Assembly (NCBI RefSeq): GCF_032925565.1
Contig: NZ_CP136708.1
Span: 1,550,001-1,614,000, forward strand
Direction: 5' to 3'
Length of the DNA: 64,000 nt
DNA from: Alteromonas sp. CI.11.F.A3
GTDB lineage: Bacteria; Pseudomonadota; Gammaproteobacteria; Enterobacterales; Alteromonadaceae
The notes beneath the pieces were generated by a model that saw only the letters and a program-made list of their open reading frames with translations, was not told where the DNA came from and searched no databases. Below are positions 1 to 64,000 of this stretch, piece after piece (the stretch's first letter is position 1; every line of letters starts with the position of its first letter). A program made the position numbers and the translations under genes.

Positions 1-1004
1 CCCCCAGTTGTTAAGTAACCAGTATTTAGAGAATTCACGAGTTCATGTGGTGTATCCACACATAAATAGACTTCGGTAGGGCGTTCACAAAAGGTACCCA
101 TCAGCGTGAACCAATAAACGGGGGTTGAAAACGTAAGCTTAATATTCGCCATACCGCGACCTATTTTTAATTGCTCTTTGTCGCACTCCCACTCGCCTGC
201 TTCACAGGTTTGAAGGTGAGATAAAGGAATAAAAAGTAGATTGAAAAAAGTGGCATTTACAATAAGGTGCTTGTTGTGACAATAAACAGAAAAGCGCCTG
301 CTAATTCGATGACTCGCCGTCACACTGATAATGCCGTAGAAAATGACCGACGCGACAATAATGGCAGCAATTTCACTCCATAAAATTAACAAAGAATAAG
401 ACACCCACGTAATCGCAACTAAACCTAACAGTACTAATGCGAAGTGCCATCGTTTGGCGCTAAGTAAGGATAAGTTAGCCAAAGTAGCAGTATGGTTTCT
501 TGTGAATTTAGGAATAGCGTAATACCAACTTGCTGGTTCACTAGCCATAATTAAGGTTATTTCTCTTTTCTTATCGTCTGCATCAATATTGTCAATTAAG
601 GCGTTAATTCGAGGGTCACCTTTTAGCTTTCTTGATTTCCAAAGCATAGAAACCACGTGATAAATAACCACAAACTCAATAATAAGCAGTATGGCGATAA
701 TGGGGTAGCGTACCAGGCTTAAAAATTCAAAGTAATTAGCAAGAGAGGCGGGCATAGAATAACGGGCCACCACGCTGGCAATACTGAACGGAATAATGAT
801 CTTCCATTTTTTCTGCTCTCCAATTTTAATTACGCAAAACCAAAAAACAGCGGGCAGTATTACAAAGTAGGCAATCAGGAAGCCAGCAGAAAGTATCTGG
901 TCGAATGAAGAGCTAATGGTTTCAGGTAATAAGGTAAAGCCTAAAACGTAGGTAGCAACGGCAAATAATAAGTAAAGTACCCTAAAGCGAACGGCCTTGC
1001 GCAT
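1..1004 (-). CDS. Membrane protein of unknown function (C-terminus cut by window edge)
   Basis: An open frame on the minus strand starts at the ATG at 1004 (MRKAVRFRVLYLLF...) and stays open to position 1, so the 3' end lies outside the window. At least 334 residues are visible. The N-terminal half has four or so hydrophobic segments (around residues 8-28, 38-58, 70-80, 95-118), then a charged stretch (KGDPRINALIDNIDADDKKRE) and two more membrane spans around 190-240. The tail is soluble and contains several Cys residues. I do not recognise the family. It is divergent from the gene at 1342, with a 337-bp gap between them. Confidence 0.75.
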   Translation of the reverse strand, partial: MRKAVRFRVLYLLFAVATYVLGFTLLPETISSSFDQILSAGFLIAYFVILPAVFWFCVIKIGEQKKWKIIIPFSIASVVARYSMPASLANYFEFLSLVRYPIIAILLIIEFVVIYHVVSMLWKSRKLKGDPRINALIDNIDADDKKREITLIMASEPASWYYAIPKFTRNHTATLANLSLLSAKRWHFALVLLGLVAITWVSYSLLILWSEIAAIIVASVIFYGIISVTASHRISRRFSVYCHNKHLIVNATFFNLLFIPLSHLQTCEAGEWECDKEQLKIGRGMANIKLTFSTPVYWFTLMGTFCERPTEVYLCVDTPHELVNSLNTGYLTTG

Positions 1005-1341
1005 GAAACATCCTTGTAGAATTGATAACTCAATGATTTTTAGTTTTATCTTTGTCTTCGAAAAGGTAAGTTATATTGCGCGATAAGGCAATTTTTAGTG
1101 GCTTTTGCGATTAAACCTTTTTTAGGAGCTTCGCCCTACTTTTGTCGACTTTGCCATGCACTATTTCTAAACTTCTCAACAAGACACGCAAGACTCAGTA
1201 AGTGTCATTACTTTCACGCGCCTACCCACGTTCTCTTCTAGTTTGCTATCCATTTGACCTAACTGTCGGCTTTACGACAGTGTGAAGTGCTATTTCTCGA
1301 TAATCTCTCCTCAGTATAAGAAAAAGTTTATAGGTAGCTAA
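1005..1341. other. Divergent intergenic region, no gene seen
   Basis: This 337-bp gap separates two divergent genes and must hold both promoters, but I see no convincing sigma70 consensus pair. The only clear structure is a 7-bp perfect inverted repeat, ACTGTCG (1262-1268) and CGACAGT (1275-1281), with a 6-nt loop. It sits about 60 bp before the plus-strand gene and has no T-run, so it is more likely an operator or a 5'-UTR hairpin than a terminator. Confidence 0.35.
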
Positions 1342-1857
1342 ATGAAAACGCTTGAGCAGCATCTAAGTGAGTACGCTAAATACCATAGAGATCAGCGTAA
1401 TATCTTTACCCATTACATTGGTATTCCCCTTATCGTTTTTGCATTTTTAAGCTTGTTAAGCCGCCCGGCTTTTGAAGTTACTGCGCCAATTGTAGGGCCA
1501 TTATTGCTAAGCCCCGCGTTGTTCGTGTGGGTAATAGGTAATGTATTTTACCTAAAGTTAGATGTGAAACTTGGCCTAACTATGGTGGTGTTAACTGGGG
1601 CTTTGCTTTACATCGCACAGCCTTTAGCACAAAGCGCAACATGGTTATGGCTATCTGCTTCAATCGGTATTTTTGTTGGCGGTTGGATTTTACAATTTGT
1701 TGGGCATCATTTTGAAGGTAAAAAGCCTGCCTTCGTAGACGATATTATGGGCTTGGCTATTGGTCCGTTGTTTGTGGTTGCAGAACTTGGCTTCGAGTTG
1801 GGTTTGCGAGGAGAACTTCAAGCGAAAATTGAAGAAACCTCAGGTGCAGTGCATTAG
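1342..1857 (+). CDS. Mpo1-like (DUF962/YGL010w family) membrane protein
   Basis: This 171-residue integral membrane protein matches the DUF962/Mpo1 pattern. An N-terminal amphipathic segment with His residues (HLSEYAKYHRDQRNIFTHYI) is followed by four hydrophobic spans at about 24-44, 50-70, 78-96 and 100-118. Near the end of the last span is the conserved GHHFEGKKPAF motif. Yeast Mpo1 is an Fe-dependent dioxygenase that shortens 2-hydroxy fatty acids by alpha-oxidation, and the conserved His residues are its metal ligands. The bacterial role is inferred only by family. The gene is monocistronic and ends at a strong terminator at 1931. Confidence 0.75.
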   Translation: MKTLEQHLSEYAKYHRDQRNIFTHYIGIPLIVFAFLSLLSRPAFEVTAPIVGPLLLSPALFVWVIGNVFYLKLDVKLGLTMVVLTGALLYIAQPLAQSATWLWLSASIGIFVGGWILQFVGHHFEGKKPAFVDDIMGLAIGPLFVVAELGFELGLRGELQAKIEETSGAVH

Positions 1858-1930
1858 TTAAATTGCCCAACGGCTACGCAATGAAGCGCGCTTCGTTAAG
1901 TGGTGAAAATAGTGGAACTGCGCGAGCAGC

Positions 1931-1963
1931 AAATGGCACCTTTTCGGTGCCATTTTAGTTTTT
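1931..1963 (+). terminator. Rho-independent terminator of the Mpo1-like gene
   Basis: AAATGGCACC (1931-1940) and GGTGCCATTT (1946-1955) form a 10-bp perfect stem with a 5-nt loop, followed by a T-rich run (TAGTTTTTT). It lies between two convergent genes, and the T-run direction serves the plus strand. Confidence 0.8.
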
Positions 1964-1966
1964 TGT

Positions 1967-2623
1967 TTAGCCTCGCATTTTAGATAGCGTTTCTTTGCGA
2001 AGTTGTAGCTTCGATTCAGCAAACGCTTTCGCAGGCAACATTTTAAGTTTTTCAGCATAGCCCATTGCGGTAGCAAGTACTTGCTCTTGAGGTACTGCTG
2101 CATCCAAATAGCCCACTTTTACTGCTTCCTTCCCTTGATATACACGCGAAAAGAGCAACGCTTCGGTTAAAGAAGTAGGGGCTAAACGTGACTTCGCCAG
2201 TTCCATACCAAACGCAGGTAAAACCATGCCGATAGCGGTTTCTGTTAAACCATATTTAGTGTCACCATCTTTACCTATACGCAAGTCAGCGGCCATCAAG
2301 AATATTGCCCCTAATGCGATACTATGGCCTTCAGCGGCAACAATAAGGGGTTTAGGATAGCTGTAAAGCCTTACAATCAAGTCGGCCCCTGCTTGCACTA
2401 ATTTTACTTGTTCGGTTTTATCTTCAGCTTTCATCACGGAAAGGTCGAAGCCACCGCAAAACTTATCGGCACCGCCATACATCACCACGGCATCTGCTTT
2501 TTGTTCAGCCTCATCTAATGCGTTATTCAACGCATCAATAAGGGCAAAGCCTACTGCGTTTACTTTCCCGTCATCAAAGGTAATAAGTGCTACCTTGTTT
2601 TCAATTTTTAATTCGAAAGCCAT
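1967..2623 (-). CDS. Crotonase / enoyl-CoA hydratase-isomerase family protein
   Basis: This is a 218-residue crotonase-fold enzyme, slightly shorter than the typical 255-290. The two oxyanion-hole regions are visible: GGADKFCGGFDLS near residue 50 and EGHSIALGAIFLMAADLRIG near 95-115. They are followed by the LTETAIGMVLP segment that carries the usual catalytic-region Glu. The substrate cannot be read from sequence; such enzymes act on acyl-CoA thioesters. I chose the ATG at 2623 over the GTG directly before it, because GAGG sits 5 nt upstream of the ATG but would be too close to the GTG. The product begins MAFELKIENK. Confidence 0.8.
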   Translation of the reverse strand: MAFELKIENKVALITFDDGKVNAVGFALIDALNNALDEAEQKADAVVMYGGADKFCGGFDLSVMKAEDKTEQVKLVQAGADLIVRLYSYPKPLIVAAEGHSIALGAIFLMAADLRIGKDGDTKYGLTETAIGMVLPAFGMELAKSRLAPTSLTEALLFSRVYQGKEAVKVGYLDAAVPQEQVLATAMGYAEKLKMLPAKAFAESKLQLRKETLSKMRG

Positions 2624-3007
2624 CACTGCCTCTTTATTGTTAATGCTATTGTGGGGAGTTTGTTTTTAGTGACGCTAAGAAGCAAGTTTTTTTAAATAAT
2701 GAAGGGTATTGGCGTTCGCTTATACACGCAAAAGTCGAAATGCTTAAAGGCCTCCATACCGCCGATTTTCTTAGTCGAATTATTTTTAAAAGTTCGCTAT
2801 CTCAAGCCTTTACGAGGGGGGAATCTATATTAAGTATCCTAATTGATGAGTGTAAGTGATTGTTAGTAATAATAAATGATTATACTTCAGTTGAGTTTAG
2901 GTTTTTTGAATTATTACTTAAGATAAAGTGCATTTAAGCGTTGACTAATCGCCATATTATTTCTATGTTGGTAATTAAAGTGATTAGCCAATGCGCTAGG
3001 CAGCAGT
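2624..3007. other. Intergenic region before the sigma factor gene
   Basis: This AT-rich gap of 384 bp lies between the divergent crotonase and sigma-factor genes. I see no additional gene. The only supported element is a sigma70-like promoter near its right end. Confidence 0.4.
2941..2969 (+). promoter_or_regulatory. Putative sigma70 promoter of the sigma factor/kinase operon
   Basis: TTGACT (2941-2946) matches the -35 consensus at five of six positions. After a 17-nt spacer comes TATGTT (2964-2969) as a -10 element, about 39 bp before the start codon at 3008. Spacing is ideal, but the -10 is imperfect. Confidence 0.45.
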
Positions 3008-3604
3008 ATGGAAGATGTTCATTTGAGGGATACAAGCGGCGAATTTACCGAAGTGTTAAACGCTTGGGTAATTAATAACGATTTAAAAAGTGCCAATCAG
3101 CTTCGTAGTATTGTTTACTATCATTTGAAAGGCATGGTGAAAAAGCAGATCAGCAAAAAAGCGGAGTCTGACAATACGCTAAGCCTGCTCGACAAGCTTC
3201 CTAATACCACCTCACTCCTTCACGATGTCATTATTAAACTGACTGCGCCGGATGAAATTTTTGAAAACAGGCAGCAGTTTTATGCTTCGCTCGCGGTGTT
3301 TGTGCGCTGGATGTTGCAAGATGAAATTAAAAAGCGCTCTGCGAAAAAACGCACTAACGATTTTGATGACGTGGTACAGATAACCGACGCTTCTATTGAC
3401 TCAGGTTTATATCTTAGTTTCGACAATGCGTTATCTTCACTCGAAAATGTATCTAAGCGTTGTTACCAAATAGCGCTTCTTCACTATTATCTAGGGCAAA
3501 ATGTAGGCGAAATAACCTCGCAGCTCAGTTTAAGCGAATCTACGGTTTACAACGAATTGTCGGCGGCGAAAGCCTACCTTCGGGTTCAGTGCGAAGCCGC
3601 TTAG
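3008..3604 (+). CDS. ECF-like sigma-70 family sigma factor, probably kinase-dependent
   Basis: This 198-residue protein has the layout of a minimal sigma factor. Region 2 spans about 28-112, followed by a short linker and a region 4 HTH at 145-195 (...ITSQLSLSESTVYNELSAAKAYLR). It resembles ECF sigma factors that are encoded beside Ser/Thr kinases. In ordinary ECF factors, an acidic Asp-Ala-Glu-Asp-like motif before the 'LVQEVF' helix contacts RNA polymerase. Here the aligned segment is Asn66-Thr67-Thr68-Ser69 followed by LLHDVIIKL. In Vibrio parahaemolyticus EcfP, the same kind of Ser/Thr replacement makes the factor inactive until the kinase PknT phosphorylates it. The kinase gene starts 45 bp downstream, so the same control is inferred here. 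No anti-sigma gene is present. Confidence 0.75.
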   Translation: MEDVHLRDTSGEFTEVLNAWVINNDLKSANQLRSIVYYHLKGMVKKQISKKAESDNTLSLLDKLPNTTSLLHDVIIKLTAPDEIFENRQQFYASLAVFVRWMLQDEIKKRSAKKRTNDFDDVVQITDASIDSGLYLSFDNALSSLENVSKRCYQIALLHYYLGQNVGEITSQLSLSESTVYNELSAAKAYLRVQCEAA

Positions 3605-3649
3605 TTCACCCCGCCATAATGTTGTTCAGTTAAATCAAAAGAGCTATTC

Positions 3650-6600
3650 ATGAAGTTTGAAAATGCTTTACTCTTTTTTCAGCACCTTATTGGGTTGGAT
3701 GAAGCTAAAATGCGCGAAAATTTATCGCAGTTATGTCCAAAAGAAGCCCCAATATTCGCTGAAACCTTGGCATTGATCGATGCCCATTATGCGAATCAAC
3801 AACGAAGTGGCTTCACACAGTTAGTGGGTGCTCAAGCCGATTTACTGTGTGATGATAATCACGCGAAATCCCTAGAAGGTAAACAAGTTGGCCCTTATCT
3901 GCTGAAGCACAAGCTTGGCCAGGGCGGAATGGGAGCGGTGTATTTAGGTCAGCGAAATGATGGGTTAATTGAGCAAAAAGTGGCGATTAAATTCGTTTAC
4001 TCATCGATTGCCGATTTAGCGGGCGATAACTTTATACAAAGAGAAGCACAGCATTTAGCCAATTTAAATCACCCTAACATCGCTAAAATTTATACCATTG
4101 ATGTTACCGAAGAGAACATTCCTTATTTGGTAATGGAATACATTGATGGCGCGCTTTTGTCTGAAGCGCCAATTTCAAATAAACAGAACCTGTCGCACGC
4201 CACGAATGCCTACCTTTCAATTTTAATTAAGCTGTGTAGTGCCCTATTTGAAGCGCATCAAAGCGGTATTATTCACGCTGATATTAAACCGTCGAATATT
4301 ATTGTGGATGAACACAACCAACCAAAGTTACTCGACTTTGGTATTTCTCACTCGTTAAGCCATCCAGATAACCAACAGCTAACTGCAGTTAGTAACGATT
4401 TCGCCAGCCCGCAACAACAAAGCGGCAATCAAGCTAAGGTGACCGATGACATCTATGCGCTAGGTAAAGTGATGGCGTTTATGTTTCAGCACCATACAAC
4501 CAATGCTGAATTTGAGGCGGTCATTCAAAAAGCGACATCCAGTGAACCAAAGGATCGTTTTCAAAGTGCCGAGCAATTTAGCGATGCACTGGAATGCTTA
4601 TTCGCCAATCGGCCACTTAAGTGGTTTAAAAGCAGCAAGCCATATTACTACAAAAAATGGTTTCAACGTTCGCCCGCAACTGCGTTATCAGCCGTAATCA
4701 TCCCTTGTGTACTAGCGTTAGGGGCTGCTGCACTATTTATGCAAAATAAGTCGTTACTACAAGAATCTAAGAAAACACAGCAGACACTTTCTTTTTACGA
4801 CGAGTTATTTTTGGCGCACTCACCACAATCAGAAGGCGGCGGGGCATTAAGTGCCGCTGATTTTATTAACCATGGTGTTGATATCGCGTTTTCGACATCG
4901 CTGAGCGATAGCGAAACCCGTGCATCGATTGTGGCCACCTTATCTCAAACGTTATTGAACTTAGGGTATGTAGAAAAGGCAAAGTACGTTATTGAGCGAC
5001 TGGATGCGCAAGACACGAGTGGTGCATTGATGCAGGCAAAAATAGCCTATTACCGCGGTGATTTGAACAGCGCAACCCACTGGCTTACAAAACATAATAA
5101 CGACTTCCCAAATACCTTTGAAAGCGAATTCCTTAACGCTCAGCTTCATTATGCCGTTACGCAAAGCGCACAAGTATTAGATACTTTAGCGAGTCTTCTA
5201 AACCGATTCGACAAGCAAATGTTGCCGGAAGATAAGTTTAGGCTGCAAAAATTCCAATGGGAAATTTTGCTTAAACACGAGCCTGCTACGTTACTTACCA
5301 GGGTTGAGGAGCCCTTGCCGTCAGATACGCCTACCCACCAAAAAGCATGGTTTGAAGGTATGAAATCATTAGCGTTAGCTAAACACGGCGATATGGATAG
5401 CGCAGCAGCACGAATGAAATCATCACTGGCATTAGGTGAGCAAGCCTACAATGCAACCAATCCAGAGCTCGCACAATTATATGGGTATTTACTGGAAACC
5501 GCGGCGCTAATAGACGACCCACTTGTGGTAGAGTTTTTACTTAGTAAGCAGCAAAGTATTTACCTTGCACTAACGCCCTTGTTTGAAAATCAACTGATAA
5601 AAGTTTATGAGCAGCAACACAACTATTATGCCTACGGCAAAATGTATGCTCAGAGTGTGTCTTTTATAGAATCTGCGGTAGCCTTGTGTGAACAACAAAG
5701 CCATTGTGCTCGGTTAAAGTTAAAACAAGCAATAGCCTTATACCTTGTTAATGATTTCACACGCGCGCTATCGGTTATTAAGGCAGCGGAAATAAAAGCG
5801 CCGAAAAATAGTGACGGCGCGTCCAACGAAAATTTAACGGCGTCTTTCTTTTTTTTCTCCTCGCTGGTGGCATTGAATAGTGAAATAGGTTTGGGATCTG
5901 CGGTGAAGCAAACTGATATTCAAGCATTGGCCGCGAAAGATACCTTGGGTGAGCATACCGCCTATATTATCCATACTGCTTTACGTGCAGGATTTACTGA
6001 TTTCGCGATTGAGTATGGGCTCACACATACTCAAAACGATGATATCGAAAGACACTTAGCTCTGGCTTCGGCGTATGCGGTTAAAGGGGAGAAGCAAAAA
6101 GCAGAGGAAGTGTTAGCAACATCGAGCTCGCTTCCCATCAGCAAAGAGTATGGCGATACGCTTGCCAGTATTTTGCCCCCTGAGGTATTAATCGCACCTG
6201 ATTTTAAGACCCTTCATATGATGGTGTTAGAGGGGCAAAATCGCTTAGTAAGTAATCGAAGAGTTGTAGGGGTAACCGCGCCAACCCACGGGGACAGCCT
6301 TAAAATGGGCACGCCTTTTACTTTTAAGTGGAATAAAGATGCCCTTAAAGGCGAAAGCATTTCTTTGTATATCAATCATAAGCTAAATTTTGAAGCCAAA
6401 GCGTTTGATTCATTTGAAAACATACAAGGCTTGCGCTGGCAGATGTTTGCTAAGCAAGTACCTAACACGGGCGAAGTAGAGATAGATCCTTTCTTTCTTA
6501 TGGCAAATGGCGGGCAGGGCTTTAAGGTAATGATGGTATCCGATCAAGGCTATTGGTCACTGAGCGATGGCTCGTTTGGTGTACTAAATGGCACTGCGAT

Positions 6601-6979
6601 AGATAACGGCATTACCCATACCATCAATCCCCGTTTACTCGTTGATGCTGTCAGTAAACCTGAAGCGTCTGAGGTTTATAATGTGGGCGAGCGTAATACT
6701 ATTGAATGGGACAATGCCGCGTTAAAAGGCGATGCCGTAGGGATATATGTACTTCACGACAACCCTATTAATATTGGCAACGGACGCAATGCGCAGATCA
6801 CTACTGTGATGAAACGACGTTGGTACTTAGTGACAAGTAGGACACCCAACTCGGGAGAGTATGGGCTAGATCCAGCGCAATTTAATGGTCAAGGAAATGC
6901 CTATAAAATACTTATTATAAGTGACTCAGGTTATTGGGCTGTGTCCGATGAGCGATTTACGGTAGTTAATCCGCATTAA
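3650..6979 (+). CDS. Transmembrane Ser/Thr protein kinase with TPR-like region and two C-terminal Ig-like repeats
   Basis: The 1109-residue product starts with a cytoplasmic Hanks-type kinase domain at about 85-335. It has the glycine loop KLGQGGMGAVYLG (about 88-100), the VAIK lysine (about 114), a HADIKPSN catalytic loop (about 208-215, His-Ala-Asp replacing His-Arg-Asp) and DFG (about 228-230). A single membrane span follows at about 343-365. The extracytoplasmic part holds helical repeats with TPR character up to about 850. It ends with two related beta-rich repeats at about 872-985 and 1000-1108, each with a V.AP/KP.....Y/F.xG....xW opening and a GY.W.xSDxxFxVxN ending. The Ala in place of Arg in HRD is typical of kinases that do not need activation-loop phosphorylation. 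It probably phosphorylates the sigma factor encoded just upstream in response to an envelope signal. Confidence 0.8.
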   Translation: MKFENALLFFQHLIGLDEAKMRENLSQLCPKEAPIFAETLALIDAHYANQQRSGFTQLVGAQADLLCDDNHAKSLEGKQVGPYLLKHKLGQGGMGAVYLGQRNDGLIEQKVAIKFVYSSIADLAGDNFIQREAQHLANLNHPNIAKIYTIDVTEENIPYLVMEYIDGALLSEAPISNKQNLSHATNAYLSILIKLCSALFEAHQSGIIHADIKPSNIIVDEHNQPKLLDFGISHSLSHPDNQQLTAVSNDFASPQQQSGNQAKVTDDIYALGKVMAFMFQHHTTNAEFEAVIQKATSSEPKDRFQSAEQFSDALECLFANRPLKWFKSSKPYYYKKWFQRSPATALSAVIIPCVLALGAAALFMQNKSLLQESKKTQQTLSFYDELFLAHSPQSEGGGALSAADFINHGVDIAFSTSLSDSETRASIVATLSQTLLNLGYVEKAKYVIERLDAQDTSGALMQAKIAYYRGDLNSATHWLTKHNNDFPNTFESEFLNAQLHYAVTQSAQVLDTLASLLNRFDKQMLPEDKFRLQKFQWEILLKHEPATLLTRVEEPLPSDTPTHQKAWFEGMKSLALAKHGDMDSAAARMKSSLALGEQAYNATNPELAQLYGYLLETAALIDDPLVVEFLLSKQQSIYLALTPLFENQLIKVYEQQHNYYAYGKMYAQSVSFIESAVALCEQQSHCARLKLKQAIALYLVNDFTRALSVIKAAEIKAPKNSDGASNENLTASFFFFSSLVALNSEIGLGSAVKQTDIQALAAKDTLGEHTAYIIHTALRAGFTDFAIEYGLTHTQNDDIERHLALASAYAVKGEKQKAEEVLATSSSLPISKEYGDTLASILPPEVLIAPDFKTLHMMVLEGQNRLVSNRRVVGVTAPTHGDSLKMGTPFTFKWNKDALKGESISLYINHKLNFEAKAFDSFENIQGLRWQMFAKQVPNTGEVEIDPFFLMANGGQGFKVMMVSDQGYWSLSDGSFGVLNGTAIDNGITHTINPRLLVDAVSKPEASEVYNVGERNTIEWDNAALKGDAVGIYVLHDNPINIGNGRNAQITTVMKRRWYLVTSRTPNSGEYGLDPAQFNGQGNAYKILIISDSGYWAVSDERFTVVNPH

Positions 6980-7072
6980 TAACATCTAAAAACACCTAAG
7001 AATAATCACGTGTTATTAATCTGTGTTATCAGTCTGTGATATTAGGCCGTGCGAAGGCGTAGCGACAACCTA

Positions 7073-7462
7073 TTAACGGCTTGCCGCGAAGGCCTTCGTA
7101 CTATCGGTTTGGGTATAAATTGCGGGACTCACACCTTCGTATTTTTTGAACAAGGTAGAGAAGGTTTTGTGTTCATAGAAGCCTAGCTTATCGGCAATAG
7201 TGGAAGGTCTTTCACCCACTAAAAGTAATTTCCTCGCCTCTGCAATACGCATTGTATCTATACAAGCTTTAGGCGATTTCCCGTAATGCTTCTGGCATAA
7301 TCGCCTAAGGGTCGACACATCCATATTTAGGGCGTTGGCCATATTACTTACCCGTATATCACACATGTCGTGACTCAGCGCTCTTCTATCTATTTCACAG
7401 CTAAGCTGTTGTTCAAATTTCACCATGAACCGTATTTTTCGTTCTGCCTCACTTACCTTCAT
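7073..7462 (-). CDS. AraC-family HTH transcriptional regulator (short)
   Basis: This 129-residue protein consists of little more than an AraC/XylS DNA-binding domain. The first HTH lies near 38-60 (RVSNMANALNMDVSTLRRLCQKHY) and the second near 85-112 (STIADKLGFYEHKTFSTLFKKYEGVSP), the latter close to the family signature. There is no separate ligand-binding domain. It is convergent with the kinase gene and divergent from the PKD lipoprotein gene at 7739, either of which it could regulate. The target is unknown. Confidence 0.8.
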   Translation of the reverse strand: MKVSEAERKIRFMVKFEQQLSCEIDRRALSHDMCDIRVSNMANALNMDVSTLRRLCQKHYGKSPKACIDTMRIAEARKLLLVGERPSTIADKLGFYEHKTFSTLFKKYEGVSPAIYTQTDSTKAFAASR

Positions 7463-7738
7463 TGCCTTTAACCTACTTGAAATTGGCTATGACGGTATTG
7501 TGTTTTTATTCCACTTATCGCGGTAGAAAGAAAATGCGCAGGTATTTTCCAAAATAAAATTTAATTTTTTCGTTTTTACTATTCTTTTTATGTTTTTGGT
7601 TTTGCAGCGCTTTGCGATAGCAATTTTCACCTGTGTGATGAACAAGTTGCGCGATTTAAGGAAGGAAAGGGGCGGGCGATTAGGTTTATGCTTTTTTAGT
7701 TTAATGTTTAACCAATAAAAAGTATAAGGAAGTGTTTC

Positions 7739-10700
7739 ATGTTCATCAGAGCAAATTATAAGAAAAGCATTATTGCTGCATCACTGGTACTAGCCTTGTC
7801 AGGTTGTAACGACGATGATAAAGAAAATGTTATTGTAAATGAAGAAGAGGCGGTTAATGAAGAGGTCGTTAATGTTGTCCCCGTCGCTCAAGCCGGTGAG
7901 GATGCAACCGTTGATGAGAATACGCAGGTTACACTATCCGGTAGTGGTATTGATGATGACGGTACAATTGCATCCTATAGTTGGGTGCAAACCGAAGGCG
8001 TAGCGGTGACGTTAACCAATGCCGACCAAGCTTCTGCTGAATTTACCGCCCCAGATGTGAAACCTTCCGAAACACTTACGTTCGAACTGACTGTTACTGA
8101 TGATGCTGGGGCGACTGCCACAGATAGTGTGTCTGTCACAGTTACTCACATCAACGCATCGCCGACAATTTCAATATCAGCACAAGAAGTAGAAGAGAAA
8201 GAGGCTCACTCTATTGATGCGGTAGCTGAAGACGACGGTGAAATTGCCAGCTATTTGTGGGTTCAAACGGGCGGTACCGAGGTTGAGCTAAGCGGGGCGA
8301 CTACCGCAACGCTTTCCTTTGTTGCACCATCAGTAGAGGGCGATGAAACTTTATCCTTTGCCCTTACCGTAGAAGATGATGAAGGTGAGACGACGACCGA
8401 AACGGTTAACGTAAATGTACTCCAGAAAAACGTAGAATTGACGTTAGTAGGGCTAGTGACTGATTCCCCTATTATTGATGCAAACGTTGTTATTAACGTG
8501 GGTGATGAGCAACAGGAAGTGACAGCCGGTAGTGATGGAAGTTATACCGCCACACTGAGTGTGGATGACGATGCGACTGATAAAATGGTGTCGATTGTAG
8601 CCAGTGGTGTAGGATCGCAAACGCAAGCTAAACTTATGTCAGTGCTGGGGTCGGTTGAAGCACTCAATGAGGCTTCTACTGGTGATGGCGAGGTAACGAA
8701 AGATGATTTTTTCGGCGTGAATGTGACCAACGTTACCACTGCAAACGCCGGTTTAATGCAGCGAGAAAATCTGGGCGCCCCCATCGTTGATGACGAAACA
8801 CTAGCGGCACTGAATCTTCGAGTTTCACAACAAGAGAAATTTGCGCTAGCCACCGCGATTAAGGTGGCAATAGATAAAGCGGGCGATGATGCCAGCCTAG
8901 CCCTTCCTGACGGTATAGTTGATACGCTAGCACTAGCCCAAAATCCCGAAGCTTCCACAGCCTATATTGAAACCATTGAAGATACCGAGGCTTATGCGTC
9001 AGCTTACGAAGAAATTATTGCAGACCCAGAGCTAGTAGATAGTGATTTAGACTCATCGGTTACCACCTACTTTTTGCTTGATTACTACAATCCTTTAATT
9101 AGTTATCCTGGCAAAAAGCTTACGTTAACCAGTGATACGACGGCGACTTATAGCAACTATTTAGGCACGTTTGAAGCTGAACGATTTAGCGATAACAGTG
9201 AGATGACGTTGGAATTTGATGAGGGCGTTTATCGGTTCTCGCAAAGTGAATTTGTCGACGTTAACGGGGTTATTCAGGAAGTTGAAGTAGGATATGATTA
9301 CCATGAAATCACTTTTTTACCGCTAAGTGAGCAAGATGGAGTAGTAACGTTTGAAGTGACGTCGCTTTACTCAAAGTATTACCCCAATGGTGAATTGGAA
9401 GACATTCACAATATTATCGATGATCCTTCGCAAGTTACGGCAATTACCTTAAATAACGCCACAGAAATTACCATTGATAGTGCCGACAATAAGGCGTTAT
9501 CACTACCCGTGACTTCTTCTTTTTTTGAACCTGATAACAATAACTTATTTACCTTCAATTGGTCTTCAGACACGTTTGAATTTAACGAAGACGGGACGGG
9601 TAATACCCGTGTTGTCGATAATGATTTTACATGGGTGAAGCAACCTTACGGGTTAAAACCTGATATCAACGAACTTGTCATTACATTTGATGACGGAACA
9701 ACACTGTCTTATGTGCAGCTAACCGACTCAAGCGACAATAATCTTTATGCGGTTAGCGGAATCTCGTCAGACGGACAACGCGATTCATATAAAGTAGATG
9801 CTGGAGGCGCGATAACCGATGAAGATAAGTTCGACGTGGCATCTGTACCCGGTATCTATACTTACGCCTTTGATGGAGACAGCCTTAATGAATTTTGGTG
9901 GGAGCTTTGGCCGAATGGAAAGGCCTATACCATTGAAGTCGGTGATTACAACGGTGACGGCAAAATTTCAACAGAAGAAATTTTGGTGATGTATGGTAAT
10001 TGGTCAGTGGAAGCGAATGGGGAACTACAAATAAATCGCTACCGCTTTACTGACTATAGTTGGCCTGGTTGTTTCAACGAATCTGCGGATTGTTACTTAT
10101 ACAACAGTCGAACATGGTCGGTATTTGCTCAGGTTGGCGATGCCTATCATATTACAAATCTGCACAAATTTGATTTCAATCAACAAGATGGCAGCAGCGG
10201 ATTCGATGGCATCGTTGATTACTTTACTCAAGATAACCGCCGCGTGTCTAAGCAGGCGAACCGTCCTGTAACCGTAACACTGCCTGAACACCCGCACTTA
10301 CCAGCGCTACCCCCTCAAGCATTTGTGAACTTAGTAGTACCCTCAGATTTCATAGGTACAACAATCTATGGTGTTGAGCAAAACGGGTTGTATACGGTAG
10401 AAGACGCATCAATAGCATTGAGCCTAGAAGCCGACGATACGTATACGCAAACCTTCGAAGGATTACCGCAAGGCCGTGAAAGTGGAAGTTACCTAGTTGC
10501 AGCAGATAACAGTATTCTTCTACAGGCAGAAGATGTTACGGCGCCGAATGCACTTCAAGCATTCTTGCTAGCGTCTGACGGCGTTGCGATTGGCGCTTAT
10601 CTAGGTGCGCCAGTTCCGTTTTTTGAAACTCAGCAAGAGGCTGATGATTATGAAACGGTGTTAAGAGACGGAACTTCAGTTGCTTCGTTTGATTCGTTAA

Positions 10701-11041
10701 AAGATAAGAGTCTAGTGTTGGTAGACGCATCACAAAACGGTGAATGGTCTGCCACTTATTTACAGTTTGATGGCACCAATGTGGTCATCTATACCGACAG
10801 CACTTACTCAGAAGTAGACAATAGTTTCGCCTATGCGTTGAATGATGATGGGAGCATAGATATTGACGGTAGATTGTATCTCTCTTTGAGTACTACTGGA
10901 TTCTCGGTATTCGTTTCTGATGAAGGAGAGGGTGATTATATTGACTTCAACTATCTTTTTGAAGATACGACACTAGCGGCTCAGTTCGTTGAAAATGCGA
11001 ATAATGTGCGTGCGACGGCAGAGCAGTTGGGTGACAACTGA
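7739..11041 (+). CDS. Large PKD/Ig-like repeat lipoprotein with a calcium-loop motif
   Basis: This 1100-residue acidic surface lipoprotein starts at an ATG preceded by AAGGAAG. It has a lipoprotein signal peptide with lipobox LSGC (Cys23), followed by Asp residues. Two PKD/REJ-like Ig modules lie at about 45-137 and 138-230 (each with A..QxxxE...L.G...D.DG.IASY.WVQT and a D..G.T.T..V.VxV ending). A carboxypeptidase-regulatory-like beta module follows at about 235-285. Around residues 735-746 is a DYNGDGKISTEE loop, which fits an EF-hand/dockerin-type calcium site. The rest is beta-rich with repeated short acidic strands and no recognised enzyme domain. The likely location is the outer membrane or cell surface; an adhesin or binding role is inferred. 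It ends at a terminator at 11074. Confidence 0.75.
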   Translation: MFIRANYKKSIIAASLVLALSGCNDDDKENVIVNEEEAVNEEVVNVVPVAQAGEDATVDENTQVTLSGSGIDDDGTIASYSWVQTEGVAVTLTNADQASAEFTAPDVKPSETLTFELTVTDDAGATATDSVSVTVTHINASPTISISAQEVEEKEAHSIDAVAEDDGEIASYLWVQTGGTEVELSGATTATLSFVAPSVEGDETLSFALTVEDDEGETTTETVNVNVLQKNVELTLVGLVTDSPIIDANVVINVGDEQQEVTAGSDGSYTATLSVDDDATDKMVSIVASGVGSQTQAKLMSVLGSVEALNEASTGDGEVTKDDFFGVNVTNVTTANAGLMQRENLGAPIVDDETLAALNLRVSQQEKFALATAIKVAIDKAGDDASLALPDGIVDTLALAQNPEASTAYIETIEDTEAYASAYEEIIADPELVDSDLDSSVTTYFLLDYYNPLISYPGKKLTLTSDTTATYSNYLGTFEAERFSDNSEMTLEFDEGVYRFSQSEFVDVNGVIQEVEVGYDYHEITFLPLSEQDGVVTFEVTSLYSKYYPNGELEDIHNIIDDPSQVTAITLNNATEITIDSADNKALSLPVTSSFFEPDNNNLFTFNWSSDTFEFNEDGTGNTRVVDNDFTWVKQPYGLKPDINELVITFDDGTTLSYVQLTDSSDNNLYAVSGISSDGQRDSYKVDAGGAITDEDKFDVASVPGIYTYAFDGDSLNEFWWELWPNGKAYTIEVGDYNGDGKISTEEILVMYGNWSVEANGELQINRYRFTDYSWPGCFNESADCYLYNSRTWSVFAQVGDAYHITNLHKFDFNQQDGSSGFDGIVDYFTQDNRRVSKQANRPVTVTLPEHPHLPALPPQAFVNLVVPSDFIGTTIYGVEQNGLYTVEDASIALSLEADDTYTQTFEGLPQGRESGSYLVAADNSILLQAEDVTAPNALQAFLLASDGVAIGAYLGAPVPFFETQQEADDYETVLRDGTSVASFDSLKDKSLVLVDASQNGEWSATYLQFDGTNVVIYTDSTYSEVDNSFAYALNDDGSIDIDGRLYLSLSTTGFSVFVSDEGEGDYIDFNYLFEDTTLAAQFVENANNVRATAEQLGDN

Positions 11042-11073
11042 TTGCCTAATTCCTAAATTAACTTTGAATAATT

Positions 11074-11097
11074 AAAAGGGCCTGACGGCCCTTTTTT
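11074..11097 (+). terminator. Rho-independent terminator after the PKD lipoprotein
   Basis: AAAAGGGCC (11074-11082) pairs with GGCCCTTTT (11087-11095) around a TGAC loop, and the T-run continues to 11097. It separates the lipoprotein gene from the small-peptide genes that follow. Confidence 0.85.
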
Positions 11098-11227
11098 ATT
11101 ATTAATGGTTAAATCTGCTCGATAACTAAGCCGAAGATCAGTATTTTACTTTATTAACTGTTAGTAAGCTTTCCTTGCTAGACAACACTAGCGAATTAAT
11201 TGAATACTTAAAAAGGAAAGCAAGCAT

Positions 11228-11521
11228 ATGAAACAACTCACTGAATTAGAATTAAATGAAGTGGCTGGTGGCTACGAATGGGAGCAAATCGGCGTGGGTA
11301 TTGCTATGGTAGGGCTAGGTATTGCTATTGTATCTACCGCTGGATTGGCAACCGTTCCTATTGCCTTGGCGGGCGCAGCAACGATAGGTGAAATTGGGTT
11401 AGGTGCAGCAGGCATAGGCCTAGCTGGTATGGGAGGCTTTGCCGCAGGCGGAGGCATCGGTGGCAGCTCTAGCAGCTCAAGCAGTATGAAAATGCAAGAA
11501 TCTGAAACTGAAGACGAATAG
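11228..11521 (+). CDS. Double-glycine leader peptide, bacteriocin/RiPP-like precursor
   Basis: This 97-residue protein starts with a textbook double-glycine leader, MKQLTELELNEVAGG, matching the LS.xEL..V.GG pattern cut by C39-peptidase ABC exporters. Cleavage after Gly15 would release an 82-residue peptide beginning YEWEQIG. The mature part is Gly/Ala/Ile-rich with two hydrophobic stretches and many GxxxG-like spacings. It ends in a seven-Ser run and an acidic tail. This composition recalls colicin V/class II microcin-type peptides and pore-forming class IIb bacteriocins. A strong AAAAAGGAAAG precedes the ATG. No immunity protein, C39 transporter or modification enzyme is recognisable in the window. 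Confidence 0.65.
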   Translation: MKQLTELELNEVAGGYEWEQIGVGIAMVGLGIAIVSTAGLATVPIALAGAATIGEIGLGAAGIGLAGMGGFAAGGGIGGSSSSSSSMKMQESETEDE

Positions 11522-11529
11522 AGCCAACT

Positions 11530-11829
11530 ATGTATAAAGTCATTGTGAGTGGAAATAATATTGATACCGTATCTGCACTAAAAGTGCTACGTACGCTGGT
11601 TGATTTACCGCTGTCGAAGGTGATTCAAATGGCGAAAGCCATTAGCTCACTTGAGCGCTTTACCTTAGTAAGTGGTGTTGATGAAGCGTATGCTCAGCAA
11701 TTAGCGCTTGAACTCACCAATGTTCAAGTGGATGCCAAAGTCGAGCCTTGTGATACTGACGAGCGGGTAGTAAGGGTTCCGCTGGCGCAGCATCGAAAGA
11801 AATGGCGTTTATTTGGCTTGCTTAAATGA
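11530..11829 (+). CDS. Small protein resembling the ribosomal L7/L12 C-terminal domain
   Basis: This 99-residue protein begins 8 bp after the leader-peptide gene, so the two are co-transcribed. Its first 75 residues follow the L7/L12 C-terminal pattern: a first strand (YKVIVSGNN), helix with VSALKVLRTLVDLPLSKVIQMAK in place of K..VIK.VR..TGLGLKEAK.LV, then a strand and VDEAYAQQLALELTNVQVDAKVE in place of the final AE.....LE.AGA.VE. A basic tail (HRKKWRLFGLLK) follows. It has no signal peptide or membrane span. The similarity is by eye. A function beside a GG-leader peptide is unknown; immunity, chaperone or precursor-binding roles are all open. Confidence 0.55.
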   Translation: MYKVIVSGNNIDTVSALKVLRTLVDLPLSKVIQMAKAISSLERFTLVSGVDEAYAQQLALELTNVQVDAKVEPCDTDERVVRVPLAQHRKKWRLFGLLK

Positions 11830-11889
11830 CTCTCTAACGGTCAGCAATAACACTGACCGTATTCTGCCTACTTGTAGAATTACTCCGCG

Positions 11890-13554
11890 CTAGGAATGAG
11901 TGCTAGAGGGCACTAAAGCCAGTGCTACCGCTTCTGCTACGCGAATGCCATCAATACCTGCAGACCAGATGCCTCCTGCATAGCCTGCCCCTTCGCCTGC
12001 CGGGTACAAACCCTCAATATTCACGCTCTCGTAGTGTTTATCACGTTTGATACATACTGGTGATGAAGTACGGGTTTCAACGCCGGTTAGCATACCATCA
12101 GCCTTAGCAAAGCCTTTGATTTGACGATTAAATGCGGGAATGGCTTCGCGGATAGATTCGATAACAAAATCAGGAACGACTTTACTTAAATCTGTCAGGG
12201 TAATACCTGGTGTATAAGAAGGCTTTACGTCACCCACTTCTTCGCTTGGTTTGCCAGCTAAAAAGTCGCCAATAAGCTGCGCTGGTGCGTGGTAGTTTTC
12301 GCCGCCAACTTTATAAGCCAATTCCTCCAGTTTACGCTGAAGATCTATGCCCGCCAACGGGTGTTCTGGGTAATCTTTTTCAGGGGTAATACCTACCACA
12401 ATAGCGCTGTTGGCATTTCGTTCGTGACGAGAATATTGGCTCATGCCATTGGTGACTACGCGGCCTGGTTCAGATGTTGCAGCCACAACAGTTCCACCTG
12501 GACACATACAAAAGCTGTATACAGTACGGCCATTTCTACAGTGGTGCACAAGTTTGTAATCGGCTGCGCCCAAAATAGGGTTTCCAGCGTTATCGCCAAA
12601 TCGACAGCTGTCGATCATGCTTTGTTCGTGTTCAATTCTAAAACCAATTGAGAAGGGCTTAGCTTCTATGTACACACCTTGGTCATAAAGTGATTGAAAT
12701 GTATCGCGCGCGCTATGGCCTATTGCCATAATCACTTTGGTGCAGGGGAGGTAGCTACCGTCAGATAAGAAAAGCCCTTTAATTTTATGGCTTTTTGAGT
12801 GTTCATCTGCACCAGAGCTGTTTGTATCAGCACCAGGGCTGTCTAAATCCAAACGTTCTACCCTAGTACTGAAGCGAATTTCACCGCCAAGAGAAATGAT
12901 CTGCTCGCGCATTTTCTCTACCATGCTCACCAGTTTAAACGTACCAATATGCGGCTTACTCACATACATGATTTCTTCAGGGGCGCCAGCAGCAACAAAT
13001 TCATTCAGTACCTTACGGCCATAATGCTTGCGATCTTTTACCTGACTATATAGCTTGCCGTCAGAAAAAGTGCCCGCGCCGCCTTCGCCAAATTGTACAT
13101 TCGACTCTGGGTTTAAGGGTTGTTTACGCCAAAAACCAAAGGTGTCTTTGGTGCGTTCCCGAACAGCTTTGCCTCGCTCAAGTACAATGGGTTTAAAACC
13201 CATTTGTGCCAAAATCAGCGCAGCGAATAGACCGCAAGGCCCAAGACCAACCACCACTGGACGGTCTGTAATATCACTCGGTGCAGTGGCAACAAACTTA
13301 TAACGCATGTCAGGGGTTAATCGCACGCTGGTATCTTTGGCGAATTTTTCGAGCAGCGCAGCTTCGTTTTCTACCGCTACATCAAGGGTGTAAATAAGCT
13401 GGATGTCTCTATTGTTACGCGCATCGTAACCTCGTTTAAATACCGTGGTTTCAAGAAGCATCGATTTGGTGATTTGAAGCTTATGTAAAATTGCGTTTTC
13501 TATCGCAACTTCATCGTGATCTAGCGGTAATTTAATATCGGTTAAACGTAACAT
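11890..13554 (-). CDS. NAD(P)/FAD-dependent oxidoreductase, COG2509 type
   Basis: This 554-residue cytoplasmic flavoprotein has an FAD-binding Rossmann motif at about 98-130 (VVVGLGPCGLFAALILAQMG...ER), a QFGEGGAGTFSDGKL segment near 155-170, and a C-terminal FAD-closing motif GLYPAGEGAGYAGGI...AGIDGIRVAEAV. The order and spacing match the uncharacterised FAD-dependent dehydrogenases of COG2509, related to BaiN/HI0933 flavoproteins. The N-terminal 90 residues form the extra domain usual for that group. The substrate is unknown. The gene is monocistronic and convergent with the small-peptide operon. Confidence 0.8.
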   Translation of the reverse strand: MLRLTDIKLPLDHDEVAIENAILHKLQITKSMLLETTVFKRGYDARNNRDIQLIYTLDVAVENEAALLEKFAKDTSVRLTPDMRYKFVATAPSDITDRPVVVGLGPCGLFAALILAQMGFKPIVLERGKAVRERTKDTFGFWRKQPLNPESNVQFGEGGAGTFSDGKLYSQVKDRKHYGRKVLNEFVAAGAPEEIMYVSKPHIGTFKLVSMVEKMREQIISLGGEIRFSTRVERLDLDSPGADTNSSGADEHSKSHKIKGLFLSDGSYLPCTKVIMAIGHSARDTFQSLYDQGVYIEAKPFSIGFRIEHEQSMIDSCRFGDNAGNPILGAADYKLVHHCRNGRTVYSFCMCPGGTVVAATSEPGRVVTNGMSQYSRHERNANSAIVVGITPEKDYPEHPLAGIDLQRKLEELAYKVGGENYHAPAQLIGDFLAGKPSEEVGDVKPSYTPGITLTDLSKVVPDFVIESIREAIPAFNRQIKGFAKADGMLTGVETRTSSPVCIKRDKHYESVNIEGLYPAGEGAGYAGGIWSAGIDGIRVAEAVALALVPSSTHS

Positions 13555-13769
13555 AATAATAGGTACTCTTGGCTTTGCCGGACGGCCTCTCCGTCAGGGC
13601 GCGCGTATGGTAAATCAGCAACAAGACTAATACTAGCTGCAATCACGGGTAAGCAGTGGGTTAATTAGCTTATTTACCCTAGAATAATAGAGTAAAAAGA
13701 AATTTGAGTTTTACACAGGCTAATTTAAACTTGGCACCCTGAAATAATAACCCAAGCATGTAGGTGCAA

Positions 13770-14096
13770 ATGACCTTTGTAGTGACAGACAATTGCATAA
13801 ACTGTAAGTACACAGACTGTGTTGCAGTATGCCCAGTAGATGCATTCTTTGAAGGACCTAATTTTTTAGCCATAGATCCTGCTATATGTATCGATTGTGC
13901 GCTATGTGTACCTGAATGTCCTGCCGACGCCATTGTTCAAGACACGCACCTCACTGATGCGCAAAAACCGTATTTGGCCATCAACGAAGCGCTTGCCGCG
14001 AAATGGCCTAACATCATCGAGCTTAAAGCGCCGCCTGAAGACGCCGATGTATGGAATGGTGTGCCAGATAAACTCGCCTTGCTTGAACACGAATAG
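13770..14096 (+). CDS. fdxA: 7Fe ferredoxin, [3Fe-4S][4Fe-4S], FdxA type
   Basis: This 108-residue electron carrier is closely similar to Azotobacter-type ferredoxin I. The cluster cysteines are visible at 9, 12, 17, 21 (CINCKYTDCVAVCP) and 40, 43, 46, 50 (CIDCALCVPEC). C9, C17 and C50 would hold the [3Fe-4S] cluster; C21, C40, C43 and C46 would hold the [4Fe-4S] cluster. The C-terminal extension (NIIELKAPPEDADVWNGVPDKLALL) is also conserved in this family. I chose the ATG at 13770 instead of the GTG two codons earlier, because family members start M-[AT]-F-V-V-T-D-N-C. It leads a methyltransferase gene in the same direction. Confidence 0.9.
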   Translation: MTFVVTDNCINCKYTDCVAVCPVDAFFEGPNFLAIDPAICIDCALCVPECPADAIVQDTHLTDAQKPYLAINEALAAKWPNIIELKAPPEDADVWNGVPDKLALLEHE

Positions 14097-14159
14097 CGTG
14101 CCCGATTAATAAACAACAATGCACCTGTGCGCTTCGTCTCCTAAAACGGAAGAAATAGA

Positions 14160-14963
14160 ATGTTGAAACTGGATGATGTTAAAAAGCTGCATCAGAAAAA
14201 ATACCGTAGCCAATTCGGCTTTTATTTAGTGGAAGGCGAGCATTTGGTATTGGAGCTTGCTAAGACGATAAATGCTCATACTAGTGAAAAGCCAAGTGCA
14301 GAATCTATCACGCTTTACATCACCGATGACTTTGAACAAAAGGCGAGGGCACTTGATTCGGGTTTTACGGTTGTAAACGTCACCCAAAAGCAAATGTCAC
14401 AGCTAAGTGATACTAAAACGCCGCAAGGTATTATTGCCTGTGTGCCACTGCCTAGCCCTACAGCTAGCGCAGCCAATACTCTAGAGAATGCGTCGAACAA
14501 AGGTTCTAAACAAGAGCTTAAACATACAGGTAAGCAGCGCTATGTGTATCTGCACGAAGTTCAAGACCCAGGAAATTTAGGCACCATAATAAGAACATTA
14601 GCCTGGTTCGATAATTTCACCTTATTACTAAGCCCCAACAGTGTAGACCCTTTTAATTCTAAAGTGGTGCGTTCAAGTATGGGGGCAATCTTTCACGTGC
14701 CTATTGAATTAGACGTGAGCCTAAACGCATTACAATCCCGCTTTAGCCGGTTTGCCTATTTAGATATGGCAGGTGAAGCCGTTACCGCATCGTCGTTTTC
14801 AGATTTCGACTGCTACTTATTTGGTAATGAGGCCCGCGGCGTGCCTAAATCGGCGCTTTCTCAGTTTAATGCCGAGGCGTACACCATAGCCGGCAGTGGT
14901 AAGATAGATTCACTTAACTTGGCCAGTGCCGTGAATATGTGTGTTTATGAGTTGTCCCGTTAG
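14160..14963 (+). CDS. TrmH/SpoU-family RNA 2'-O-methyltransferase
   Basis: This 267-residue SPOUT-class methyltransferase has the three family motifs: motif 1 DPGNLGTIIRT (about 140-150), motif 2 LFGNEARGVP (about 220-230) and motif 3 IDSLNLASAVNMCVYEL near the C-terminus. An N-terminal L30e-like substrate-binding domain covers about 1-100 (KKYRSQFGFYLVEGEHLV). These proteins methylate a ribose in rRNA or tRNA using S-adenosylmethionine, binding it in a deep trefoil knot. The precise target nucleotide cannot be told. A low-complexity Ser/Ala/Asn insertion separates the two domains. Confidence 0.85.
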   Translation: MLKLDDVKKLHQKKYRSQFGFYLVEGEHLVLELAKTINAHTSEKPSAESITLYITDDFEQKARALDSGFTVVNVTQKQMSQLSDTKTPQGIIACVPLPSPTASAANTLENASNKGSKQELKHTGKQRYVYLHEVQDPGNLGTIIRTLAWFDNFTLLLSPNSVDPFNSKVVRSSMGAIFHVPIELDVSLNALQSRFSRFAYLDMAGEAVTASSFSDFDCYLFGNEARGVPKSALSQFNAEAYTIAGSGKIDSLNLASAVNMCVYELSR

Positions 14964-15141
14964 CCTTTTGCTAAGGTTAATCAAACATATATTCACCCCA
15001 CTGCGACAATACGCAGTAAACTCATTATTGAAAGATTAATGCGGCTTAGCGTTATTCGCTGGTTCCTCATTAGCTTGATAACAACCTAGACATTAGCAAA
15101 GTACTAATAGCTTGGTATCACACCCGAAAAGGATAATAACA

Positions 15142-16149
15142 GTGGCCTTACAATGGTTTCCTGGGCACATGCACAAAGCCCTTAAAGAGATTAAGGAATC
15201 GCTTAGTCAGGTAGATGTACTGATTGAGGTGCTTGATGCACGCATCCCGTTTTCAAGCGAAAACCCAGAGATTGCAAAATTACGAGGCGATAAGCCGTGC
15301 ATAAAAATTCTCAATAAGTACGACTTGGCCGACCCGGAAATAACGGCGCAGTGGCAAGCATACTTGGAATCTGAACGTGGGGTTAAAACCCTTACTACCT
15401 CTAGCGATAACCCTGCTAGTAGTAAACAAGTGATGGGGCTGATTAAAACCATTTGTGCGCACAAAGACGTGCAGCATAAAGCGATTAAAGCCATGATCAC
15501 GGGAATTCCAAACGTAGGGAAGTCTACCCTTATAAATATTTTGGCCGACCGTATTATTGCTAAAACGGGTAACGAGCCAGCGGTGACGAAAAGCCAGCAA
15601 CGTATTAATTTAGGTGATGGCATTGTGCTTTTCGATACCCCAGGGGTGTTATGGCCAAAGCTAGAAAACCCTAATTCTATTTATCGTTTAGCCTCTTCGG
15701 GTGCTGTTAAGAACACCGCCATGGAATATGATGATGTAGGGTTTTACGCAGCGGATTACCTAATTAAAGCGTATCCTGAAGTGCTAAAAACGAATTACAA
15801 ATTAGAAGACATTCCCGATACTGAAATTGAGTTTCTAGAAGCCGCAGCGAAAAAGCGGGGCGCGATAATGACTGGTGGGCGCGTAAATCTTCACAAAATA
15901 TGTGAAGTATTATTGAACGAACTGCAATCAGGTAAATTAGGTAGAATAACCCTAGAAACCCCTGAAATGATTGAAGCAGAAAAACGTGAAATAGCAGAAG
16001 CGGCAGCAAAGAAAGCGGCTGATAACGCCAAGCGCAAGCAACGGTTCAAAGATGGCTCGCTTACGCCAGATAAAAAAGCTAGAAAAGAAAAACGAAATGA
16101 AAAGCGTGAAGCACAAAGTATAAGAATGAAAAAAAACGTGAAGAAGTAG
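15142..16149 (+). CDS. Ribosome biogenesis GTPase, YlqF/RbgA-like
   Basis: This 335-residue circularly permuted GTPase has its G motifs in the order G4-G1-G3. NKYDL (G4) is near 60, GIPNVGKSTLIN (G1) near 125 and DTPG (G3) near 170. The start ALQWFPGHMHKALKEI is the hallmark of YlqF/MTG1 proteins. The C-terminus is very basic (KKARKEKRNEKREAQ...KKNVKK), which suits rRNA binding. I chose the GTG at 15142 rather than the upstream TTG, since AAAAGGA sits 8 nt before it and the family starts there. The TAG stop is in frame with the transglutaminase-like ORF that follows. Confidence 0.85.
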   Translation: MALQWFPGHMHKALKEIKESLSQVDVLIEVLDARIPFSSENPEIAKLRGDKPCIKILNKYDLADPEITAQWQAYLESERGVKTLTTSSDNPASSKQVMGLIKTICAHKDVQHKAIKAMITGIPNVGKSTLINILADRIIAKTGNEPAVTKSQQRINLGDGIVLFDTPGVLWPKLENPNSIYRLASSGAVKNTAMEYDDVGFYAADYLIKAYPEVLKTNYKLEDIPDTEIEFLEAAAKKRGAIMTGGRVNLHKICEVLLNELQSGKLGRITLETPEMIEAEKREIAEAAAKKAADNAKRKQRFKDGSLTPDKKARKEKRNEKREAQSIRMKKNVKK

Positions 16150-16182
16150 CGCGCGCAAAAGCATAGCGCAGATAGTTTTGTT

Positions 16183-16668
16183 GTGGATTTAAGCGAGCCC
16201 AGTACGAAAGCGTTCGTTGCTAGCTATCAACAAGCTTATGCCGATGTGCCTTTTAAGTTAGAGCATCTTGCAGCCTTTGTTGATGGCTATATTGTTGACC
16301 CAAACTATATTCACGGTTTTAACATTGCTTCGGTGGTTGCCAGCCAACGCAGCGGTGATTGCACAGAATATGCGGTACTGACAGCGGCATTGGCTCGCTC
16401 TTTAGGTCTATCTGCAAGAGTCATTATTGGTACTGTCATTTTTGAGCAAACTGACCATGTCAATGCGTTTGGGCACGCTTGGACTGAAGTGTGGCATGAT
16501 GGACAATGGCACATTGTAGATTCAGCCTTATATCGCTCAGATGCAACACAGCAATTTTATTTGCCAGCCTCTGAATTAGACAACGAAGGGCCGGGTTATG
16601 GGATGGGGCTTGCTAGGGCCTTTGTACTTATGCCCGAGAAACTTGATTCACTTCGTAGTAGGCCCTGA
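16183..16668 (+). CDS. Transglutaminase-like (cysteine-protease fold) domain protein
   Basis: The 161 residues cover little beyond one transglutaminase-like core. The putative triad is visible: Cys in SGDCTEYAVL (about 62), His in GHAWTEVW (about 95) and Asp in HIVDSALY (about 109). It probably acts as a peptidase or amidase. No signal peptide is seen. The start is uncertain: the first plausible codon is the GTG at 16183, it lacks a clear Shine-Dalgarno, and the frame is open back to the TAG of the GTPase gene 12 codons upstream. Translation coupled to the GTPase gene, or a remnant of a longer protein, are both possible. Confidence 0.6.
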   Translation: MDLSEPSTKAFVASYQQAYADVPFKLEHLAAFVDGYIVDPNYIHGFNIASVVASQRSGDCTEYAVLTAALARSLGLSARVIIGTVIFEQTDHVNAFGHAWTEVWHDGQWHIVDSALYRSDATQQFYLPASELDNEGPGYGMGLARAFVLMPEKLDSLRSRP

Positions 16669-16848
16669 AGGTATTCACACATCTCTGATATAACAGCTCA
16701 GCCCTGTAAGAATAAGTGCTAGGGCGTAGTTTTATCCTTTTGCCTAATTGCGATAATTTCAAATACGCATAGAATTGTGGCTCTTAAAATCACTAAGGAT
16801 GGATTGTCGGCAGCGCCCTTTGCACCCTGCTCACAATAAAAAATAAAT

Positions 16849-17382
16849 ATGAAAAAAATTTACGCTCTAGTTTTAGTATCAGGACTTACCGTTGCTCCTC
16901 AAAGCCATGCCGAAGGATGGTTGGATTCCCTTAAAGGCTTGTTTGGTATGACCGAAGAAGTTGAAGCCGTACCCAATATTTCTGACATGACACGCTCAGT
17001 CAGTGACGCGGTAGGCATTACTGAATCTCAAGCGACAGGTGGCTTAGCATCTATCTTCAACTACGCAAAAGATAATATTTCAGCTAGCCAGTTCAGTGAG
17101 CTTAGTAACGCGTTGCCAGGGCTTGATTCTCTATTGGGCTCAGTGCCTGATATTAGCAACGTCACTTCTGAAGGCGGTTTAAGCAGTATTCTTGATAAAG
17201 CCGCAAGTTATAGCGATAGCTTTAAATCAGTTAATGAATTGAACAAGCAATTTGAAGCGCTAGGCCTAGAACCAGAGCAGATTATGCAAATTGTGAATAG
17301 TGCAAAAGCTTACCTTGATACCGAGCAAGGGCAAGAGATTAAAGCACTATTGGTTGAAGGTTTAGGCAAGTTCAGCGGCTAA
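16849..17382 (+). CDS. Secreted DUF2780 (VcgC/VcgE-like) protein
   Basis: This 177-residue protein has a clear signal peptide (MKKIYALVLVSGLTVAPQSHA, cut before EGW). The mature part is helical, with Gly-containing repeats of the form ATGGLASIFNYAKDNIS...FSELSNALPGLDSLLG...EGGLSSILDKAASYS. This fits the DUF2780/VcgC-VcgE family described from Vibrio. The likely location is periplasmic; the function is unknown. It is a single gene ending at the terminator at 17441. Confidence 0.75.
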   Translation: MKKIYALVLVSGLTVAPQSHAEGWLDSLKGLFGMTEEVEAVPNISDMTRSVSDAVGITESQATGGLASIFNYAKDNISASQFSELSNALPGLDSLLGSVPDISNVTSEGGLSSILDKAASYSDSFKSVNELNKQFEALGLEPEQIMQIVNSAKAYLDTEQGQEIKALLVEGLGKFSG

Positions 17383-17440
17383 CCTAATAGGCTAACATAA
17401 AACGCTAAGCCTAAGGCTCAGACTGTGACCGAATGACAAA

Positions 17441-17464
17441 GGCGAGCAATATGCTCGTCTTTTT
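17441..17464 (+). terminator. Rho-independent terminator after the DUF2780 gene
   Basis: GGCGAGCA (17441-17448) pairs with TGCTCGTC (17452-17459, one G-T pair) around an ATA loop, followed by five T residues. Confidence 0.75.
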
Positions 17465-17622
17465 GCTTTTTCAACACTGTCGATGCTAACGTAAAGGGTA
17501 CTACAAAATACGAGAAGCCCTCGTTGACCGGGCTACGCGTTAATCTAAATGTGCAGCCCTTTAGCCCTTTTGGGCGTCGAAGACAGGCAACCCTGTTAAA
17601 AAAGCAATACAAGGAAGGTGTC

Positions 17623-18111
17623 ATGCTTAACCATATCCAGCTTTTTAATCACGAACAGCGCGACGCACTTAAAGAAAGTGCGAAAAATAGCCCAAGACGA
17701 AGAGCGAATCACAACGTTCATAAAAGTTATGAAGATTTAGTCCAGCGCCTATTCATTGCAATGGAGCCAGACTCTTATGTTCGTCCGCATCGCCATACCC
17801 AAGAGCACAAATGGGAGTTTTTTATGGCTGTGGAAGGGAGTATCGATTTACTCTTTTTTGACAACAATGCTGTATTGACTAGGCGCATAACCTTAAGCGC
17901 CGGAGGTGATTGTGTAGGGGTAGAGATCCCGCCTAACGTATGGCATGCCACGGTTTGTTTTGAGCCAGTGGTATTTATGGAAGTGAAACAAGGGCCCTAC
18001 GAAGTCATGGACGACAAGGGCTTTGCAAGTTGGGCGCCTGAAGAAGGCGATGTAGCGGTTGCGGCTTTTTTAGAGAAACTAAAAGGGGCTGAAATAGGTA
18101 CGCAGTTTTAA
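17623..18111 (+). CDS. WbuC-family cupin-fold metalloprotein
   Basis: This 162-residue single-domain cupin has a first metal motif RPHRHTQEHKWEFF (HxH...E) near 48-62 and a second with IPPNVWHATVCFEP (His) near 108. The N-terminal segment RRRANHNVHKSYEDLVQRLF fits WbuC-type proteins found in polysaccharide loci. The enzymatic role is not established for the family. The start was placed at the ATG at 17623, because AAGGAAGG lies about 5 nt upstream; the longer open frame back to 17524 carries no matching protein and no Shine-Dalgarno. Confidence 0.8.
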   Translation: MLNHIQLFNHEQRDALKESAKNSPRRRANHNVHKSYEDLVQRLFIAMEPDSYVRPHRHTQEHKWEFFMAVEGSIDLLFFDNNAVLTRRITLSAGGDCVGVEIPPNVWHATVCFEPVVFMEVKQGPYEVMDDKGFASWAPEEGDVAVAAFLEKLKGAEIGTQF

Positions 18112-18272
18112 CGTTTATTGTGCTTGAAACAGAAGCTCGCAACAGTCGCTTGTAATAAAAGTTTGTGATTAACGTTTCATCCAACATGCGTTAGCACTTT
18201 TGATATTTATCAAAACATGAAAAGTGATCGCCCATACCGCGATTAATAAGTGTATGAGCGATGACTTATCAA

Positions 18273-18728
18273 TTAATAAGGATTGGCAAATTTGAGTTTA
18301 TCTTCCTCTGACGCTGATTCTTGGCACTCGCCGAGAAGGTGATAACGGCCTTCAGTTTCATGAGTATCAATTTCGATATAGCCATTACGGCAATATTGCG
18401 TTTCAAATAACTTTTCACTCAAAGTATCGTAAAAAGCTTCCATACGTTCGGCATTACGATCGTTACCGCCCCTAGCTTCTGCGCCACCATTTTGGCCGCC
18501 ACTTCTGCCGCCGCGACCACCACCTTCACCACCTCGAGAAGGGCGCTGACTGCTGCCATTTTCTCGATTACCTCGGCTCGGCATACCAATGCTAAAGGCA
18601 AATAATTTGGTGCCATCAGGGTTAATCTTGGTTTCGAAAAACACTTCACCTTGATCTCGGTGGTCTGGTTTACCGGCGCAGCCTGCTAAAACGCTAGTAG
18701 CAACTAAAAAGGGAACAAGTAATTTCAT
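18273..18728 (-). CDS. Small lipoprotein with a Gly/Arg-rich middle
   Basis: This 151-residue lipoprotein starts MKLLVPFLVATSVLAGC, so the lipobox is LAGC with Cys17. The middle (about 60-95) is a low-complexity Gly/Arg/Ser tract (SRGGEGGGRGGRSGGQNGG). The C-terminal domain has two Cys residues (QYCRNGY and GECQES) that could form a disulfide. The start ATG at 18728 was picked because it gives the signal peptide. The open frame extends upstream to 18905 without coding character. I do not recognise the family; the location is probably outer membrane, facing the periplasm. Confidence 0.65.
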   Translation of the reverse strand: MKLLVPFLVATSVLAGCAGKPDHRDQGEVFFETKINPDGTKLFAFSIGMPSRGNRENGSSQRPSRGGEGGGRGGRSGGQNGGAEARGGNDRNAERMEAFYDTLSEKLFETQYCRNGYIEIDTHETEGRYHLLGECQESASEEDKLKFANPY

Positions 18729-18923
18729 AATTATAATTTTTGAGGTAGCTAAAGATAATCTTAAGAGAGAGTTTAAAGGTGAAAGTTGCCAAGTAAAGTG
18801 TAAGTTTCTGGTAAAGGTGAATAGGGTAGTCGACAAATTCCAAAATGGAAAGTCGTTGTTATTGCCAATAATAATGGTATGGTTAAGGATAAGTGAACAG
18901 CGCACGTGCGCCTTTCAACTATT

Positions 18924-19090
18924 AAAGAGAACTCATTATGCAAAACGTTACTTTTAATTACTTTTACAATTATACCCAATAATAGCGCCTGACGCTGAGT
19001 GTTCAGGGGCAAGTATTCGCTTCTGGGCATAGCATAAAAGTAAGAACGTTTTGCAAAAGCCCAGAAAGGTTAAACTATCTGGGTTTTTTT
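18924..19090 (+). promoter_or_regulatory. Amino-acid-type transcription attenuator with leader peptide
   Basis: A 14-codon ORF (18938-18982) encodes MQNVTFNYFYNYTQ, rich in Phe, Tyr and Asn, preceded by AAAGAGA at 18924. Downstream are a small pause-type hairpin with CCTGA/TCAGG ends (18988-19007), an antiterminator pair TTCTGGGC (19021-19028) with GCCCAGAA (19059-19066), and the competing terminator CCCAGA (19060-19065) with TCTGGG (19078-19083) followed by seven T. In addition, TGCAAAACGTT within the leader ORF (18939-18949) is complementary to 19045-19055. These are the parts of a pheA-type attenuator. It is followed by the XRE gene and upp, neither of which belongs to aromatic amino-acid synthesis. 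Confidence 0.65.
18938..18982 (+). CDS. Attenuator leader peptide (14 residues)
   Basis: This short ORF reads MQNVTFNYFYNYTQ, ending in TAA. Two Phe, three Tyr and three Asn codons lie within nine consecutive codons, which would stall a ribosome when charged Phe-, Tyr- or Asn-tRNA is scarce. AAAGAGA 7 nt upstream is a plausible ribosome binding site. The terminator and antiterminator that it would control are at 19021-19090. Confidence 0.55.
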   Translation: MQNVTFNYFYNYTQ

Positions 19091-19118
19091 ATGCCCAAAA
19101 TATATCGGCGGCAAAACA

Positions 19119-19355
19119 ATGAGAGAATTAACGTTAGGTGAAATTAGAAAGCAACACAGAGTAAAACAAGAAGTGGTGGCGATGGCGCTTTGCGTTACTG
19201 CTTCTGGCGTAAGTAAACTTGAGTCGAAGCGCATTCAAGATGTGCCTCTTCATAGAGCGTCGGCTTACCTAGCGGCGGTAGGGGGAAGCATTAGAATAGA
19301 GATGACATTACCTGACGGTAGCACCGTGAATGTAGGAGAAAATACGTTAGGTTAA
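19119..19355 (+). CDS. XRE-family helix-turn-helix protein
   Basis: This 78-residue protein is built around a Cro/CI-type HTH at about 5-55 (LGEIRKQHRVKQEVVAMALCVTASGVSKLE..). It ends in a beta-like tail (GGSIRIEMTLPDGSTVNVG) of the kind seen in some HigA/HipB-like antitoxins. No toxin gene is adjacent. It lies 28 bp after the attenuator terminator and 58 bp before upp, so it may be co-transcribed with upp. A role as a small repressor is inferred from the fold only. Confidence 0.7.
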   Translation: MRELTLGEIRKQHRVKQEVVAMALCVTASGVSKLESKRIQDVPLHRASAYLAAVGGSIRIEMTLPDGSTVNVGENTLG

Positions 19356-19413
19356 TTTTGCCTAAATGGAATGAGCGGTTAAACTGTGTAAAACAGATAC
19401 TTAAGGAAGTAAA

Positions 19414-20043
19414 ATGGCCGTTCATGAAATAACTCACCCATTGATTGCACACAAATTAGGGTTAATGCGTTATGCCAAAATTAGCAGCAAAGACTTTCGA
19501 GAGTTAGCATCAGAAGTAGGTAACTTACTGACATACGAGGCAACTCGAACACTACCCACAGAGCGTGCGGTGATAAAAAGTTGGTCTGGTGATGATGTTG
19601 AAGTTAAGCAAATTAAAGGTAAGAAGATTACCGTGGTCCCTATCCTTCGTGCTGGGTTGGGCATGCTAGAGGGCGTATTAGAACTAATCCCTAATGCAAA
19701 AATTAGTGTGGTTGGTTTGTATCGCGACGAAGACACACTGCAGCCTGTTGCCTACTTTGACAAAGTAGTAAAAAATATTGACGAACGCACCGCGTTAATC
19801 GTTGACCCAATGCTTGCGACTGGCGGTACGTTAATTGCCACCATCGACCTACTGAAGCAAAAGGGTTGTAAGAAAATCATGGGGCTCTTTTTAGTAGCCG
19901 CGCCAGAAGGTATTAAAGCTGTGGTCGATGCCCATCCTGATGTAGAGATTTTCACTGCAGCTATTGACCACCGACTGGACGAAAAGGGCTACATATTGCC
20001 TGGATTAGGTGATGCAGGCGATAAAATATTTGGAACACGGTAA
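19414..20043 (+). CDS. upp: Uracil phosphoribosyltransferase
   Basis: This 209-residue enzyme (the usual length is 208) converts uracil and PRPP to UMP in pyrimidine salvage. The start ([16 protein letters not shown]) and the block [20 protein letters not shown] are characteristic. The PRPP-binding loop [11 protein letters not shown] is at about 129-139 and the uracil-binding end [18 protein letters not shown] is intact. A good AAGGAAG precedes the ATG. No uracil permease gene (uraA) follows, unlike in E. coli. Confidence 0.95.
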
Positions 20044-20289
20044 TCACAACAGTGATAGTTATCAAGGTAACTAAGCACAATAGTCTTCATGCCTCATTCG
20101 CTTAAAACCTTTCAGTCATAGGTATTCGATAAGAGGTGTGAATTAATCGTTTAAGTGGTGATATAGTTAAGGTTATCTTTACTGTAAATAGCGGGTAGCA
20201 AACAACTAGGTAAGCTTAAAGTGTGTTTTATGCGCAAATAGTTACTGTTAGTGTTGTTGCTAAAAACGCAGGGAATAGTACAAATAAAA

Positions 20290-21321
20290 ATGACCAAAAC
20301 AAAATTGACACTTAAAGATGTAGCGCTGCAGTTAGGTGTGTCTACCGCCACTATTTCAAATGCATTTAATAGGCCCGATCAACTTTCTAAAGCACGTCGA
20401 GAGCATATCCTTGCCGAGTGCGATCGCATTGGTTACACCGGGCCTAACAAAGCGGCACAAATATTAAGAAAAGGGCGTTCTAATATTGTCGCCTTAGTAC
20501 TGGCTGATAGTATTCCTTATACCGTCAGTGACCCTGTGGCCAGCACCTTCATCAAAGGGGTTTCAAGTATATTGCAGCAGCAAGGTAAGCACCTGCTTCT
20601 TTATGCGGGCGACTCAGAAAGTATCCTCGATGTGGTGGATTTCGTTGATGGGTTCATTTGTTACGGTGCACCACGAAATTATAAGTTAGCGGAAGAGCTG
20701 GCCAAACAAAGTAAACCTGCTATTACAGTAGATTTCGATATTGAAGGGCTTCCTTCCGTTAATATCGATAATTATAACGCCGCGTATCAAATCGCTAAAA
20801 ATGCCATTTCCCCAGGTGATCATGTCGCCATTTTAGGGCTGCGATTAATTGAGTCTCCAAGTACCTGCCGCATTTATGACAGTCCGCTTATCGAAGTTCA
20901 AACTTCTATTTCTCATCGCCGATTAGACGGTTATATGAAAGCAATTGATGAAAGCGAAGCAACAATTTCAAATGATTGGGTTTGGCACATTCCAGAAAGT
21001 GAACGGAGCTTCGCAAAGCAAGCGGCTAAAGAGGTGTTAAATAGTAACCCTAGGCCTAATACCGTCTTATGTATGAGTGACATTATAGCCCTAGAACTAC
21101 TGCAATCAGCGCTTTCGATGGGGATCAAAGTACCTGAAGAGCTAAAAATTACAGGCTTTGACGGTATTGAAGAAGCAGACAGAACGCGCCCTAATTTAAC
21201 TACTGTTTGCCAATCAAGTGCGCTTAAGGGAGAGATGGCCGCACAAGCCTTGCTCAGCGAATCATTGAAAAGCACAATACTACCCTTTGAATTGAAGGTG
21301 GGTGAAACCGTAAGTGCTTAA
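20290..21321 (+). CDS. LacI-family transcriptional regulator
   Basis: This 343-residue repressor has an N-terminal LacI HTH (LTLKDVALQLGVSTATISNAFNRPDQLS, about 6-33) with the hinge helix region up to 60. A periplasmic-binding-protein-like effector domain follows, including the ITGFDGIEEADRTRPNLTTV signature near 290. The ATG at 20290 was chosen because HTH alignment starts there; the GTG at 20251 would add 13 unconserved residues. No sugar-catabolic operon is adjacent, so the effector and target are not deducible. Confidence 0.85.
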   Translation: MTKTKLTLKDVALQLGVSTATISNAFNRPDQLSKARREHILAECDRIGYTGPNKAAQILRKGRSNIVALVLADSIPYTVSDPVASTFIKGVSSILQQQGKHLLLYAGDSESILDVVDFVDGFICYGAPRNYKLAEELAKQSKPAITVDFDIEGLPSVNIDNYNAAYQIAKNAISPGDHVAILGLRLIESPSTCRIYDSPLIEVQTSISHRRLDGYMKAIDESEATISNDWVWHIPESERSFAKQAAKEVLNSNPRPNTVLCMSDIIALELLQSALSMGIKVPEELKITGFDGIEEADRTRPNLTTVCQSSALKGEMAAQALLSESLKSTILPFELKVGETVSA

Positions 21322-21335
21322 TGGCTAATCTTGTT

Positions 21336-21839
21336 TTAGGGTGTCTCACTGTCGTAAAACATAGATGTTATTTGCGCCACACGCTTTAAGTTATCGATAT
21401 CATTTTGAGACCATTGGATTGCACTGTGTGTCTTTTCGCAGCATATAACACCAATAGGGTTGAACTGGTGGTGGAAAGTGAAATCCAGTAGTGAGTAAAT
21501 GTCGTTTGGCTTAAAGTAATTTTCGTTGAAACACTTGGTGGCAGGGTGGTTGCGGGCATCTGAAGCTACTAACACACTTTGTTTTAATATGTCGTCAAAA
21601 TAATTGGGAATATCTTCTTCAGATAGCGATAAACCATGGGTTGGCAAATTTTGGCCATCCTGATTTAACGTAAGGCACCGGATTCGGGTTTTGTTTTCTT
21701 CAAATCGCCATAAGCTTATTCGGTTCGCAGCTGGAATACTTAGTCGAAGGCACGACACTATCGCAGATAGTTTATCCTGCTCATCCAATCCGCGTTTTGA
21801 TAATGAAATGACGAGTGTTGTATAGCGGTCTAGATCCAA
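21336..21839 (-). CDS. GAF-domain protein
   Basis: This 167-residue protein consists of one GAF domain (about 15-160), with the typical elements AANRISLWRFEENKTRIRCL, a loop SVLVASDARNHPATKCF and IGVICCEKTHSAIQWSQNDIDNLKRVAQI. No output domain is fused. It lies beside tdk and a GGDEF-EAL gene, all on the minus strand. It could sense a small ligand or bind a partner. Its upstream region carries two nested palindromes (see the feature at 21845). Confidence 0.75.
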   Translation of the reverse strand: MDLDRYTTLVISLSKRGLDEQDKLSAIVSCLRLSIPAANRISLWRFEENKTRIRCLTLNQDGQNLPTHGLSLSEEDIPNYFDDILKQSVLVASDARNHPATKCFNENYFKPNDIYSLLDFTFHHQFNPIGVICCEKTHSAIQWSQNDIDNLKRVAQITSMFYDSETP

Positions 21840-21844
21840 AGCGA

Positions 21845-21902
21845 CACTCTTTGAGGTAATTCAAACGTACTAGTTGAAGTATATACTTACTTTCAAAGAG
21901 TG
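21845..21902. promoter_or_regulatory. Nested inverted repeats upstream of the GAF gene
   Basis: CACTCTTTGA (21845-21854) and TCAAAGAGTG (21893-21902) are a perfect 10-bp inverted repeat 38 bp apart. Between them lies a perfect 12-bp palindrome AAGTATATACTT (21877-21888). The block sits immediately before the GAF start codon, between it and the end of tdk, and could be a regulator-binding site or an mRNA hairpin. Confidence 0.4.
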
Positions 21903-21916
21903 AAGTTCAAGAAACA

Positions 21917-22507
21917 TTAAATTTTGTTTTTATCCCAGACCAACTCTTTAAAATGCTTTCTGCACATTGACTCGTAGCGATCGTTGCCACCAATTTGTAC
22001 TTGATCTCCATCGGTAACCGCATTGCCGTCTTCATCTAGCCTTACCACGAAGTTCGCTTTGCGCCCACAGTGGCAAACCGTTTTAAGTTCGAACAACTTA
22101 TCAGCCCAAGCCAGAAGGTAGTGGCTTCCTTCGAAAGTGCCACCCAAAAAGTCAGTACGTAATCCGTAAGCCAGAACGGGGATATCTAATTCGTCTACCA
22201 CTTCTATTAACTGACGAACTTGAACTTGTGTTAGAAACTGTGCTTCATCAATGAAAATACAATCTAAGCGCTTTTCTTCATTATCTTGTTTAATGGCTTC
22301 ATATAGATCGTCATCATTGCCATAAAGTTTTGCGTCGGCTTGTAACCCAATTCTAGAGGTTACTTTTCCTACGCCATAGCGGTCATCAAAGGCAGCGGTA
22401 TAAATCAGAGAGTGCATGCCTCTCTCGCGATAGTTATAAGCTGATTGTAAAAGAGAGGTCGATTTTCCTGCGTTCATTGCAGAGTAATAAAAATAAAGTT
22501 GAGCCAT
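21917..22507 (-). CDS. tdk: Thymidine kinase (type II)
   Basis: This 196-residue enzyme phosphorylates thymidine in pyrimidine salvage. The P-loop SAMNAGKST is at 9-17, the Walker B/DEAQ segment [10 protein letters not shown] near 84-93, and the lasso-domain zinc ligands are CHCGRKANF and MCRKHF near the C-terminus. The length matches the bacterial type II family (about 190-205). It ends 5 bp downstream of the GGDEF-EAL gene, so the two are probably co-transcribed. Confidence 0.95.
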
Positions 22508-22512
22508 GAATA

Positions 22513-24552
22513 TTATTTGTTTTCGTTATACCAGGTTTTAAGGTCGCTCAATGGCATTGGTTTAGCGTAAAGAAAGCCTTGGATATAATCCACACCTAGG
22601 GTCTTGATGTGGTTCATTTGGTCTAAGGTTTCAATGCCCTCAGCAATAGTCTTACAACCAAACTCGTTTGCGATGAGCATGGTTGCGCGCATAATAGTAT
22701 CACTACCTTCATTGGTATTCTGTACAAATGAGCGATCAATTTTTATAAAATCACACGGCATTGACTGCAATCTGCTTAAGGAAGAGTACCCTGTACCAAA
22801 GTCATCGATTGATATCTTAACGCCCCGCGCCTTAACGTTATGTATTTGGTTTGCAACCGCATTAACATTGTTGGCGAACACGCTTTCTGTTATTTCCAAG
22901 TAAAGGCGGGAAGGGGCAATATTGGAAGACGCTAGCACCTTATCCAGCGTATTAATGAAGGTTTCATCAAGCAACTGACTAATAGATACATTCACAGATA
23001 ACGCGATGTCATCTTCGAATGGCCATTCGGTTGCATCTATACAGGCATGGTTTAACACCCATGCGCCTATTTCAGGCATTAACCCTGTGCGCTCAGCTAG
23101 GGGAATAAAGCGCGCTGGTGAGATTACTTTGCCATCACAATTCCAACGCAGTAGCGCTTCAACCGATGTTAGCTTTTGTGTATCGGCGCAAATAATAGGT
23201 TGGTAGTGCACAGTAAACGCGTTTTTATCTATGGCATGTCTTAATTGCTCACAAAGTCGCTGTTCGCTCTTTATTTTTTCATGTAAGTCTTCACTAAAAA
23301 CGCCGATAGTGCCCCGTTGTTTGCGTTTTTGATCGTACATGGTCAAGTCAGCTTGTTGAATAAGCGTCATGGTGTCATTGCCATGCTCAGGGTATATCGC
23401 AATGCCGATAGTGGCATCTAGTGTGATTTGGTTTTCTAAAGCTATGATAGGCTCTGTGACTCCGCTACGCATAGCATGGGCAACGGCCACTGCGGTATGA
23501 ACGGTTGCGTAGGGAGTTACCGCAACAAATTCATCACCTCCCCATCTGGCAAGATGATCTTTTTCGCAGTATTCGGCAAGTCGGTTAGCAATTTCTGCAA
23601 GTACAATATCGCCGACCTTATGCCCTAAACTATCGTTTACCTGCTTAAAACCATCTAAATCGATAAACAAAACCGCAAGGTTATTATCAAGCGCTTTGGT
23701 GCTTTCAATGAGAGTATTTAACTGTTTGAACAGACCGTTTCTGTTCAGTAAATTAGTTAGCGGATCTCTATTAGATAATCGAAAAATATCGGCGGTACGT
23801 TTCTCAACTTCATCTTCTAAATTGGCATTAGCATCATCTAACTGCTCGTTAGATTTACGCAGCATGGCGTTAATTTTGGCCGTCTCTTTTCTATCGGCTT
23901 GCATCTGCTCGACAAGACGGTTGTTCTTATACCTCAGCGATACGGTGTCAAAAAAGAATCGGTGGTAACGCAGGGAGCTAACCAGTATACCGATACAAAA
24001 AATAAAGCCCAATATACCCAAAACAACAAAATTTCTATCATCGTCAAACAAGGCTCTAATTGATATGGGCACAAGCAATGACGTGGTGTAGACAAAAACG
24101 AAAACTTTACTCGGCGCTAATACTGAAGCTGCACCACCGGCCATCGCGCCTAAGACAACCATGGTTGTCGCTAACTCTACAGGGGACATAGAGGAGTAAA
24201 GAAGTATTGAATAAAGTGCCCATACCGCAGAGGCTAAATACACGCCAATCGCGAACCTAAATTTTACAGGTCGCACATTATATTCGGTGCCTTTTAATCT
24301 CGTTAACCAGAAAAGGCCATCCGCAAACCGAAGAAGAATAACCGTGCTCATTGCGATAAAAAGCAATACTTTTGAGTTTTGGGCTTTTTCGGTATCGAAT
24401 CCGAAACCGAACGTTAAGCCTAAAAAGGCAACGAAGGTCATGACTAAACCAGTAAACATATTACTGTTTAGCATATCTACCATGTCGCGCTGCATTTGCG
24501 GCGTTATGGGAATAGGGGAGGTTGAACCTCTTTGTTTATCAAAACTTTTCAC
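22513..24552 (-). CDS. Membrane GGDEF-EAL cyclic-di-GMP protein
   Basis: This protein of about 679 residues has an N-terminal membrane region with five or six spans (about 28-210) and a short coiled coil (about 215-255). A GGDEF domain follows, with an intact GGDEF active site (about 338-342) and [13 protein letters not shown] start. The EAL domain has an intact SVEALLRW signature (about 464) plus ITESVF and [13 protein letters not shown] motifs. Both c-di-GMP synthesis and hydrolysis are therefore possible. The start is uncertain: TTG at 24570, GTG at 24552 (chosen; GGAACG upstream) or an ATG 19 codons later. Confidence 0.85.
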
Positions 24553-24758
24553 TATAAATCTACGTTCCAACTCAATAAGCTTTTAAGCTAAATTTGGTGT
24601 GAAGTTTTATTGGTTTAGTAAACAATAGCAGTGATATAGCTTTTACTGCTTTAAATCTACACACTTACCTTGGTTAAATTACACGCAAACCATCAAAATT
24701 GCTATGCGACGTAAGAAGTAACGGTTTTTATAGCAACGGCCATTTAGCGCCAATCGCG

Positions 24759-25456
24759 TTAATTACTAGCCTTAATTGCATTAACTTCCTTTAAAACGGT
24801 ACTCAGAGCTTTTGATAAGTCTTCCTGCAGGTGAAGATATTTGTTGTTAACCACATGAACGATATTGTGCTCTACAATAACAAGATGTTGAGCACCTAAA
24901 TTTTTAAACGTAGCTTCATCGGAAAAGTCGGTCGGCAATAACGCATAGTCGTATCGGCCTGAAACGAGTAGATTCACAACTTGGTCGAAGCGGTCGTATT
25001 CACGGATATCTGCGGTAATGACAAGACCACAATCGTCTATATTCACGTTAAATCGGGTAGTGGCGGCAATGGCGATATTAGGGTTTGAAAGCACACTGCT
25101 TTCACATAGGCTATTACGATGCACAATAAAATTGTCGCGCCTTTTGCTATAACAGGGTGCAAGATATAAAAATTGCTAAACTCGCCTGCAACTAGTTCGT
25201 AGCGAACGGTATCGGCATCAGTAACGCCTTCATCGAGTAATCGAAGACCTCGCTCACCACCCACTTCAATAAACTCCACACTGATGCCAAGTTTGCTATA
25301 AGTTCTGGCAACAATATCGTTGTAATGACTCACCACTCTAGGGTGCCCCACATAACCAATGAGCATAGGCGAATCGTCAGCACCATTAGCTAAACAATCA
25401 GCTGAGCAAATAAAAGAAAAAAATAAAGCAGTACTAAGAAGCTTTAGTATTTGCAT
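24759..25456 (-). pseudogene. Frameshifted periplasmic solute-binding-like protein (SBP_bac_3 type)
   Basis: Two overlapping minus-strand frames form one gene of about 232 codons. The first (from the ATG at 25456) has a signal peptide (MQILKLLSTALFFSFICSADCLA) and the start of a type-3 solute-binding fold (PMLIGYVGHPRVVSHYNDIVARTYSKLGI). Coding character then switches frames at a run of five T on the minus strand (25168-25172). One extra T would give GEFSNFLYLAPCYSKRRDNF and continue into the second frame (VHRNSLCESSVLSNPN...LSKALSTVLKEVNAIK). The intact ancestor was probably a periplasmic sensor-like protein. A sequencing error is possible. Confidence 0.7.
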
Positions 25457-25600
25457 AAATCTTTATAGATAAGAATGGATATATAAAGCGTAGATGTTAA
25501 AGGGGGAATTTTCACCCTTTAGTGCAAGCCACGACGGTTTGAATATACAAGGAGGGTAGGCTGCGCTTTTTTGCGCTAAAGCAAAGTCACTTTCACATAC

Positions 25601-25630
25601 AAAAAAGCTCCGGCCATAGGCCAGAGCTTT
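25601..25630 (-). terminator. Rho-independent terminator of the acyl-CoA dehydrogenase gene
   Basis: On the minus strand, AAAGCTC-T-GGCC and GGCC-G-GAGCTTT form an 11-bp stem with one mismatch and a TAT loop, followed by six T. It lies about 30 bp past the stop codon of the gene at 25659. Confidence 0.8.
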
Positions 25631-25658
25631 CTATAAATAGCGAGCTAAATAAGTAGTA

Positions 25659-27908
25659 CTAAGCCGCGTTTTTTCCGCCATCGATTGCGCGCAACGTCTC
25701 AGTTGCTGGCAATAGTTCCATGTCGAAAGTGTACTCATCAACACGAACCGCCAATTGGCGTTTTTCGTTGTAATCATGCAACTGTGCAGCTTCTTCGGCA
25801 TTAATAACACCTTTTTCTTGAAGCTTGTTTAGTGCGTGTTCAAACGAGATAAACGGCACTACTGGCTCTTTGCGAAGGGCTTTTTGCACTTTACCTAACA
25901 GGTGTGCAACCGCATGTTTCGCTTTAAACGCTTGTTCGTTAATATCGTTACCATCACCTGGGCTAACGCGAACTAAGTGAGTAAGCTGCGCTTTCACACT
26001 GTTGTCTTGCATAGATGCCATAGACAATTCACGTACTAGGTCATCGCTGATACCTGCAACACTGTTTGAGTAAGTGTTGGTCAGTAAGCGCATTAGGCCA
26101 CGCGTCGGTGTGTTCGGGAAATTGTTGATGAAGTTAACAATTGCCTGATCAGCTTGTTGTAATGACCATTGCATAGCGTATTCGAAATACGGTAGTGCAA
26201 GTTTACGGTCTTCAATGCGCTGCTCGTAAAAACGAATGGCTGCCATTGCACCGTAAAGGTAGCTCATCACATCACCCAGACGGGCTGAAAGTAACTCAGC
26301 CTTCTTAAGGTCTCCGCCAAGTACTGCTAGTGACAAGTCAGCAAGAGGCGCTAGTTTAGCTGAAATGCTGTTTACACGCTTTTCATACTTACGTACTTCA
26401 GGCAATGCAGACTCTGAACCGCGTAGGAAAGGTAGGTAACCTTTACCAAAACTGCGGAATGCATTCTTAACACTAAAACCAACAGTTTTACGTAACACTT
26501 TGTTGAATTCTTTATCAGCAGAACTTTCGTTGCTGTGAATAAGGTCAACCATGTCTTTCAAGTATGGGTGGCAACGCATTGCGCCTTGACCGAAAATCAT
26601 TAGATTACGAGTAAGAATGTTTGCACCTTCAACCGTAATGGCAATAGGAAGTGCTGCATATCCACCGGCAAGGGTATTTTGCGGGCCGCGCTGAATCGCT
26701 TTACCTGCTTGAATATCCATAGCCGAGTTCATCACATCACGACCAAGTTCGGTCATGTGATATTTAGCAATAGCGGTAACAACCGATGGTTTAACACCTA
26801 AGCCTAAGCCTTCAGTGGTAAGTACACGCATGGCTTCCAATAAGAAAGTCTTACCCGCGATGTCTGCCATCTTCTCTTGAATACCTTCGAAGCGACCAAT
26901 CGGCACACCGAACTGCTCACGTACAAATGAATACTCAACCGTACCTTTGAATGCAGATTGTGCTGTTGCAACGCCCATCGCTGGAAGTGAAATACCACGA
27001 CCTGCACCAAGACACGCTACTAGCATCTGCCAACCGCGACCGATATTTTTCTGACCACCGATAATAAATTCCATAGGAATAAATACATCTTGGCCACGAG
27101 TTGTACCGTTATAAAAGCGCACGCCCATAGGGTCGTGACGGTTACCAAGCTCTACACCAGGGTGAGACTTAGGCAGTAGGGCACAGGTAATACCTAGCTC
27201 TAGTTTGTCACCAAGTAATTGCTCTGGATCGAATACTTTAAATGCCAAGCCAAGTACGGTAGCAATTGGCGCTAGCGTAATATAACGCTTGTCCCAGCTG
27301 ATACGAAGACCAAGTACTTCTTCGCCGTTGTACTCGCCTTTAGTGACGATAGCGGCATCAGGAATAGCACCGGCATCTGAACCTGCTTCTGGGCTAGTTA
27401 GGGCAAAACACGGGATATCACGACCATCAGAAAGGCGTGGTAACCAGTAATCTTGTTGGGCAGTCGTACCATAATGCATAAGCAACTCACCCGGACCTAA
27501 TGAGTTAGGTACCATAACGGTTACTGCGATTGCACCAGATTTTGCCGCTATAGTGGCAACAATCGTTGAGTTAGCGTACGGGCTAAACTCAAGACCACCA
27601 AATTTTTTAGGAATGATCATTGAGAAGAAACGGTTCTTACCTAAGAAGTCTAAAACGTCTTGAGGAATGTGATCGCCGTTGTTTAACTCGAAATCATCAA
27701 TCATACCCAGTAATTCTGATACTGGGCCGTCCATAAATGCTTGCTCTTCAGCGCTCAATTTTGCTTGAGGAATATCACGAAGTGCCTGCATATCAGGTTT
27801 ACCCTGATAAATAGAAGATTCAATCCAAACGTCACCCGCGTCTAACGCTTCCTGCTCGGTTACAGAAATTGGTGGTAACACTTTTTTTAAGCTAGTTCTA
27901 ATACTCAT
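25659..27908 (-). CDS. fadE: Acyl-CoA dehydrogenase, FadE type
   Basis: This 749-residue flavoenzyme of fatty-acid beta-oxidation makes trans-2-enoyl-CoA from acyl-CoA. It is longer than ordinary acyl-CoA dehydrogenases (about 380) and has the long C-terminal extension of FadE proteins (E. coli FadE has 814). The dehydrogenase core lies at about 85-470 with IPKKFGGLEFS, CFALTSPEAGSDAGAIPD (FAD-contact region) and GRGISLPAMGVATAQ. The C-terminal part (about 500-749) is helical. It is a single gene ending at the terminator at 25601. A FadR-like site lies 20 bp before the start. Confidence 0.9.
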   Translation of the reverse strand: MSIRTSLKKVLPPISVTEQEALDAGDVWIESSIYQGKPDMQALRDIPQAKLSAEEQAFMDGPVSELLGMIDDFELNNGDHIPQDVLDFLGKNRFFSMIIPKKFGGLEFSPYANSTIVATIAAKSGAIAVTVMVPNSLGPGELLMHYGTTAQQDYWLPRLSDGRDIPCFALTSPEAGSDAGAIPDAAIVTKGEYNGEEVLGLRISWDKRYITLAPIATVLGLAFKVFDPEQLLGDKLELGITCALLPKSHPGVELGNRHDPMGVRFYNGTTRGQDVFIPMEFIIGGQKNIGRGWQMLVACLGAGRGISLPAMGVATAQSAFKGTVEYSFVREQFGVPIGRFEGIQEKMADIAGKTFLLEAMRVLTTEGLGLGVKPSVVTAIAKYHMTELGRDVMNSAMDIQAGKAIQRGPQNTLAGGYAALPIAITVEGANILTRNLMIFGQGAMRCHPYLKDMVDLIHSNESSADKEFNKVLRKTVGFSVKNAFRSFGKGYLPFLRGSESALPEVRKYEKRVNSISAKLAPLADLSLAVLGGDLKKAELLSARLGDVMSYLYGAMAAIRFYEQRIEDRKLALPYFEYAMQWSLQQADQAIVNFINNFPNTPTRGLMRLLTNTYSNSVAGISDDLVRELSMASMQDNSVKAQLTHLVRVSPGDGNDINEQAFKAKHAVAHLLGKVQKALRKEPVVPFISFEHALNKLQEKGVINAEEAAQLHDYNEKRQLAVRVDEYTFDMELLPATETLRAIDGGKNAA

Positions 27909-27925
27909 ATTTGACTCATCCGCTC

Positions 27926-27939
27926 ATCTGACCAGTTGT
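27926..27939 (-). promoter_or_regulatory. Possible FadR-type operator before fadE
   Basis: On the minus strand the sequence ACAACTGGTCAGAT contains TGGTC-N-GA, matching one half plus the centre of the E. coli FadR box (CTGGTC-N-GACC), but the second half is degenerate. Its position just upstream of the gene is fitting. The match is short, so this is tentative. Confidence 0.3.
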
Positions 27940-28171
27940 ATGATGTTAATACTACATCAGTTTCAGAAAAGATCAAAAAAATTGCTCATAAATAGTGTTG
28001 TATATGTAAAATTTAATAAAAAGAAGCGATTACGATAGTGCTTTAAATGGAAGATATGAGCTTATGTAACAAATGTGAGGCAGCATCTAAAAATATTCTG
28101 GTAACTGAGTTATGTTTATTAACCATTTACGGGTAAACTTTCGATAACAGAGCGAGTTACAGGAAGTTGTA

Positions 28172-30481
28172 ATGCAAGAAACATCATCGAACACATCAAG
28201 GTGGTTTGCGTCACCAAAGTTAACTATCTGTGTGGTTATTGTTGCGATGTTAGTAGCGATAGTCGGTGCCAAAAATTTATACTTTAGGGGCGACTACAAA
28301 GTATTTTTTGAGCCTGACAATCCGCAACGACTTGCCTTTGAAGAAATGCAGAACATATTTAATAAAAGCGAAAATGTCGCTTTTATGGTGGTGCCCGACG
28401 ACGATAATGTGTTTAAACCGTCTACCTTATCTTTAGTTGTTGAGCTTACAGAAGCTGCATGGCAACTCCCTCTTTCTACCCGCGTGGAGTCCATATCTAA
28501 CTTCCAATACACCTACGCCGAAGATGACGATCTTATTGTAGAAGACTTAATTACCACGGGTTCGCTCTCGAATTCAGAAATAACGGATATTAAAAATGTA
28601 CTTGATAGTACCCCTGAACTAACCGGAAGGTTAGTATCGTACCCAGGAGATGTTTTGGTAGTGAATACGACCATTCAACTACCTGACGGCGACCAAACGA
28701 AAGAAGTAATCGAAATCGCCACGGCTGCCACTGCATTAAAGCAGCAGTTAGAGGAAAAATACCCCGGCCACACTATCTACCTTACCGGTATGGTTGTAAT
28801 GAACGATGCCTTTGCGGTGGCTGCACAGCAAGACGCAAGTACGCTTATTCCCCTCATGTTTTTCCTTATCATTGTCATGATAGGCGTGATTGTTCGTTCC
28901 GTGTTTGCAGCCCTTGCCACATTATTAGTGGTCATTGTATCTATTGCCACATCCATTGGTGTATCTGGCTGGCTTGGTATGTTCCTAAGTACCGCTACGG
29001 TAAATGCCCCCACCATGATAACCACGCTGGCAGTGGCTGACTGTATCCACATCATTGTGGGTGTGCAGTACTTTCTTGGGCGCGGCCTCACTAACGCTAA
29101 TGCGATCAATGAAAGCTTAAGAATTAATACTAAGCCTATTATTATCACCAGTGTTACCACGGCGATTGGCTTTTTAATGCTGAACTTTTCTGCCGTTCCT
29201 GTCTTGTCCGATTTAGGTAACATGACTGCATTTGGTGTAATGCTCGCTTGTGTATTATCGCTTTGGTTCCTGCCTGCTTTATTGCTATTGAAGCCGCTAA
29301 AAGTGAAGACAACAAAAAATAATAAGATCTTCGAGCGATTGGGAAATAGAGTCACATCGAATTACCGAGCTCTGTTACCCATTTGTGCGGTAGTGATTGT
29401 GGGCATCAGTTTTTTTGCTACCAATAACGAGTTAAATGATGTTGCAGTGAAGTACTTCGACGATAGAAGTACGTTTGGCCAAGCGGTGGAAATAAATGAA
29501 GAGAAGCTTGGTGGTATGTCTAACATCGACTTCGTCATTTATTCTGATACCCCTTATGGTGCTACAGAACCTGACTTTTTAGCGCGAGTAGAATTACTCA
29601 CTAAATGGCTGCGCGATAAAGAAGACGTTCATCATGTGCTGTCATTTGCCGATACATTAAAACGGTTAAATAAAAATATGCATGGTGATGACGATACTTA
29701 TTATCGATTACCAGAAGATGGGGAGCTGGCCTCGCAGTATGTTTTGCTGTACGAAATGTCGCTGCCATTTGGTCTAGACTTAAGCAATCAGTTAGATATT
29801 GATAAATCGGCAATGAGAATTATCGCCGTTATTGATAACTTAGGCAGTAAAGATTTAACCGCATTAGAGTCTGATGCCAAAGCGTATTTTAAAAGCCTTG
29901 GCAGCGACAACCGTCTGGAAGCCGCAAGTCCGCCTTTAATGTTTGCGCATATTGGCGATCGAAATATGGAAAGTATGGTAAAGGGCTCTATTTATGCCTT
30001 AGTCCTTATTTCTGTTTTGATATTGTTCGCGTTACGTTCGTGGCGACTGGGGTTGGTAAGCTTGTTTACTAATTTGCTACCCGCCGCTATCGGGTTTGGC
30101 GTTTGGGGGTTAATCTCTGGCCAAATTAATATGGCACTGTCGGTGGTTATCAGTATGACCATGGGCATTATTGTTGATGATACAGTGCACTTCTTGTCAA
30201 AGTATCAGTCGGCGAGGCTGACCCGTAAGTCGGTTAAAGAAAGTGTACTTTATGCATTTAATACGGTTGGAATGGCACTGACCACAACCACAATCGTGCT
30301 GACAGTCGGCTTTAGTGTGCTAGCGTCTTCAAGCTTTATGCTGAATGCACATATGGGCATTTTAACCATTATAATTATCGTCGCGGCTTTGGCCGTCGAC
30401 CTTATTTTCCTACCCGCGTTGTTAATGTGGTTGGATAAAGATGAAACCCCGTTACCGGAGAAGAATAGTGAGATACATTAG
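28172..30481 (+). CDS. RND-superfamily (MMPL/HpnN-like) exporter
   Basis: This 769-residue inner membrane protein has the duplicated RND layout. TM1 is at about 17-35, a periplasmic loop runs to about 220, and a five-helix bundle at about 222-380 contains a conserved-type LAVADCIHI segment. TM7 is near 405-425, a second loop runs to about 610, and the second bundle at 615-760 has GIIVDDTVHFLSKY with paired Asp residues that would relay protons. It lacks the AcrB docking hairpins and belongs with the lipid/hydrophobe exporters. It overlaps the LolA-like gene by 14 bp, with an outer-membrane barrel next, forming one operon. Confidence 0.85.
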   Translation: MQETSSNTSRWFASPKLTICVVIVAMLVAIVGAKNLYFRGDYKVFFEPDNPQRLAFEEMQNIFNKSENVAFMVVPDDDNVFKPSTLSLVVELTEAAWQLPLSTRVESISNFQYTYAEDDDLIVEDLITTGSLSNSEITDIKNVLDSTPELTGRLVSYPGDVLVVNTTIQLPDGDQTKEVIEIATAATALKQQLEEKYPGHTIYLTGMVVMNDAFAVAAQQDASTLIPLMFFLIIVMIGVIVRSVFAALATLLVVIVSIATSIGVSGWLGMFLSTATVNAPTMITTLAVADCIHIIVGVQYFLGRGLTNANAINESLRINTKPIIITSVTTAIGFLMLNFSAVPVLSDLGNMTAFGVMLACVLSLWFLPALLLLKPLKVKTTKNNKIFERLGNRVTSNYRALLPICAVVIVGISFFATNNELNDVAVKYFDDRSTFGQAVEINEEKLGGMSNIDFVIYSDTPYGATEPDFLARVELLTKWLRDKEDVHHVLSFADTLKRLNKNMHGDDDTYYRLPEDGELASQYVLLYEMSLPFGLDLSNQLDIDKSAMRIIAVIDNLGSKDLTALESDAKAYFKSLGSDNRLEAASPPLMFAHIGDRNMESMVKGSIYALVLISVLILFALRSWRLGLVSLFTNLLPAAIGFGVWGLISGQINMALSVVISMTMGIIVDDTVHFLSKYQSARLTRKSVKESVLYAFNTVGMALTTTTIVLTVGFSVLASSSFMLNAHMGILTIIIIVAALAVDLIFLPALLMWLDKDETPLPEKNSEIH

Positions 30482-31262
30482 CCTTGTTTTACTGGCGTCG
30501 TTCATATCTATCACCACATTTAATGGCGTTGCCGCCGAGAGTGAGCCTAGCGCAAAGGGACTGGAAATAGCGCAAGAGCGAAAAGCGAGAGATCGTGGGT
30601 GGAATAATTCAGAGGCCAAAATCTTAATGGTACTGCGCAATGCGCAAGGCCAAGAAGCAACCCGTAAACTCAACGTGAAATCGATGGAGTTAACCGATGA
30701 TGGTGATAAAGCACTAACGGTTTTTCAATCGCCTCGGGATGTAAAAGGGACTGCATTTTTGAGCTTCTCCCATGTTTTCGATGCTGATGAACAGTGGATA
30801 TTTCTTCCTGCTTTAAAACGGGTAAAGCGTATCGCGTCTAGAAACAAGAGTGGGCCATTTGTCGGCAGTGAGTTTGCTTTTGAAGACATGACATCATTCG
30901 AAGTAGAGAAATTTTCTTATTCCTATGTGGGTGACGAGACGATTAATGGTGAAGCCTGCTTTGTATTAGAGCAAGTTCCTCAATATGACTATTCAGGTTA
31001 TACGCTGCAAAAAGTATGGATTGATAAGTCTCACTACCGTGTACATAAAGTTGAGTTTTACGATAAGAAAGGGGCGCTACTAAAGGTGCTTGAGCTAAAA
31101 GATTACGAGCTTTATAAAGAGAAATACTGGCGTCCTATTCGCAGCGAGATGACGAACGTACAAACGCGTAAGTCTACGTCGCTAATTACAGAAAGCTTAA
31201 TTTTTGATACCGACTTGTCAGAATCAGATTTTGACAAAAACAGTTTAAAAAGAGCGCGGTAA
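30468..31262 (+). CDS. Periplasmic LolA-like outer membrane lipoprotein-sorting protein
   Basis: This 264-residue secreted protein has a signal peptide (MRYISLVLLASFISITTFNGVAA). The mature part has the LolA/LppX-like half-barrel pattern: KSMELTDDGDKALTVFQSPRDVKGTAFLSF, then W-rich strands (DEQWIFLPALKRVKRI), GSEFAFEDM, and YTLQKVWIDKSHYRVHKVEFYDKKG. Such proteins carry lipids or lipoproteins between membranes. I chose the GTG at 30468 because GGAG lies 7 nt before it and it gives a clean signal peptide. It overlaps the exporter gene and is 3 bp from the barrel gene. Confidence 0.8.
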   Translation: MRYISLVLLASFISITTFNGVAAESEPSAKGLEIAQERKARDRGWNNSEAKILMVLRNAQGQEATRKLNVKSMELTDDGDKALTVFQSPRDVKGTAFLSFSHVFDADEQWIFLPALKRVKRIASRNKSGPFVGSEFAFEDMTSFEVEKFSYSYVGDETINGEACFVLEQVPQYDYSGYTLQKVWIDKSHYRVHKVEFYDKKGALLKVLELKDYELYKEKYWRPIRSEMTNVQTRKSTSLITESLIFDTDLSESDFDKNSLKRAR

Positions 31263-31265
31263 TTC

Positions 31266-32453
31266 GTGATTAAATCCATCGCTTTATTTGTATCGAGTAT
31301 TACGGCTTCATTCTCTTTACTGGCCAATACGGAAATAACAGGCTCTGCCGGTGGAGAGCTGCGCTATTTCATGCAAGACGCCCTCTACGAAGTGCAAGAA
31401 AGAACTTACGGCTCAGTCTTTTTTAGCCCCGAAACTTATACTGAGTGGAATGATGGTGAAGACAGCTTGCTGTTTAAACCCTTTTTCAAGGCCGACCAAC
31501 ACGATGAGGAGAGAACACATTTCGATGTTCGAGAACTGCAATGGATGCATGTGGCAGACACATGGGAAACCAAAGTAGGGATTGGAAAAGTATTCTGGGG
31601 GCAAACCGAGTCCATCCACCTCGTCGACATCGTTAATCAAACCGATGCCATTGAAGCGGTAGATGGCGAAGATAAACTTGGTCAGCCTATGGTTAATGTT
31701 TCTTACTTTAGTGACTTCGGCACGTTTTCAGCCTTTGTGTTGCCCTATTTTAGAGAGCGTACCTTTGAAAGTGCTGATGGACGTTTGCGACCGCCTATTG
31801 CCGTAGGAGATGCCTTGTACGAGTCGGATGGTGAGCAAAGCCATGTTGATTATGCGCTGAGGTGGCAATCAAGTATCAGTGATTGGGAAGTGGGGCTATC
31901 TTATTTTTCAGGTACAAGCCGAGAGCCAGAACTTGTTACTACGGTAAATAACGAAGGTCAGCCAGAGATTCTTCCCTATTACGCGCAAATCAGTCAGGTA
32001 GGCGTTGATTTACTCACCGTTTATGGTGCGTGGTTACTTAAATTTGAGTCGATATATCGTGAAGGGCAATCGGAAGATTTTACAGCGGTAGTGACAGGTT
32101 TCGAATACACCACACAAGGCATATTCGACACTCAATATGGCCTAGGTGTATTGAGTGAGTACCAGTTCGACGAGCGTGAAGATAACTTTTTTGCTGTGGG
32201 TCAAAACGACCTTATGGTGGGCTTACGGTTTATCTTTAACGATATTGATGGAACCGAAGTGCTAATGGGGTACGTGCAAGATTTAGATGAATCGAGTACA
32301 TCTAGTGCATTTATTGAAGCGTCCAGTCGTATATCACCTCATTGGCGCTGGAAATTGGATGGCTATTTCTTTTCAAGTGATGATACTGACGATACCTTTT
32401 ATTTCCTAAGAAGAGATGATCATCTCCAATTTACCCTAGAGTACTTTTTTTAG
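31266..32453 (+). CDS. Outer membrane beta-barrel protein of the RND operon
   Basis: This 395-residue protein has a signal peptide (MIKSIALFVSSITASFSLLA, cut before NTE). The mature part has alternating amphipathic strands and ends with an aromatic residue (QFTLEYFF), as expected for Bam-assembled barrels. The RELQWMHVADTWETKVGIGKVFWG segment recalls DUF1302-like porins that accompany RND/LolA-like genes. It starts with GTG. Its likely role is the outer membrane end of the transport path formed by the two preceding genes. A terminator follows at 32497. Confidence 0.75.
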   Translation: MIKSIALFVSSITASFSLLANTEITGSAGGELRYFMQDALYEVQERTYGSVFFSPETYTEWNDGEDSLLFKPFFKADQHDEERTHFDVRELQWMHVADTWETKVGIGKVFWGQTESIHLVDIVNQTDAIEAVDGEDKLGQPMVNVSYFSDFGTFSAFVLPYFRERTFESADGRLRPPIAVGDALYESDGEQSHVDYALRWQSSISDWEVGLSYFSGTSREPELVTTVNNEGQPEILPYYAQISQVGVDLLTVYGAWLLKFESIYREGQSEDFTAVVTGFEYTTQGIFDTQYGLGVLSEYQFDEREDNFFAVGQNDLMVGLRFIFNDIDGTEVLMGYVQDLDESSTSSAFIEASSRISPHWRWKLDGYFFSSDDTDDTFYFLRRDDHLQFTLEYFF

Positions 32454-32496
32454 TACGAGGCGTTATTTCTGATTTAAATTAAACATTTACACTCGT

Positions 32497-32529
32497 AACC
32501 CTAGTTATTTACTATTAGGGTTATTTTTT
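32497..32529 (+). terminator. Rho-independent terminator of the RND operon
   Basis: AACCCTA (32497-32503) pairs with TAGGGTT (32516-32522) around a 12-nt loop, followed by ATTTTTT. It is placed just before the next gene's ribosome binding site. Confidence 0.7.
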
Positions 32530-32551
32530 GTGGTTCTAACTTGAGGTTTTA

Positions 32552-33079
32552 ATGAAGCAGTTTGTCGTTGGTTTTATTGCGCTTTTTTCAATGTTTAACG
32601 CACATAGTGCTTCTACTCATTATGGTATCGCGTCAGTTGGGTTTAGTGATTTTGAGTTCACAAATGTCGAAAATAGCGGGCTAGCTTACAGTGTTGCTTT
32701 TGGACGCCAAATCCACAGGCAGTGGTATGCAGAAGTGGGTTACCTTAATTTAACTAATGATAGCGAAGGTGATACCGAGCTTTCGGGTGACGCGCTTTAC
32801 CTTGCTGTACTTGGAAAGGCAAATAGTCAGTATGGGGAGCTGTATTACAAATTAGGGATTGCTAACGCTGATATCGCAAGTACGCGCTACTGTGGAAACT
32901 CAGCTTTGTTAGGTGATGCATGCTCATTTGATGAGGGTGTGGTTGCAGGTATTGCTGGCCTTGGGTTTGATTATCATGTTGGTCTAAAATCTATGGTGCG
33001 ACTGGAATATATTTACTTAGGCGGGGAGGACGACCTCTCAACGCATTTAGTGTCTTTGGGCTTTCGCTACAATTTTTAA
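32552..33079 (+). CDS. Small outer membrane beta-barrel protein (OmpA/OmpX-like)
   Basis: This 175-residue protein has a signal peptide (MKQFVVGFIALFSMFNAHSA) and a predicted eight-strand barrel. The strands show typical alternation (GIASVGFSDFEF, LAYSVAFGRQI, WYAEVGYLNLT, YLAVLGKANS, GELYYKLGIANAD, MVRLEYIYLGG) and the C-terminus is LGFRYNF with terminal Phe. Two Cys residues in one loop (CGNSALLGDAC) may form a disulfide. It is probably an outer membrane structural or adhesion protein; the function is not deducible. Confidence 0.75.
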   Translation: MKQFVVGFIALFSMFNAHSASTHYGIASVGFSDFEFTNVENSGLAYSVAFGRQIHRQWYAEVGYLNLTNDSEGDTELSGDALYLAVLGKANSQYGELYYKLGIANADIASTRYCGNSALLGDACSFDEGVVAGIAGLGFDYHVGLKSMVRLEYIYLGGEDDLSTHLVSLGFRYNF

Positions 33080-33185
33080 TGCTCAATAGGGTTGGGTGAC
33101 CAAACACATACAAGTACAGCGGTGTAATCCAAACACTATCATTCAGCGTAAAAAGAGTTGCTAGTCAAAAACTAAGGAGCCATTT

Positions 33186-33452
33186 ATGAAAAATGAATTA
33201 GACAGTAAATTTCTGTTACAGGTGTTTGAAAAAATCCGAACTAACGGTGATAAGAAAGAAGACCAGTATCATCTGAATGGTATTGTTGCGTACACCGACC
33301 TCGATGGTTACACGCTATTTATTGAAGATAAAAATTGTAAACTGCAATTTGGTTTCCATAATCAATATCACTTTGATTATGAAAAAGACGATCACTTTCA
33401 AACTTTTGAGAAAAAGTTGAAGCAGATAGATAAAGAGTACGGCGCTAACTAA
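33186..33452 (+). CDS. Small cytoplasmic protein, possibly DUF3081
   Basis: This 88-residue protein is preceded by AAGGAG at a good distance from the ATG. It reads as a compact alpha/beta domain: an N-terminal helix (DSKFLLQVFEKIR), strands around YTDLDGYTLFIEDKNCKLQFGFHNQYHF, and a C-terminal helix (FEKKLKQIDKEYG). The pattern fits DUF3081, a small family of marine gammaproteobacteria, but I am only moderately sure. No function is known. Confidence 0.65.
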   Translation: MKNELDSKFLLQVFEKIRTNGDKKEDQYHLNGIVAYTDLDGYTLFIEDKNCKLQFGFHNQYHFDYEKDDHFQTFEKKLKQIDKEYGAN

Positions 33453-33639
33453 ACCGCTTGATTGGGAGGGGAAACCTTTTTTCAAAACTTGACGTTTATC
33501 GAGATTGTTAAACTAAAGCTTGGCGCATTGAAAACAAAATACCACGGCAGTAGTGTCGAATTATTCCACCAACGCACTTTCGACTTTAATTTGGTCTGCT
33601 ACAATAGCGCTCCTCTTAATTTGTTAGGAATAGAGTGCG

Positions 33640-34566
33640 TTGGCTGCGGCAATTAAGGCTCCTAAATTCAAACTGTCTTTTCTTACTCCAAAATTTTGGC
33701 CAGTATGGCTAGGAGTATTCCTTCTTTACATCATCACTTGGCTCCCTCTACCAGTCATACGATTTATTGGTGGTGGTGCAGGTAAACTGATTGCGAAAAT
33801 CGTTCCTAAGCGCGTGCGCGTGGCAAAGCGAAACCTTGAACTTTGGAACCCTTCATTATCAGAGTCAGAAGTGCAGGCACTATTAAAGGAAAACGTGCGT
33901 AGAACCGGTATGGCGTTATTTGAAACGGCTATGGGGTGGTGGTGGCCTGATTGGCGAGTGAAAAAGGCCATAGAAATTGAGGGTGCAGAGCATGTTGAAG
34001 CGGCCATAGCCAGCGATCATGGAGTTTTTGGTATGGCACTGCACAATATGAATCTTGAATTTGCATGCAGGGGAATTGGTTATTTCCACCCAAGCATCGC
34101 CTTCTATAGAAAGCATAATAATCCGCTAGTCGACTATTTACAGTACCACGGTCGTAACCGCTCAAATAAGTACATGATTGATAAGCGAAATGCCAAGGCC
34201 TTATTAATGGCCTTGGAAGACAAAGAGCTTTGCTTGTACCTTCCAGATCAAGATTACGGACCAAAACAAAGCGTGTTCGTCCCCTTTGGTGGGGTCGCTG
34301 AAACCGCGACCACTACTGCTACGCTGATGTTTATTCGTCGCTCTACCAGTATACCCATGATAATTACGTCTCAGTACACTGCGAAAGGTTACAAGATCAA
34401 AATATACCCACCATTGACGCATTTAGGGGATATGGACGATGTTGCTGCATTAACGGAATTGAACACCCATATCGACAAGGCCATTAAAGAACAGCCTGAA
34501 AGTTACTTGTGGATGCACAAACGGTTTAAAACCAGACCCAGTAAAGACACCCCGTCATTGTACTAA
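33640..34566 (+). CDS. LpxL/LpxM-type lipid A acyltransferase
   Basis: This 308-residue inner membrane enzyme of the HtrB/LpxL family transfers a secondary acyl chain to Kdo2-lipid IVA. One membrane anchor lies at about 20-42. The catalytic HX4E motif is His135-Asn-Met-Asn-Leu-Glu140. Further conserved blocks are FYRKHNNPLVDYL and LYLPDQDYGPKQSVFVPFFG-like, with an IPMIITSQ segment. The TTG at 33640 is the likely start (AGGA about 10 nt upstream). Whether it acts as LpxL, LpxM or LpxP cannot be told. Confidence 0.85.
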   Translation: MAAAIKAPKFKLSFLTPKFWPVWLGVFLLYIITWLPLPVIRFIGGGAGKLIAKIVPKRVRVAKRNLELWNPSLSESEVQALLKENVRRTGMALFETAMGWWWPDWRVKKAIEIEGAEHVEAAIASDHGVFGMALHNMNLEFACRGIGYFHPSIAFYRKHNNPLVDYLQYHGRNRSNKYMIDKRNAKALLMALEDKELCLYLPDQDYGPKQSVFVPFGGVAETATTTATLMFIRRSTSIPMIITSQYTAKGYKIKIYPPLTHLGDMDDVAALTELNTHIDKAIKEQPESYLWMHKRFKTRPSKDTPSLY

Positions 34567-34689
34567 CGGAGCAGTTACCTATTACATCGTTAGGTGTACA
34601 ATTACTGATGTAGCGCGCTTTTTGTGCGTAAGGTAAAAGCGAGGTAAGCTGTACCTTGGGTTTAAGTTATTGGAAGCATTAATAAAGTC

Positions 34690-35304
34690 ATGGCTAAAAA
34701 AGGTTATTCAAATACATTATTTTGGGCGCGTCACGTAGCGCTGGCATTCGTATTGATAGTGATTGCGGGTGTGATGATTTATTTGCAACAAAATAACAGT
34801 GATGACGTTCCTTCTGGTAAACCTGTTGAAGAAAAGTCGGTGGCAAAGGGATTGAGCGAGTTTTACCGCGAATTTAGAATGTCTTCCACCGATCCAGTAA
34901 AAGAAGAACAGGGGAATTTTGTCATCGAAACTGGTGGCGTTGATCCCCAGCTTGATAGCAGACTAGAGAGCATGTCCAGCTTAAATACGACAGTAGATAC
35001 TAGCTGGACTGGCGAGCAAAAATACCGCACCTTTAAAGAAGGGAGTACGCTGCGAGAAGCTATCTCTACTTTTGCGCAAGCGGAAGGAATGCAGCTGATA
35101 TGGAATTTAGAGCAAGACTTCATAATCAAACATCAGTTTCAGTTAGATAATACGGTAGCCGGTTCGTTGGCAAAAATTGCTAGCGCTATCGACAGTAGCT
35201 TCGAAGGGCAAGTGAATGCCTATCTATGCCCCGAGCAACGTTCCTTAGTAGTGACCGCTGAAGAAACCGACTTTTTAGCTACCCGATGTACTCTAGTTCG
35301 TTGA
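34690..35304 (+). CDS. Membrane-anchored TcpQ-domain protein
   Basis: This 204-residue protein has one N-terminal membrane segment at about 12-32 and a periplasmic part. The C-terminal half (about 110-204) has the TcpQ/secretin-STN-like pattern: YRTFKEGSTLREAISTFAQAEGMQLIWNLEQDF, then LAKIASAIDSSFEG and YLCPEQRSLVVTAEE. TcpQ proteins assist the TcpC-type secretin in toxin-coregulated-pilus systems. No pilus or secretin genes are nearby, so the partner is unknown. It is convergent with glnE and shares a terminator with it. Confidence 0.7.
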   Translation: MAKKGYSNTLFWARHVALAFVLIVIAGVMIYLQQNNSDDVPSGKPVEEKSVAKGLSEFYREFRMSSTDPVKEEQGNFVIETGGVDPQLDSRLESMSSLNTTVDTSWTGEQKYRTFKEGSTLREAISTFAQAEGMQLIWNLEQDFIIKHQFQLDNTVAGSLAKIASAIDSSFEGQVNAYLCPEQRSLVVTAEETDFLATRCTLVR

Positions 35305-35318
35305 TGTTTAGCTAAATC

Positions 35319-35342
35319 AAAGGTGAGCTACTGCTCACCTTT
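35319..35342. terminator. Bidirectional terminator between the TcpQ-domain gene and glnE
   Basis: AAAGGTGAGC (35319-35328) and GCTCACCTTT (35333-35342) make a perfect 10-bp stem with a TACT loop. It lies in the 23-bp gap between convergent genes and overlaps the last glnE codons. T-rich tracts are short on both sides. Confidence 0.65.
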
Positions 35343-38255
35343 GTTATTATTATCATTACTACTATAAATGTCGGCACCACTGCCAAACAATGCCCGCCAA
35401 TATTCACTTACCGTCTCTCTCATTTGACTTAAATGCTCGGTTTGCTCTGCATACTTTGTGTCGGCAAGAGTGAGGTGATGATATTGTTCTCTTAGCGCAA
35501 GGTAAGCTTGTTGCAGCGCGTGAGATTGTTTTTCATCAATAATGTCTGCGTTATGGGTAGCGTCTAGTAAACGCAAATTGTCTGAAAATTCCGTTAAGCT
35601 TTCAATCTTGTTCGCATGGGCTAACACCCAGTACTGAGTCATAAATTCAATGTCCGCAATACCTCCCACACATTGCTTCAAATCGACTTTTTGATGACTT
35701 GCAGAAAGTAAATGCTTGCGCATTTTCGCACGCATTTCGCTTACTTCAGTAGATAGCGAAGCCTGATCTCTATGAATAGATAGAATGTTATGACGCACAG
35801 TATTAAACGCACTAAGCAGTGATATATCACCACAAATACCGCGGGCTCTCACCAGCGCTTGATGTTCCCATGTCCACGCTTCTTCTTGTTGGTAGCGCTC
35901 AAATCCATCTACATGACAACAAAGCAGCCCGGCATTTCCGGAGGGGCGCAAGCGTAAATCTGTTTCATACAACTGACCAAATAAGGTTTTGGTATTCAGC
36001 AAGTGCATAATACGCTGAGCAAGTTTGATGTAAAACTGCTGGGCTTCGATAGACTTAGTCCCATCGGTGGTGGACTGACGGGGGGCATTGTGCAAAAACA
36101 CAAGGTCGAGATCAGAGCCATATCCAAGCTCATAGCCACCAAGCTTGCCATACCCAACAACCGCAAAGCCCAGTTCGCCATCATTCAAGTGACTCGGCAC
36201 ACCAAAGCGCGCTGAAACTTGGTGCCACGCTGCTTCAACAACCTGTTCAAGAAGCACCTCCGCTAATACGGTGAGTTTATCGCTTACATTCGCAATAGGC
36301 AGCGAGCCGCTAATATCACTGGCGGCAATGCGCAATTGCTGACAAAGCTTAAACTGTCGCCAAGTGTCCATAGCAAGCTCAACATCGTCGTGTTCAACTC
36401 GCAGCATGGTTTGGCGCAACTCTTGGGCGTATTCGTATTTGCTAGTGGTGATATCTGAGTTTTGCTGTTGTAAATAGAGTGGGGTGAGCAGTTCATCTAA
36501 CAGTAACGGGAAGCGTTTGATTTCATTTGCTATCCATTCGCTCCTGTCGCAAAGTTTGACCAATTGTTGCAGAACATTGGGGTTTTCCAGTAATAAATCT
36601 AAATAGGTTGTTCTGCCCGTAATTGCATCTATCACGCCGAAGATTCGTTTTAGTACATTGTTTGCTTTATTAGGATCGAATTTAATCAGCACATACAGTA
36701 TTTCGGGGATGAGTTTATTAAGCGTGTCTTCGCCTTTTTGACCCATTCGATATCCGCGCTGATTGGTTTTAAACGCTTGTAGCTGGGTACAAATACCTTG
36801 CGCTTCCTCTGCGTTAATAAAAGGGGTTAGCGTAGTGCTAAACTCTTCTTTATCGAGGGAGAGTTGCCAAGCGTCGCGGCATGCGTCATACAACGTATCT
36901 TCGCTAGTGTGAGTATCTTTAGCTTCTTCAACTAATTCATTGAAATGCCCATGTATTCTAGACATGGTGTTTTGCAGCTTCGCCATAAACTCGTCATAAG
37001 AACTGAAACCAAGCACGGCAATTAATGCGTTTTTCTCCCACTCACTATCGGGCAAGGTTTGAGTTTGGCGGTCTTGGCATTGTTGAAGTGTATGCTCAAT
37101 TTTACGAAGAAAGAGATAGTCAGTTCGCAGCTGTTCAGTCACATCGGTTTCAACAATTTCAAACTCGGCAAGCTTATTAAGGGTAGTAAGTAGCGACTTA
37201 CTTTGTAACTCAGGCTCTCTACCACCATGAATAAGCTGAAAGCTTTGCGCAAAAAATTCAACCTCGCGAATACCGCCCGCACCAAGCTTAATGTTATTGC
37301 TCAAGCGCCTACGTCTAATTTCGGTGGCAATAAGGTGCTTCATATTTCTTAGTGCATCGATGGTAGTAAAATCTAAGTACCGCCTGAAGGTAAAGGGCGT
37401 AAGTATGGCGTTTAATAAGGCTACGTCTTCTGAATTATCGTCGTTGATCACCCGCGCTTTCACCATTGCAAAACGTTCCCAATGACGGCCTTGCTCTTGA
37501 TAATAATCTTCCATGGCGTCAAAGTGCATCACCAAAGGCCCTGATTCACCGAATGGCCGTAATCGCATGTCTACTCGGTACACTTGCCCGTCGGTGGTGA
37601 CCTTGTTAAGTGCTTGAATCAACTTTTGCGCTAGGCGGGTAAAAAATTGCTGATTTTCAATGGGTTTCTTTTCACCATTTGTCATGCCTTTCTCGGGATA
37701 GGCAAAAATCAAATCGATATCTGATGAAAAGTTAAGTTCACGACCACCTAATTTCCCCATGCCCAAAATGTACATATGAATAGGACCATTTTCACCATAG
37801 GGCACACCATGTTTTGCACTTAGCATGGTGTAAATCCATTGATAAGCTGATGTAATTAATACATCGGCTAATGCCGAAACCTGCGCTAACGATTGCGTAA
37901 TAGTCTGTTTGTTAAGTCCATCTCGTAGGGTAATCGCTGCCATATGAAAGTGGCGACAGTGGCGAAGTGCGCGAAGCAGTTCATCTTCGGATTTAACGTT
38001 TTCCAATTTTTGCGTAACAGCCTTCTTGTAGAAGGTGTGCGGCTCGTCAGGAATCGATTCAACCAGCATAGTGCCAACCCACTCAGGGTGCTGAAGGCAA
38101 GTCTCTGCAAAGAATAGCGAGCGCCCAAATAGGGTGGTGAGATCGCTTCGATGATGCGCTAAGTCACTATTAAAGCGTTCATTATCTGAAAGCTTTTCCC
38201 AGGTTTCGTTAGCTAGTTGTGCATTGCTCATGGTAATTGTGTTGTCTGTTGGCAT
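35328..38255 (-). CDS. glnE: Bifunctional glutamine synthetase adenylyltransferase / deadenylase
   Basis: This 975-residue protein (946 in E. coli) adenylylates and de-adenylylates glutamine synthetase in response to nitrogen status via PII. Two nucleotidyltransferase domains each carry the signature: YILGMGKLGGREL then SSDIDLIFAY in the N-terminal half, and VVGYGKLGGYEL then GSDLDLVFL in the C-terminal half. Each is followed by a helical bundle (LRLRPFGESG / LRLRPSGNAGLL). I chose the ATG at 38255; the open frame to 38315 begins at a non-ATG codon and adds unconserved residues, and an ATG at 38231 is also possible. Confidence 0.93.
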   Translation of the reverse strand: MPTDNTITMSNAQLANETWEKLSDNERFNSDLAHHRSDLTTLFGRSLFFAETCLQHPEWVGTMLVESIPDEPHTFYKKAVTQKLENVKSEDELLRALRHCRHFHMAAITLRDGLNKQTITQSLAQVSALADVLITSAYQWIYTMLSAKHGVPYGENGPIHMYILGMGKLGGRELNFSSDIDLIFAYPEKGMTNGEKKPIENQQFFTRLAQKLIQALNKVTTDGQVYRVDMRLRPFGESGPLVMHFDAMEDYYQEQGRHWERFAMVKARVINDDNSEDVALLNAILTPFTFRRYLDFTTIDALRNMKHLIATEIRRRRLSNNIKLGAGGIREVEFFAQSFQLIHGGREPELQSKSLLTTLNKLAEFEIVETDVTEQLRTDYLFLRKIEHTLQQCQDRQTQTLPDSEWEKNALIAVLGFSSYDEFMAKLQNTMSRIHGHFNELVEEAKDTHTSEDTLYDACRDAWQLSLDKEEFSTTLTPFINAEEAQGICTQLQAFKTNQRGYRMGQKGEDTLNKLIPEILYVLIKFDPNKANNVLKRIFGVIDAITGRTTYLDLLLENPNVLQQLVKLCDRSEWIANEIKRFPLLLDELLTPLYLQQQNSDITTSKYEYAQELRQTMLRVEHDDVELAMDTWRQFKLCQQLRIAASDISGSLPIANVSDKLTVLAEVLLEQVVEAAWHQVSARFGVPSHLNDGELGFAVVGYGKLGGYELGYGSDLDLVFLHNAPRQSTTDGTKSIEAQQFYIKLAQRIMHLLNTKTLFGQLYETDLRLRPSGNAGLLCCHVDGFERYQQEEAWTWEHQALVRARGICGDISLLSAFNTVRHNILSIHRDQASLSTEVSEMRAKMRKHLLSASHQKVDLKQCVGGIADIEFMTQYWVLAHANKIESLTEFSDNLRLLDATHNADIIDEKQSHALQQAYLALREQYHHLTLADTKYAEQTEHLSQMRETVSEYWRALFGSGADIYSSNDNNNKGEQ

Positions 38256-38372
38256 AATACTGGCTTCGACAATAATAAATATTTCAAAACGTTGAGATAA
38301 AAAAGAGTCTGTCACAGTTTTTGGGGCGTAACCACCCTAAGGTTGTGTTTAGGTTAAAAGGAGTAACAATAC

Positions 38373-39278
38373 GTGGATGCTTTAATTAAACTCGTGCCGC
38401 TAGGTTCTGACTTATGGATTTACCTTGCTATCGATGTGAGTATCGCCCTAGCACTGTTGGTGGTTATGAAGTGGGTGACTGGGCTTATGAGAAAAAACTC
38501 TGTCACCGAAGAGTTGGGTATTAAAGATAATTTTGCTTTTGGTATTAGCATAGCCGGTGGCATGTTGTCGCTTTGTATCGTGCTTAGTTCGGTAGTAGGG
38601 CGACATATTGGTCAGGGCTACAGTGAAGCTGCAACTGGCATGGTCACGTTTGGTATCGTCGGGATCTTATTAGTTAAGTTTGGACGATTTGCCCACGACA
38701 AACTAGTGCTCAATCGCGTAGATACCCATGCCATGATTTCAGAGCGAAGCGTTAGTGTTGCACTGGTAGATGCTGCAAGCTTAGTTGCTAGCGCCATTGT
38801 GCTGAAAGATATTATGGTTTGGGTAGATGGTAGTGACATGAATGCCATCATTGCTATTGTGACAGGATTCTCTGTCGTACTTACCATGTTGTTGGTGATG
38901 ACCCGTATTTTAGAAGTGCGCTATGCAAAAGATAATCAAAACGATTCATTTCAAGGTGCTTTGAGAAAAGGACAACTAGCTCTGGCTATCGAGCATTCGG
39001 GCAATTTGCTGGGCACCGCGATGATTGTTTCTGCAGCAAAAAACTTACTTATCTATAACCCCTCAGGTTATGTGAGTAACGTAACAGGCTGGCTAGTAGT
39101 AAGTGTAGCGCTGGCTATCGCATTGCATATACTGGTGCTAATCAACAAAAAAGTGATTATGTTTGGTATGAACTTTAGGCAAGAAGTCGACCAACAACAC
39201 AACGTTGGCGTAGCTTCATTAGGCTTTACGCTAAGCATAGGTACTGCCATGGTAATTAATGGCGTACTAGGTGGTTAA
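38373..39278 (+). CDS. DUF350 family membrane protein
   Basis: This 301-residue integral membrane protein has about eight hydrophobic spans. It fits two tandem DUF350 units: the segments NFAFGISIAGGMLSLCIVLSSVV and QLALAIEHSGNLLGTAMIVSA occupy equivalent places in the first and second halves. The GTG at 38373 is the start, with AGGAG upstream. The function is unknown. DUF350 proteins often occur with spermidine-synthase-like or glutathionylspermidine genes, but none is present here. Confidence 0.75.
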   Translation: MDALIKLVPLGSDLWIYLAIDVSIALALLVVMKWVTGLMRKNSVTEELGIKDNFAFGISIAGGMLSLCIVLSSVVGRHIGQGYSEAATGMVTFGIVGILLVKFGRFAHDKLVLNRVDTHAMISERSVSVALVDAASLVASAIVLKDIMVWVDGSDMNAIIAIVTGFSVVLTMLLVMTRILEVRYAKDNQNDSFQGALRKGQLALAIEHSGNLLGTAMIVSAAKNLLIYNPSGYVSNVTGWLVVSVALAIALHILVLINKKVIMFGMNFRQEVDQQHNVGVASLGFTLSIGTAMVINGVLGG

Positions 39279-39362
39279 GCTAGTTCGTCTTCTATCTATT
39301 GGAGTAATTCGATTTATATTCAATAAATTTATAATGTTAAAGCATAAAGTAATACATTGTAT

Positions 39363-39764
39363 TTATGCTTTAACATTGACCTTAGGAGACAATTGATACC
39401 CATCATATTCATGAAGTACATCAAGGAAGTCTGACCATTGTTTTTCTGATTTTGTATCTCCTATACTTTTTGCAAAATCTCGACTGTTTTTAATTTGAGC
39501 AATAAAGTCCTTACTCTCTACGCCAACGAATGAGCCGTTTTCAAATTTAAAGCTATCATATGGGAGAACAAGTAATCGACCATCACCAGTTTCTTTGATA
39601 AGTGCATTTAATTCATCCATGCCAATGTTGTGCATGTCTACAGTTCTTGATTCTGCATTTTTTCCTGTGAGATCAGGCAATTCATTGCCGCTTTTTTTTG
39701 GGTCTTCAGGTTGTTGAGCTGGCTGGTATTGACTGTAGATAGGTGTTTGATTACCGATAATCAT
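39363..39764 (-). CDS. Hypothetical protein under a 13-bp inverted repeat
   Basis: This 133-residue hydrophilic protein starts MIIGNQTPIYSQYQPAQQPE, with no signal peptide or membrane span. The N-terminal 45 residues are Pro/Gln/Asn-rich and probably disordered. The C-terminal part is alpha/beta, with DMHNIGMDELNALIKETGDG, LLVLPYDSFKF and KQWSDFLDVLHEYDG. I do not recognise the family. The ATG at 39764 is preferred, because AAGG lies 9 nt upstream; the ATG three codons before has AAGG directly abutting it. That AAGG lies inside one arm of a perfect inverted repeat. Confidence 0.6.
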   Translation of the reverse strand: MIIGNQTPIYSQYQPAQQPEDPKKSGNELPDLTGKNAESRTVDMHNIGMDELNALIKETGDGRLLVLPYDSFKFENGSFVGVESKDFIAQIKNSRDFAKSIGDTKSEKQWSDFLDVLHEYDGYQLSPKVNVKA

Positions 39765-39770
39765 GAGGAA

Positions 39771-39816
39771 CATCCTTATTGCTGGTTTTAAGTATATAAA
39801 ATTAGCAATAAGGATG
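39771..39816. promoter_or_regulatory. 13-bp perfect inverted repeat over the ribosome binding site
   Basis: CATCCTTATTGCT (39771-39783) and AGCAATAAGGATG (39804-39816) are exact reverse complements. They flank a 20-bp centre which itself contains TTTTA...TAAAA. The left arm, read on the minus strand, contains the AAGG Shine-Dalgarno of the gene at 39363-39764. This could be an operator or a hairpin that hides the ribosome binding site. Confidence 0.55.
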
Positions 39817-40034
39817 CCGTTTTAAGAGGTGATGGCTCTAAAGTAGAGCTTTTATAATTACCCGAAGTTAAAACAAAGCTTTTAAATAAGTAATGTTAAA
39901 GTGAAATATTGGGATCGAGATTGATACAAATATGAGGAATATAGAAATCAATATGGAGCAGGGGAAGTGGTTGCCTGAAATATGCTTGGTAAACATTTGT
40001 GGCGTGAATTTGAGGGCTTTGATTACAAACGATT

Positions 40035-40409
40035 TTACTGATACTTAGAAGGAGAAATATACTGGCTGTTTCGATATAGATCTTCACATAGGTTTTCAAA
40101 TAGATTTTTAGGCAAAACCTTCTGTTTGACGATAGCCCGTTTTTTCTCTTTAGAAAGCCGTTTTACTTTGTATTCAATTTGCGAAGCTGTCGACCTATCT
40201 CCGATTAAAAAAATTGCCCTAAAGTGAAGAGGGCCTTTTCCCTTTAATGCCCGAGCGCCCCCTACGATTTCACCTCTATGCTGAGATATTCTTCGACCCG
40301 GCGAAGTCGTAATGCCCGTATACAATTGACCCAGTTTATTTTCGATAAGATAAAGGTACCAAGTTGATGGCTGCTGGTGGGTATTCACGTTGTTGGCTGT
40401 TATACTCAT
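40035..40409 (-). CDS. GIY-YIG nuclease family protein (YhbQ-like)
   Basis: This protein of about 124 residues is a single GIY-YIG domain: [28 protein letters not shown] contains the Tyr pair (YLYLI...LYTGIT) and the conserved Arg (R of GRRISQH). [15 protein letters not shown] block and a catalytic Glu in [11 protein letters not shown] follow. This matches the UPF0213/YhbQ type, an endonuclease-like protein. The start is uncertain between the ATGs at 40427 and 40409. It is divergent from hldE, with starts about 40 bp apart, so promoters overlap. The coding region is somewhat AT-rich. Confidence 0.8.
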
Positions 40410-40446
40410 TGGCAATTTGAAATACATCGATAAAGTTGTCTCATCA

Positions 40447-41877
40447 ATGATTTTACCAGATTTTAGTAAAGCGAAAGTGCTTATTGTAGGTGACCTAATG
40501 TTAGACCGCTATTGGAGCGGTGGCACAGGTCGTATTTCCCCTGAAGCCCCTGTACCTGTGGTGAATGTTCAGTCATCTGAAGATCGTCCTGGCGGCGCGG
40601 CCAATGTGGCTGTGAACGTAGCTACCCTTGGAGCTAAAGTTACCTTGCTCGGTATGTGCGGTAACGATGAAAATGCCAAACTATTACGTGAGCGCTTAGA
40701 GTCTTTTGATATCGATTGCCAGTTTTTTGCCGTTGAAGGCCAAGACACAATAACTAAACTTCGTGTGATGAGTAGAAATCAACAACTGCTCCGACTTGAT
40801 TTCGAAAAGAGCTTTGCTGATTCAGATAAATCAGAACTAGAAAACGCGTTTGATGGCGCCCTTGATGATGTTGATATTGTTATATTATCTGACTACGCCA
40901 AGGGCTGTTTAAGCAATCCTCAGGCACTTATTCAAGCAGCGAAAGCAAAAGGCAAGCGAGTGATTGTCGACCCCAAAGGGAGCGATTTCACTAAATATGC
41001 TAATGCCACGCTAATCACACCGAATATGGAAGAGTTAAACCATGTGGTGGGCGAGTCTACAACAGAAAAGTCACTGGTTGAAAATGCGCAAAGCGTTAAA
41101 TCTGATTTGCAGTTAGATGCTTTACTACTCACCCGTTCTGAACAAGGGATGACCTTGTTTGAGGGTAATAATGCAGAGTTTCATTTACCTGCAAAAGCCA
41201 AAGAAGTTTACGATGTTACCGGTGCGGGAGATACAGTTGTGTCTACGTTAGCAGTAGCTTTAGCGAGTAAATTACCCCTGCAAGCCGCTTGCGTGTTAGC
41301 TAATTTAGCCGCCAGTGTAGTGGTAGGGAAATTAGGTACGTCTACGGTAACCAATACCGAATTAGCGCTAGCCTTAGGTGAGCAATCTGTGCATTTAGAT
41401 GGCGGTGTGATGACCGAAGGGCAGCTTGAGATGGCGATGGCTGCGGCGAAAGCGCGAGGCGAACGTATTGTTATGACCAATGGTTGCTTTGATATATTGC
41501 ACTCTGGCCACGTAGCCTATTTAGAAGAAGCCGCGCTGCTAGGTGACAGACTTATTGTAGCAGTAAACACTGATGACTCGGTGACTAAGCTTAAAGGTCC
41601 TGGGCGGCCAGTGAACAACACTAATCGCCGCATGGCTGTGTTAGCAGGCTTAAGTGCAGTTGATTGGGTTGTGCCCTTCACTGAAGATACGCCACAGCGG
41701 TTAATTGCCTCACTTTTACCAGATATACTGGTGAAAGGTGGTGATTATCAAATTGAAGAAATCGCTGGTGGAAAAGAAGTCATTGCTAACGGCGGTGAGG
41801 TGCAGGTGTTAACGTTTGAAGATGGCGTTTCGACCACCGGAATCATAGAGCGTATAACACGAAACAGGCTAACCTAG
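40447..41877 (+). CDS. hldE: Bifunctional heptose-7-phosphate kinase / heptose-1-phosphate adenylyltransferase
   Basis: This 476-residue enzyme (477 in E. coli) makes ADP-D-glycero-beta-D-manno-heptose for the LPS inner core. The N-terminal ribokinase-like domain (about 1-315) has [27 protein letters not shown] and the [11 protein letters not shown] anion hole. The C-terminal cytidylyltransferase-like domain (about 340-476) has [16 protein letters not shown] and [11 protein letters not shown]. The ATG at 40447 aligns with the family start (MxLPxFxxAxVLxVGDxMLDRYW); the longer frame to 40390 lacks an ATG. It lies upstream of the exopolysaccharide cluster. Confidence 0.95.
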
Positions 41878-41988
41878 CTTTTTCACCGTTACCTCAACTT
41901 TTTATCTCAGTAAATGTAGTCGTTTGCTAGCCATACCCATTGCTCGGTAAGCTAGCAAAGTGAGCAGTTTTTTCAAACGGATATCAGA

Positions 41989-43056
41989 ATGTACGAAAGT
42001 TACTACGGACTTAACGCCAAACCTTTTCAGTTAACACCAGACCCAGGCTTCTTTTTTGCCAGTAAGTGGCACAAACGCGCCATGTCATACCTTCAGTATG
42101 GGCTGTCGCAGGCTGAGGGGTTTATTGTTATCACGGGTGATATTGGTACAGGGAAAACTACCGTCGCGAATAGCTTGCTGGCTGAAATTCAAGACGATAT
42201 TTTCGCAGCCCAAATCGTAACGCCGAAACTGTCTCCTGATGAGCTGGTTAAAATGGTGGCCTCAAAGTTCGATATCAATACGGACGGAAGAAGCAAAGCT
42301 GAAATTTTAAAGATGCTTGAGGTGTTCTTGTACGACTTGAGCACCCAAGGCCGCCGTGCATTACTGCTTGTTGATGAAGCTCAGAACTTGCCGCTAGAAT
42401 CGATAGAAGAGCTACGTATGCTGTCTAACTTTCAGCTTAATGGTAAGCCGTTAATTCAAAGCTTTCTATTAGGCCAAGAAGAACTACAACCCATTTTGCG
42501 TGCACCTAATATGGAGCAGTTCAGACAGCGGATTGTGGCTTCTTGTCATCTAGCGCCCCTCACGTTAGATGAGTGCAAAGAGTATATTGAATATCGCTTA
42601 CACCATGCTGGCTGGAATGGCGAAGATTTGTTTTCAGAAGGGGCGTATGAGCGCATCTATAAGTTTACCCGCGGTGTGCCTCGTAAAATAAATACGCTGA
42701 TGGATCGTATCATGCTTTTTGGCTTTTTAGAGGAGCTTAAAAGCTTTGATGAAGATGCCGTTAAAGAAGTGATAGATGAGGTTAAAGCAGAAATGTTTGA
42801 GCCTGAGAGTGGGGTGGGCCATTCACCATCCCAAGCCCAAGATTTCGCAGAGCATCCTGAAAACAGAGCTATTATGACACCAGGCGGCAATATCATACGA
42901 GATAGTAAGTACTATCTTGATATGTTGGCAGAGTTGGTAGACGCGCTCGATGACGCAATATCACATAAAGTTAAAATGACGCAGTATGTAGATAAACTAA
43001 TGAAGAAAAAGTTTAAAACTTATGTAAGGCTGAAGAGTACGGATAAGAGTGAGTAG
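41989..43056 (+). CDS. XrtA/PEP-CTERM system-associated ATPase (ExeA-like)
   Basis: This 355-residue AAA ATPase of the GspA/ExeA type (TIGR03015-like) has the start MYESYYGLNAKPFQLTPDP. Walker A GDIGTGKTTV is at about 50-59, Walker B ALLLVDEAQN at about 123-132, and a sensor FRQRIVASCHLAPL near 180. The usual transmembrane/peptidoglycan-binding tail of ExeA is missing. A helical C-terminus (LDMLAELVDALDDAISHKVKM) replaces it. It is a standard member of XrtA exopolysaccharide clusters, probably assisting export complex assembly. It is convergent with the outer-membrane barrel gene. Confidence 0.85.
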   Translation: MYESYYGLNAKPFQLTPDPGFFFASKWHKRAMSYLQYGLSQAEGFIVITGDIGTGKTTVANSLLAEIQDDIFAAQIVTPKLSPDELVKMVASKFDINTDGRSKAEILKMLEVFLYDLSTQGRRALLLVDEAQNLPLESIEELRMLSNFQLNGKPLIQSFLLGQEELQPILRAPNMEQFRQRIVASCHLAPLTLDECKEYIEYRLHHAGWNGEDLFSEGAYERIYKFTRGVPRKINTLMDRIMLFGFLEELKSFDEDAVKEVIDEVKAEMFEPESGVGHSPSQAQDFAEHPENRAIMTPGGNIIRDSKYYLDMLAELVDALDDAISHKVKMTQYVDKLMKKKFKTYVRLKSTDKSE

Positions 43057-43062
43057 AGGGGC

Positions 43063-43091
43063 TAGAGTGACGCGGAAATCCCGTCACTCTA
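43063..43091. terminator. Hairpin between convergent genes
   Basis: TAGAGTGACG (43063-43072) and CGTCACTCTA (43082-43091) form a perfect 10-bp stem with a 9-nt loop in the 41-bp gap between two convergent stop codons. No T-run follows on either strand, so it may act as an mRNA 3'-end stabiliser more than as a classical terminator. Confidence 0.45.
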
Positions 43092-43097
43092 AATAAC

Positions 43098-44783
43098 CTA
43101 CTGATAAGTATAAATGATGGATAGGGTAATTCTTCGGTCCGTGTAATTCTCTCCAAATTGCCCACCCCCGATTGCGAGGTCACCATTTTTCTCAAGATAA
43201 GTAATGTCAATATTAGTTTTGAGTGAGCGTCCAATATTCCGTTCTAAGCCTAGTGAGGCATTCCAATTGTCAGTGCTTCCTGTATTTATCCCGTCACTAT
43301 TTGAACGTTCATCTACATTTGCATAATCGACACTGGTGTTTAAATAAGTATAATTACCAAGTTGGTATGCTACCGTAGTCCCCAAAGCATAGGTTCTTCG
43401 CAACCTATCTTCATCTAAATAATCACTTTCATCATATCGCCAAGAAAATGCAAATGTTAGTCTAGAAAAGCTATAGCCGGCTTGAAAATTGGTACTTTTC
43501 AACAGAATTATATTATCGTCAAAAGATAAATTTTGAGTAGTAAGTTGAACGAACTGCTCGTCTGCGCTAGTGGTATAGTCTAAAGAGTTTGGTTGAAAGC
43601 AACCTGAAATTGAAGTTGAGTTAGTCGGACACACAAAAACACCCAAGTTTTCAAAGTCAGCTAATAATTGTGATGTGGTAGTTACGTCTTCAGAGTAAGA
43701 TAAGGCTGTTCGGAAATATTTTGAATTGTAAGTAATATCTGCCGAAGCCGATTCACCATAAAAGCGTCTGCCGTAGCTGCCCTTAACGGAAGTACGGTTA
43801 CTTAGCGCCCATTCGATGTCTAAGCCCACATAAGTACTATCATCATCGTTAGAAACGTCTGAATCACTTTTATTTGCAGTTACCGATATATATCGATTAG
43901 CGTTTTGTCGATAAGTTAATCCTGCACCATAAGAGTTAAACTCTCGCGTACTGCTTGTTGTATCGGTTCTATCGGATATTTGGTTGGCTTCATGAGATCC
44001 CGTGAGACGTATTGCCCAGTTTTTTGCAAAAGATGTATCAATGAAGGCATCGACAGTTCTTGCTAAATAGTCACCGCCAACACTTTCATCTCTATCTGAG
44101 TCTTGATATGTCCCCGATACCTCCCAAATAAATTGCTTTGCTTGGTCTCCATTCTCGAAAGTGCCTTCAAATTGAAGAATATTGTTGTTTAACGTATTCC
44201 CTAAATCCAGTTCTAATCTTTCACTCTTCACATTTGAGTACGACACTCTGCCAAAACCTTGGGCCCAATTACCTTGGTCCGAGAATATTGAAGTAGCAAT
44301 TCGATTGGAGCGTGTTTTTGACAAGCTATCAGCATTACTTAAAAAATCTGATACAAGATAATTGCTAGAATCTGTATTTTGATAAGTTAACGCTCCAGAT
44401 GCATCAAATAATACAAACCTTTCGAAAGGTGCCCACCTAGCTGAGTAGTCGTATTCACCGAATGTATCGTTCCGGCTATCGTCGCGCTTATCACGCTCCA
44501 AATGAGTTATCGTTCCAGACCAAAAACCCGAAAAAGTTCTCGTTTCTAGAGATGTATTTAGCTTAGGGCTAATAGAAAAAGTTGTTAATGATAAAGTCCC
44601 ATCGTCTTCTGAATCAACTTCCTGAAATATGGATTCACCTTGTACAGTTCCAGTGATGTCAATATCAGCAAAAGCATAAGGGGACAACAATGAAGCTATT
44701 GAAAGCGCTAAGTAAATTGTTCCATGTAAACGACACTTTGTGTTGATGTTTTTAAACTTTACGCTCGGCATAGTAGTATCCAT
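43098..44783 (-). CDS. PEP-CTERM-associated outer membrane barrel (TIGR03016-like)
   Basis: This protein of about 561 residues has an internal signal peptide (LHGTIYLALSIASLLSPYAFA, cut before DID). A large beta-barrel follows, dominated by strands rich in Asp, Ser, Tyr and Thr. The architecture and place in the cluster match the TIGR03016-type outer membrane proteins of XrtA loci, which probably form the exopolysaccharide exit route. A segment ENLGVFVCPTNSTSISGCFQP has two Cys. The start ATG at 44783 (GCGGA upstream) overlaps the end of the kinase gene. Confidence 0.8.
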   Translation of the reverse strand: MDTTMPSVKFKNINTKCRLHGTIYLALSIASLLSPYAFADIDITGTVQGESIFQEVDSEDDGTLSLTTFSISPKLNTSLETRTFSGFWSGTITHLERDKRDDSRNDTFGEYDYSARWAPFERFVLFDASGALTYQNTDSSNYLVSDFLSNADSLSKTRSNRIATSIFSDQGNWAQGFGRVSYSNVKSERLELDLGNTLNNNILQFEGTFENGDQAKQFIWEVSGTYQDSDRDESVGGDYLARTVDAFIDTSFAKNWAIRLTGSHEANQISDRTDTTSSTREFNSYGAGLTYRQNANRYISVTANKSDSDVSNDDDSTYVGLDIEWALSNRTSVKGSYGRRFYGESASADITYNSKYFRTALSYSEDVTTTSQLLADFENLGVFVCPTNSTSISGCFQPNSLDYTTSADEQFVQLTTQNLSFDDNIILLKSTNFQAGYSFSRLTFAFSWRYDESDYLDEDRLRRTYALGTTVAYQLGNYTYLNTSVDYANVDERSNSDGINTGSTDNWNASLGLERNIGRSLKTNIDITYLEKNGDLAIGGGQFGENYTDRRITLSIIYTYQ

Positions 44784-45642
44784 AATATCCGCTTCCGTCG
44801 GTATCATGATGGACCGATTTATTTACAACAAATCCAATCGCCATCTCAGGGTTTAATCGCTCAACCGACATTTTAATATCGCTAATTTTGGCTTTGCCTT
44901 CTTCAACCACCACCACCGCTTGCCCAGCGAAATTTGCCAAGATAGCACTTTCATTTATGCCAATTAAAGGAGGTGTATCAAAGATTACTACACGATCTGG
45001 GTATCTATTCGCGAACTCGTCCACAGTTTCATGCATTTTATGGCTGGCAAGCATTTCGGTCGATAAATGATGTGACTTCCCTGCTGGAATTATCTTTAAC
45101 TTATCAATATTAGTGGGGTATAGAACTTCAGAAATATCACTCACATCTCCGGTTAAGTATTCCATTAAACCTTTTCTACGTTCTAAGCCCAGAGTATTTA
45201 AAACATTTGGTTTTAATACATCGGCATCAACCAAAAGCACTGTCTTATCTTGCTCAGATGCAATACTCAGCGCCAAGTTAGTGGCTGTGAAAGTTTTTCC
45301 CTCAGATGGCCGGCTACTTGTGACCATGATGATATTTGGATTGTTAATGGTTTTAGCAAGTGCTCCGAAAGCATTCGCAAGCAGTTTCCTTTTGATTTCA
45401 CGATACTCTTCATTTATTTGTTTCCGCTCGCCGAGCAGAGCAATGTGGCCATTTTCGCTTAACCGCTGTAAATCGATATTGAAAGGTTCCAATGATGAAC
45501 TCAATGTTGCAGATGGGGTCGTTAAAACTGGCTCTTGCCTTAAAACGGGAGCTGCATCATTAGGAGCCTTCGGCTCTATGAATTTACTTTTGCTTTCTTT
45601 TTCTTTTTGTTTTTGAAGTGCTTTCTCAATAGTATTGCGCAT
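44752..45642 (-). CDS. XrtA-associated tyrosine autokinase (BY-kinase)
   Basis: This 296-residue cytoplasmic BY-kinase (TIGR03018-like) regulates polysaccharide chain assembly with the Wzz-like partner. Walker A SSRPSEGKTFTATN is at about 107-120, Walker A' LLVDADVLKPN at about 137-147, and Walker B VVIFDTPPL at about 218-226. The last residues are a Tyr cluster (GYYGYYYAERKV), the expected autophosphorylation site. The N-terminal 40 residues are charged and coil-forming. It overlaps its neighbours on both sides: its start abuts the stop of the chain-length gene and its end overlaps the barrel gene. Confidence 0.9.
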   Translation of the reverse strand: MRNTIEKALQKQKEKESKSKFIEPKAPNDAAPVLRQEPVLTTPSATLSSSLEPFNIDLQRLSENGHIALLGERKQINEEYREIKRKLLANAFGALAKTINNPNIIMVTSSRPSEGKTFTATNLALSIASEQDKTVLLVDADVLKPNVLNTLGLERRKGLMEYLTGDVSDISEVLYPTNIDKLKIIPAGKSHHLSTEMLASHKMHETVDEFANRYPDRVVIFDTPPLIGINESAILANFAGQAVVVVEEGKAKISDIKMSVERLNPEMAIGFVVNKSVHHDTDGSGYYGYYYAERKV

Positions 45643-47210
45643 TACAAAAACCTCTCGACTACATTAATATTCATAATTTCAGCAGCGATTAAGACGCCGT
45701 AAATAATCACTATAGCCAAAGATGATATGATAAAGACTAACAGTCTTAGATTGTCTCGCTTTTTAATACTATCGTAATCTAGGTGAGTAACGGTTCCCCA
45801 TATAGGATAGTCTGATAACTTTATCAACTGGTTGGGGCGTGTAAGAATAGGGCTTAATTGACTCACAATAAACGCTAAACCAATACCAGCACCAAAGCCT
45901 AAAAATAATACAGCGGTATACAATATTAATCTATGTGGACCTGACGGGGTATTTGGAACTAATGGTGGTTCAATAATCCTAAACTGTAATTCTTCAGACG
46001 ACACTTCTGCCCGACGAGATAGATCGGCAGCTTCTCTACGACCGAGTAACTCTTCATACTTATCTTTAGTAATTCCGTAATCTCGGTTTAAAGCAGTAGA
46101 TTCAGCTTCGATCTGTGGTATGAGGTCTACTTTCGATTCTAGCTCTGCAATTTTATTTTTAAGATCCAGCTCTTTGACTTTGAGTGAGGCGATCTCACTC
46201 TGCGATTTGCTAACCTCTAATTTAATTTCTTGAGTAAGTTCATTTAGAGGGGCTTGCTCACCTTCACCAGCATTGGCAAGAAATGATTCAATTTCTCTTT
46301 TTCTATATTCTTCAAGGCTATCTAATAATTGTTGAGTCTCGATAACATCGGGGTGTAGTTCAGTAAAACGCAATTTTAGCCTATCAAGTTCTTCTTCTAG
46401 ATTCTTTATTCGCTCATCGTATCGAGTTTTAAGTGTTGGACTATCCTGATTTGTAACTCCGAAGCTGTCCACTGCTGAATCTCTCTTTATTTGTGAGTTA
46501 AGAGATTCAACTTGCTGGGTTATCTGTCTTATTGAGAGCTGTGTGTTCTCTAATTCAGAATTTAAGTTTTGAAGACGTGAATAATAGGTACCAGACAGCG
46601 GCAATATATTGTTGTATTGACGTTTAAACTGCGCTAATCGTTGTTCAGATTCTGCTAGCCTACTTTCATATTCAGCGATTTGTTCTTGTAAAAAACGACC
46701 GGCGGTATCCGTGTCTCTGCGATTGTTACCGAGCGAACCTTCGACAAACAAATCAAGGGTCTCTTGAACGACTTTTTGCGCAGTGGCAGCGTTAGGGTTA
46801 CGGTAGGTGATATTGTAGATGTTATCTCGCCCAGTCGATTTTAATTGTATCTCAAGCGCGAGGTTTGTGACGAGATCTTCAAATTCTCTCTCGGTTTCAG
46901 TAGTAATATCTAAATCGCTTTCTCTAGCAATTATTTCCACGTTAGAGCGACTTAACAGGGTTCGCGCCATCATTTTGACTTCTTGATCGGGATCAGATTG
47001 AATCGCGAGTCCTTTAAGTAATGGCTGAAGCACTGAGCGAGTATCTACATATACCTGCGCTTTGGAGGTGTACTCGTCCGGCAGCGTTGCCACCATGATA
47101 AAACCAAGCGGACATAGCAGCCATGACATTATGATAACATGACGCTTTTTAATCCAGATCCCCTTCACAAGGTCAAGGAACTGGACTAACGTTTGTTGAA
47201 AATCCTGCAT
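45642..47210 (-). CDS. XrtA-type polysaccharide chain-length determinant (Wzz-like)
   Basis: This 522-residue inner membrane protein (TIGR03007-like) controls chain length with the BY-kinase. It has two membrane spans (about 24-45 and 425-450, plus another near 490-512). Between them is a long periplasmic region containing a Wzz domain (about 15-110) and coiled coils (about 160-390) with YVDTRSVLQPLLKGLAI and ...FRIIEPPLVPNTPSGPHRL before the second span, which is the usual Pro-rich motif. The kinase domain is a separate gene. The operon order is export lipoprotein, chain-length protein, kinase, barrel. Confidence 0.9.
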   Translation of the reverse strand: MQDFQQTLVQFLDLVKGIWIKKRHVIIMSWLLCPLGFIMVATLPDEYTSKAQVYVDTRSVLQPLLKGLAIQSDPDQEVKMMARTLLSRSNVEIIARESDLDITTETEREFEDLVTNLALEIQLKSTGRDNIYNITYRNPNAATAQKVVQETLDLFVEGSLGNNRRDTDTAGRFLQEQIAEYESRLAESEQRLAQFKRQYNNILPLSGTYYSRLQNLNSELENTQLSIRQITQQVESLNSQIKRDSAVDSFGVTNQDSPTLKTRYDERIKNLEEELDRLKLRFTELHPDVIETQQLLDSLEEYRKREIESFLANAGEGEQAPLNELTQEIKLEVSKSQSEIASLKVKELDLKNKIAELESKVDLIPQIEAESTALNRDYGITKDKYEELLGRREAADLSRRAEVSSEELQFRIIEPPLVPNTPSGPHRLILYTAVLFLGFGAGIGLAFIVSQLSPILTRPNQLIKLSDYPIWGTVTHLDYDSIKKRDNLRLLVFIISSLAIVIIYGVLIAAEIMNINVVERFL

Positions 47211-47238
47211 TTAAAAATGTTCCGTTTACTACTTAGAA

Positions 47239-47871
47239 CTAAAACCAAGCTTCTGGAATAATAATTATATCGCCTGGGAGAATGTCTACATTTTGTTGAA
47301 TGTCGCCGCTTCGAATTAAGTCGTCAATGCTTAGGGCAAATGTGGATTGCTTTCCATTGATTACGCGAACTAATTTTGCGTTATTACCGTCAGCAAACTC
47401 CGTTAATCCGCCAACAGCTATCATTAAATCGAGCAAAGTCATGTGTTCGGTATAACTTACCGCGCTTGGGTTAGTGGCTTCACCGATAACTCTAACTTGT
47501 TCACTAAGAGGACCAGAGAAATTATTTACACTCACGGTAACTCGAGGATTGTTTATGTAAATTGATAACTGTTCTTCAATTTCGCGAGCGAGCATAGAAG
47601 GCGTTCGTCCTGCTACATCGATATCCTCGACAAGTGAAGTAGTTACTTTGCCATCAGGTCTAACAATAAATTGACCGGACACTTCAGGATTACGCCAAAC
47701 AAAAATGGTAAGCGAGTCGCCAGGACCGATTAGATATTGATATTCATTTACATCGGTTGTTAATGATGCTCTGGTGGTAGCTTGGGGGAGAGTTGAAGTA
47801 TTCGAGCACCCAGCAAGTATTAAAACAAGTAAAAATGCAAAGCTTAAATGCATGTTTTTAAAACGAAACAT
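47239..47871 (-). CDS. Polysaccharide export lipoprotein (Wza/BexD-like, XrtA type)
   Basis: This 210-residue outer membrane lipoprotein has lipobox LAGC (Cys22). A Poly_export domain lies at about 45-125 (YLIGPGDSLTIFVWRNPEVSGQFIVRPDGKVT...VTVSV). It is followed by an SLBB-like domain at about 128-205 (VRVIGEATNPSAVSYTEHMTLLDLMIAVGGLTEFAD...VDILPGDIIIIP). It is half the length of E. coli Wza and lacks the C-terminal amphipathic helix, as in the TIGR03027 group. It probably pairs with the barrel protein at 43098. It is the first gene of the minus-strand operon and has a promoter at 47938-47966. Confidence 0.88.
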   Translation of the reverse strand: MFRFKNMHLSFAFLLVLILAGCSNTSTLPQATTRASLTTDVNEYQYLIGPGDSLTIFVWRNPEVSGQFIVRPDGKVTTSLVEDIDVAGRTPSMLAREIEEQLSIYINNPRVTVSVNNFSGPLSEQVRVIGEATNPSAVSYTEHMTLLDLMIAVGGLTEFADGNNAKLVRVINGKQSTFALSIDDLIRSGDIQQNVDILPGDIIIIPEAWF

Positions 47872-47917
47872 AAGAGATCATCCTACACTCATTATGGTTA
47901 AATTGTTGCTTTCGGTG

Positions 47918-47966
47918 TTTACCCTACGGCAAATCTCACTATAATGCCAATAACAATTCTAGTCTA
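47918..47966. promoter_or_regulatory. Overlapping divergent promoters of the exopolysaccharide operons
   Basis: On the plus strand, TATAAT (47940-47945) is a perfect -10 with a weak TTTACC -35 (47918-47923, 16-nt spacer). On the minus strand, TAGACT (47966-47961) and TATAGT (47943-47938) are separated by 17 nt. The two -10 elements overlap, so the operons may compete for RNA polymerase. Two inverted repeats lie just downstream: ATTCTA/TAGAAT (47956-47973) and AATCCCT/AGGGATT (47975-47995). Confidence 0.5.
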
Positions 47967-48020
47967 TTAGAATAAATCCCTCTATGATAGGGATTAGTTC
48001 GTAGTATTAAGGGGCCAGGG

Positions 48021-49433
48021 GTGGCAGTAAATAAGCGAAATCAAAATAAGCGCTCTAATATTCTTGTAGTGACAGAAGCGCTACTTATAGCTTATATGGG
48101 ATATATTACGTACTTTATCCTTACACAAGTTGGGCTTGTTTCAACAGTTCCACCGGAAAAGCTAATCATTAATGTAGGGTTACTTACCGTTTCTATTCTT
48201 CTTTGCTCACTATCTGTGGGCTTGTATGAAGCAAAACTAAGGGAAACTTTTCGCGGGATTATAAGACGGATATTTGTCAGTGTAGGGCTAAGTTACTTCC
48301 TTGTTGAAATCGTCAGTAGAGCGTTGTTCGATGATTTGGTGATGGATGCTTATTTCCTGCCGGCTGCTGTATTTTCCATTATCATCACACTGGTCATTTT
48401 TCGCTACTTTACTAACCGATTGGGGCTTTTAGGTTTAGGCAAAGTTCGTATAGTGGTGTTGGGCGCGGGTGAGAGAGCATCAATTATTGAAAAGCGTATG
48501 CGTCGAGATGTCGATAGGATCGGCTTTGAAATGGTCGGGTTTGTGCCTATTCCTGGTGACAACCGAGAAGATGGTATTCGTAGGGAAAAAATCGTTCACA
48601 TAAAGGTGGATGAGAACTTTCAGCAGTTTATCAATGACAATGATATTGAAGAAATTGTCATTGCGTGTGATCAGCGTCGCGGTACTTTGCCTGTTGAAGT
48701 CCTTTTTGAATGCCGCCTTCGCGGTATCGAGGTTACCGAATTACTCGACTTTATGGAAAGAGAGACTGGGCAAATTGTTGTAAACCTGATGTATCCAAGT
48801 TGGGTCATCTATTCTAACGGTTTCCAAAGCCAAAATTATCTAAGAGATGCACTGGATTACAGCCTTAACGCCATATTAGCATTATTTGTGTTTATATTTG
48901 TATGGCCAATCATGCTCACTACGGCACTCATTATCTATCTTGATGATGGTCGACGCACAGGGGTTTCTGTGTTTTACGCTCAAGAGCGAGTTGGCTTAAA
49001 TGGACAGTTGTTCAAAATACTGAAGTTTCGGAGTATGCGGCCTGATGCCGAAAAAGACGGTGCAAAATGGGCAAGTAAAAATGACGATCGAGTAACGCGA
49101 ATTGGGCATTTTATTAGAAAATATCGCGTCGATGAATTGCCTCAGTTACTAAACGTATTTAAAGGTGAAATGTCTTTCATTGGCCCTCGCCCAGAAAGAC
49201 CTCAATTTGTTGAGCAGTTAGTGAAAGAAGTTCCCTATTACAATCAGCGACACAATGTAAAGCCCGGATTGGCTGGGTGGGCTCAGCTCAACTATCCCTA
49301 TGGGGCAAGTGTGGAAGACTCTATGGAAAAGCTTAAGTTCGACCTTTATTACGTTAAGCATCAAAGTTTGCTATTGGATATTTTGATTTTGATAAGAACG
49401 GTTGAAGTTGTGCTCTTTGGCAAAGGTCGTTAA
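48021..49433 (+). CDS. Polyprenyl glycosylphosphotransferase (XrtA type, priming enzyme)
   Basis: This 470-residue inner membrane enzyme (TIGR03013-like) starts exopolysaccharide synthesis by moving a sugar-phosphate from a nucleotide sugar to undecaprenyl phosphate. The N-terminal half has four spans (about 13-130) and a CoA-binding-like region near 145-250 (VRIVVLGAGERASIIEKRM). A fifth membrane segment is at about 278-300. The C-terminal catalytic domain has FYAQERVGLNGQLFKILKFRSM and FIGPRPERPQF, with YNQRHNVKPGLAGWAQ. It starts with GTG behind AGGGG and leads the plus-strand operon. Confidence 0.9.
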   Translation: MAVNKRNQNKRSNILVVTEALLIAYMGYITYFILTQVGLVSTVPPEKLIINVGLLTVSILLCSLSVGLYEAKLRETFRGIIRRIFVSVGLSYFLVEIVSRALFDDLVMDAYFLPAAVFSIIITLVIFRYFTNRLGLLGLGKVRIVVLGAGERASIIEKRMRRDVDRIGFEMVGFVPIPGDNREDGIRREKIVHIKVDENFQQFINDNDIEEIVIACDQRRGTLPVEVLFECRLRGIEVTELLDFMERETGQIVVNLMYPSWVIYSNGFQSQNYLRDALDYSLNAILALFVFIFVWPIMLTTALIIYLDDGRRTGVSVFYAQERVGLNGQLFKILKFRSMRPDAEKDGAKWASKNDDRVTRIGHFIRKYRVDELPQLLNVFKGEMSFIGPRPERPQFVEQLVKEVPYYNQRHNVKPGLAGWAQLNYPYGASVEDSMEKLKFDLYYVKHQSLLLDILILIRTVEVVLFGKGR

Positions 49434-49476
49434 CTACGCAATTAAATGATAAATAGCTCTACAGGGATTTAGCAGT

Positions 49477-50862
49477 ATGTGGAACAATATAGGAAAGCTT
49501 AAACACTTCTGGGTATTCGTGTTTCTGCTGTTGGCATGGGCCGTATTCAATTACCCGATTATGCAAACATTGTGGAAGTATAGTTTCGATGACGGCACGT
49601 ATTCTCACTCTTTTCTTGTTCCTTTTATCATACTTTATCTTGCCTTTATTCTTGAGGTTGAAAATAGAATTCATTTTCGCTCATCAGTTAGCGTCCTCTG
49701 GGTCGGCGCCTTAATAGTTGCCGGATTGGGGCTCTGGGTAGCCACATTATCTCAAATTAGCTTGCTTTACTGGTCCATGTCCTTGCTGGTGCTGACCGCA
49801 CTCATGTTTCAAGTGTTTGTTTTTAATATATCGACGTTGTTTCCCCTCGTTTACCTTGTTTTTATCTTTCCTTTCTGGGGCTCTCTAGCGTTACTCTTCC
49901 AGAAGATATCAGTATTTATGGTGACGCTGATGATGTCGTTAACCGACATCCCCGTCTACGTAGAAAACGAATTTGTCACTATTCCCTCGGGTATCTTTGA
50001 AATTGCAGAGGGATGCAGCGGTCTAAGGTATATTATTGTCGCGTTAGCGATTAGTAGCCTGTACGTTTTTCTTTATTTGCGAACGAGAAAATCTGCCGTT
50101 ATCTTTACTTTTTTTGCTCTCTTTGGCGCATTGGTAACTAACTGGATCCGAATTGTGCTGCTTATCGTCATTGGCCATATGACCGATATGGAGAGTTCAT
50201 TAATGACAGATCATAATAACTTCGGTTGGTATATTTATATTCCTGTTGCCATTTTTCAGTTCTATTTGGGAAGAAAGCTAGAAGATAAAGAATTTGAAAC
50301 GTTAGGGAGTAGGCAGAAAGCAAAGTTTGAAGACCAGCGTCAACTTCCCAAGCGATTAATGCTCAGCACCTTACTATTCAGCTTATTATTTTCTTCATGG
50401 TTCGCGGTAATGGCAGTGAATAACGATAACCAAGAAATAGCATGCAACGCGATAAGTACGCCAGTAACGCCCATCATATACAATGCTTCAAGTGCATGCC
50501 AAGAGCAGGTACGAATTGATAATGTTGAAGTGACTACGTTGCATTATTTCTTCGACGGTAAAACGCTTGATGCTAAAGCATCGTATTATCTCAACTCTCC
50601 AATTCCGGATGGATTTCAAGAAGTTAGGATGATAGTAAGCGAGGAATGGAACGTTTTGGTCGTGTCAGATAGTGCCTATAACCAGTGGTTGTTGGCTTAT
50701 CGATATCAGGTGGGCGCTAAGTATGAAACTAATTTGTATGCGCTAAAAAAAGCAAAGCTAATCAGCGGGCTGAAGGCAATTAACTCCACGGCAATTCAAT
50801 GGGTCACAACGAAATGTAAAACCAACTGTGGACCGAAGGATTTAGCACGGTTAGGTCTGTGA
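49477..50862 (+). CDS. xrtA: Exosortase (XrtA/EpsH-like) with EpsI-like C-terminal extension
   Basis: This 461-residue membrane protein has seven to eight spans in its first 275 residues. It carries the exosortase catalytic triad: Cys180 in AEGCSGLRYI, Arg225 in NWIRIVLL and His246 in DHNNFGWYIY. A further span at about 300-318 leads into a periplasmic tail (about 320-461), which occupies the place of an EpsI domain. Exosortases cut PEP-CTERM proteins and couple them to surface glycans. No PEP-CTERM protein was found in this window, so substrates must be elsewhere. The symbol follows the cluster type and is not proven. Confidence 0.85.
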   Translation: MWNNIGKLKHFWVFVFLLLAWAVFNYPIMQTLWKYSFDDGTYSHSFLVPFIILYLAFILEVENRIHFRSSVSVLWVGALIVAGLGLWVATLSQISLLYWSMSLLVLTALMFQVFVFNISTLFPLVYLVFIFPFWGSLALLFQKISVFMVTLMMSLTDIPVYVENEFVTIPSGIFEIAEGCSGLRYIIVALAISSLYVFLYLRTRKSAVIFTFFALFGALVTNWIRIVLLIVIGHMTDMESSLMTDHNNFGWYIYIPVAIFQFYLGRKLEDKEFETLGSRQKAKFEDQRQLPKRLMLSTLLFSLLFSSWFAVMAVNNDNQEIACNAISTPVTPIIYNASSACQEQVRIDNVEVTTLHYFFDGKTLDAKASYYLNSPIPDGFQEVRMIVSEEWNVLVVSDSAYNQWLLAYRYQVGAKYETNLYALKKAKLISGLKAINSTAIQWVTTKCKTNCGPKDLARLGL

Positions 50863-51953
50863 AAGCAGGGCTGACATTCCAGGTTTTGACTACGTTGAGT
50901 GAAGTAGAGTCCATGCAAACTGCGTGGGAAAGCCTTTACGCAAAAAGTAAAAATGCCACAATATTTACCAGTTTCGCTTGGGTTACAACTTGGGCGTCAG
51001 TGTATCAACATACCATAGAGAAGCTGTTTATCGTCACGGTAAATAGGGCTGGGGTATTGGTAGGGGTTATCCCTCTTTATGTGCGAAAAGTAGATACGAC
51101 TGCGGCGTGGTTTATTGGTAGTGGAGAGCCATCTCAGTCTGAAACGTGTAGTGAAAGACAAGACCTTCTGTGTGATGAATCTATTCTTGCTAGCGCATTG
51201 GATCCTCTGGGCGACTTAATGATTGAATTCGGTATCAAGCGCCTTAGTTTGAATAATGTGTCTCCTAGTTCTTTGATAACAAGTTGGTGCTCATCATCTA
51301 ATATAAGGTATCTAACGTCGAAAAGAGGGAGGCGCTTTTACATTCCGAGTGAATGTGGGCGGAGTAAACTCGAGAAAAAAGTCCGTCGAGGTAGGAGGGC
51401 AGCTAAAAATTTAAATGCAAAATACATTCACGTTAAGAGCCGGGATGAACTCCAGACTGCGTTTGCGAGCTTAAAAGCACTGAATGCTAAACGGTGGAAG
51501 GAAAAAGGCCACCCAGCCATCTTTGACGACTTACTATTTAGCCAGTTCCATCAGGAAATACTTAATAAGCTTCTGGATGAACAACGTTTGTCGTTAGTGA
51601 TGCTGGAAGTGGAAGACCAAATCATCGCTGTGAATTATTCAATCGTTTCTGGACAGGAGCTCATTTTTTATCAAAATGGTATAGATACCCACTTTAAACC
51701 CAATATTTCTCCAGGTTTGCTGCTGCATTATGAACAACTCCTTTTAGCAAAGGAGCGTGGACTGAGTGCCTACGATTTCATGATGTCTACTAATGCTGAT
51801 AGTTACAAACGAAGCATAACAGAACGAAGTGAAGCGGTGCTATCGTTGTGTATATATAGCCACTCATTCCCATTTTTGTGTAGTAAAATGAAACGTTATT
51901 TAACCATGATTATAAAAAGAAGCATGAAGGGTGTTGCGGATGACAAGATCTAA
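50859..51953 (+). CDS. FemAB/BioF2-like N-acyltransferase (PF13480 type)
   Basis: This 364-residue cytoplasmic GNAT-fold acyltransferase has the arrangement of CelD/BcsL-type proteins of polysaccharide loci. The N-terminal half ends in RGRRFYIPS. The second half contains LKALNAKRWKEKGHPAIFDD, then LVMLEVEDQIIAVNYSIVSGQELIFYQNGIDTHF and SPGLLLHYEQLLLAKERGLSAYDFMMS. It probably acylates an amino sugar or a peptide partner. The GTG start overlaps the exosortase stop (GTGA), so translation is coupled. Confidence 0.8.
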   Translation: MKAGLTFQVLTTLSEVESMQTAWESLYAKSKNATIFTSFAWVTTWASVYQHTIEKLFIVTVNRAGVLVGVIPLYVRKVDTTAAWFIGSGEPSQSETCSERQDLLCDESILASALDPLGDLMIEFGIKRLSLNNVSPSSLITSWCSSSNIRYLTSKRGRRFYIPSECGRSKLEKKVRRGRRAAKNLNAKYIHVKSRDELQTAFASLKALNAKRWKEKGHPAIFDDLLFSQFHQEILNKLLDEQRLSLVMLEVEDQIIAVNYSIVSGQELIFYQNGIDTHFKPNISPGLLLHYEQLLLAKERGLSAYDFMMSTNADSYKRSITERSEAVLSLCIYSHSFPFLCSKMKRYLTMIIKRSMKGVADDKI

Positions 51954-53277
51954 GTCTCGATTTGGCGCAGAGTCACAAGAGTCCACCGCCCCTTTCGGTT
52001 TTTTTCTTTTGTGTGTTTACACTGCGCTTGTTCTGATAAGGCCACATGAATGGCCTATCCTCAGCCTTCAATTTCCAGTGCTAAGAATATTCCTTATCGC
52101 AACGTTTTTTGCCTATTTAGTTTCATTGCGGCCAAAGGTATGGAATGCGCAATGCACGATAATGATATTGTTATTGTTTTCCATGCTTTTATCAGAAGTA
52201 AGGGCATTGAGGTTCTTTAGCGATTTAACGTTTGTTATCGATTGGATAAATACAAATACAATTCCTTTCATTTTATTTTTAGGGTTTCTGGTTTCATTTG
52301 GCAGACAGAAAATTATTCTATTAATCTCTTTATTAGCATGCATAGTGATGACACAGCATGCATATGTACAGGTTAATAATCCCTTCGGAGAAGGGTGGGC
52401 TGAAACAGTTATTTATCGCAATGATGGGGCTAATCAAATGGCACAGGCGCGGTATATCGGAATTTTTAATGACCCCAATGACATGGGAATGTTTTTAGTC
52501 ATGAATATTCCTATCGCGGTTTTCTTTTTGGTTTCGGCAAAAGGCTGGCTAATGAAAGGTGTCTATTTACTGACAACTATCTTTCTTGTTTTCGGCATTT
52601 ATTGGACTGGGAGTCGAGGATCCCTATTGGGGCTTCTGGCGGTGTTATTCGCGTTTTTCTATTTACGTTTCGGCAAAATTAAGTCAATTTTGTTGGCTGG
52701 AATTTCCCTTCCGGTCATTTTGGTGGCAATGGGTTCATTTCGTACTATTAGCAAAGATGATGAAAGCTCGATGCAGCGACTAACAGCGTGGTATGAAGGT
52801 ATTCAAATGCTATTACATCGCCCACTTTTTGGATTTGGAAAGGAGCGCTTTCTGGAATACCACTCTAAATTAGCCCACAACTCATTTGTTACCGTTATGT
52901 CTGAATTAGGAATTATCGGGTACACACTCTGGATGTCGTTTGTATTGCTAATCTTTTTAATGCTATTACGTATTATAAAACTGAAAAGCGACCCAGTTTC
53001 ATCCGATATCTCGATAAAACAAGAAGTCACGCTCGCTGTTTTTATATTAGTTTCGATAATAGGCTATTGTAGTACGGCCTTTTTCATTAGCCGTAGCTAC
53101 ATTATGTTTTTCTACATATTTGCGGCAATGGCAGCTGCGTCTTTTATAAGAGTATCTAAGGCAAAGCCTGAGTTGCAATTGGAAATAACGGGCAAAGACT
53201 TGCTGAAAGTAGGGCTTCTTAGCTTGGTAAGCTTGGTACTACTCTACATCATAATAATCACGCTACTTCGAATATAG
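51940..53277 (+). CDS. O-antigen ligase / Wzy-like polymerase
   Basis: This protein of about 445 residues has about 11 membrane spans. A Wzy_C-type loop contains the conserved GSRGSLLGLL and, after a long periplasmic loop, GFGKERFLEYHSKLAHNSFVTVMSELGIIGY. It polymerises or ligates undecaprenyl-linked repeat units outside the inner membrane; in this Wzx/Wzy-type cluster it is the only polymerase candidate. The ATG at 51940 is preferred over the upstream GTG/TTG codons, as AAGG lies 9 nt before it. It overlaps the acyltransferase gene by 14 bp. Confidence 0.85.
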   Translation: MTRSKSRFGAESQESTAPFGFFLLCVYTALVLIRPHEWPILSLQFPVLRIFLIATFFAYLVSLRPKVWNAQCTIMILLLFSMLLSEVRALRFFSDLTFVIDWINTNTIPFILFLGFLVSFGRQKIILLISLLACIVMTQHAYVQVNNPFGEGWAETVIYRNDGANQMAQARYIGIFNDPNDMGMFLVMNIPIAVFFLVSAKGWLMKGVYLLTTIFLVFGIYWTGSRGSLLGLLAVLFAFFYLRFGKIKSILLAGISLPVILVAMGSFRTISKDDESSMQRLTAWYEGIQMLLHRPLFGFGKERFLEYHSKLAHNSFVTVMSELGIIGYTLWMSFVLLIFLMLLRIIKLKSDPVSSDISIKQEVTLAVFILVSIIGYCSTAFFISRSYIMFFYIFAAMAAASFIRVSKAKPELQLEITGKDLLKVGLLSLVSLVLLYIIIITLLRI

Positions 53278-53296
53278 TCTAAGCAGGGAGAGCACA

Positions 53297-54217
53297 TTGG
53301 TAGATTTAAAAGCGAGCATTATTGTCGCTGTATATAACGGTGAAAAAACACTTGAATACACCATAGAAAGTATACTGGCCCAAACCCGAGACAACTTCGA
53401 ATTATTATTAATTGACGATGGCTCAACAGATGGCTCTGCACAACTGATATCGAAGTATTTAACACATCCAAATGTAAAGTATTTCAAGAAAGAGAATGGT
53501 GGTGTAGCATCGGCTAGAAATTTTGGGATAAAGGTGTCCACAGGTGCCCTTATCGGCTTTTGTGATCAAGATGATCAATGGAAGCCAGAAAAATTAGAAA
53601 AACAGGTACCCCTGTTCGAGCGGGAATCGGTAGGCCTCGTTTATAGTTGGGTTGACGTTGATGATCATGGTGAGAGAACGTTGTCTCAACCTACGGCTGA
53701 AGGTTATTGCTTTGACGCGTTGTTAGATAAAAACTTTATATCCTGCTGTACAGTTTTAGCCAGAAAGTCCGTTTTAGAAGCGGTCAATGGTTTTGATGAA
53801 AGCAGAGAACTCCATGGTGTAGATGACCGACATGTCTGGCTTAAAATTGCTAAAGTGTCAGACGTCGCGGTTGTAAAACAATCCCTAGCAATTTATTTTA
53901 TTCATGGTGAAAACTACTCACTCAATAATCAAAAAATGTTAGTGGCGGATTTGTCTTGTATTCGCAAAATATCTAGTTTGCCTGATTTAACTAACAATGA
54001 GCGAGCATTGTGCCGTAAAGCAACCTTCAATGCTTTCATGCATTATGCTAACAACATGTTCTACCGAAACGATAGCGTAGGGGCTTCAGAATGTTTATTC
54101 AATGCATGGAAACTTAAACCGCTTTATATTCATCTTCTGGCTTCATCTTTACTTTTGAGAGTGCTATCCAATAATGCGTTAGTGAAACTCAAGGCCATTA
54201 AAAACCGTATCAGGTAA
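53297..54217 (+). CDS. Glycosyltransferase family 2
   Basis: This 306-residue cytoplasmic GT-A enzyme has the GT2 start SIIVAVYNGEKTLEYTIESILAQ, LLIDDGSTDGS, NGGVASARNFGI and GFCDQDDQW (the DxD metal site in the form DQDD). It also has a later ELHGVDDRHVWLKIA block with the ED-like catalytic acid. It starts with TTG (GGGAG 6 nt upstream). The sugar and acceptor are unknown. It is co-transcribed with the sulfotransferase gene 6 bp on. Confidence 0.9.
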   Translation: MVDLKASIIVAVYNGEKTLEYTIESILAQTRDNFELLLIDDGSTDGSAQLISKYLTHPNVKYFKKENGGVASARNFGIKVSTGALIGFCDQDDQWKPEKLEKQVPLFERESVGLVYSWVDVDDHGERTLSQPTAEGYCFDALLDKNFISCCTVLARKSVLEAVNGFDESRELHGVDDRHVWLKIAKVSDVAVVKQSLAIYFIHGENYSLNNQKMLVADLSCIRKISSLPDLTNNERALCRKATFNAFMHYANNMFYRNDSVGASECLFNAWKLKPLYIHLLASSLLLRVLSNNALVKLKAIKNRIR

Positions 54218-54223
54218 TTCATA

Positions 54224-55168
54224 ATGAAACAAAAAGCCATACTCGTAATAGGGATGCACCGAAGCGGTACTTCTGCTTTATCAGGGCTTCTCGATGAAAT
54301 GGGCGTGTTTATGGGGAAATCGTTATTCTCTGCTCAAAAAGGGGTTAACGAGAAAGGTTTTTTCGAAAACTCTGCGCTAGTGTCTTTAAATGAAAAATTG
54401 CTAGATGCAACGCGGTGGTCTTGGGATGATCCACTAGCAGAGTGTATAGATGCTCATGGTATGCGATCGTTAGTTAATTTTGAGTATGAGGCGAACGACG
54501 TCCTGCATCGCGACTACGAAAATAGGGAATGCTGGGGGATGAAAAATCCTAGAACCACGTTATTGCTTCCTTTTTGGAAAAAAATAGTGGCGGCAAAACC
54601 AAATTTGGAAACAAGTTATATTCTGATGGTTCGTTCTCCGTTCGAAGTATTCGGTTCTTTAAATAAACGGGACGGTTTTTCCTTAGAAAAATCACTCATG
54701 CTTTGGATGAACTATACGCTTTCTGGATATTTCAATACGCTTGACCAAAAATGCCAAATAGTGGCGTACGATAGGCTGCTAGAGGAACCTTCAAAGGTTG
54801 CAGTAGAAATTGCGTCTAATGCGGGTCTTCAAGTTGACTTTGATGAAAGTGCGTTGTCTTTTGTAGATAAAAAATTACGTAACCAAAATATCGCTGAGGT
54901 ACCTTCATCTCATCTAGTGACACTTGCCACATCTTTATATCACGCACTTGTTAAAGAGGTTGTACCTCACGATGATGTTATTGAAATAAATAACCAGTAT
55001 CAGCTTTTTTTGCAGTCTTTATCTGAGGTTCTTAAAGAGCATTTATCAACAGTGAAGCAAGACGAAGTCTACTACAGGCAACTCTTTCTTAGCGCTTACA
55101 AGTCCTATTGGTGGAAATTGAGCTGGCCAATGAAAAAAATAGAACATATTTTACGAGGGAAAGCGTGA
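54224..55168 (+). CDS. Sulfotransferase family protein
   Basis: This 314-residue PAPS-dependent sulfotransferase-like protein has the 5'-phosphosulfate-binding loop GMHRSGTSALSG at residues 9-20. The 3'-phosphate motif VRSPFEVFGSLNKRDGF is at about 140-156. A helical C-terminus follows. It is predicted to add sulfate to a sugar of the growing repeat unit. Its place inside the glycosyltransferase run supports a polysaccharide substrate. It ends 1 bp before the next glycosyltransferase gene. Confidence 0.85.
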   Translation: MKQKAILVIGMHRSGTSALSGLLDEMGVFMGKSLFSAQKGVNEKGFFENSALVSLNEKLLDATRWSWDDPLAECIDAHGMRSLVNFEYEANDVLHRDYENRECWGMKNPRTTLLLPFWKKIVAAKPNLETSYILMVRSPFEVFGSLNKRDGFSLEKSLMLWMNYTLSGYFNTLDQKCQIVAYDRLLEEPSKVAVEIASNAGLQVDFDESALSFVDKKLRNQNIAEVPSSHLVTLATSLYHALVKEVVPHDDVIEINNQYQLFLQSLSEVLKEHLSTVKQDEVYYRQLFLSAYKSYWWKLSWPMKKIEHILRGKA

Positions 55169-55169
55169 T

Positions 55170-56099
55170 ATGCAGCATGTGGTAATTGGGGTTATTACCT
55201 GCAAAAGACCTGAGTGGCTTGCCAGGCTTCTTGATAGCTTACTCCTGCAACAAGGAGTATTAGGATTAAAGGTCACTGTGATTGTTGTCGACAACGCTTC
55301 CGACCTAACAACCAAAGAGGTGGTTGATGTTCGCTCAAACATCAATCCTGACATTCCGTTGGTTTATTATATTGAAAAACAACCAGGTATTGTTTTTGCG
55401 CGAAATCGGTGTGTTACGGAATTCACTGCACTCAATGCAGATTATCTAATGTTCATCGATGATGACGAATGGCTTGAAGACGAAGATTGGATAAGAAAAA
55501 TGGTGGGAGCGGTGGAGAGATTCAATGCTGATGTTGTAACCAGTCATGTTGTTTCGGTAGGTGGAGAAGGAACCCCCGCATGGGCTATAGATTTGATTTA
55601 TGGTAACAATACTTTATATGAAGGCCAACATACGGACGTTTTCTATACCAACAACCTATTACTGAGTAGACATGTTATTGAAGCTACCTTACCGTGTTTT
55701 GATGATAGATTTGCGATGACAGGAGCGAGTGATTATCACTTTGCGCTTAGGTGTAAACATCAAGGGTTCAAGTGTGTCTATATTAATTCTCCCGTCAAGG
55801 AAGAGTTCCCCGCGAGTAGGGCGACTATCAAATGGTTTTGCCGCAGAGGTTTTCGCTCAGGGATCGGCTACACACGATCACACCTCTTTGAAGAGCCGAC
55901 ACTGAAAGCGGTCTTGCGGTGTGTAGCTATGTCGTTAGTAAGAGTGGGGCGCGGTATGCTAAGTTTGTTGAAGGGGGCGGTAACGCTCAATAAAATGACA
56001 TGGGTAGAAGGTCTATTTAGAGTCAGTTCGGCTGCGGGAACTATCGCAGGGTTCTTTGGTGTTAAGCACGAAGAATATAAAATAATACATGGAAAATAA
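55170..56099 (+). CDS. Glycosyltransferase family 2
   Basis: This 309-residue GT2 enzyme has HVVIGVITCKRPEWLARLLDSLL, VIVVDNASDLTTKEVV, QPGIVFARNRCV and LMFIDDDEWLEDEDW, with the metal-binding DDDE block, plus FDDRFAMTGASDYHFALRCK carrying the catalytic acid. A hydrophobic segment lies near 245-265. The sugar specificity is unknown. It overlaps the beta-helix gene by 11 bp. Confidence 0.9.
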   Translation: MQHVVIGVITCKRPEWLARLLDSLLLQQGVLGLKVTVIVVDNASDLTTKEVVDVRSNINPDIPLVYYIEKQPGIVFARNRCVTEFTALNADYLMFIDDDEWLEDEDWIRKMVGAVERFNADVVTSHVVSVGGEGTPAWAIDLIYGNNTLYEGQHTDVFYTNNLLLSRHVIEATLPCFDDRFAMTGASDYHFALRCKHQGFKCVYINSPVKEEFPASRATIKWFCRRGFRSGIGYTRSHLFEEPTLKAVLRCVAMSLVRVGRGMLSLLKGAVTLNKMTWVEGLFRVSSAAGTIAGFFGVKHEEYKIIHGK

Positions 56100-57693
56100 A
56101 CGTAATAAACTTTTCATCGTTCTATTGGCAAGTGTTGTATTTACACTTGCGCTCACCAAGCCTGCACTAAGCGCAGTCGTCGATTCACAATGCAGTATTA
56201 AAGAGGTATCGATTTACCGGTGGGGGGTTAGGCATGTAGCGGCACTCCCCGCAACGTTAAATGTGCAGCCCAACTCCCTACTTCAAGCTTGTATTAGGCT
56301 TAAAGGCGTGGGAGACGCCCCGCTGACCTTAAAATCTAAGCGAATAACGTTATCCGTTAATGGCGCTCCTTTTGTGACAAACCAAGCCCTAACTATCCAC
56401 GATGACGATGAAATTCGGTTACGTTTAAAAGCACCTAACCATTATGGAACTCATGACACTGTGAGGCTGGTGTTCTTCGAAACAGATAAAGCCATGCGAA
56501 GGGATGTGTTTAGAATATCATGGCAAATTCAAACTATTAACAATGTGCGCCAGCCTACGGTATGGGAAGTAGGATCTGATAAACGTTTTAAACAAGTTTC
56601 TGACATACTGCCCAAGTTAGTCGCAGGCGACACGATTGTCCTTAATGAAAAAGAGGAGTTTGCGCCATTTGAGGCAAAATTTATATCTGGTACTGAAGAC
56701 GACCCCATCGTCTTAACCTCTTCAGCAACCGATGCGAAAAATAGGCCTGTCTTTAGAGGCGGGGTTAAGAAATACGGCTGGAACATAGGATTGAGAGGTT
56801 CTCATTATTGGACAATTAAAAATGTTAAGTTGCAAGATAGCTTAGTATGTTTTAGAAATGAGGCCACGGGGACAGTTTTGAGAAATGTGTATATATCAGG
56901 CTGCCACAACGGGGTCTTAGGAACAGACTATAATTCGGGTAGCTTAACCATTTCTCACTCAGAGATTACACAAAGCGGCGGTCTTGAACGAGGAGGAAAA
57001 TGGGGACATGCTATTTACGTAGCAAGTGATCAACATAGTTTCCCTGATAGCCAATTCCAAATGGATAATAGCTTCCTTCATGGTAATAAAGGAAATAATG
57101 TTAAGTCACGCTTTCAGAACACCATCATCGCCCATAACTGGATTGAACCTAGTAGTGATAATCAGGCACGCTATTTATTAGAGCTAATAGGTTACGATGG
57201 GATTTATGATTTTGCGGGGCAGCAATATGATGTGAATGGGAACATTCTTATACATAGACGACCAGGACTCGGTGCGAGAGTTGGGGGGGATGGTAAAAGT
57301 GCCTCAAGAGGAGATATTATTTATGACAACAATCTCTTTGTGGTTTACTCAGATTTCAAATACCCATTAATACGAACGTTTGAGGGCCTAAACTCTCTTA
57401 CAATGACCCGCAATACTGTAAGTTATGTTGGAGATTCGGTTCCGGTAACCTTGCTTGAAGATGAATTGTCTTTAGATGAGTGGGCTTCTGGTAAACCTAA
57501 AATTACAATACGTGATAACACCATCAATAAATATGTTGTGCCTTTAAAGGCAATACATTACCGCAAAAATCGTTACGACGAGGTAATAGTAACATCGCCT
57601 AACCTCATACAACGGCCCGTTGAACTAACGCCAAAGAATATCCACCAGAACAGGCCGATACCGCAAACGTATATTGGAAAGATCGGCCTGTAG
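56089..57693 (+). CDS. Secreted right-handed beta-helix protein
   Basis: This 534-residue exported protein has a signal peptide (about 1-29, ending ALSA). An Ig-like N-terminal part of about 120 residues is followed by a right-handed parallel beta-helix at about 220-460 (HYWTIKNVKLQDSLVCFRN..., GTVLRNVYISGCHNGVLGT, SLTISHSEITQSGG, SLTMTRNTVSYVGD). This fold is typical of polysaccharide lyases and epimerases. A specific catalytic set could not be identified. It may trim, modify or bind the exopolysaccharide in the periplasm. It is the last gene of this plus-strand run. Confidence 0.75.
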   Translation: MENKRNKLFIVLLASVVFTLALTKPALSAVVDSQCSIKEVSIYRWGVRHVAALPATLNVQPNSLLQACIRLKGVGDAPLTLKSKRITLSVNGAPFVTNQALTIHDDDEIRLRLKAPNHYGTHDTVRLVFFETDKAMRRDVFRISWQIQTINNVRQPTVWEVGSDKRFKQVSDILPKLVAGDTIVLNEKEEFAPFEAKFISGTEDDPIVLTSSATDAKNRPVFRGGVKKYGWNIGLRGSHYWTIKNVKLQDSLVCFRNEATGTVLRNVYISGCHNGVLGTDYNSGSLTISHSEITQSGGLERGGKWGHAIYVASDQHSFPDSQFQMDNSFLHGNKGNNVKSRFQNTIIAHNWIEPSSDNQARYLLELIGYDGIYDFAGQQYDVNGNILIHRRPGLGARVGGDGKSASRGDIIYDNNLFVVYSDFKYPLIRTFEGLNSLTMTRNTVSYVGDSVPVTLLEDELSLDEWASGKPKITIRDNTINKYVVPLKAIHYRKNRYDEVIVTSPNLIQRPVELTPKNIHQNRPIPQTYIGKIGL

Positions 57694-57698
57694 TAGTT

Positions 57699-58541
57699 TT
57701 AATCTGTCGTAGAAGATATAAATAAGTCAGCGTACTCTCGTTTTAGTGCTCTTCTTTCTTCCTCGAAAAGTGGAGCAAACTTTTGATACTGTGCGGGGGT
57801 AATTTTAGGCACTGGTTTTGTCGCAGAGTGCTTAATGGTATTGATAAAACCTTCGGGCAAAGTTTTCTTTATAATCTTTGTGGCCTTTTGAATATATTTG
57901 GGCTTCACATACTTAAGAATTGCTGCCGGCCCGCGCCATTGGTACGATTTGTTTGTTGTTTTCGAAGATTCACCTTGCTGAAGTGGGGTGTCATCAAGTT
58001 CCAAAAATGCTAAAATTTCTTTGTAAATTGCCGATGGAGAATTAATGAAGTCCTCGAACTCTATAATACGTATTTGAGAACGGGGAAAGACAGTTTCGTA
58101 ATTTCTAATCTGCGAATAAAAACACGAGCCAACGTAATGCGGCGAATTTATATCGGTAATGGCTTCCTCTGGCGATCGATGTTCAACGCCGTTTCTAACA
58201 TAGTGCCAGTAAGACGACCAAGCCCTTTTGGCAGGATCTCTCACTAAGTAAAGGATCTTTGCTAGAGGGTCTACACGATAGAGTCTTTCGGCAATGAGTT
58301 CACTGTCAGTACGCTCTGAGTAAGAAGTTGATGCGTCAATCCGTATCTTAGCTGCTGAGTCAAATAACGTATTATAATCATTTAACAGAGTTTCAGAAAA
58401 ATCTGAATCTGCAAAGGTGTCTGGCTCTTTATCAGAAGAAAGCGTGATGTCTGGATGAAGATCGAGTAGGTCAGCCAGCTTGGTAGTGCCAGACTTAGCT
58501 GAGCCAACTAAGAACGTATATTTTACCTGGTTTTTTGGCAT
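57699..58541 (-). CDS. Sulfotransferase (heparan N-sulfotransferase-like)
   Basis: This 280-residue PAPS-dependent sulfotransferase has the 5'-PSB loop VGSAKSGTTKLADLL at about 12-26, SSDKEPDTF (the KEPxxF-like block of glycosaminoglycan sulfotransferases) and the 3'-PB motif YLVRDPAKRAWSSYWHYVRNG at about 97-117. A FEDFINSP segment (about 160) follows. It points opposite to its neighbours and ends 5 bp from the beta-helix gene, so it has its own promoter, in the 260-bp gap before the flippase gene. It is distinct from the sulfotransferase at 54224. Confidence 0.88.
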   Translation of the reverse strand: MPKNQVKYTFLVGSAKSGTTKLADLLDLHPDITLSSDKEPDTFADSDFSETLLNDYNTLFDSAAKIRIDASTSYSERTDSELIAERLYRVDPLAKILYLVRDPAKRAWSSYWHYVRNGVEHRSPEEAITDINSPHYVGSCFYSQIRNYETVFPRSQIRIIEFEDFINSPSAIYKEILAFLELDDTPLQQGESSKTTNKSYQWRGPAAILKYVKPKYIQKATKIIKKTLPEGFINTIKHSATKPVPKITPAQYQKFAPLFEEERRALKREYADLFISSTTD

Positions 58542-58756
58542 CCGTTAGGGTTCTCATTAGTCAATAAATAGATGTACTATACAGTGTTAATATGGAAGAA
58601 TATTCGCCCTATCATACAGTTGTATTTTCAATAATTAAACAGCACCGCTAGCTCAACGTAATTAATGAAGACGTTTATTTTCAAAAAGCGTCACACATTG
58701 AGAAAGAGCAAGGAAGCCGCCGCGATCAAAGTGAAATTTCATGAAAATTTTTTACT

Positions 58757-58776
58757 TTTGTCATGTTAGTGACAAA
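58757..58776. promoter_or_regulatory. Operator-like palindrome before the flippase gene
   Basis: TTTGTCA (58757-58763) and TGACAAA (58770-58776) are a perfect 7-bp inverted repeat with a 6-bp centre, 26 bp before the flippase start codon and close to a TATAGT element (58778). No regulator gene for it is seen. The rest of the 260-bp gap (58542-58801) shows no gene. Confidence 0.3.
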
Positions 58777-58801
58777 TTATAGTCACGCAAGAAACTGAGA
58801 A

Positions 58802-60244
58802 ATGTTAATGAGAGAAGTCGTGCTTAACTCACTGAAGTGGGTAGCAATTGGAAAAGTGTTGGGCCAATCAGTTCGCTGGTTAACGACGATATTCACCTTG
58901 CGTTTTTTGTTTCCAGAAGATTATGCTGTCATTGCGCTTTCTTCTTTTTTTACGGCATTGCTTTGGTCATTTAGCCGCAGTGGGATAGCCGCAGCGCTAA
59001 TCAGAGAGAAACAGGTTGATAATAGACTGCTTGGAGAGTTTTTTTTACTTACCATTTTAGCGCACACCTTTCTCTTTATTTTACTCCAGATTAGTGCCCC
59101 TCTGTTAGCTGATGTGTACGGTGATCCTCGATTAGAAGCGGTCATTCAAGTGACGTCTTTCACGTTTTTGATTTCTCTCATTGGTTTTATTCCTGGAACA
59201 CTGTTAAATCGAGAAATGAAATTTAAAAAGCTTTCGATGGTAGATGCGTTGGCCGAGTCATTCAGTGCGTTAGTCACCGTTATGTTAGCTTGGTTAGGAT
59301 ATGGCTACTGGTCGATTGTCATTGGCTTACTGACACTTGAAACAATTAAACAATGTGGTTATCTTTCTAAAAATATGATGTGGGTTAAGCCACAAAGATT
59401 TACACACAGGTTTAAACCGTTATTTGAGTTCTCGTGGAAGGCTGCTCTTCAGGCTACCATAGGGTATTCGATCTTTAATATCGATATCGCGATAGCGGGT
59501 CTATATTTGTCGACAACTGATTTAGGTTTCTATCAATTTGCAGTTGTGCTTGCAATGATGCCTGCAGCAAAGGTATTACCCTTGTTACGACAAGTTGCGT
59601 TCCCTGTTTACACTAAGATCCAAGCGGATACTAAAGGGATAGAACGTTACTTCTTAAAAAGCCAACGAATTAGCGCGCTTTTATTTGTGCCGATTTTTTG
59701 GGGAATAGCGGGTACGGCAAGTACGTTGGTGCCTGTTGTATTCGGAGAGAAATGGCAGCCGGCTGCGTTAGTGATTACTATTTATTGCTTATCAATGCCA
59801 ATCAAGTGCCTTGAACAGCTTTTTGGGCCTGTGTTAAAAGCACGAAATAAATTGAACGTTACTTTAAGTAATACCGCGATTTACGGTTTCGTTCTCATCC
59901 CCTCTTTTTTTATTGGTGCCCATTTTGGTGGTGTAGGGATCGCACTAGCGTGGTTGCTAACTTTTTTCTTTTGTTTCTTGATTGCAACATATCGAGCCTG
60001 CCACGCGCTCGATATTTCATTTAAAAATTATTTATTCGCAATTAACAAGCCACACATCAATGGGCTTGTGATGCTCACCACTTGTTTTTTGATGGGGTTA
60101 ACATTAGTTGATGTTGTTGGACCATCTGCAACACTCTTGCTTCAGATAGCTGCTGGAGCAATTATTTATATAGGGCTAACGTGGGTATTTTCTAAAGAAG
60201 ATATAAAAGAGTTAATCAATTTATTTAGAAAGAAAGCACTATAG
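58802..60244 (+). CDS. Wzx-type polysaccharide flippase (MOP superfamily)
   Basis: This 480-residue inner membrane protein has 12 to 14 spans and the WzxC-like N-terminus LNSLKWVAIGKVLGQSVRWLTTIFTLRFLFPEDYAVIALSS-type pattern. The segments LIREKQVDN, LNREMKFKKLSMVDALAES and GEKWQPAA are usual for this family. It flips undecaprenyl-linked repeat units to the periplasmic face for the Wzy-like polymerase. The start could be the ATG at 58802 or the one at 58808. It begins a second plus-strand transcript with the gene at 60302. Confidence 0.88.
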   Translation: MLMREVVLNSLKWVAIGKVLGQSVRWLTTIFTLRFLFPEDYAVIALSSFFTALLWSFSRSGIAAALIREKQVDNRLLGEFFLLTILAHTFLFILLQISAPLLADVYGDPRLEAVIQVTSFTFLISLIGFIPGTLLNREMKFKKLSMVDALAESFSALVTVMLAWLGYGYWSIVIGLLTLETIKQCGYLSKNMMWVKPQRFTHRFKPLFEFSWKAALQATIGYSIFNIDIAIAGLYLSTTDLGFYQFAVVLAMMPAAKVLPLLRQVAFPVYTKIQADTKGIERYFLKSQRISALLFVPIFWGIAGTASTLVPVVFGEKWQPAALVITIYCLSMPIKCLEQLFGPVLKARNKLNVTLSNTAIYGFVLIPSFFIGAHFGGVGIALAWLLTFFFCFLIATYRACHALDISFKNYLFAINKPHINGLVMLTTCFLMGLTLVDVVGPSATLLLQIAAGAIIYIGLTWVFSKEDIKELINLFRKKAL

Positions 60245-60301
60245 TGCTTTTCAGTTAGCTCAGATTGTGTGTGGTTTGTGGCTATAAAAAGGGAGATATT
60301 G

Positions 60302-61174
60302 GTGAAAAGAGCAATTCTTTGTGTCTATTATGTACCTGATGACATGGAATGGATGCTGTCGCTTCATTTAAAACAAATTCGAAAGCATTCGCCTAGCGGC
60401 ACCTATAAAATATATGCGGCTATCATAAAATGCTCAAGCTCTGTAAATCAGATCCTTAATGCTTCTCCAGATATTAAAGTTTGTGAGGTTGAAGCGGAAA
60501 ATAGCCATCCGAGTAAGCAGCACAGCATGGCGCTCACGCAATTGATGGATCGTGCATTCCGAGATGGTTGCGAAGTCGCATTCACGTTAGATGTTGATTC
60601 ATTTCCCATTCGAGATGACTGGATGACTTCGATGGAGACTAAGGCTGCAGAGCGACAAGGAGTTTGTGCTGTACATCGAAAAGAGAACGGGGATAGCTTT
60701 TTACCTCACCCTTGCGGGGCAGCCATTTTATCGACGTTTGTCGACAAGTATCCCTTTGAATTTTATCCTGAGGGTATTGAGGATAAAGCTAAGCATTTTT
60801 TGTCTAAATATAATCAACGCCCTGATAGCGGTATCGGACTCGCTTATGTGTTGTGGGAAAACGAACACAGTTGGAGTGAAATACTGAGATCTAATCACGT
60901 AGACCTACATTATATGATAGCGGGCATCTATGGTGACCTTATTTTTCATTTGGGAGCAGGTTCAAGACGGCCCATATTCTTTCAAGAAATGCGTTGCAAC
61001 CGCATCATTCATTTGATTGCGCCACTGAAAGGGAAACCATTACTTTGGCGGCTTCATTCACTGATTGAACGTGGCGTCGAAGGATATTTAGTTCGGCGCA
61101 ACCGCAAAATTGTGAAGAGCGTGATGCGAGAGCTCACTAATAATGCGGACGCGTTTATTGAAAGCATTAGGTAA
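60302..61174 (+). CDS. Putative glycosyltransferase with a DxD motif
   Basis: This 290-residue soluble protein begins KRAILCVYYVPDDMEWML. A nucleotide-sugar-type pattern is visible: strands ahead of a DVDSFPIRDDW motif (about 100-110, with the DxD metal site) and later DSGIGLAYVLWENEHSW and HYMIAGIYGDLIFHLGAG. It resembles GT-A-fold glycosyltransferases, but I cannot assign a family. The start at the GTG 60302 was chosen because GGGAG is 6 nt upstream; the frame is open back to 60269. Confidence 0.65.
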   Translation: MKRAILCVYYVPDDMEWMLSLHLKQIRKHSPSGTYKIYAAIIKCSSSVNQILNASPDIKVCEVEAENSHPSKQHSMALTQLMDRAFRDGCEVAFTLDVDSFPIRDDWMTSMETKAAERQGVCAVHRKENGDSFLPHPCGAAILSTFVDKYPFEFYPEGIEDKAKHFLSKYNQRPDSGIGLAYVLWENEHSWSEILRSNHVDLHYMIAGIYGDLIFHLGAGSRRPIFFQEMRCNRIIHLIAPLKGKPLLWRLHSLIERGVEGYLVRRNRKIVKSVMRELTNNADAFIESIR

Positions 61175-61200
61175 GATTAACAAGGAGAAAGGTTATTCAT

Positions 61201-62274
61201 TCAACGGCGTTTTAGTCGCAAAACCATCTCAATACAATGATAGAGAAAGGCCGAGATTTCACGTTTTTTCCTTTCAGTGACCAAAGAAAGTAAGTAGCAA
61301 AATAACAGTGCAGATGAGATAGATAGAACGTAACTTGCCCCGTTTTCAAAACCTACTAGCGGAGTACATGAGAGTAAAATGAAAAAAGGTGTGTGATACA
61401 TATAGGTGCTAAAGGAGAACCCAGCAAAAAGCTTTATCACCTTACTAATGACACCATTAAACGTAAAATTTAAATGGTAAGCACAATAGAAGTTTACCAC
61501 GGCTATGAGCGCTAAAAAATAGTCACCTAAAAACTGACTTGCTGGAAGAAAAGCCGAAGCACTTCCCAATACCAAGCCGTTAAATTGGTCCAAATGATCA
61601 TCAAAACCTAAATATTTTGTTACTGCGAAGCCGAGAAAGGATAAGACAAAAAGAATAATGCAAAGCGGTTTTGGTACATGAAACTTGTCTTTCGTTAAAT
61701 AGAGTACAGCGCCTAGGCCCCAAATAGGAAGAAATAAGGCGATAAATGGCCCCATAAGGATTACGGCCAGTATTACAAACAAGATTTTGTAGCGCTTGGT
61801 AAAAAGGATAGCGCCAATAAAAATGTAATACCACACTTCGAAGCTTAGTGACCAATAGGGGAAGTTACCCGCAGGAAACAAAAAGCCAAACCAAGATTGA
61901 GAGTTAAATGTAAGGAATAAGGGATAGTAAAACCACGCTTTTGAAAGGGTGTAGTGGGCTTGTTCAGCATTGATGGATGTATACGTTAAGCTTGCTATTA
62001 TACCCAAGAATAGACCTGGCAACGCGACAGAGTAAATGCGGCTAGCTCGACTTAAGGCAAACGCTTTTATAGTAGTTTCTTTTTCAATACCGCACCATGT
62101 AATCACATAGCCACTCAGAACAAAGAATAAGATAACGCCATCTCGTCCCAGCTTGAGTTCTGCAAACACAAGTTGGAGCCATTGTGGCGCGAAATGCGCA
62201 GCATGGGAGACAAGCACCAGAAACGTGGCGATAACACGTATTAATTCCAAGTAAATTGACAGTCCTTTATTCAT
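61201..62274 (-). CDS. Acyltransferase-3 family (OafA/NodX-like) membrane protein
   Basis: This 357-residue integral membrane protein has about ten spans, beginning LSIYLELIRVIATFLVLVSHAAHFAP. His20 and the RD/KLGRDGVILFFVLSGYVITW motif near 42-60 are the two key elements of acyltransferase-3. A GNFPYWSLSFEVWYYIF block follows. It adds O-acetyl or similar groups to surface sugars from the cytoplasmic acyl-CoA pool. It lies on the minus strand, 14 bp after the GT4 gene, so the two are co-transcribed. Confidence 0.9.
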   Translation of the reverse strand: MNKGLSIYLELIRVIATFLVLVSHAAHFAPQWLQLVFAELKLGRDGVILFFVLSGYVITWCGIEKETTIKAFALSRASRIYSVALPGLFLGIIASLTYTSINAEQAHYTLSKAWFYYPLFLTFNSQSWFGFLFPAGNFPYWSLSFEVWYYIFIGAILFTKRYKILFVILAVILMGPFIALFLPIWGLGAVLYLTKDKFHVPKPLCIILFVLSFLGFAVTKYLGFDDHLDQFNGLVLGSASAFLPASQFLGDYFLALIAVVNFYCAYHLNFTFNGVISKVIKLFAGFSFSTYMYHTPFFILLSCTPLVGFENGASYVLSISSALLFCYLLSLVTERKKREISAFLYHCIEMVLRLKRR

Positions 62275-62288
62275 CTTTTTTCTTTTTA

Positions 62289-63410
62289 TTAATTGTCGCT
62301 TAGTAATTTAATTATGTGTTGGGCGGTTTGCTGCCACGAGTAATGTGCAATCGAATGAGCAATTTTCTGAGGATACCATTTAGTTTGCATTGCTCGTAAA
62401 ATACCGGTCGTCACAGAAGTTGAGGATTCAGGCTCAATAAGTATACCATTCACTCTATCTTCCACGACTTCTGGGATACCCCCCACTTTTGTAGCAATAA
62501 CGGGCGTTCCTGTAGCCAACGATTCCATTATGACGTTTGGAATACCCTCGCGATAACTGGGAAGAATTAATGCATCAGCGTTCTGGATATGTTGAACGAG
62601 TTCGCTATGCTCAATGGCTCCCTTCATAGTGACTGTTGATTGTAGGCCAAGAGATGTAATGTTGTCACTTAATGATGAGCTACTATTGCCCGCGCCGATA
62701 ATAGATAGTTTTACCCTACTTCTGTCTTCTAATGCGGCTATTCCTAACAATAGCTCAAAAATACCTTTGGTAGGAATGATGGAGCCAATGAAAACGAGAT
62801 GTGTATCAGGTCTTTCGAAGACGGGTAAGCTTCTAAGCGAAAATGTGTCAAAATCTACCCCATTATAAACCACCTTAGGCGCTACACGTGGAGCATGCTC
62901 TACCACAACCTTCGCAAGTGCATGGCTTTTTGTGGTGACGGCATTGGCAACGTCAAAAGCCCAACGCATTTGTGCCTTATGGGCTGGCTTCTTCATTAAA
63001 GCATTTACGTCACTTCCTAAACACTCTATCACTAGTTTAAACTGAAAAATTTTCTTCAGTAATGCCGCGCAAACGCCCTCTGCATATGACCAGCTCGCGA
63101 TAACATTATTCGCCTTACTAAATAGAAATAGTGGTTTAATACTAATGAAGACAGATAACACTAAAAACAGAGGATGTAAAAAACTCAACACCTTTGGAAT
63201 ATAAAAGAAGGGAAACAAACACATATTCGCTTCACTTCGATAACCGTTAATAAGCACTTCTTTGACCCAAATAAACCACGGCACGGGAATTAAAAGCGTG
63301 ATGTCAGCGTATTCACCAAGATGGCGTATTTCTTCTCGGTTATAGGTTGCGCGTGTAGGCTGCCAAGGTAAGGGGTGTAAATTCGTAAAAAAGAGTATTT
63401 GTTTTTTCAT
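62289..63410 (-). CDS. Glycosyltransferase family 4
   Basis: This 373-residue GT-B retaining glycosyltransferase has an N-terminal acceptor domain (KKQILFFTNLHPLPWQPTRATYNREEI). Its C-terminal donor domain has VVYNGVDFDTF, LVFIGSIIPTKGIFELL, HIQNADALILPSYREGIPNVIMESLATGTPVIATKVGGIPEVV (the E(x7)E motif) and GILIEPES. The sugar is unknown. The ATG at 63410 shares an A with the TGA of the upstream GT4 gene, so translation is coupled. The GTG before it is less likely. Confidence 0.92.
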   Translation of the reverse strand: MKKQILFFTNLHPLPWQPTRATYNREEIRHLGEYADITLLIPVPWFIWVKEVLINGYRSEANMCLFPFFYIPKVLSFLHPLFLVLSVFISIKPLFLFSKANNVIASWSYAEGVCAALLKKIFQFKLVIECLGSDVNALMKKPAHKAQMRWAFDVANAVTTKSHALAKVVVEHAPRVAPKVVYNGVDFDTFSLRSLPVFERPDTHLVFIGSIIPTKGIFELLLGIAALEDRSRVKLSIIGAGNSSSSLSDNITSLGLQSTVTMKGAIEHSELVQHIQNADALILPSYREGIPNVIMESLATGTPVIATKVGGIPEVVEDRVNGILIEPESSTSVTTGILRAMQTKWYPQKIAHSIAHYSWQQTAQHIIKLLSDN

Positions 63411-64000
63411 CACTGGTAGCTTTTTTCATATATTGCTGAAACGCGTTCGATAGAGTAATGATCTTGCATAAACCGCCTTGCACCAGCTCCCATCGCTTTT
63501 AACTGTTTTCTATCAGTGTTAGCGGCCTGTAGTTGTGTGCTCCAGGTTAACATATCCGAAAGTGAATAAATGACACCATTCTTCCCATTAGTAATGACGT
63601 TAGGTATTTCTCCAACATCTGACGAAAACGCAGGGATTCCTCGCGCCATGGCTTCAAGCAATGACATCGGGAGCCCTTCAGTGGTTGAATTTATCAATAA
63701 GGCATCTTTGTCATGGTAAATTTCATCTTCGTCAAGTATAGCGCCATGAAACCTCACAACGTTATCTAAGGATAACGAGGTGGTTAACTGTTGTAGTGTT
63801 TCCATCTCCGGGCCATCGCCGTAAATATGCAGGCTGGCGTACTGATAGCATTCATGATATTTGAATGCCTCCAACAAGTGTGCAAGATTTTTAAGAGGTA
63901 CCAATCTACACACAGCACATAATTGTAGGCTATCACGTTCGCCTATTTTTACTGGCTCACTTGGGATAGGGACACCATTTTCTATTACTTCTATTGAACT
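63410..64000 (-). CDS. Glycosyltransferase family 4, C-terminal part (5' end outside window)
   Basis: The open frame continues to the window edge, so the true start is beyond 64000. The visible 196 residues begin SSIEVIENGVPIPSEPVKIG and cover the donor-binding half of a GT4 enzyme: LCAVCRLVPLKNLAHLLEAF, LHIYGDGPEMETLQQL, LLINSTTEGLPMSLLEAMARGIPAFSSDVGEIPNVI and the C-terminal helix. The E(x7)E motif is present as EGLPMSLLE. It is co-transcribed with the GT4 gene downstream. Confidence 0.88.
   Translation of the reverse strand, partial: SSIEVIENGVPIPSEPVKIGERDSLQLCAVCRLVPLKNLAHLLEAFKYHECYQYASLHIYGDGPEMETLQQLTTSLSLDNVVRFHGAILDEDEIYHDKDALLINSTTEGLPMSLLEAMARGIPAFSSDVGEIPNVITNGKNGVIYSLSDMLTWSTQLQAANTDRKQLKAMGAGARRFMQDHYSIERVSAIYEKSYQ

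Follow-up and report, generated by a model that had tools for sequence, protein, structure and literature searches.

A sigma factor and a transmembrane Ser/Thr kinase encoded by Alteromonas sp. CI.11.F.A3 probably form a kinase-activated sigma switch, of a kind known from Vibrio and Xanthomonas, in a marine bacterium. An AraC-type protein and a predicted lipoprotein join the pair in a larger module. What looks new is the combination of a small partner regulator with a DNA signal before cell-surface lipoprotein genes; a literature search of titles and abstracts found no description of this module. The features of the window (the whole 64,000-nucleotide stretch that was analysed) are given below; what was seen directly is the genes, the NTTS motif of the sigma factor and both DNA elements, as well as where they lie and how they co-occur.

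2941–2969, forward strand: sigma70-like promoter, weakly supported (TTGACT-N17-TATGTT), preceding the sigma gene
3008–3604, forward strand: ECF43-type sigma factor, 198 amino acids (PF07638, alignment, tree; TIGR02999 below cut-off)
3650–6979, forward strand: transmembrane Hanks-type Ser/Thr kinase, 1109 amino acids (profile matches, motif positions)
7073–7462, reverse strand: small AraC-type protein, 129 amino acids, HTH_18 only (PF12833, neighbourhoods, panel)
7523–7554, reverse strand: motif 2, TTTTGGAAAA-N10-TTTTCTTTCTAC, facing the AraC-type gene with ECF-like −35/−10 geometry
7648–7689, forward strand: motif 1, TGCGCGATTTAAGGAAGG-N18-GTTTAT, predicted AraC-type site overlapping a −35 element, plus a −10 element
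7739–11041, forward strand: predicted lipoprotein, 1100 amino acids, likely output gene (lipobox LSGC, two K319L-like PKD domains)

Sigma factor

The sigma factor matched PF07638 at 46.9 bits (cut-off, 21.1) and TIGR02999 at 98.2 bits (below the cut-off of 126.15). Canonical ECF factors have acidic residues at the sigma2.2 position that is occupied here by N66-T67-T68-S69, directly before LLHDVIIKL, as the initial annotation had read and as the ORF translation confirms. NTTS was identical in all 62 rows of an alignment of sigma relatives, none of which had an acid at 66–69, and T68 aligned on T63 of a V. parahaemolyticus sigma factor, ruling out a misalignment in which a DAED motif is placed elsewhere with its acids kept. 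When read by eye, the corresponding stretches of six other ECF-like proteins of the same genome (DVAD, DASD, EVDD, LAME, DADD and MAAD) each contained at least one acid. ECF43 factors characteristically lack the acidic DxxD in sigma2.2 and carry a Thr that accepts phosphate as the third residue of the motif (consensus, QTTA). The window factor reads N-T-T-S, with Thr third, and Thr was third in 64 of 67 distinct ECF43-like loci, selected from those retrieved (68 entries, with L033 and L112 being the same place).

The initial annotation had likened the pair to EcfP/PknT of V. parahaemolyticus, an analogy supported by the Thr alignment, the tree and the nearest relative of the kinase domain. BLASTP aligned T67-T68 with T62-T63 of P0200, a V. 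parahaemolyticus sigma factor (motif S61-T62-T63-A64; 25% identity over 188 positions) that we infer from its name, length and motif to be EcfP itself; the available text of PMC8999054 reports phosphorylation of EcfP at the second Thr of STTA, the position corresponding to T68. In the tree, the window factor and the Vibrio type fell into one group of 30 rows (100/100) that excluded three canonical ECF factors, which points to common ancestry with EcfP, although the placement is not certain because long branches are present. The sigma/kinase pair is of the ECF43 kind, already known, and forms a new lineage within it. By homology, T68 is the likely phosphosite, and the sigma factor is very probably turned on by phosphorylation.

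Kinase

The kinase gene starts 45 bp downstream of the sigma gene on the same strand. As initially annotated, it encodes a membrane Ser/Thr kinase with an intact Lys and DFG; it has the Hanks-type P-loop (GQGGMGAV at 90), VAIK Lys (111–114; Lys114), catalytic-loop Asp (HADIKPSN at 209) and DFG (229), and its strongest 19-residue hydrophobic stretch is at 346–364. The kinase domain (approximately residues 83–300 of 1109) matched PF00069 at 115.5 bits, TPR-like stretches scored below the cut-off, and the C terminus comprises two Kre9/KNH-like Ig repeats that match each other (31% identity; E, 6e-21). The catalytic loop reads HAD instead of the usual HRD, a non-RD feature that was absent from the initial annotation. 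An Arg before the catalytic Asp is common among Hanks-type kinases and is not required. Among the best 120 of the 1,719 kinases found, this Arg was missing in all 50 of the nearest (P0065–P0114) and present in 63 of the 70 next nearest.

In all nine loci of the clade of the window factor (defined as at least 280 bits against alignment A1), the kinase lies downstream of sigma on the same strand, so that the kinase co-occurrence characteristic of ECF43 is found in the window and the nine clade loci alike. Across the 67 ECF43-like loci, a kinase was present within 2.5 kb of sigma in 55 (on the other strand in 3 of these), and those without one include five Vibrio-type loci for which the flank covered only 1.5 kb. 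A truncated sigma copy in G1029 (L122) is accompanied by no more than part of a kinase. No anti-sigma gene, also initially reported as missing, was seen with family libraries among the six proteins between 3008 and 11829; upstream neighbours were inspected by reading.

Among solved structures, the top-scoring relative of the kinase domain was 9EED (106.3 bits, a narrow lead over 105.8 bits for M. tuberculosis PknB), which is PknS, the kinase of EcfK in Xanthomonas citri, according to the available text of PMC13147305. Direct phosphorylation has been reported to activate the sigma factor in two systems, both ECF43: EcfP and EcfK (available parts of PMC8999054 and PMC13147305). EcfP/PknT likewise combines an ECF factor without the acidic motif, with TT at the site, and a kinase encoded close by, but its motif is STTA rather than NTTS and, whereas the kinase directly follows sigma in the window, the order in two Vibrio-type loci (L132 and L133) is kinase, 478-amino-acid gene, sigma. 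EcfK/PknS also pairs a sigma factor with a transmembrane kinase, and the portion of the source available indicates that approximately 80 residues precede the kinase domain in PknS, as in the window kinase. In contrast to the window proteins, PknS has, in the kinase-domain comparison, an H-R-D loop and, from the available text of PMC13147305, three periplasmic TPRs, and EcfK has linker phosphosites and a motif, QATE, that retains one acid. The reported outputs are polymyxin resistance for the Vibrio pair and T6SS genes for EcfK/PknS (PMC8999054 and PMC13147305, as far as these texts were available).

Partner regulator and predicted lipoprotein

The AraC-type protein matched PF12833 at 67.2 bits (cut-off, 33.6), the HTH_18 domain that assigns it to AraC/XylS. 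Single-domain AraC regulators of the MarA/SoxS type are approximately 130 amino acids long and consist of HTH_18 only. The window protein resembles these in length and domain content and differs in being tied to the module and in its predicted 18-bp site (TGYKCGAnnnRRGGAAGG). Its gene follows the kinase gene on the opposite strand in the window and in eight of nine other neighbourhoods. In a panel of 395 family genomes (ten best candidates scored per genome; assumed to be the same draw as in the sigma search), sigma factors of this clade occurred in eight and AraC-type matches of at least 184 bits in seven, all seven with a sigma factor of this clade. The sole match of at least 120 bits outside these sigma-bearing genomes was in G1111 (127.6 bits), which carries a sister-clade NTTC sigma factor. 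The AraC-type protein is therefore a conserved partner of the sigma/kinase pair.

The lipobox LSGC of the predicted lipoprotein was found by eye and by pattern, with Pfam LPAM_1 below its cut-off. A GG-leader-like peptide at 11228 and a small protein at 11530 were rejected as module members, being seen in L023, L024, L106 and L118 only.

Predicted control sites

The initial annotation proposed looking for a regulon promoter upstream of both the lipoprotein and the sigma gene, and a candidate was found for the former. Motif 1, 49 bp from the lipoprotein start, has the consensus TGYKCGAnnnRRGGAAGG-N18-GWTTWW; the first 11 sites revealed the 18-bp spacing, which was then a requirement for all later ones. 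An initial 22-base search had given 12 sites; of the 10 looked at, 7 face a lipoprotein, unlike the other 3 (L136, L140 and L142). With no more than one mismatch, motif 1 occurred at 16 sites in 63 genomes, found in 10 of 11 genomes with a sigma factor of this clade and 0 of 52 others of the genus (including three, G035, G030 and G012, with more distant ECF43-like factors: STTS, NTTS and DTTD), counts that are not independent because many sigma-bearing genomes are close relatives. All 16 sites face a predicted lipoprotein gene (two, L162 and L184, also overlap a stop-to-stop open frame of at least 120 codons), whereas none of the 11 sites with two mismatches does, all lying inside ORFs of at least 120 codons. 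The four sites found after the then-current pattern was written (G1102:1632675, an ortholog of a site already used; G903:C5; G001; and G029:3629645) all face lipoproteins. In a further genome, G399, a one-mismatch site falls within an ORF of the opposite strand. Motif 1 is, in all probability, a working control site of the lipoprotein genes.

Motif 2 faces the AraC-type gene, and its leave-one-out scores at eight loci (cores chosen by eye) were matched by 0, 7, 0, 0, 0, 0, 0 and 1 of 500 shuffles. No AraC-type match was listed for G1019, and there motif 2 precedes the lipoprotein gene itself. Across loci L109–L113 and L119–L133, which are of the sister type or more distant, no score exceeded 16. 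A score of 20.7 also occurs at window position 52668, a place with no known link. Position and distribution make motif 2 a candidate direct target of sigma, a close call that falls slightly on the side of doubt; read as GAAAA-N10-TTTTC, the motif forms an inverted repeat as well, and another factor may bind there.

The promoter sought upstream of 3008 was not found, and autoregulation of sigma was rejected: motif 1, allowing up to seven mismatches, had no match in six sigma upstream regions, and motif 2 scores in six such regions (a seventh, from Colwellia, was too short to test) were matched by 158, 239, 187, 53, 29 and 233 of 300 shuffles. The weakly supported sigma70-like promoter at 2941–2969 comes from a scan of 2600–11900 that gave 13 matches, compared with 19.5 expected from shuffles.

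Proposed mechanism and alternatives

We lean slightly towards an envelope-signalling module that runs from the kinase through sigma and the AraC-type activator to the lipoproteins. The kinase would sense a cue with its periplasmic part and phosphorylate sigma at T68; the phosphate would make up for the negative charge missing from sigma2.2, allowing sigma to bind core RNA polymerase. Active sigma would use motif 2 to start transcription of the AraC-type gene, whose product, acting at motif 1 together with sigma or another holoenzyme, would then turn on a few lipoprotein genes. More tentatively, and with some doubt, we propose a four-step envelope relay: a non-RD kinase, an ECF sigma factor, a dedicated AraC-type activator at a fixed composite site, and dispersed surface lipoproteins with PKD, leucine-rich-repeat, beta-propeller and other domains; one lineage, without the activator, would have the sigma promoter directly before the lipoprotein.

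Motif 1 was first read simply as the promoter of sigma, with GGAAGG as −35, GWTTWW as −10 and TGYKCGA as an extended promoter part, leaving the AraC-type protein to do something else. The core of ECF −35 elements is usually GGAA, GGAAGG lay 18 bp from the −10 G in the first 11 sites before this was required, and the restriction of the motif to sigma-bearing genomes would follow. This reading is weakened by G1019 (NTTS), G1014 (NTTC) and G789 (HTTS), which have a sigma factor of this or the sister clade, no motif 1 and no listed AraC-type match, and by five of the seven TGYKCGA positions being as informative as GGAAGG, beyond the needs of an ECF −35 (the pattern required them; close copies collapsed, 11 of 17 sites kept); we regard it as unlikely. 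Because those three genomes lack the site, its tie to sigma may be indirect, and because the presence of motif 1 tracks that of the AraC-type gene better than that of sigma, we interpret it as an AraC-type site combined with a −10 element; that the AraC-type protein reads it is fairly probable from position and distribution. The same tracking would also fit control of the lipoproteins by the AraC-type protein and ordinary sigma70, with the sigma/kinase pair a mere neighbour whose true targets lie elsewhere, and in G001 and G1111 the AraC-type gene, motif 1 and lipoprotein do occur together away from the NTTS/NTTC sigma gene. Both genomes nevertheless carry a sigma factor of this or the sister clade, G1111 is the only exception in the panel at its ten scored candidates per genome, and the AraC-type gene adjoins sigma/kinase nearly throughout its neighbourhoods, so we consider mere adjacency improbable.

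Sigma could instead be constitutively active or be controlled otherwise, by expression level or by linker phosphorylation as in EcfK, with T68 no switch. EcfK T51A is still functional and linker T106 also matters, according to the available text of PMC13147305, and 50 of 62 rows have Ser/Thr at linker position 123, where the window factor has Val. The complete lack of acids in the motif, the invariance of NTTS and the adjacent kinase argue against this alternative, which we judge quite unlikely. Under the preferred phospho-activation of sigma, T116 (Ser/Thr in 42 of 62 rows) is a possible second phosphosite.

What this lineage contributes beyond the known ECF43 systems is a precisely defined predicted control site, together with a predicted group of target genes and a regulator that serves as its dedicated partner. 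If true, the proposal would show how a kinase–sigma pair is wired to surface lipoproteins, in marine bacteria in which it can be tested with reporters, and genomes with and without the partner regulator provide a natural comparison.

Sigma factor and kinase

The genome around the window is a single 4.66-Mb contig, and our ORF reading returned the sigma factor and kinase genes as the initial annotation gave them, separated by a gap of 45 bp, at the head of the following module:

3008–3604, forward strand: sigma factor gene
3650–6979, forward strand: kinase gene
7073–7462, reverse strand: AraC-type gene
7523–7554, reverse strand: motif 2, facing the AraC-type gene
7648–7689, forward strand: motif 1, before the lipoprotein gene
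7739–11041, forward strand: predicted lipoprotein gene

The kinase (115.5 bits against PF00069) has a single strong hydrophobic stretch (residues 346–364), and its C-terminus consists of two mutually similar Ig-like repeats of the Kre9/KNH type. The catalytic loop, HADIKPSN, is missing the usual Arg, as in the 50 nearest kinase relatives; the residue is present in 63 of the next 70 (best 120 of 1719). The periplasmic part was variable in the six relatives searched, with clear TPRs in some and no named domain in others. At locus L129 (genome G035; 6194–10621), a tandem pair of kinase genes lies behind an STTS-type sigma factor, and at L025 (Paraglaciecola arctica; 10592–13896) the kinase is divided from the Ig part at its C-terminus, with the two in overlapping frames. 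A shortened sigma factor (97 aa) adjoins a shortened kinase (137 aa) at L122 (G1029; 8983–10019), where the pair seems to have decayed jointly; a pattern scan of the G1029 genome found no motif 1, and the AraC-type protein was not among the matches listed.

The sigma factor (46.9 bits against PF07638) carries an NTTS motif that is invariant in all 62 rows of the alignment of its relatives. BLASTP placed its T67-T68 on T62-T63 of P0200, a sigma factor named Vibrio parahaemolyticus (S61-T62-T63-A64), which supports the correspondence to the Vibrio type proposed in the initial annotation. According to published work, the kinase PknT phosphorylates the second Thr of STTA in EcfP of V. parahaemolyticus, substituting for the absent acidic charge (PMC8999054), the ECF43 consensus is QTTA with Thr kept in 88%, and the equivalent Thr of Xanthomonas citri EcfK, T51, is phosphorylated, with T51A by itself still functional (PMC13147305). 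Among 67 distinct ECF43-like loci that we selected from those retrieved, the third motif residue is Thr in 64 and Ser, Gly or Ala in one each, and a kinase lies within 2.5 kb in 55 (on the opposite strand in 3 of these). A tree of 50 sigma sequences, to which a long-branch warning applies, placed the window clade and the Vibrio type in a 30-member group (support 100/100), with three canonical ECFs outside. The best PDB match of the kinase domain was 9EED, the X. citri kinase PknS, leading PknB by half a bit. Given the motif, site alignment, kinase adjacency, tree and kinase-domain match, the pair is of the ECF43 type as far as sequence can show; the sole ECF43 feature that it lacks is a sufficient TIGR02999 score (98.2 bits, under the 126.15 cut-off).

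Gene neighbourhoods

Eight of nine other neighbourhoods of the window sigma's clade (280 bits or more against the alignment of its relatives) have a small AraC-type gene behind the kinase, in opposite orientation; the exception, on a 7.7-kb G1019 contig, has a lipoprotein gene convergent with the kinase in its stead. A lipoprotein resembling that of the window comes next in seven of the nine, the likeness spanning its length at loci L106, L024, L118, L107 and L026 and being limited to 82 residues at L025 and 94 at L027. L028 has a different lipoprotein at the corresponding place, and no lipoprotein was seen in the L108 neighbourhood. Among 395 family genomes, 8 carry a sigma factor of this clade and 7, all of them sigma-bearing, have the AraC-type protein at 184–202 bits; G1019 is the sole one of the 8 without it among the matches listed. 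G1111 has an AraC-type protein at 127.6 bits, and matches in five further genomes (76–85 bits; E up to 1e-20) are at the general AraC-family level.

Downstream of the window lipoprotein gene, 11228–11521 encodes a 97-aa protein that begins like a GG-leader peptide (ELNEVAGG) and has a glycine-rich body; it scored 14.3 bits as microcin V-like, below the cut-off, and also occurs at L023, L024, L106 and L118. The adjacent 99-aa protein (11530–11829) resembles by eye the C-terminal domain of ribosomal protein L7/L12 and has no Pfam match.

Two conserved elements

Aligning the AraC/lipoprotein intergenic regions revealed a conserved block, motif 1. A 22-base search of five genomes gave 12 sites, ten of which were examined: four at the module locus, three before unlinked lipoprotein genes and three elsewhere. 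In the first 11 sites a −10-like GWTT stood 18 bp away; the pattern that includes this spacing, CGAWYNRRGGAAGG-N18-GWTTA, found 13 sites in 8 of 10 sigma-bearing genomes, and its reversed control found none. Exact matches occur in 6 of 59 genus genomes, all with the sigma factor, and two genus genomes without it have one 1-mismatch site each. A scan of 63 genomes with the refined pattern, TGYKCGAnnnRRGGAAGG-N18-GWTTWW, turned up 15 exact sites, 1 with one mismatch and 11 with two. The 16 sites with at most one mismatch fall in 10 of the 11 genomes with the sigma factor and in none of the other 52; since the genomes are related, these counts are not independent trials. Each of the 16 faces a predicted lipoprotein start at a distance of 33–138 bp (lipobox by our own pattern and by eye). 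The two-mismatch sites, at the same level as the reversed refined pattern (11 matches), are mostly in genomes without the sigma factor (10/11), all within ORFs, and none faces a lipoprotein. Sites that surfaced first with the CGAWYNRRGGAAGG-N18-GWTTA pattern (G1102:1632675 and G903:C5) or with the refined one (G001:1366257 and G029:3629645) all face lipoproteins.

G1111 contributes a 17th site, which faces a lipoprotein with ankyrin-like repeats (by eye); the gene of this lipoprotein is back to back with the G1111 AraC-type gene. Across 44 genomes, mostly with other ECF43-like sigma factors, motif 1 appeared only in G000, G1111 and one in-ORF G399 site. Motif 1 spans about seven distinct lineages: the close Alteromonas group, G029, G001, Paraglaciecola arctica, Thalassotalea marina, Colwellia polaris and G1111. 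Five of seven lipoproteins searched have PKD, leucine-rich repeat or beta-propeller domains; the other two had no Pfam match.

Motif 2, on the opposite strand, consists of TTTTGGAAAA-N10-TTTTCT and, after it, a CTA-like step. Its geometry (GGAA, 19 bases, CTA-like step) resembles that of ECF promoters, but the same block forms an inverted repeat as well. Cores chosen by eye at eight loci had leave-one-out scores that were equalled by 0, 7, 0, 0, 0, 0, 0 and 1 of 500 shuffles. Among the scanned loci, only AraC-type genes and, in G1019, the lipoprotein are preceded by scores of at least 28; the model was built from most high-scoring loci, with L106, L118 and L190 outside it. Next came a motif 2-like site elsewhere in the window (52668–52700, forward strand), which scores 20.7 compared with 28–33 at true loci, and a score of 17.2 before the AraC-type gene of G1111.

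Proposed assignment of the elements

The simplest account of these patterns is that motif 2 would be the promoter of the sigma factor, and motif 1 the site of the AraC-type protein plus a −10. Motif 1 is absent from G1019, G1014 and G789, which are sigma-bearing and have no AraC-type gene among the matches listed; G1019 keeps motif 2, placed before its lipoprotein gene. G001 offers a parallel, in which a second AraC-type gene is grouped with both motifs and a lipoprotein away from the sigma factor (L190, about 12300–12840); at the G001 sigma locus motif 1 is degenerate and no lipoprotein was seen in the neighbourhood. The titles and abstracts listed in literature searches yielded no description of the module or of an ECF43 promoter, which is weak evidence with subscription papers outside reach. 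At the Vibrio-type loci L132 and L133, the order is kinase, 478-aa protein and sigma factor, with lipoprotein-like genes close by; from these neighbours, lipoprotein output may be older than the clade of the window sigma factor.
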